IMG/VR virus record: IMGVR_UViG_3300017987_005482
Coordinates: 1-22,380 of that record
DNA from: a virus
Reading direction: 5' to 3' (one strand)
DNA length: 22,380 nt
This document shows positions 1 through 22,380 of the stretch, one piece after another. The position numbers and the translations under genes are program-made. Within the stretch, counting starts at the first letter, position 1, and every line of letters begins with the position of its first letter. The notes below the pieces were generated by a model. It worked only from the letters and a program-made list of their open reading frames with translations. It was not told where the DNA came from and made no database searches.

Positions 1-141
1 ATGTCGGCCAGCGTCTTTCATAATGAACAATTCGTCGCCGTCTTCGAATCCAAGATGCTCCTGGATTTTCTTTGGAATGTGGACATAACAAGTCCCCCCA
101 TTGTCAATAGGCTTAACTCGCACAATCTCTTTTTCTTGCAT
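1..141 (-). CDS. AbrB/SpoVT-type DNA-binding regulator (partial, N-terminal 47 codons)
   Basis: Reading the minus strand from an ATG at 141 gives 47 codons, open to the left edge, so the C-terminus is missing. The product has the swapped-hairpin AbrB/MazE look: a first strand (EIVRVKPIDNGGTCYVHIPK) followed by a helix and the IQEHLGFEDGDELFI pattern, matching the family's 'iPkeirk.LgledGDev.i' signature. Such proteins bind DNA as dimers and are common archaeal and viral transcription regulators or antitoxins. The gene diverges from the primase-helicase, and its start lies 38 nt from the centre of a shared TATA-like sequence. An SD-like AGGTTGAT lies just upstream on the minus strand. A plus-strand frame also runs through this DNA but reads as an implausible extension of the primase. 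Target and role, such as control of early genes, are inferred. Confidence 0.75.
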   Translation of the reverse strand, partial: MQEKEIVRVKPIDNGGTCYVHIPKKIQEHLGFEDGDELFIMKDAGRH

Positions 142-171
142 TTCAATCAACCTAGGGTTTTAACAGCATTA

Positions 172-184
172 AACTTTTTAAACC
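172..184. promoter_or_regulatory. Shared divergent TATA-like promoter
   Basis: CTTTTTAAACC on the plus strand reads GGTTTAAAAAG on the minus strand, so the TTTAAA core can act as a TATA box both ways. Its centre (about 179) is 38 nt from the AbrB-like ATG (141, minus) and 38 nt from the primase ATG (217, plus). With archaeal TATA-to-start spacing of about 26 nt, both transcripts would have leaders of 10-13 nt. The minus-strand TTTAAAAAG matches the TATA core of the three 22-bp module promoters. The AbrB-like protein may autoregulate here; that is inference. Confidence 0.5.
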
Positions 185-216
185 TTGCGCAATATACCTT
201 TACGGTCGATTTTCTG

Positions 217-2496
217 ATGGAGGATTATATCAAACGAGGATGGGCGATTTTTCCACTGAAGGGGAAATTGCCAGCTCGCGGAATACGCTGGAGGGATGAA
301 TCAGCACCAAAGGCTGAAGGGTTTCGTGAGGGAGACAACGTCGGGCTGGACTGCGGCAAGAGCGGCCTTATTGTAATAGATATAGACTCCAAGGCAGACC
401 GTGACGGGATTGCCGAATGGAACGCCCTGACTTCCAAATATGGGATAGATATCAGCGGAGCACTCCAGGCAAAGACCGGAGGTGGTGGTTATCACTTCAT
501 TTTCAAGGACACGACAAACGGCGAGATTGGCAACAGCGCAGGCAAGCTCGGACCAGGAATCGACGTCCGTGCAAATGGCGGTTACATTGTGCTGCCTCCA
601 TCTGTGCATCCACAGACTGGTGCCAAATACGAGCAGGTCGGGAGCTGGGAAGGGCAGGAACCTGCGCCAGTCCCGCCAGTACTTGTTGGACTGCTACGCA
701 AGGACAAGGCTAAACAGCAGCTCCTGGCACCAGCCGGAGTGAGCAGGAAACCACAGGTTATTGGGGAGATTGAATATACTGGGCGGGACAGATATGCTGA
801 AGTTGCAATTCGCAATGAAGTCGAGCGGGTGCGCTCTGCACCAAGCGGGGAGCGCAACGACACCCTGAATCGAGCTGCGCACGCTCTGGGAAGGTTGGTC
901 GGTGCAGGCAGGCTCAATGAGAGCGATGCCCTGAGCCAGCTTCGCAGTGCAGCTGGGTCCAATGGGCTGAGTGCAAATGAGATTAATGCCACGATTGCAA
1001 GCGGGTTCGAGAGCGGAAAATCCGACCCCGAATACACAGGAAGGCCAGATGCCATAATAGTCGATGAGGCTGGCCAGAGAGACTGGGAGGCCGAGCTGAT
1101 TGACATCATCAACACCTGCGTGGTCGTAAATGCTGGGAAGGATGCCGAGTACAAGAAGGCAGACCCGAATCGTGGAACGAAACTTCGAAAATTGTTTTCC
1201 GAATGGATTCTGCACGAGGGTAAGTATATCTCAATCCCATATCGGAATGATTATAAAATCCTGAGGTATGATGGAAAAAAATATTGTGAGGGGGGAAAGG
1301 AACATATTGAAGCATTTTTAAGGGAGACTCTGGTTCGGAATCATGGGGATGAGTTTTGCAAGCCGAATTTTTATGCCGACATCCTGAAGAATCTGAAGAT
1401 AGATACATATTGTAAAACCGACGAACTCAACCCAATCAAACTTATTCCTTTTGAGAATGGCGTTCTGGACCCAACAAACAGAGTTCTTATGAAACACTCA
1501 CCTGATTTGAAATTTACATATACCACAGGGTATAATTATGACCCAACTGCTGAATGCCCGAGATGGGAGAGCCATATAGCTGCGCACGTTCTTCAAGAAC
1601 AACAGGCAGCGCTTCAGGAAATGGCTGGATATATGTTCATGGATAACAACCGATATCAGAAGTGGTTTTTGCTTAGAGGGCCAGGGCAGAATGGAAAATC
1701 AATAGTGTTGGATACCCTGCGCAGATTAATCGGAGAAGAAGCTGGAGCTGGTGTTGAATTGAAACGTCTTGCAAATAATGATTTTGCGGTTTCCAGATTG
1801 TACCAGAAAAAGGTGAATATCTGCGCAGATATCAGCGCCACGGAAACGATTGACGTGAGCAGAATCAAAACACTCACTGGCGACAGGAGGCTTGATGTCG
1901 ATGTCAAGCACGAGGATGGGATTGACATGGAATGCTACACCACCCTCATCTTTTCTACTAATATATGCCCAAAGCTCTCAGACAGGAGCGATGGGTGCTT
2001 CAGGCGTGTTGTTCTCTTCGACTTCATCAAGAAGGTCGAGAACATCGATTCCCAGTTTCAGGCCAAGATTGACAAGGAGCTGCCTGGGATTTTCAACTGG
2101 GCCATGGTCGGGTTTGACAGGTTGCGAGCTAATGGGAAGTTCACCTGGACCGAGGACATCGCCAAGGTGCGGGATGATTATGAGCGCAAGAGCGACCCAG
2201 TAGCTATGTTCTGCGACGAATACCTTGAGGAGATTGAGGTTCCTGGTGGAGAAGAGTTCACAAATATGAACTCGGCACCACATACGGCGGTATATGACTG
2301 GTACTGCCAGTTTTGTGCCAATGTGAATATCCAACCCCTCAGCCGTGGTGCTTTAGTGCGAAAAATGTACAGGCATTATAGAGATTGTGGGCATTATGTT
2401 AAGAAATATGGACCAGTCTGGAAGGGTCTCAAGCTCAAAACGATTCTTATGAAGCATGAAAACAACAATATTGGTGAGCGGGAATATAGTTTGTGA
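217..2496 (+). CDS. Prim-pol / SF3 helicase replication protein (D5/P4-type primase-helicase)
   Basis: This is a 759-residue replication initiator combining primer synthesis and DNA unwinding. The N-terminus carries a bifunctional primase-polymerase domain: the opening RGWAIFPL, the acidic IDID metal-binding motif (about residues 52-55), GGGGYHF (about 88-95) and the GIDVRANGGYIVLPPS segment. The C-terminal half has a D5-type N-terminal region and a superfamily 3 helicase with Walker A GPGQNGKS (about 487-494), a Walker B-like NICADIS, and motif C FSTN followed by the arginine-finger region CFRRVVLF. The frame is open to base 1, but that extension overlaps the divergent AbrB-like gene and shows no domain. 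ATG 217 begins exactly where prim-pol domains start and lies behind a TATA-like box. The gene ends in a terminator-like sequence and stands apart from the late genes, which fits early expression. Confidence 0.93.
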   Translation: MEDYIKRGWAIFPLKGKLPARGIRWRDESAPKAEGFREGDNVGLDCGKSGLIVIDIDSKADRDGIAEWNALTSKYGIDISGALQAKTGGGGYHFIFKDTTNGEIGNSAGKLGPGIDVRANGGYIVLPPSVHPQTGAKYEQVGSWEGQEPAPVPPVLVGLLRKDKAKQQLLAPAGVSRKPQVIGEIEYTGRDRYAEVAIRNEVERVRSAPSGERNDTLNRAAHALGRLVGAGRLNESDALSQLRSAAGSNGLSANEINATIASGFESGKSDPEYTGRPDAIIVDEAGQRDWEAELIDIINTCVVVNAGKDAEYKKADPNRGTKLRKLFSEWILHEGKYISIPYRNDYKILRYDGKKYCEGGKEHIEAFLRETLVRNHGDEFCKPNFYADILKNLKIDTYCKTDELNPIKLIPFENGVLDPTNRVLMKHSPDLKFTYTTGYNYDPTAECPRWESHIAAHVLQEQQAALQEMAGYMFMDNNRYQKWFLLRGPGQNGKSIVLDTLRRLIGEEAGAGVELKRLANNDFAVSRLYQKKVNICADISATETIDVSRIKTLTGDRRLDVDVKHEDGIDMECYTTLIFSTNICPKLSDRSDGCFRRVVLFDFIKKVENIDSQFQAKIDKELPGIFNWAMVGFDRLRANGKFTWTEDIAKVRDDYERKSDPVAMFCDEYLEEIEVPGGEEFTNMNSAPHTAVYDWYCQFCANVNIQPLSRGALVRKMYRHYRDCGHYVKKYGPVWKGLKLKTILMKHENNNIGEREYSL

Positions 2497-2501
2497 TTCC
2501 C

Positions 2502-2519
2502 AAAAAAGTGCTTTTTTTT
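2502..2519 (+). terminator. Terminator-like A6G / CT8 hairpin and oligo-T after the primase-helicase
   Basis: Six bases after the stop codon, AAAAAAG, two loop bases and CTTTTTTTT form a perfect short inverted repeat ending in eight T residues. Oligo-T tracts terminate archaeal transcription, and this one lies just before a long non-coding stretch. Confidence 0.55.
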
Positions 2520-2884
2520 ATCATTTCAATTCTGTGGTAGTTAGTGTATTTAACAAAATGTTAAGTTGCCCACTTGTATAAAATGTGTAAGTGGAAAAAT
2601 GGTATTTGTGTTCCATTCTGTTTGTTTGTTAGGTGTTAAATGATGGTTGTTCGACCAACACAGATTATACAAGAGTACCACTCTTACTGACTGTAAGGTT
2701 GGTTTGATAGCTCAAACTTATTGAGGGGTCAAAAATCACTGTTAGGGGAATTGATACCCAGTTATAAAAGTTGGAGCGTTCGTGCAGTTTCTTCCACTAT
2801 ACACGTTTTGGCACTTTAGGAAGGTGTGACCATCTTTTACAACACAGCGGAAACTATTAAATTTTTTACTGGATAATAATACCT
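2520..2884. other. Non-coding gap with clustered small palindromes (candidate packaging site, origin or structured RNA)
   Basis: I see no gene on either strand in this AT-rich stretch. It holds several short inverted repeats: TTAACA-AAA-TGTTAA (2550-2564), CACTT...AAGTG (2571-2593), AAGAGT-ACC-ACTCTT (2671-2685) and GTTTGA-TAGC-TCAAAC (2702-2717). A TATA-like TTATAAAAG lies at about 2762-2770 with no ORF behind it. The position directly upstream of the small-terminase gene is where many tailed viruses keep their cos or pac site. A replication origin or a small structured RNA driven from 2762 are alternatives. No tRNA fold fits. Confidence 0.45.
2855..2862 (+). promoter_or_regulatory. TATA-like box of the small-terminase gene (leaderless start)
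   Basis: TATTAAAT is centred about 26 nt before GTG 2885, the usual archaeal TATA-to-start distance, and no SD site precedes that codon. Transcription would therefore begin at or next to the start codon, giving a leaderless mRNA. Confidence 0.45.
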
Positions 2885-3352
2885 GTGCGTCCACATCCAA
2901 AGAACCCTGTTCCGAATTTAGATTTCAACCGTGACACACCAGCGAGGCTTGAATGGGTCCATAAATTACAGACCCAGGGTTATGAAGACTGGGGCATCGC
3001 TGCGATTCTCAACGTGAGCGACGCCACAGTCAAGCGTGACCTGGAGCGAATCAAGAAGCGCATCAACGTGGAACATGATTTGATTCGCCACCGAAGCCAG
3101 CTTGAGTGGGTCGTGCGGGAATCCATCGGGCGGTATCTTGAATGCCTTAAAGAGGGCAACAGTAAGGAAGCCATGAAATGGTTTGATAGGGTTTTACAAG
3201 CCACTTCCAACAAAACCAGATTTCTCTCCAATGACAAAAATACCATCATGTTTGTTCAGAACAACAACATCCAGAACAACACAGTGAATTTGACGGCGGA
3301 GGAACTCATCAAGGTTGCGGGGAAGAAGGTGGCTGTTTCTGAAAAATCTTGA
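2885..3352 (+). CDS. terS: Terminase small subunit-like HTH protein
   Basis: This 155-residue protein sits directly upstream of, and overlaps, the large terminase gene, the standard place for the small subunit that recognises viral DNA and loads the motor. Residues about 24-60 (LQTQGYEDWGIAAILNVSDA then TVKRDLERIKKRI) form a helix-turn-helix, as in small terminases and sigma-like HTH proteins. The middle (about 65-105) is helical and could oligomerise. The tail (KTRFLSN then an asparagine-rich run) may contact TerL. The start is GTG 2885, with no SD but a TATA-like box about 26 nt upstream, pointing to leaderless translation. Assignment rests on HTH plus context. A generic HTH regulator is possible but less likely. 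Confidence 0.7.
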   Translation: MRPHPKNPVPNLDFNRDTPARLEWVHKLQTQGYEDWGIAAILNVSDATVKRDLERIKKRINVEHDLIRHRSQLEWVVRESIGRYLECLKEGNSKEAMKWFDRVLQATSNKTRFLSNDKNTIMFVQNNNIQNNTVNLTAEELIKVAGKKVAVSEKS

Positions 3353-4589
3353 ATTTCTTTTCAATGTGACGGGCAAGAAGCCATATCCCTATCAGGAAAA
3401 ACTCGAGGCCCACCCAGCGCCAAAAAAGATAATCAACAAATCCCGCCAGATGGGACTATCCTATTACTGCGCCGTGAAGGCCGTGAATGCAGCATACCTT
3501 GGAAAGAGCGTCCTCATCGTGTCGCCAAGTGAGCGCCAGTCCATCCACCTGGTACGCTACGTCTATGAAGTCCTCAATGGGATTCGCTCCCTGGACCAAA
3601 ACATCAGTATGGGAATCGTGGAGGAATCCAAGACTACGATTCGCTTCGAGAGTGGCGGTGCAATCTATTCCCTGCCAAATTCCCCGAATACGATTCGTGG
3701 AAAGCAGGCCGACCTCATAATAATCGACGAGGCGGCCTTGTTTCTCAATGGCACCGATAAAGAAGTCTGGGAGGCTATCCTGCCATCATTGTCCAGAGGG
3801 GGCGAAATCTGGCTTATTTCGACACCTTATGGTGAGCGTGGGCTTTTCTATGAAATTTGGAAAGATGCCGAGAAACACGGATTTAAGCGCTTCACGCTGA
3901 ATTATCGTGAGTGTCCCGACCTTAAAATCGAGCCAATCAAGGAATCCCTGGACCATCTCTCCTTCTTGCAGGAGTATGAAAACAAATTCCTCGGGGACGT
4001 GACCTCGTTCTTTCCCTATGATTTGCTGCACAGCTGCACGAATCCGAACATCACCTCAACTGATGGCGCCCCACGGTATATTGGAATCGATGTCGGGAGG
4101 CGCTCTGACTTCACGGCGATTTCTGTGATTGAGGAAAATGACGGGAGATTCTCCATGTTGCACTTTGAGAAGTTGCAGCATAAGACCTTCCGTGAGCAGC
4201 ACGCAAGGATAACCGAGCTGATACAGACATTCAAACCTGCCAAGCTGGCGATTGATGAGGGTGGCCTTGGAATGCAGCTGGCTGAGGAATTGCTCGAGCA
4301 GGAGGGTTCCATCATCATGCCCGTGACATTCACCAACGAGAACAAGAACGTGATGATGGTGGACCTCAAGCGCCTCTTTGAAACCAAGGAAATCCAGATT
4401 CCCGATTCCAAGGAAATCATCGGCGCCCTTCATATGATTCAGAGAGTGCAGGCTGGTGGCCTGGTCAAGTATGAATCAGACCGAAGCGACGAGCACGGCC
4501 ATGCTGACTCCGCCTGGTCCCTCGCCCTGGCACTCTACTCGATAGAGAAAGGCGATGTCGGGGTTGCCGATAGCGAGGGGATTCTCTGA
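3315..4589 (+). CDS. terL: Terminase large subunit (packaging ATPase and nuclease)
   Basis: This is the motor that pumps DNA into the procapsid and cuts concatemers. The ATPase half shows a Walker A variant SRQMGLS (residues 43-49), a Walker B LIIIDEAAL (D138, E139) and the coupling motif LISTPYGERG. The nuclease half has an RNase H-like fold with IGIDVGRRSDFTAI (D259), AIDEGGLG (D314) and GHADSAWSLALAL (D398), the expected three acidic positions. 424 residues is normal for the family. TTG 3315 overlaps the terS-like gene by 38 nt and has only a weak AAGG in front. An in-frame GTG at 3366 would still keep both domains, so the exact start is uncertain. The function is secure. Confidence 0.95.
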   Translation: MRGRRWLFLKNLEFLFNVTGKKPYPYQEKLEAHPAPKKIINKSRQMGLSYYCAVKAVNAAYLGKSVLIVSPSERQSIHLVRYVYEVLNGIRSLDQNISMGIVEESKTTIRFESGGAIYSLPNSPNTIRGKQADLIIIDEAALFLNGTDKEVWEAILPSLSRGGEIWLISTPYGERGLFYEIWKDAEKHGFKRFTLNYRECPDLKIEPIKESLDHLSFLQEYENKFLGDVTSFFPYDLLHSCTNPNITSTDGAPRYIGIDVGRRSDFTAISVIEENDGRFSMLHFEKLQHKTFREQHARITELIQTFKPAKLAIDEGGLGMQLAEELLEQEGSIIMPVTFTNENKNVMMVDLKRLFETKEIQIPDSKEIIGALHMIQRVQAGGLVKYESDRSDEHGHADSAWSLALALYSIEKGDVGVADSEGIL

Positions 4590-4618
4590 AGTGCTTCAAC
4601 TCTTTCAGGTTCCAGTAT

Positions 4619-4909
4619 GTGCTGTTCTCATACTACTCAAAGGAGCTGCGGGAAGCTGAAGAGTTGTTTTACCTCTACAATGAAAAATATCCTCAGGAGC
4701 ATCGGCATGACTACATCTATGCGGCGATTTTGTATGTCGTAACAAACAAGAAGGCCAACATGGAGCGCCTTTTATCCTCACTTGACAAGCGCAGCCGCTC
4801 ACTGTTCTACAAAGAGGTGGAACGCCTGGAAGACATCCAGCGAAAGAGAACCTTTAAAAAGAAGGACGCATCGGCTTATTCTATTGGTGTGAGTGAAGGG
4901 TTTTTATGA
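4619..4909 (+). CDS. Small helical protein between terminase and portal, unknown function
   Basis: A 96-residue charged, mostly helical protein that I do not recognise (LREAEELFYLYNEKYPQEHR, then IYAAILYVVTNKKANMERLL, then a basic helix ending in KRKRTFKKKDAS). The frame is open upstream of GTG 4619. A CTG at 4586, overlapping the terL stop and preceded by GAGGGG at 4575-4580, has a far better SD and would add 11 residues, so translation coupled to terL is plausible. Its last 20 codons contain the first copy of the 22-bp promoter element, which means its C-terminus doubles as control sequence for the portal gene. Position suggests a role in packaging or portal assembly, but nothing in the protein shows it. 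Confidence 0.7.
   Translation: MLFSYYSKELREAEELFYLYNEKYPQEHRHDYIYAAILYVVTNKKANMERLLSSLDKRSRSLFYKEVERLEDIQRKRTFKKKDASAYSIGVSEGFL
4849..4870 (+). promoter_or_regulatory. Module promoter element, copy 1 (portal module)
   Basis: The core TTTAAAAAGAAGGACGCA follows AACC. It is identical over 22 bp to the copy at 17089 and differs by one base from the copy at 9210. The TTTAAAAA part acts as a TATA box, predicting a transcript start near 4881-4883, 36-38 nt before the portal TTG at 4919. It lies inside the end of the preceding gene. Confidence 0.65.
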
Positions 4910-4918
4910 GGTGTATGA

Positions 4919-7759
4919 TTGGGACTTTTTGATTTTCTTTCTGGAGGAGCAAAAAATACTGGAACATCTGGCATGGTGAAAGCACCAGCATCTCTTAATC
5001 CACAGACCGACCCATATTCAGAAAGCGGGGGGGTTGTCACCAAAACCATTTTGTCGAGATTCCCTCTCCCTCCCCGCTATCTCAAATTCCTGGCATTTAA
5101 CGTCGATATTCTCCGAATCGCAATCCAGCATCTGAAAAACGAAATCTTCATCACAGGGATTGAAATCGAGGAAGCGTACGACGTAAAATGTACTAATCCT
5201 GACTGTGAGAAGAAATTTGAATACACAGCTAAAACGTGTGACGTCTGCGGTTCGGAGGTTACACAACCTCTCTGGGCTGAGCGGAAAAACCTTGAGAAAA
5301 TCTATTCCAGAATAAATTCACTGGGGCAATCACTTCCTGAAGTCATAAAGGAATTCGAGGAGAACCTCGAAATCTATGATAATGGGATGTTGTATGTCAA
5401 GCAAGAATACACAATCAACAAGACCGACGGCTCAATCATTGGCAGGATTCCACAGGAAACCATGTCTGTCTCTCCCGTGAACTTCGAGAAGAACCTTTCT
5501 GATACTGGTATAATTGGTGCTGCCCTTGATGGAACTCCAATTCGTATTTGCCTTCGACATCGTGAATCAACCACACCGAGCATGACTTGTAAGATTGACG
5601 GGTGTGGCTGGAAAACATATCCAGTCGAATTCACAGAGACATTCGGCAAGAGTCGCAATCATTACATTCCAGGGGAGATAATCCACAAAACCAAATATAC
5701 CTCCACCAAGCGCATGGGCTACTCCCCTATCTATGCCATCTGGAAGAAACTCTTTGCCCTCTGGTATCTTGATGAGCAGCAGATGAAGCAATTCCAGGAA
5801 GGACGCCCACCTAAAGGTTTCTTGGTCCTCAACATGGGCCAGAGCCTGCTGGATTCACTCATCAAGAAAGTCAAGAATATCTTGCGGGAGAACCCCAACA
5901 CAATTCCATTCCTTGCAGTTGAGGCCCAGGGCAAGAAGATGGCCGAGTTCATCAATGTCTCTGGTACTTCATCAGACCAGCAGCTGCTTGAGCATCGTGA
6001 TGCAATCCGCCGAATGGTGGCTGCATTGTACGGAGTCATGCCTATTTTCTCGGGTGATATCAGTACGGGGGGTGGCCTAAACAATGAAAGTCAACAGGTT
6101 GTCGTCACCAATGATGCGGTGAAGCGTGGCCAGGAACTTCTGAACAGTACCATGGTTGAGCTGCTCTCGCTTTATGGAATCGATGGATGGCTTGCAGTTA
6201 TCCAGCCAAATGAAGAGAAAGACGAAATGCGTGAATTGCAGATTGAGCAGATGAAGATTCAGAATGCCCAAGTCTTGCAAAGCATGGGCTTTGACATTTC
6301 CACAAATGAGCAGGGCGAGTTCGAACATTCTGAAAAACCAGTTCGTGAACCAACTGGCACCAAAAGCGGAGGTTTTGGGGAATCGCCTTTGATTAGCAAA
6401 GAAAAGCTCTTTGGTGAAGGCAACACAATCGAGAAAGCTGACAAGGTATATCTAAAGCCTGGAGAAAAACCACCTCATGGTGAGCCAGTTCATGAAGGTG
6501 AGAAGGGCGGACATTATTATTTCCCATCTGGCTCTGGAACTCCTTCTGAAAAGAAACCAACAACTGAAAAAAAAAAGTTGTCTGACCTCTTGAAAGAGGC
6601 AGGGGTTGGTTTTGAGGATATTCTGAGTGACAATACTGAAGCTCGCAAGAAGCTTAACCTGGCATTTGAACAGTCTGGAGTGAAAATCCAGATGGGTGAT
6701 TCTGAGGATGAGATGAAAGAGAAGAACTATGCCAGAGCAAATCTTGTTCTTGACACATTTCCAACAGAGATAAAGAGCGCAGTGAATGAATTGAAAAAAG
6801 CATACTCCAGGGATGAAGTTGCTGCATATAGGAGGGGCAACAATATCTCATTTTTCCTTGCTGGCCAGCTTGGGACTTACATAAGGTTTCAGACTCCTGA
6901 GCGGCGGATTGCGTTTGCTGAAAAACTGAAAGGTCTTCTTGGTGGTGATGTCCGTGAAACAAATAAAGCTCTTAAGTACATTGGAATCAAGGAGAGGGTC
7001 AAGTCTTCTGGAATCAGGCAGACTGCGAAGGTAAAAACCCGTGAAGAGATAAATAACTCCCTGAAAGAAGTGACCCATGGTGGAGTCACATATAAGATAA
7101 GCCCAACGTACATCAAAAACTCAAAATCATTCAAGAATGAGGCGGCTCTGAAGAAAACATTTGATTCTGTCATTGATACTCTACCACCAAAGGCCAGGGA
7201 AGTAATTCAGAAAGGTGGCACGCAGGTGCATTTCATTACAAGGCCAGAGGCGAAGAAAATAACTGGGGCAACGCTGTCAAGCAGGTCGCTTGGATATTAT
7301 GTTCGGAATACGAACCAGGTTTATATATTCCCAGAGAAATCTGACAGAATTGAATATACCATCAACACGAGTGAACTTTCTGAGGCAGGCTATTCTGCTG
7401 AAACAATCGAACGGCTTTCTTCAGATGCAAACATAGAATCCTGGAAGCGAACAGTGACTCACGAACTGGCACACGCTGTTGCGTATAATGAGGCAGGGTT
7501 TTCCTCAATGCAGAGCAAGTATGATGAGTACATCTTCTCGAAATATGAAGCTTACCAGCGCAGAGAGATGCTTGATGATGATTTCAAAACAAACTACATC
7601 TCAGGGTATGCAAAGACCTCACCATCAGAAGATTTTGCTGAGACGTTTGCTTATTACGCTAATTACAAGAAGGATGTTGATGAGTTGATTGAGAAGGATT
7701 TGATATTTGGCAAAATGCTCAAAGACAAATTCATTTGGATGAGGGATAATCTATGGTGA
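4919..7759 (+). CDS. Portal protein fused to a C-terminal HExxH zinc metallopeptidase
   Basis: At 946 residues this is about twice a usual portal. Residues 1 to about 470 match portal proteins in layout and context (terL upstream, MuF-like gene downstream; LPPRYLKFLAFNVDILRIAI, then PEVIKEFEENLEIYDNG, then IRRMVAALYGVMPIF). Two cysteine clusters sit inside the portal part: C91-x4-C96-x10-C107-x2-C110, and C211-x2-H214-x9-C224-x4-C229, both zinc-ribbon-like. A linker (about 505-545) carries YLKPGEKPPHGEPVHEGEKG followed by GHYYF. A helical region follows, then a zincin domain (about 725-946): THELAHAV with H848, E849 and H852, and a downstream SEDFAETFAYY (E904 or E908 as third ligand), resembling the anthrax-lethal-factor-like peptidase layout. 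TTG 4919 follows GAGGTG at about 4908-4913. The C-terminal part could be a peptidase carried in the virion or ejected; that is inference. Confidence 0.88.
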   Translation: MGLFDFLSGGAKNTGTSGMVKAPASLNPQTDPYSESGGVVTKTILSRFPLPPRYLKFLAFNVDILRIAIQHLKNEIFITGIEIEEAYDVKCTNPDCEKKFEYTAKTCDVCGSEVTQPLWAERKNLEKIYSRINSLGQSLPEVIKEFEENLEIYDNGMLYVKQEYTINKTDGSIIGRIPQETMSVSPVNFEKNLSDTGIIGAALDGTPIRICLRHRESTTPSMTCKIDGCGWKTYPVEFTETFGKSRNHYIPGEIIHKTKYTSTKRMGYSPIYAIWKKLFALWYLDEQQMKQFQEGRPPKGFLVLNMGQSLLDSLIKKVKNILRENPNTIPFLAVEAQGKKMAEFINVSGTSSDQQLLEHRDAIRRMVAALYGVMPIFSGDISTGGGLNNESQQVVVTNDAVKRGQELLNSTMVELLSLYGIDGWLAVIQPNEEKDEMRELQIEQMKIQNAQVLQSMGFDISTNEQGEFEHSEKPVREPTGTKSGGFGESPLISKEKLFGEGNTIEKADKVYLKPGEKPPHGEPVHEGEKGGHYYFPSGSGTPSEKKPTTEKKKLSDLLKEAGVGFEDILSDNTEARKKLNLAFEQSGVKIQMGDSEDEMKEKNYARANLVLDTFPTEIKSAVNELKKAYSRDEVAAYRRGNNISFFLAGQLGTYIRFQTPERRIAFAEKLKGLLGGDVRETNKALKYIGIKERVKSSGIRQTAKVKTREEINNSLKEVTHGGVTYKISPTYIKNSKSFKNEAALKKTFDSVIDTLPPKAREVIQKGGTQVHFITRPEAKKITGATLSSRSLGYYVRNTNQVYIFPEKSDRIEYTINTSELSEAGYSAETIERLSSDANIESWKRTVTHELAHAVAYNEAGFSSMQSKYDEYIFSKYEAYQRREMLDDDFKTNYISGYAKTSPSEDFAETFAYYANYKKDVDELIEKDLIFGKMLKDKFIWMRDNLW

Positions 7760-8718
7760 TGGTTATTGAGTACAAGGGGGAAGAAATGGCGTATGTTAAC
7801 ACTGATGGCAGATTGATTTTCATCAAAGGCCCAGACCTCAATGAAATCATTGACAAGAACATTGGTGCCGTGCAGGAGACTGAGGACGAGTATGGCAATG
7901 TCCTCCTTGAAGAAGCTCCAGCTCCCTTGGATGTTGCCTTGACTTACCTCCGTGGACTTGGATTTAAGATAACCGAGAAGAGGTTGCCCGTTCTGGATGT
8001 CTCCAAGGCAAGCAAGAAAAGTGTTCTTGATAAGATGTTTGAGGAAGCCAAAGTGGCACTCAAGCTTGCTGATAAGAAAACCCTGGATACGACAGACCTT
8101 GAGAAAATCAAAGACTTTCTCATTCAGGAATTGAATGTTAAAGCCAATGATGCTCTTGATGCTTTCATTATGGAGAAATACTCAGATGAACTTGATGCGC
8201 TTGAGAAACAGATGAAAGTCAACGCAATCGATTCCCGTGAGGGGTACCAAACTCTGCTGAACAGTGATGAAAAGCGTGATGCTTTTGAAAAACTCAAGGC
8301 CGAGCAATTCCTGAAATTCAATGACATTGTTGCAGCATCGCAGGTCGACGGTGTGTTCCAAGCTGAGGTCTTCCGTGAGAACCTTGAGCAGCTGGCTGAT
8401 TTTACAGAATCCAGGCTTGACTTGATAACCCGAACAACGGCCAACAAAATATCCAATACCGCACGGCTGAACATTTACAAGGAATTTGACACTGAGGAAA
8501 CCCGCTACAAGCTTATCAATCCGCAGGACCGCAGAACAGACAAGGCGTGCAGCGAAGTGATTACAGGGCAGGGCGCAGGTCTCCCTCTCCACGAGCTTCT
8601 GGCACTCATGGCGGAAAAGAGCAGAAAGTATTTCCCTGATTTTAATTTTGACCCACGTGCGCCAGTGATGCACTACAATTCCCGCTCAGTGGTTGTCAGA
8701 ATCCATGAAGGTGGCTGA
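7753..8718 (+). CDS. MuF-like minor capsid / head morphogenesis protein
   Basis: A 321-residue protein directly after the portal, the usual place for SPP1 gp7/Mu gpF-type proteins, which bind the portal and are packaged in small numbers. The C-terminal 110 residues carry the family layout: RTTANKISNTARLNIYKEF, then DRRTDKACSEVITGQGAGLP, and a final PVMHYNSRSVV that corresponds to the H..CRC ending, here with N-S-R in place of the usual cysteines. The central part is helical and charged. The N-terminus (about 1-60) looks like a small beta domain. ATG 7753 follows GAGGG at 7741-7745 and overlaps the portal stop, so translation is probably coupled. A second in-frame ATG at 7759 is possible. No toxin domain is attached here; the peptidase is on the portal instead. 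Confidence 0.85.
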   Translation: MVMVIEYKGEEMAYVNTDGRLIFIKGPDLNEIIDKNIGAVQETEDEYGNVLLEEAPAPLDVALTYLRGLGFKITEKRLPVLDVSKASKKSVLDKMFEEAKVALKLADKKTLDTTDLEKIKDFLIQELNVKANDALDAFIMEKYSDELDALEKQMKVNAIDSREGYQTLLNSDEKRDAFEKLKAEQFLKFNDIVAASQVDGVFQAEVFRENLEQLADFTESRLDLITRTTANKISNTARLNIYKEFDTEETRYKLINPQDRRTDKACSEVITGQGAGLPLHELLALMAEKSRKYFPDFNFDPRAPVMHYNSRSVVVRIHEGG

Positions 8719-8719
8719 T

Positions 8720-9208
8720 GTGGCCGACATCAAGACAGCTGGCGTTTCTATTGACAAGAGAATCGGGCGCATGATTGCATTTGAGCTGGCCAGCATGATT
8801 TTCACCCGCTCGCAGGAAAACCTCGTCAACCCGATTGATTGGGGAAGTGGTCGCCCAAGCAAACTCACTGATACTGGTGCCCTTCTAGCATCTGGCCGCT
8901 TGATTGAAACCGTTGATAATTTCACCGTGCGCTATAATGCCAGCTATGCCTCTTATGTCGAGTATGGTACTGTCCCCCATTATGTCCCTCCGAGAATTCT
9001 CGCTGAGTGGGCACAGCGGAAGATTGGCCTTAGTGAAAAGGAAGCCTGGAGCATGGCATATGCTGTTTCTGCGAAGATTGGGAAGGAAGGGACCATCCCG
9101 AAGCATTATCTTCGTGATGCGCTTGACTGGGCAATGGAAGAATTCATACGAAGGTATTCTGGCAAGCGGATTCGGATTAATCTCAACCAGAAGAAATTCT
9201 CGGATTAG
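8720..9208 (+). CDS. HK97 gp10-like head-tail connector / tail-completion protein
   Basis: About 163 residues with the HK97-gp10-like pattern: a leading helix (RIGRMIAFELASMIF), TDTGALLASGRLIETV, then the diagnostic NASYASYVEYGTVPHYVPPR and a C-terminal helix with HYLRDALDWAMEEFI. This family sits at the head-tail interface. I chose GTG 8720, right after the MuF-like stop at 8716-8718, because GAAGGTGG ends five bases before it. TTG 8693 and ATG 8705 are in frame upstream but have weaker SD sites. The gene closes the portal module; the second copy of the module promoter begins two bases after its stop codon. Confidence 0.82.
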   Translation: MADIKTAGVSIDKRIGRMIAFELASMIFTRSQENLVNPIDWGSGRPSKLTDTGALLASGRLIETVDNFTVRYNASYASYVEYGTVPHYVPPRILAEWAQRKIGLSEKEAWSMAYAVSAKIGKEGTIPKHYLRDALDWAMEEFIRRYSGKRIRINLNQKKFSD

Positions 9209-9209
9209 C

Positions 9210-9231
9210 AACATTTAAAAAGAAGGACGCA
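9210..9231 (+). promoter_or_regulatory. Module promoter element, copy 2 (tail module)
   Basis: Same core, TTTAAAAAGAAGGACGCA, after AACA; one mismatch to the other copies in 22 bp. The TATA centre at about 9217 predicts a transcript start near 9242-9244, about 40 nt before ATG 9284. The stretch 9232-9283 has no gene. Confidence 0.65.
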
Positions 9232-9283
9232 TGAGCTTTTTCTAGACATCTCCTTGAGGGTTTGTCTGTGTGAGTGTGTGTGA

Positions 9284-9700
9284 ATGAGTGAAGCAATAGA
9301 CCTGATAGAGTCAGCTTTAAGCTCTGGATGGAACTCGGCCAATACAGATTCTGTTACCCCGCAATTTCAGACAATTTATGAGACGTTCTCGGCAGATTAT
9401 GGAATGCATACAACTTATGTTCTATTTTACACCCGCAACACACAGGTTACAAATGCCCAAGCTGGCTCTGCGAATCATAACGAGGTGGAAAACATCTCAG
9501 TCAACATCAGGACAATGAAGAGCAGGGACCATGCAGTGAAATGCCTCAAGGAAGCGATTCGGCTGCTCAAGGCCAACATGAAATTGAATAATGCAGATGG
9601 TCACTATGTCCGCACGAGCAATTGGACCGACCATTCAGACAAACGAAGGAAAATCTGGGAATTCACTCTTGAGTGTACAGTGACCAGGTTCAATGTATAG
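9284..9700 (+). CDS. Tail terminator / tail-completion-like protein
   Basis: A 138-residue protein between the gp10-like connector and the tail tube, where siphoviruses encode the tail terminator (lambda gpU-like) that caps the tube and joins it to the head. It has the alpha-beta mix of that group: an opening helix AIDLIESALSSGW, strands YVLFYTRN, VENISVNIRTM and KIWEFTLECTVTRFNV, and a central helix HAVKCLKEAIRLLKAN. No catalytic motif is seen. ATG 9284 is the first start after an in-frame TGA at 9281. The SD is poor, and the GT-rich leader (TGTGTGAGTGTGTGTGA) is odd. It is the first gene of the tail operon behind promoter copy 2. The assignment depends on position and general fold look. Confidence 0.6.
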   Translation: MSEAIDLIESALSSGWNSANTDSVTPQFQTIYETFSADYGMHTTYVLFYTRNTQVTNAQAGSANHNEVENISVNIRTMKSRDHAVKCLKEAIRLLKANMKLNNADGHYVRTSNWTDHSDKRRKIWEFTLECTVTRFNV

Positions 9701-9708
9701 GTGGAATC

Positions 9709-9900
9709 ATGAAAGTGATTGTGAAGAATGTTTTTAGGAAGGATTTGAAGCTTCTTGACTTCGGCTCTGTTGAGGTCAAGGCAGGGGGAACTGTTGAGGT
9801 CGAAGCAACCGAGCAACAGATTCAGGAGATTAAGAACACTCCAAGGCTGGAACTTGTTTCTGCGCCTGAGAAGAAAAAGAAAAAAGGTGATGAAAAATGA
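9709..9900 (+). CDS. Small conserved-looking tail-module protein
   Basis: 63 residues: a short beta-rich body (MKVIVKNVFRKDLKLLDFGS, then a VEVKAGGTVEVEATEQQIQE-type strand-turn-helix) and a lysine-rich tail (KKKKKGDEK). Small proteins of this shape often lie just before the tail tube gene in tailed viruses; their function is mostly unknown. ATG 9709 is chosen over the longer frame because AGGTGG at 9699-9704 sits four bases before it. Its stop overlaps the tube gene start (ATGA). The end of this gene also holds the strong SD of the tube gene, so the A-rich C-terminal codons are partly constrained. Confidence 0.72.
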   Translation: MKVIVKNVFRKDLKLLDFGSVEVKAGGTVEVEATEQQIQEIKNTPRLELVSAPEKKKKKGDEK

Positions 9901-10829
9901 CATACGCACTTCCGACGATATCATATGTGCAATGGGGAAAAGAGGCGAGCTATCCAGATGAGACAAGCAACTCCGAGCCTGCGACAACCTGCGATGAGGA
10001 TTTCTGGGAGGTCCAGAGCATCAACGACTCGCAGAAGAACAACTTGATTAAGTTGTACCAGCTCACTGGCGGGCGAGATGTCAATTCTGTTGTTAATGGG
10101 CGCTTTGATGCGAACCTGAAAGTAGAATGCAACCTGACCACAGATGATGCACCATGGGAGCTTATCATCGGCAGCCTTGCAGCTGGTACTGCAACGCCAA
10201 CGAATACCCTTCCAAGCTTTGCTGTTGAAATTGGGTACAAAGATTATTCTGGCAGCTTGAAGAGAGCCAAATTCCACGGGTGCAAAATCAACTCGGCAGC
10301 TCTCAGTTATAATAAGAAGGGCGAGCCAGTGAAAGTGTCTTTGGACATCCTCACTCAGAGAGTATGGATTACAGATGTTCTTCAGACCCCGACAGCTCCA
10401 ACTGATGTACCACTCACAGACTTTGAGTGCTCATTGGAACTTCCAAATGCATCGGCACTTACAGATGTGCAGAGTTTCAGCACCACGATTGCACATAATC
10501 TTGTTGAGCAGTCTGATAACCGTGCCAGATTCAAGGCGGACTTGATAACTGGGAAACGGGACTACACCCATGATTTCAGCCTGTACTTCAATGGTACTAC
10601 ACGGCTTGAGAATTTCCTTGGGAATGCGGGATATGCTGTGGATGGCGTCACACCTGATTCAGAGGCTACCATGGAACTGACAATTACAAAGGGAGGAAAT
10701 ACGGTAGTGATTCTTTGGGGGGTTACATACTTCGAGGATTTCAGTGCACCTCTTGACATTGGCGGAGACCTTGTTGTCCAGAAATTCACAGGGTTCTCCA
10801 AGACAATGACCAGCGTGGTGGTTTCTTAA
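9897..10829 (+). CDS. Major tail tube protein
   Basis: A 310-residue beta-rich protein just before two chaperone frames and the tape measure, the fixed place of the tail tube subunit. Features include an N-terminal PTISYVQWGKEASYP, a middle FAVEIGYKDYSGSLKRAKFH plus GCKINSAALSYNKKGEPVKV, and a C-terminal strand series ending VVQKFTGFSKTMTSVVVS. The pattern SFSTTIAHNLVEQSDNRARF followed by DFSLYFNG is typical of tube proteins of the phage_tail_3 type. Expression is likely high: the start ATG 9897 lies five bases after a full AAGGTGAT. The same 16-base start region, AAGGTGATGAAAAATG, recurs before the gene at 19560. Confidence 0.82.
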   Translation: MTYALPTISYVQWGKEASYPDETSNSEPATTCDEDFWEVQSINDSQKNNLIKLYQLTGGRDVNSVVNGRFDANLKVECNLTTDDAPWELIIGSLAAGTATPTNTLPSFAVEIGYKDYSGSLKRAKFHGCKINSAALSYNKKGEPVKVSLDILTQRVWITDVLQTPTAPTDVPLTDFECSLELPNASALTDVQSFSTTIAHNLVEQSDNRARFKADLITGKRDYTHDFSLYFNGTTRLENFLGNAGYAVDGVTPDSEATMELTITKGGNTVVILWGVTYFEDFSAPLDIGGDLVVQKFTGFSKTMTSVVVS

Positions 10830-11161
10830 TGAGAGAAATCTCTGTCGATGTTCCAGAGTCTGAATTCACTGTGAAATTCGGCGAGCATAAGATGGTCTTC
10901 ATGAGAATGAGTCCGACCAAGCTCAAAGAATTCCAGAAGAAATTCAAGCATCTCAAAGTTGGTGTGAAGGATGATTTGGTCGAGATTTCCGATGAGGAAG
11001 CTGAAAAGCGCATAGATGATATGTATGCGATGATTGAATTCCTCGTCACTGACACCACGCTCAGCATCTCTGAGCTGAAGAATTATCCAACTGCCGCCCT
11101 GGAACCACTCTTGAGAGTGGTCCTTGAAGAGCAGGGACTCGGAGTGGATAAAAAAAAATAA
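10829..11161 (+). CDS. Tail assembly chaperone, upstream (G-like) frame
   Basis: 110 residues between tube and tape measure. It starts with a strand series (ISVDVPESEFTVKFGEHKMV) then becomes helical (LKEFQKKFKHL, EKRIDDMYAMIEFLV). This is the lambda gpG position; such chaperones coat the tape measure during tail assembly. Translation probably starts by reinitiation: the tube stop TAA and ATG 10829 share a base. The gene ends GTG-GAT-A9-TAA. The nine-A run (11150-11158) is a slippery site that puts a fraction of ribosomes into the -1 frame, which continues without a stop into the next ORF. The 0-frame product is the short form; the fusion would have about 187 residues. Confidence 0.78.
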   Translation: MREISVDVPESEFTVKFGEHKMVFMRMSPTKLKEFQKKFKHLKVGVKDDLVEISDEEAEKRIDDMYAMIEFLVTDTTLSISELKNYPTAALEPLLRVVLEEQGLGVDKKK

Positions 11162-11183
11162 TACTTAACCGACTGATTGTCGG
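11150..11183 (+). promoter_or_regulatory. Programmed -1 frameshift signal (A9 slip run plus hairpin)
   Basis: A9 at 11150-11158 precedes the 0-frame TAA. Slipping back one base gives ATA-ATA-CTT-AAC, in frame with the following ORF. Ten bases after the run, CCGAC-TGATT-GTCGG (11169-11183) forms a five-base-pair hairpin, a typical downstream stimulator. Confidence 0.75.
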
Positions 11184-11391
11184 GGAAAGAATGATGGAGG
11201 AGGATGCGATGGATGTGTTGGTTGCGCAGGCGAGTTTGCTGCTTAATCAGCCCCCATCGGTTGTCCGAAAACAGACTGTGCGTGACCTTGAGCTGGTCTT
11301 CACGGTGAAAGAGGCATATGCGGAACTGGAGAAACAGGAGATGGACAAGAACAAGAGCGGTGGGAAATCTGTGTTGAACAAGAGGAAATAA
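11158..11391 (+). CDS. Tail assembly chaperone, downstream (T-like) extension reached by -1 frameshift
   Basis: Read in the -1 frame from the slip site, this segment encodes 77 residues (IILNRLIVGERMMEEDAMDV, then LVAQASLLLNQPPSVVRKQT and a charged, lysine-rich end). It forms the C-terminal part of a G-T-like fusion that recruits the tape measure to the tube. A free-standing start at ATG 11191 is possible, but its SD is weak and the frame is open back to the A9 run with plausible protein sequence, which favours frameshifting. The stop is one base before the tape measure ATG. The small size and helical content suit a chaperone domain. Confidence 0.7.
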   Translation: MILNRLIVGERMMEEDAMDVLVAQASLLLNQPPSVVRKQTVRDLELVFTVKEAYAELEKQEMDKNKSGGKSVLNKRK

Positions 11392-11392
11392 A

Positions 11393-12706
11393 ATGGCAGA
11401 AAACAAAATGATTGTCGAGGTTGTCGATGGGGGGCTTGGCGGAGGTACAGGTGCAGCTGGCAAGTCTCAGGAAAAGACAGCCGAAAACACTGGGAAAACT
11501 GCCGTCCTCATGGGTGCCACAGCTGGGGCGACGATGAAGCTCCTGGACATAATCCTGAAGCTGGTACCACTTGGGGATATCCTTGAATCCGGCTTTAGCG
11601 GAATCGGCGCATCTCTTTCAGTCCTTGCCAAAGTTCTCGGTCTCATAGTCCGCCCACTTGTTGATTTGTTCATCCCCGCAGTCATGGGGCTTGTCGTGCT
11701 TCTCATGCCGTTCATAACCCTGATGAATGCGGTGTTTAGGCCGCTGATGATGGTCATGATGGTTGCATTTGCCAAGTTCAACGAGAAGCTGATGCCCCTC
11801 ATGGCACAGTATATGCCCATGCTCCTGGAAATCGCATCAGGGGTCGGTGAGTTCGCTGCTGGAATGCTCCAATGGTGGTTCGAGTTCGGCGAGAAACTTT
11901 TCACTGGTGACTTCGGAGGGGCACTGGATATGCTTATCAATCTTGGTACCAGCATTATGATGGGCCTGATTGAAGGAACACTTGCTGCGATTCCATATAT
12001 AGAAGACCTTGTTGCTGGAATTTGGGGAAACATCAAAGACATCGAAATCGGCGGCCAGTCAATCGAAGATTGGGTGAGTGATATCCTGGCACCATTGCAG
12101 GCAATGTGGGATTTCATAACTGGAATGTTCAGCGGGGAGGGTGACAATCCTATTATCAATTTCTTCCAGAACATGAAGGATGCAGCTGCACAGATTGTAT
12201 CCTCGCTTCTTGTGATTGTTGTTGCAGTCCTAAGTTCTCTTATGACAACCCTGACTGGAAAGATATTCCCAGAGATAAAAACAGCCCTGATAGCTCTTGT
12301 TGAGCTTCTTAAGTTCAAATTCATTGAGGTCATATATTCCCTGATTGCAACAACTGCTCGGGGTCTTGCAGAGTTCATAGAAAACGTGAGGGATGCGCTA
12401 ATCAGCATTGCAAATGCGTATAACGAGGTTGCAAGCATAGTTCCAGGGATGCAGACAATTGACACTGGTGCGATAAGCGCCGCTGCATCTGCCGCTACGA
12501 AGCCACTTTATGATATTGCATACAGCGCCGAGACCACTGCTGGAACGGCAGCTGCTCGTGGTGGGGAGGTTGTCAGCAGCATAACCGTGAATGTCAATGG
12601 AGATGTCTCTGGTGAGGAGCTGGTGAACAAGATTAAGGAGAACCTGGAGAGGTACCAAGGGACGATGTTGGACCAAAACGGGATTTCTCAGGGGTTAGTG
12701 GGGTGA
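11393..12706 (+). CDS. Tape measure protein (short)
   Basis: 437 residues, directly behind the chaperones. It is strongly hydrophobic and helical with several long apolar stretches (LVDLFIPAVMGLVVLLMPFI, AFRPLMMVMMVAFAKF-like region, AAQIVSSLLVIVVAVLSSLM), a glycine-rich start (VVDGGLGGGTGAAG) and a C-terminal VVSSITVNVNGDVSGEELVN followed by a helix, an ending typical of archaeal and other tape measures. The protein sets tail length and is ejected with the DNA. At about 1.5 angstrom per residue it would predict a tail of only about 65 nm. SD AGAGGAAA precedes ATG 11393. The membrane-like segments fit a role in crossing the host envelope. Confidence 0.85.
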   Translation: MAENKMIVEVVDGGLGGGTGAAGKSQEKTAENTGKTAVLMGATAGATMKLLDIILKLVPLGDILESGFSGIGASLSVLAKVLGLIVRPLVDLFIPAVMGLVVLLMPFITLMNAVFRPLMMVMMVAFAKFNEKLMPLMAQYMPMLLEIASGVGEFAAGMLQWWFEFGEKLFTGDFGGALDMLINLGTSIMMGLIEGTLAAIPYIEDLVAGIWGNIKDIEIGGQSIEDWVSDILAPLQAMWDFITGMFSGEGDNPIINFFQNMKDAAAQIVSSLLVIVVAVLSSLMTTLTGKIFPEIKTALIALVELLKFKFIEVIYSLIATTARGLAEFIENVRDALISIANAYNEVASIVPGMQTIDTGAISAAASAATKPLYDIAYSAETTAGTAAARGGEVVSSITVNVNGDVSGEELVNKIKENLERYQGTMLDQNGISQGLVG

Positions 12707-12710
12707 AAAG

Positions 12711-13109
12711 ATGAGTCTTACATTCAATGATGGTTCGTCGGATGTGCTTGTACTTCCTGACGGGTACAGCATAAACTACAATTCAAAGAGAGAGAACATG
12801 GTACTTCCAATCCAGATGACAAGCACGGTCCAGGGGATGGACATGATTGCCACGACCATCAAGTACAAAGTCACTGGGTTGATTTACATCAATCCACATT
12901 CCTCATACAACACACTGGCGCTTTTGAAGGCTGCATTTGTCGCTCTTCATCCAGGCTCAAGCAAGACATTTTCAGTAACAGACAGTGACAGCGTGTGGAC
13001 AGAAAGCACTGTTTTGATGGATTCTTTTACCCTGGATGCCACTGAGAGGACACCTAACGGGTACAAATACAGCATAGATTACACTGTAATAACGACTGCG
13101 TTGATATAA
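12711..13109 (+). CDS. Distal tail-like structural protein
   Basis: 132 residues, beta-rich, between the tape measure and the large hub protein, the position of a distal tail protein or small baseplate subunit. Visible pieces: a first strand pair SLTFNDGSSDVLVLPDGYSI, then VLPIQMTSTVQGMDMIATTI, and a helix LALLKAAFVALHPG before a final beta segment. No motif identifies it. The start ATG 12711 follows GGGGTGAAAAG, a good SD, and its stop overlaps the hub ATG (TAATG), suggesting coupled production and a shared complex. Name by position only. Confidence 0.55.
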   Translation: MSLTFNDGSSDVLVLPDGYSINYNSKRENMVLPIQMTSTVQGMDMIATTIKYKVTGLIYINPHSSYNTLALLKAAFVALHPGSSKTFSVTDSDSVWTESTVLMDSFTLDATERTPNGYKYSIDYTVITTALI

Positions 13110-15484
13110 TGGCTGCGATAAAATGGTTCTTGAACACGGTTGAGCAAACCACCCTTACGATGGTGGACTTGTCAGTTTCCAAGAGTGTGAAAGACTATAC
13201 TGGGATGTTCAACTTCAAGATTGCCAATCCACTTGGAGTTAATGAAGACAAGATTTCCCAGAACGACACAATCAAAATCCAGCTCTATGATTATGATGCC
13301 TCAGCCTGGGACACCGTGCTTGAGGGGTATGTCGATGCTGTTGAGAAGGACAGCAACTATCTCATCATTCGTGGTTCTGATTGGTCTGGTCGCTTGTATG
13401 ACCGAGATGTCAACGAGACATACAGACATCGGGAAATCAGCTGGATGGTCAAGGACATCATTGCGGATTATTTCCCAGAATTCACTGACACCAACGTGAC
13501 CAATACTGGAACTGAGTCTGAGATGAACACCCAGACTTCCACCGATGGAACATTCACGATGAATCTGGCCAATGAAAAGCTGGCGCAGAAATTCACCCCG
13601 ACTGTGACAAATGTCATAAAGGTCAGTGTGTTTGTTCAAAACAATGCCAGTGGAGAGGCCGATTTCGAGCTTCGGGCTGATTCTGGGGGGACTCCTTCAA
13701 CAACGGATGTCCTGGCTTCCATGAGCAATGTGACTCTGGCAAATGGCTGGAATGAGGTGTATGTTACCAGGAAAAATCTCGATACAGCCACTAGCTATTG
13801 GCTTGTTGTGACTTGGAAAGCTGGTACATTCGACCTTTCAACTGAGGGTTCTGCAAATACTGGCCGTGTTGCTTATTCATCAGCAGACCCTGAATCCTGG
13901 GCTACTCAAAATTATGATGATTTGGCGTTCAAGACGTATTCCACAACAGGAAAAATCATTGAGAAGGTCAAATACTCTGGAAAGAAAGCAGCTGATTGTT
14001 TCAAGGAGCTTGCTGAAGTGATTGGGTCTGACACCTGGATTTTCTACGTTGACAATGATGAGGATGTCCATTTTGAGCCAGAATCCACATTGTCCTCAGG
14101 ATATACTTATACTGATGCGACATCCTTCGGCCAGAAATATCGAGATGATTCCAAGCAACTCTACAACCACGTTTATGTCTATGGTGGTGAGGAACTTACT
14201 GAGAATGCCACAAACTCCTATGTCGGCAATGGCCAGCAGAAGGTGTACATCCTCAGTCCAGGAAGACCAGATAGATTGAAGCGTGTTCAGGTTGGTGGGA
14301 CCACTACAACGGCATACACGGCTGACCTTGAGAATAATCTGATTGTCATGGATGCTGCCGTTGGAAATGGAGTTCAGCTTGACATCCTCCATGATTACCG
14401 AACTCCAGTTATCGCTGAGAGTGAGAATCCAGTCAGTATTGCAGCTTATGGTGAGAGGATGCTCTCTAAGTCTGACAAGAACATCGTCAGCAATGACCGT
14501 GCCAAAGAGATTTCAGATGCTCTCTTGCGCCTTCACTCGGACCCAAGAACAACAATAAGCAGAACTGTATTCTGGAACCCAAATCTCCTCGCAGGTTATC
14601 TTGTCCAGATAACCTCTGGAATCCTCGGGATAGATACGTTGACTGATTACAGGATGAGCAAAGTCACTCACAAATTCGGCAAGCAGGGACTGATGACGAC
14701 AGTTGATTTGATTAGTAATGATATTGCTTCGGTCCCAGAGGTACTCAAGCAGCTCAAGTCCGAGATTGAGACTGTCAGGATGCAGAATGTTGATACGGAT
14801 GCGCCCGTGAGGAAACTCCTGACTTTGACCGATTCCATGGAACTCACAAACGACGACACCAAGATAACCAAGAAATGGCGCTACATCTGCGACAGCTTTG
14901 TTGTGGACCATGATGAGAATGGCATAGTCGAGCGTGATGGCGCAGAGCTGAGCGGCTTTGAAGACCACACTGACTGGTCAGCCTCGGGCCTGAGCCTGAG
15001 CGACAATGCAACATCTACATACATCTGGGTCGGTTCCAAATCCATGAAGTGCGATTGGGTGGCCTCAGGAAGTGCAACAATCACGAACACTGATTCCCAG
15101 GGAGACCTGAGCGATTCCACTGGGACAGCATCTGGCACTCCATCAAAGGGAACCTGCGGTCTGTGGATTTATCGAGTTGCAGGAGCAACATTTGGGGATG
15201 TCAAACTTAGGATAGGCTCAGGAGCATCAGATTACATAGAATGCACGGCAGATTACATCTCTGACACATCCCAGGCAGACGGCTGGAATTATGTCACATT
15301 TGATTTGGACAGTCCTGACAGCACAACTGGAACGCCAGACTGGACTGCTGTCGATTACATTCGCATCGAGATAAACAAAACAAGTACCACTGGTACTGTT
15401 TATCTTGAATATCTTACCATTTCCGAGAGCAATACAATCGGGCTTAATGGTGTTGGTTATAGGTATGTCGAGGTGACAATATGA
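13109..15484 (+). CDS. Tail hub / baseplate protein with carbohydrate-binding-like beta domains
   Basis: 791 residues. The N-terminal part (about 1-130: LSVSKSVKDYTGMFNFKIAN, then IKIQLYDYDASAWDTVLEGY and VDAVEKDSNYLIIRGSDWSG) resembles the gp27/gpD-type hub domain that forms the ring at the tail tip. An insertion at about 150-285 looks like a jelly-roll module (AQKFTPTVTNVIKVSVFVQN, then GWNEVYVTRKNLD and SYWLVVTWKAGTF). The hub fold resumes (GKIIEKVKYSGKKAADCFKE) up to about residue 570. The last 180 residues (ELSGFEDHTDWSASGLSLSD then WNYVTFDLDSPD and VDYIRIEINKTS) look like a second beta-sandwich, possibly sugar-binding. Together they suggest a hub that also contacts the host surface. Start overlaps the previous stop. 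Confidence 0.72.
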   Translation: MAAIKWFLNTVEQTTLTMVDLSVSKSVKDYTGMFNFKIANPLGVNEDKISQNDTIKIQLYDYDASAWDTVLEGYVDAVEKDSNYLIIRGSDWSGRLYDRDVNETYRHREISWMVKDIIADYFPEFTDTNVTNTGTESEMNTQTSTDGTFTMNLANEKLAQKFTPTVTNVIKVSVFVQNNASGEADFELRADSGGTPSTTDVLASMSNVTLANGWNEVYVTRKNLDTATSYWLVVTWKAGTFDLSTEGSANTGRVAYSSADPESWATQNYDDLAFKTYSTTGKIIEKVKYSGKKAADCFKELAEVIGSDTWIFYVDNDEDVHFEPESTLSSGYTYTDATSFGQKYRDDSKQLYNHVYVYGGEELTENATNSYVGNGQQKVYILSPGRPDRLKRVQVGGTTTTAYTADLENNLIVMDAAVGNGVQLDILHDYRTPVIAESENPVSIAAYGERMLSKSDKNIVSNDRAKEISDALLRLHSDPRTTISRTVFWNPNLLAGYLVQITSGILGIDTLTDYRMSKVTHKFGKQGLMTTVDLISNDIASVPEVLKQLKSEIETVRMQNVDTDAPVRKLLTLTDSMELTNDDTKITKKWRYICDSFVVDHDENGIVERDGAELSGFEDHTDWSASGLSLSDNATSTYIWVGSKSMKCDWVASGSATITNTDSQGDLSDSTGTASGTPSKGTCGLWIYRVAGATFGDVKLRIGSGASDYIECTADYISDTSQADGWNYVTFDLDSPDSTTGTPDWTAVDYIRIEINKTSTTGTVYLEYLTISESNTIGLNGVGYRYVEVTI

Positions 15485-16443
15485 GTTTTCCATATAGTTC
15501 AGGAGATAAATGGTTGAGTGCAGACATAAACAATCTGTATTACAGAGCAGTTGATGAATTTAAGATTGGTGGTGATGGTTCTGACGGGGCATTGAATGTC
15601 TCAGCTGGAACCACCAATGTGAGCGGTGTGAAGAACTACACTACCATCACTGTTGCAAACGGGGCGACTTTGAACATCCAGGGGCCAACAATTCTCCGTG
15701 CAACTGGAGCAGTCTCAATCTCTGGGGCTATCACCTCGGACAACAACACGGGCGGGTATTGTGCAGCTGCGCAGGGCCAGCCTGGAAGCCAGATTGGAAG
15801 CAACAGCCAGGGAGTCAATGGCGGATGGGCTGGATTTGAATGGATGCAGTACCAGTATTCACGGATTCCATTTGGTGGTGGACGTGGCGGTCCTGGCGGA
15901 GCTGGTGCATCAATGGACGGCTCTGATGAGCTTGGAGGCTGTGGAGGCGGAGGCGGAGCAGGTGCTCTGAAAGGCGGAGACAGCGCCCAGGCTGATGAGG
16001 GCAACTCGTCTGTATCTGGAACCTATGGTGGGGATGGTGGAGACCCAGATTATGGACTCATCATCGAGGCCGTGGGAGACATCACATTTGCATCTACCGC
16101 CGACATTGATTTGAAAGGCGGAGCTGGAGGAAACGGGAATGCCAACGGTGGCGGTGGCGGAGGAGCTGGAGGCTCATCATTCCAGTGCCTTACTCTAGGG
16201 GATTTGACATTTACAGCTAGTGCCAACATCAACGTGTCAGGAGGAGCTGGCGGGAATGGCCAGGGTTCTCTTGGAAGCGGAGGTGGAGGCGGTGGAGGCG
16301 GCCTCATCAAGTTCTGGTACCTTGGCTCGCTCACTGACAGTGGAACGACAGTTGTGACTGGCGGGGCTGCTGGTGGTGGATTTGGCTCTGCATCAGCTGG
16401 TGAGAATGGGATTTATGCCACTGAGCAGCTTAGTGGGTTCTGA
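15481..16443 (+). CDS. Glycine-rich tail adhesin-like protein
   Basis: 320 residues overlapping the hub gene (ATGA). An N-terminal beta-helix-like part (YTTITVANGATLNIQGPTIL then RATGAVSISGAI) is followed by three very glycine-rich blocks (GGGRGGPGGAGAS, GGCGGGGGAGALKGG; LKGGAGGNGNANGGGGGGAG; VSGGAGGNGQGSLGSGGGGG) separated by short strand-like spacers such as LIIEAVGDITFASTADIDLK. Such blocks in phage adhesins (T4-like gp38 type) fold as packed polyglycine-II helices, with loops that bind the receptor. The place behind the hub supports a tip fibre. Low-complexity codons (GGA/GGC/GGT) make this DNA GC-rich and create long shadow frames on the minus strand. Confidence 0.65.
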   Translation: MSFPYSSGDKWLSADINNLYYRAVDEFKIGGDGSDGALNVSAGTTNVSGVKNYTTITVANGATLNIQGPTILRATGAVSISGAITSDNNTGGYCAAAQGQPGSQIGSNSQGVNGGWAGFEWMQYQYSRIPFGGGRGGPGGAGASMDGSDELGGCGGGGGAGALKGGDSAQADEGNSSVSGTYGGDGGDPDYGLIIEAVGDITFASTADIDLKGGAGGNGNANGGGGGGAGGSSFQCLTLGDLTFTASANINVSGGAGGNGQGSLGSGGGGGGGGLIKFWYLGSLTDSGTTVVTGGAAGGGFGSASAGENGIYATEQLSGF

Positions 16444-16454
16444 GGTGAAGCGCA

Positions 16455-16838
16455 ATGATTGTGACCGAAGGATTTGAGGTTTTTGGAAACAGGTTCCTTG
16501 GAGTGAGTGAAAACGCCGTCGATACGACCAATGGTACTTTTGGATGGTCCAACGGAACCGCAGCTGTGGCTTTGGCCGATACTCGTGCCATCTTCGAGGC
16601 CGATGGAACTGGCGGAAGCAAGACCATCGAGAGTGCATCTTACGCTGCTGGGACTATCACAGTGAACTGTTATCTTGATTCAACAGAGGGAAATACCCCT
16701 GGTGCCATAACCAAGATTGCCTTGTACAATGCCGCAGCTGCTGGGAATCTCATTACTGAGCACAAGTTCACATCAATTGACAAGAACTCAGATAAAGAAT
16801 TATATGTCACCATTGAGATTGATTTAGCAAACGCATAA
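16455..16838 (+). CDS. Small beta-rich tail-region protein, unknown
   Basis: 127 residues that I do not recognise: EGFEVFGNRFLGVSENAVDT, then TNGTFGWSNGTAAVALADTR, and a strand-rich second half (YAAGTITVNCYLDSTEGNTP; KELYVTIEIDLANA). The make-up (Thr, Ala, Gly, Asn) is like the neighbouring structural genes and unlike an enzyme. A strong GAGGTGA at 16442-16448 precedes ATG 16455. It lies near the end of the tail operon, after the adhesin, so a fibre-tip, fibre-chaperone or capping role is possible but unsupported by any motif. Confidence 0.65.
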   Translation: MIVTEGFEVFGNRFLGVSENAVDTTNGTFGWSNGTAAVALADTRAIFEADGTGGSKTIESASYAAGTITVNCYLDSTEGNTPGAITKIALYNAAAAGNLITEHKFTSIDKNSDKELYVTIEIDLANA

Positions 16839-16852
16839 TAGAGGGGATGTGA

Positions 16853-17077
16853 GTGCCACAATATGATGGGAGTCTTTGGGGAAAAGCTGAAGGAGGAGAG
16901 AGGTGTATTTATTGCAGGCGCAGGCAGAAGAAAGGGGAGGATATCGTTGGATATTATGATGGTCCTTGCTGCCGTCGATGCTACTTCATAGAGTTGCTCC
17001 CGAATCATCTTTCCATGAAAGAGCAGACCCAGGAGAGAATCAGGGACAGGTTTGAGGCTGCAAGCAGAAGCTTGTGA
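16853..17077 (+). CDS. Small zinc-finger-like protein at the tail/capsid boundary
   Basis: 74 residues starting at GTG 16853 behind GAGGGG (16841-16846). It has a C-x2-C pair (ERCIYCRRRQKKGED) and a second C-C-x2-C set (GPCCRRCYF) about 20 residues later, a likely treble-clef or ribbon-type zinc site, followed by a charged helix (SMKEQTQERIRDRFEAASRS). Small proteins like this can bind DNA or RNA, or fold as structural clips. It is the last gene before promoter copy 3, only 12 bases away, so a regulatory role is conceivable but purely positional. Confidence 0.68.
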   Translation: MPQYDGSLWGKAEGGERCIYCRRRQKKGEDIVGYYDGPCCRRCYFIELLPNHLSMKEQTQERIRDRFEAASRSL

Positions 17078-17088
17078 GCAGCTAACGA

Positions 17089-17110
17089 AACCTTTAAAAA
17101 GAAGGACGCA
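17089..17110 (+). promoter_or_regulatory. Module promoter element, copy 3 (capsid module)
   Basis: Core TTTAAAAAGAAGGACGCA after AACC, identical over 22 bp to copy 1. The TATA centre near 17096 lies about 26 nt before ATG 17123, and no SD precedes that ATG, so the protease mRNA is probably leaderless. It drives protease, scaffold and major capsid genes. Confidence 0.7.
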
Positions 17111-17122
17111 ACCCTTCCAATT

Positions 17123-18064
17123 ATGAAGATTATTGACCATGATAAGCGAATTTTTGAGGGTATCGCCCACGTTGAAGCCAGAGACAAAGACGGCGAGATA
17201 ATCAAGGCCGATGATGTTCTTCAGCAGATGTATGACTACTCCGACATAGGAGGGGCGATTAATGACACTCACACAAACAAGGCAGTTGGAAAACTGCTCA
17301 ACTGGATGTATGAGGTTGTTGATGGAACCCCAGCTATAAAGATAGTCGGGAAGATTCATGACAATTACAAGCTCCACGACGAAATCTGGCAGAAGATGAA
17401 AGATGGCGTTTATAAAGGCTTGAGCATCGGTGCCAAAGGGACCAAGTACCCCGATGGTACTGTTGATGTTGATGATGGGGTCTTTGAGATTTCTGTTTGT
17501 GAATCTCCGAGAAACCCAAAGGCGCTGTTGACTGGTATTTCTATCGCCAAAGGCGAAAGCGGTTCTCCATGTGAAAAAGACAAGGATGCAGCTTGCGACA
17601 CTCCTGGAAGCGAGAAAGAAAAAATAGAGAAAGGTGATGTTATGGAAGAAGAGAAGAAAGAAGAAGTAATTGAAAAACAGGAACCTCCGACTCCCGCTCC
17701 AGTAGAAGAAGTCAAGGAGGAAGTTGCTGAGGAAGTGACAGAGGAAGTTACCTTGCAGAAGGTACTTGAAGCTGTTGCAGAACTTTCGGCAAAGGTTTCC
17801 GCTCTCCAGGAGCAGGTTGGTTCAGTTCCAGGAGTTGGAGCTGAGAAGGCAGAGGAAGAGAAGAAAGAAGAAGAACCTCCAGCCGAACCTGAAGAGGAGA
17901 AAGAGGAAATGGCAGAAACTGTCAAGAAGGAAGTAGAGAAAGCACTGAAGGCTAATATCGCAAAGGCAACGACCCCTAATCCATCAACAAAAGAAGAGGA
18001 TGTTGAGGTGAACAAGGGTGGAAACACAGCGGCTGACATTGCTATGGGCAAGTGTACGCTCTAA
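17123..18064 (+). CDS. Prohead protease (XkdF-like) fused to a scaffold domain
   Basis: 313 residues. The first 155 resemble XkdF-type capsid maturation proteases: FEGIAHVEARDKDGEIIKAD, GAINDTHTNKAVGKLLNW (H50 a likely catalytic histidine), VGKIHDNYKLHDEIW, and DGVYKGLSIGAKG (S101 a likely catalytic serine), then a FEISVCESPRNPKA strand. From about 155 on, the chain is acidic low-complexity sequence (many EE/KK/VEE units) with a coiled-coil stretch TLQKVLEAVAELSAKVSALQ and a basic C-terminus (KKEVEKALKANIAKATTPNP), a scaffold layout. The protease would trim scaffold and capsid in the procapsid. ATG 17123 has no SD and is about 26 nt from a TATA-like box. An internal SD and ATG (17642) could yield the scaffold alone. 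Confidence 0.82.
   Translation: MKIIDHDKRIFEGIAHVEARDKDGEIIKADDVLQQMYDYSDIGGAINDTHTNKAVGKLLNWMYEVVDGTPAIKIVGKIHDNYKLHDEIWQKMKDGVYKGLSIGAKGTKYPDGTVDVDDGVFEISVCESPRNPKALLTGISIAKGESGSPCEKDKDAACDTPGSEKEKIEKGDVMEEEKKEEVIEKQEPPTPAPVEEVKEEVAEEVTEEVTLQKVLEAVAELSAKVSALQEQVGSVPGVGAEKAEEEKKEEEPPAEPEEEKEEMAETVKKEVEKALKANIAKATTPNPSTKEEDVEVNKGGNTAADIAMGKCTL
17642..18064 (+). CDS. Nested scaffold protein from an internal in-frame start
   Basis: Within the protease gene, AAAGGTGAT (17630-17638) stands three bases before ATG 17642 (codon 174, same frame). This would give a 140-residue acidic, coiled-coil protein lacking the protease domain. It parallels lambda, where the scaffold Nu3 starts inside protease gene C. 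The SD is as strong as those of the tail tube and 19560 genes, while the full-length protein has none, so scaffold should outnumber protease, as assembly requires. The proof would be the protein itself; the signal is sequence-only. Confidence 0.6.
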   Translation: MEEEKKEEVIEKQEPPTPAPVEEVKEEVAEEVTEEVTLQKVLEAVAELSAKVSALQEQVGSVPGVGAEKAEEEKKEEEPPAEPEEEKEEMAETVKKEVEKALKANIAKATTPNPSTKEEDVEVNKGGNTAADIAMGKCTL

Positions 18065-18096
18065 GTTACACAAAAAATAATATTGAGGTGTGAATT

Positions 18097-19191
18097 ATGA
18101 AATCGATTGAAAAAACAATTGAAGAATGGTATGGAGGTGTCGCATACGACATCAACAAGGCAGACGCTCCATTGCTTACATCAACCACTGGTTCGATGAA
18201 TGTTATTTATGGTGCATATGCTTTTGCACAGTACAACAACAACTCCATGGCACTTGGGTACCTTCCAAAGTTTGAAGCTCCTAAGTCAGGATGGAGGGTT
18301 ATGACTGCTATCGGTGGTACTGCTGGTGATGGTGGAGTTGCAGAGAACGGAGCAGTTCCAGATTCTATCAAACCAACAATTGCAGAGGTTTCTGCAAACC
18401 CGAAGGATGTGGCTCACCACTTCCAGGTTTCAACAAGAGACCTCCACCAGATTGGCAAGGATGATATGTTCGGTGGTGAAGATTTCTTCCTTAAATGGGA
18501 AGCAAACAAACACGCCAAAGGTATGAACGAGCAGATTCTGAAAAACGTTACCACAGTAGCTGGAAACAGCCTCGAGTCAATTGACCGTGTATGTTCAAGC
18601 TATGCAGAAGTAACAAACTGTGCAGATGTTCATGCAAACGACTCAGACATTTATGGTCAGGACAGAGATGCAGCTGCATCATGGGCTGATGCAAATGTCG
18701 ATGAGAATGCAGACGTTAACAGAGCTTTGACACTTGGCCTTATCAGGGACTTGAAGAGAGATTGTATCACCTATGCAGCCAACCCATCATTCTTCCTGAC
18801 TGGTCCAGACACACTTTCCCAGATTGAAGGTCTTGTTGAAACAACTACAAGATACACTCTTGGTCATGACAAGGTTGCTCCATCAGCAAACGGTCTTCAG
18901 ACCCAGGGTATCGAAGGTGGTGTTGAGGTTGCAAGCCTCTTTGGACTTCCAGTGGTTACTGATGCTGATGTAGTCGTGGATGGCTCAAGCAGGATTTACT
19001 GTCTTGATACACACACAGAGGCTGGAATTCCAACCCTTGGTCTTGGTATGTGGAAGAGAACTGAGATGTTCCAAAACAAGAACATTGCAATTTCAGATGT
19101 CCTCACCAACGACTATGTGTACTACACAAGCGCAGAGCTGTACTGCTTCAACTTCAGAAAGCAGGGTAAAATCAGAGATATCTCTGCTTAG
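18097..19191 (+). CDS. Major capsid protein (HK97-fold type)
   Basis: 364 residues directly after protease/scaffold. The layout suits an HK97-fold shell subunit: a helical N-terminus (KSIEKTIEEWYGGVAYDINK), a strand pair around SGWRVMTAIGGTAGDGGVAE, then VAHHFQVSTRDLHQIGKDD (the region often seen as the E-loop to spine-helix transition), a long helical middle (ALTLGLIRDLKRDCITYAAN-PSFFLTGP) and a C-terminal GVEVASLFGLPVVTDADVVV with IYCLDTHTEAGIPTLGLGMW. The N-arm is short, consistent with a separate scaffold. SD GAGGTG (18085-18090) is six bases from the start, and an oligo-T terminator follows, both fitting very high expression. Name given by context and general pattern. Confidence 0.85.
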   Translation: MKSIEKTIEEWYGGVAYDINKADAPLLTSTTGSMNVIYGAYAFAQYNNNSMALGYLPKFEAPKSGWRVMTAIGGTAGDGGVAENGAVPDSIKPTIAEVSANPKDVAHHFQVSTRDLHQIGKDDMFGGEDFFLKWEANKHAKGMNEQILKNVTTVAGNSLESIDRVCSSYAEVTNCADVHANDSDIYGQDRDAAASWADANVDENADVNRALTLGLIRDLKRDCITYAANPSFFLTGPDTLSQIEGLVETTTRYTLGHDKVAPSANGLQTQGIEGGVEVASLFGLPVVTDADVVVDGSSRIYCLDTHTEAGIPTLGLGMWKRTEMFQNKNIAISDVLTNDYVYYTSAELYCFNFRKQGKIRDISA

Positions 19192-19219
19192 TTTTTTTCT
19201 TTTTTATTTTCTTTATTTA
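19192..19219 (+). terminator. Oligo-T terminator after the major capsid gene
   Basis: A run of 7 T's, then 6 T's and further T-rich blocks broken by C or A, starts at the stop codon with no hairpin. This is the archaeal oligo-T terminator form and probably limits read-through into the less abundant head proteins. Confidence 0.6.
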
Positions 19220-19236
19220 ACTGGAGGTGTGTGAGT

Positions 19237-19545
19237 ATGACGAAATGGTTGAAACCCAAGGAAGAAATGACTGGCCGACGCAAAATCATTGAGATTGGCG
19301 GTGGCAGGTATGTATTCTATAAGAATAGTGAGACTGGAACTGGAATGCCAGATGCAGTTGCTGATATACTCCTCAAGGATGGGGAATATGTCGAACTGAA
19401 AACTGACTATCATAAAAAAAGGTCAAAGGAGCTGGAGACTGGTGCCATAGAGAAGGCCGTTGAGAAGCTTCCCAAGAGCATTAAGGACAAGGTTGGTGAC
19501 GCTCTTTTATCAAAAGAGAAAGCCAAATCAAAATCAAAAAAATAA
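19237..19545 (+). CDS. Small head-region protein with lysine-rich tail, unknown
   Basis: 102 residues I do not recognise: a first half with strand-like KIIEIGGGRYVFYKNSETGT and a GMPDAVADILLKDGEYVELK segment, then a basic helix-rich second half ending in KEKAKSKSKK. ATG 19237 is seven bases after a full GGAGGTG (19223-19229); GTG 19231 is too close to that SD. The place, between capsid and decoration-like genes, suggests a head-completion or DNA-contacting role. The lysine tail resembles the end of the small protein at 9709, but that alone says little. Confidence 0.65.
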   Translation: MTKWLKPKEEMTGRRKIIEIGGGRYVFYKNSETGTGMPDAVADILLKDGEYVELKTDYHKKRSKELETGAIEKAVEKLPKSIKDKVGDALLSKEKAKSKSKK

Positions 19546-19559
19546 TAAGGTGATGAAAA

Positions 19560-19832
19560 ATGGCATTTGCATATACTATTGAAGGAAGCTCCGTGTTCGG
19601 AGATATGGTTGTGAAATGGGGAACATTCACAAATGGAGCTGGTGATAGCGGTGGAGATATTGTCACTGCGATGAAATCCGTTGTTCATCTCGGGTTGCAG
19701 CATACTGGTGCAGCTGCGGTTGCCGATGCGCCATCTGTGAACGAGACAATGCCCCTTGCAAGCGGAACAGTCACCATCGTCACGACAACTGGCGCTGATG
19801 GTACCTGGTATGCTATTGGAACCGGAAGGTAA
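19560..19832 (+). CDS. Small beta-rich decoration-like capsid protein
   Basis: 90 residues made almost entirely of short strands: MAFAYTIEGSSVFGDMVVKW, GTFTNGAGDSGGDIVTAMKS, then a SVNETMPLASGTVTIVTTTG stretch ending in DGTWYAIGTGR. This compact pattern recurs in small proteins next to capsid genes in many tailed viruses and is often thought to be a head-decorating or stabilising subunit. The start region (AAGGTGATGAAAAATG) is identical to that of the tail tube gene, pointing to high expression. Decoration is an inference from size, fold look and position. Confidence 0.6.
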   Translation: MAFAYTIEGSSVFGDMVVKWGTFTNGAGDSGGDIVTAMKSVVHLGLQHTGAAAVADAPSVNETMPLASGTVTIVTTTGADGTWYAIGTGR

Positions 19833-19847
19833 CGGGGGTACTCCAAA

Positions 19848-20660
19848 ATGGAATACTACTACACCACCCCTGAAAAAGTAAGACGCTTCGTCGGATTGGA
19901 TACAGCATTTACTGGCTCCACATCTCCCTCACTGGAACAAGTTGAGGGTGAGATTCGCAATGCCCAGTTTGAAATTGAAAGGAGAACTGGCAGAGCCTGG
20001 AGAAAGAAACTTAGTGCTGAAGAATATCCAGCTGGCCGATTCAAAGACAGGGACGGTGTTTTAGTAGTCCATCTTGACCATGTGGACGTCATAGAGTTTT
20101 CCATCATGAAGAACTGGAACGGTTCTTCATGGGACAACTGGTTAACAGGGAAAACCGAAGGACGTGCAGATGATTATTGGGTTGATTATGCGAATGGAGA
20201 GGTCCATTCAGATTTAATAACCACAGATGTTTCAGGGTTCCATGTACAATATTATCATGGTGCGCCTGCAACAACCCTAAATGGGGATTTGACAGACAGC
20301 GCAACAACAATCACAGTTACTTCGACAACTGGGTTCCTTAATGAGGGTGTTCTGAGAATCGAAGATGAGGAGATTTATTATTCTGGCCTTACAGCAACAA
20401 CATTCACTGGGTGTTCCAGAGGAATCAATGATACAACAGCAAGCGCTCACTCTGATACCACTGAATTGATACCAGTGTATCCAGAGATAGATGAACTGTG
20501 CAAGAAGCTTGTGGCGTACAACTTGTTGTATTCAAATGACAGGACATCGGTTTATCCAGAGGGGAATACGCAGATAACCCCAGATATGAAAAAGGACAAA
20601 TTGAAATCTGATATTGATAATCGGATTTATTATCTGCAACAAATCATGGTAAGAGGTTGA
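19848..20660 (+). CDS. Head-tail adaptor (HK97 gp6-like) with an inserted beta domain
   Basis: 270 residues. The first 60 (YYTTPEKVRRFVGLDTAFTG; LEQVEGEIRNAQFEIERRTG) and the last 60 (YPEIDELCKKLVAYNLLYSN; DKLKSDIDNRIYYLQQIMVR) are helical and match head-tail connector proteins that sit below the portal. Between them lies an added beta domain (about 140-205): LNGDLTDSATTITVTSTTGF, LRIEDEEIYYSGLTATTFTG, CSRGINDTTASAH. That segment is a repeated viral module ('Gxl.Igde.i.Ysg') found in many structural proteins. SD GGGGGT is about 10 bases before ATG 19848. The gene lies far from the gp10-like connector (8720), with which it would form the neck. Confidence 0.7.
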   Translation: MEYYYTTPEKVRRFVGLDTAFTGSTSPSLEQVEGEIRNAQFEIERRTGRAWRKKLSAEEYPAGRFKDRDGVLVVHLDHVDVIEFSIMKNWNGSSWDNWLTGKTEGRADDYWVDYANGEVHSDLITTDVSGFHVQYYHGAPATTLNGDLTDSATTITVTSTTGFLNEGVLRIEDEEIYYSGLTATTFTGCSRGINDTTASAHSDTTELIPVYPEIDELCKKLVAYNLLYSNDRTSVYPEGNTQITPDMKKDKLKSDIDNRIYYLQQIMVRG

Positions 20661-20664
20661 TATT

Positions 20665-22380
20665 ATGGGAGCATCACTAAATGACAAGGAATTTGGAAGT
20701 TTCACCAGAGTCGGTTCTGATGATGGGGGAAGTAACAATGATTGGGCACAGCGTACGCTTGATGTTAATGCTGGCTCTTCAAAATCAGACATTACTGGTG
20801 AAAGCATCAGCGTCTCAGCTGGTGCAGCTGGTACCACAGGGATAACAAGCACTGCAAGTGCGCCAGTCTTGGATTCGAGCAAGACGAGAATCGGAGATAT
20901 AAATGACACTAGTTTTGCCTGGGTAACTGGCCTGGTACTCACAACAGAAGTTGCCTATAATTACAAACAGAAGGATTCTGAGCAGCTTGCAGCACTGGCT
21001 AATGGTGAATTTGCTATTGACTACAACACAGGAAGAATCAGATACTGCAAGGCAACAACAGCAACATCAGACACAGCAAATTACACGACCAAGGCAAACT
21101 CATTCACAGTTTCAGGAACATCAGATGTCAATGTTGCAGAAGTAGCAGGAACAGCAACAGATGTCAACAATGGTTCTGTTTCAGCAGGAACACAAAGAGT
21201 CACACTTGCAGATGATGGAACAGGAGTCGTGAAGATTTGGAATGGTACTGACACTCTTCTTGTTGAGCAACTTAATACTTATAGCCAAATCAGTAGTCAG
21301 GAAGGTATCTTTACATCATCCAACTTGTTTGCCCAGGATGCAGCATCTGGAAATGTCTGGAATGCTCTTGAGGCCACTGATGTTGATTCTGATGCGAAGG
21401 GAACCGAATGGGTTCTTAGTATCTCAAACAGGACTGCTGCTGTTGGTGGTTCTATCGAGGGTACCAAGGTGGTGGATGGAACGGCAGAAGTGGGAGCAGG
21501 AAACCCGCTTCATGTCCAGCACACTGATGGAACCAATGATATGCCCACCATGGACGTTGTTGGCCGTGCTGGATTCCTGAAGATTACTGATGGAACGAAC
21601 ACAGCACTGGTTGGCGGAGGTATGTCAAATGCCCTCAACTGTATGATAACAGACTCTACTGGAATGGAATACCAGCCAGCAATGAACAATGCCACAAACA
21701 GGGGTTATCAACAGATTACTGATGGCTCAAAGAGTGCCAACGTTTCTGATATTGATTCAAGTGCCATAACTGGCGATGGTCTCAATACCAAATCAGCCAT
21801 TTGTCTATATGATAGTGACACTACGACATGGCTTCCGCTTCAATTCAGGGATGTTGATTCGGATGCAAAATCAGCAGAACTTGTTATCCCTGCCAATCTA
21901 AGAACAGCAGGCATTGGAGGGTCTGTGGAAGGTACCAAAATCACCGATGGCACCAATTACCTGCCGACAATGGACGCTGTTGGCCGTGCAGGGTATGTTC
22001 AGGTTACTGACGGAACAAATACAATGCCGACAATGGACGACCCACAGAGAACAGGAATCGTGCAACTTACTGACGGAACCAACACAAAGGGAGTGACAAG
22101 CTTTGCCATGGCAAGCGGAGCTGCTGGTGGAGGACTATCATTGCTCGCTGCTGCTGGAAAGGGAGTTTTCAATAAAGTCTATAAAATGACCTTGACGTGC
22201 GACACGGCAGAAACTTTGACACTCAGCGATGGATTCGGCGTGTATTATTGTGCTGCTGGGGTTCCAGTTGTCATTGACTTCTCTATCTCAGGAAGGCAGG
22301 GAAGCGAAAACACGGCGATTACAGTAACAACGGCTGGTGCTGCTAACGTTGGTGCAATGGTAGAATATGTGACGGTGTAA
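20665..22380 (+). CDS. Repeat-rich head fibre / virion surface protein
   Basis: 571 residues, complete, ending on the last base. The N-terminal 130 residues (WVTGLVLTTEVAYNYKQKDS, FAIDYNTGRIRYCKATTAT) may anchor to the head. The rest is repetitive and strand-rich: TDGTN-type units and P(T)MDxxGRAG units recur at least four times, and a longer block, DVDSDAK through GGSxEGTK, recurs after 157 residues (from residues 239 and 396). The C-terminal 80 residues (LTCDTAETLTLSDGFGVYYC; VDFSISGRQGSENTAI) form a separate globular end, possibly the binding head. SD GAGGTTGAT precedes ATG 20665. It could be a capsid fibre or a host-contact protein; its location behind the adaptor and away from the tail favours the head. 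Confidence 0.65.
   Translation: MGASLNDKEFGSFTRVGSDDGGSNNDWAQRTLDVNAGSSKSDITGESISVSAGAAGTTGITSTASAPVLDSSKTRIGDINDTSFAWVTGLVLTTEVAYNYKQKDSEQLAALANGEFAIDYNTGRIRYCKATTATSDTANYTTKANSFTVSGTSDVNVAEVAGTATDVNNGSVSAGTQRVTLADDGTGVVKIWNGTDTLLVEQLNTYSQISSQEGIFTSSNLFAQDAASGNVWNALEATDVDSDAKGTEWVLSISNRTAAVGGSIEGTKVVDGTAEVGAGNPLHVQHTDGTNDMPTMDVVGRAGFLKITDGTNTALVGGGMSNALNCMITDSTGMEYQPAMNNATNRGYQQITDGSKSANVSDIDSSAITGDGLNTKSAICLYDSDTTTWLPLQFRDVDSDAKSAELVIPANLRTAGIGGSVEGTKITDGTNYLPTMDAVGRAGYVQVTDGTNTMPTMDDPQRTGIVQLTDGTNTKGVTSFAMASGAAGGGLSLLAAAGKGVFNKVYKMTLTCDTAETLTLSDGFGVYYCAAGVPVVIDFSISGRQGSENTAITVTTAGAANVGAMVEYVTV
21379..22095 (+). repeat. Diverged tandem repeat units in the fibre gene
   Basis: Protein-level repeats of DVDSDAK...GGSxEGTK...DGTN...PTMDxxGRAG...TDGTN recur within this stretch (first block from 21379, second from 21850). 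The DNA copies have drifted (for instance GATTCTGATGCGAAG against GATTCGGATGCAAAA), so the duplication is old or kept diverse. Confidence 0.6.

Follow-up and report, generated by a model that had tools for sequence, protein, structure and literature searches.

The question raised by this locus is whether a run of nine A's (A9) at the end of a short gene serves as a site of programmed -1 frameshifting, by which that gene, referred to here as G, would be fused with the next open frame, T, into a second tail chaperone. The locus lies in an IMG/VR virus record of 22.4 kb, the whole of which was analysed and is called the window below. Our best reading agrees with the original prediction of such a fusion: a genuine -1 ribosomal frameshift at the heptamer A_AAA_AAA, giving a G/GT-like pair of tail chaperones, is probable on the sequence evidence, with site and frame conserved in 37 related stretches of DNA.

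Gene order and reading frames

The genes of the window are arranged in the order primase, TerL, portal, neck, tail tube, G, T, tape measure candidate, tail genes, protease and major capsid protein. The placement of the G/T pair between tube and tape measure, a point of the original prediction, is borne out by a Pfam tail-tube gene on its 5' side (E 7.8e-18) and by a tape-measure candidate with a weak match (E 4e-4) on its 3' side (Table 1). Elsewhere in the window, the portal is fused with a C-terminal putative zinc metallopeptidase domain (PF15890, PF15887) in a single ORF at 4919-7759, and the protease and major capsid genes (17123-19191) stand after the tail genes, while in HVTV-1 they stand before them.

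Table 1. Coordinates of the G/T locus and its flanking genes in the window
Feature	Position	Strand	Basis and remarks
Tail tube protein gene	9897..10829	+	PF18906 Phage_tube_2, E 7.8e-18; weak match to HHTV-1 gp28
G, short tail assembly chaperone (candidate)	10829..11161	+	110 aa; between tube and tape measure; coding-like; weak phrog_1061 match
A9 run	11150..11158	+	Read from sequence
Slippery heptamer A_AAA_AAA	11152-11158	+	X_XXY_YYZ type, within the A9 run
0-frame stop TAA of G	11159..11161	+	Adjoins the heptamer directly 3'
T, -1 frame extension	11158..11391	+	77 codons plus stop; open frame, coding-like codon usage, marginal T-profile score
5-bp hairpin CCGAC/GTCGG, possible though doubtful stimulator	11169..11183	+	Stem 11169-11173 with 11179-11183; fold; not common to relatives
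GGAGGAGG then ATG 11209, possible internal start in T	11196..11211	+	Anti-SD duplex -10.1 kcal/mol
Tape measure protein candidate	11393..12706	+	437 aa; weak tape-measure matches to phrog_6090 (E 4e-4) and phrog_58 (E 1.5e-3)

The 3' end of G reads GTG GAT AAA AAA AAA TAA, so that the A9 run does lie directly 5' of the stop, as had been noted. It had also been described as a plain run in place of a classic heptamer, which was mistaken, given that it includes, in the frame of G, a canonical heptamer of the X_XXY_YYZ type. The genes of the window hold 28 in-frame sites of this type, and the one at the end of G is the sole one whose -1 frame extends far beyond the gene stop (230 nt vs 8 nt for the next best). 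Two runs of at least nine A's were seen in the window, compared with about 0.36 expected from its composition. The second of these, an A10 at 6567-6576, is in frame within the portal/metallopeptidase ORF, and a -1 slip on it would meet a stop within about five codons. The A9 is also present in an identical contig of 15.9 kb (L004), which is an incompletely independent check of the run because it may share the window's sample.

The original prediction that an open -1 frame joins the next ORF holds: this frame is open across the G stop from 11152, after a TAA at 11149-11151, to the stop at 11389-11391. Reading across the junction in -1 gives ...KKK-IILNRLIVGERMMEEDAMDVL..., and a two-tRNA slip would produce a G-T protein of about 187 aa with the junction ...KKK-IILN.... 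Codon usage in T resembles that of coding sequence in the -1 frame alone (log-likelihood +12.2, with negative values in the other frames).

The weak match of G to phrog_1061, a family of unknown function (E 3e-4), carries little weight because this family also gives weak matches in unrelated control genomes. No significant similarity was found between G of the window and known chaperones or G of its relatives, hhalign and blastp comparisons of the window's G and T with those of relatives did not rise above the level of shuffles or chance, and a PDB sequence search with G returned no matches. The T frames of the relatives have a common motif, and most of them score more than 10 bits when left out of the profile in turn (leave-one-out); T of the window scores a marginal 5.5 bits against their profile, a value attained by 9 of 1952 shuffles. 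An AlphaFold model of G alone (pLDDT 52) was set aside.

Conservation of the site among relatives

Relatives were collected through profile scans. A first scan with a capsid profile gave 41 loci, and the tail regions of these loci and of haloviruses had mostly G_GGA_AAC-type sites, with A_AAC_CCT in two. A portal-profile scan gave closer relatives than the capsid profile, five of them with tail regions. From a second scan with a capsid profile came 80 loci, which yielded 30 tail regions. Scans with one protein at a time (G, tube, TerL, capsid) returned the identical contig only, or nothing useful, and two contig-level genome scans found no relatives. A TerL alignment with vir519 was discarded as too distant. 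The G genes of L187 and L059, for which the script had chosen another ORF, were reassigned by hand, and near-duplicates (e.g., L203/L206 and L064/L065) remain in the set.

Of the 46 stretches from tube to tape measure, counting the window, 38 have both an open -1 T frame and an in-frame X_XXY_YYZ heptamer close to the stop of G. In the slippery frame, heptamers occur at 38 of 45 G ends vs 2 of 45 tube-gene ends, taken as control, with L214/L215 counted once in this comparison. The original prediction had asked whether relatives keep run and frame; 37 of them keep heptamer and open -1 frame, several as A8-A10 and some with the site abutting the stop. Across the 38 sites the heptamers are varied (A_AAA_AAA, A_AAA_AAC, A_AAA_AAG, G_GGA_AAC, G_GGT_TTT and A_AAC_CCT); the run length is 6-10 at the A-type sites of relatives, and a long homopolymer is absent at the other types. 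The closer, portal-found relatives have A8 (L102), A9 (L106), A10 (L105) and G_GGT_TTT (L103), and the G stop follows immediately after the heptamer also in L188, L201, L204, L205, L211, L212, L213 and L214.

In L104, the other portal-found relative, and in L196, T is in the -1 frame but a canonical heptamer is absent; their sequences CGT_TTT_ACG and CTT_TTT_TAG are candidate one-tRNA slip sites. A T-like frame lies +1 to G in L203, L206, L210 and HHTV-1 (L068), so that frameshifting apparently does not go in one direction throughout this group of viruses. Also among the stretches outside the 38, L194 is shortened and the tube gene of L195 has an internal TAG.

The original prediction included a hairpin ten bases downstream as part of the signal. 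The CCGAC/GTCGG stem is indeed present in the window, beginning 10 nt downstream of the A9 run, and it folds more stably than shuffled sequence when 32 nt are taken (z -3.3) but not when 62 nt are taken (z -0.9). It is not common to the relatives, where no conserved stimulatory structure was found (mean z -0.24 across 37 sites), and we rejected it as a general stimulator. A second hairpin of 7 bp, GTCCTTG/CAGGGAC (11120-11138), ends 13 nt upstream of the heptamer.

Proposed ribosomal slippage and its alternatives

We propose that most ribosomes translating G would terminate at its TAA, freeing the 110-aa chaperone. A smaller share, whose P and A sites would hold lysine tRNAs at the heptamer, would move back by one base, bypass the G stop and read T to its end, giving the G-T fusion. 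If the pair acts like lambda gpG/gpGT, the tape measure protein would be covered by G, and tail tube subunits would be brought in through the T part. What we observe is the site, the open frame, the gene order, the codon usage of T and the conservation of site and frame; the slip itself, its efficiency, the chaperone role and the archaeal host are inferred. In E. coli, A_AAA_AAA slips less than A_AAA_AAG (PMC5009743), which counts against frameshifting at this site.

Slippage of RNA polymerase on the A9 run could give the same protein, as some transcripts would then carry A10 and have G and T in one frame without any ribosomal slippage. Stretches of nine A's tend to cause slippage in many bacteria, and it has been proposed that IS elements exploit them, Sulfolobus solfataricus being one of the organisms named (PMC1088944); A8-A10 is also present in several relatives, and one A9 might serve both mechanisms. 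A long homopolymer is, however, not kept across the relatives: many have just six or seven A's at the site (A_AAA_AAC, A_AAA_AAG) and others lack a long homopolymer (G_GGA_AAC, G_GGT_TTT, A_AAC_CCT). Because of these sites we favor the ribosome over the polymerase, and consider polymerase slippage as the explanation unlikely. A mixed arrangement is just as unlikely in our view, one in which the ratio of G to G-T in the viruses with A8-A10 depends on polymerase slippage, by itself or combined with slippage of the ribosome, while their sisters rely on the ribosome alone at shorter sites; if true, interchangeable recoding mechanisms would yield one and the same protein pair.

Less probable still is a T gene of its own, with its start at ATG 11209 or 11191 and with no fusion produced. 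The sequence GGAGGAGG is located 5 nt upstream of ATG 11209, and its duplex matches in strength those at real genes of the window, yet it doubles as plain coding for part of Met-Glu-Glu-Asp. Furthermore, the -1 frame stays open across the G stop in relatives, with an in-frame heptamer, and many of their T frames have no ATG or GTG upstream of the conserved T motif. A sequencing or assembly error, by which a real A10 was read as A9 and a single G-T gene was split, is scarcely credible: homopolymers are error-prone and the second contig may be non-independent, but the A9 agrees in both contigs and relatives have equally split frames with non-homopolymer heptamers. Ribosomal -1 frameshifting is the reading that we retain.

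Host and comparison with known systems

The host of the virus is probably archaeal, as originally suggested, because among 50,697 phage records its capsid and portal match solely archaeal viruses, namely Haloarcula viruses, a Methanofastidiosa virus and a Methanomassiliicoccales virus. The original prediction saw interest for recoding in archaea; this point is not new, as reviews already cover it for haloarchaeal tailed viruses (PMC5009743, PMC8211752), and the window is a further case of the known G/GT recoding type. By itself it is an ordinary member of the set of 38 sites. The conservation of the G/T site is now extended to dozens of uncultivated relatives, and the 38 varied heptamers in probable archaeal viruses are a ready panel for studying what archaeal ribosomes slip on.

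Frameshifting of the -1 type between G and T has been reported for HVTV-1, HCTV-1, HCTV-2 and HCTV-5 (PMC5009743, PMC8211752), and the window shares with them the order tube, G, -1 T, tape measure. In the HVTV-1 and HCTV-1 records, a joined chaperone is annotated at the same position. The HVTV and HCTV viruses named here also have an X_XXY_YYZ heptamer close to the G stop, G_GGA_AAG in HVTV-1, G_GGA_AAC in HCTV-1 and A_AAA_AAC in HCTV-2 (PMC5009743), whereas the window has A_AAA_AAA immediately 5' of the stop. Hardycor1 has a G/GT arrangement with G_GGA_AAT (PMC7911831), and HF1-group viruses apparently use +1 (PMC7230728). The capsid and portal proteins of HVTV-1, HCTV-1, HCTV-2 and HCTV-5 are related to those of the window, while their G and T proteins give no confident alignment with the window's and their gene order around the capsid gene is different.

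Lambda gpG/gpGT is likewise a two-product tail chaperone made via -1 slippage and encoded between the tube and tape measure genes (PMC5009743). In contrast to lambda, the relatives of the window are archaeal viruses, and the likeness drawn here is one of arrangement. The slippery sequences of the two differ as well.

A cellular parallel in terms of the heptamer comes from fucA1 of the archaeon Saccharolobus solfataricus, in which the likewise A-rich A-AAA-AAT with a putative stem-loop gives ~10% -1 frameshifting in vitro with S. solfataricus (PMC8211752). Unlike the window's site, it belongs to a cellular enzyme gene and not to a virus tail gene, and its fusion product is the functional enzyme. 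According to a 2021 review, just one archaeal -1 frameshift had been shown experimentally, and the viral cases listed there were few and haloarchaeal (PMC8211752).
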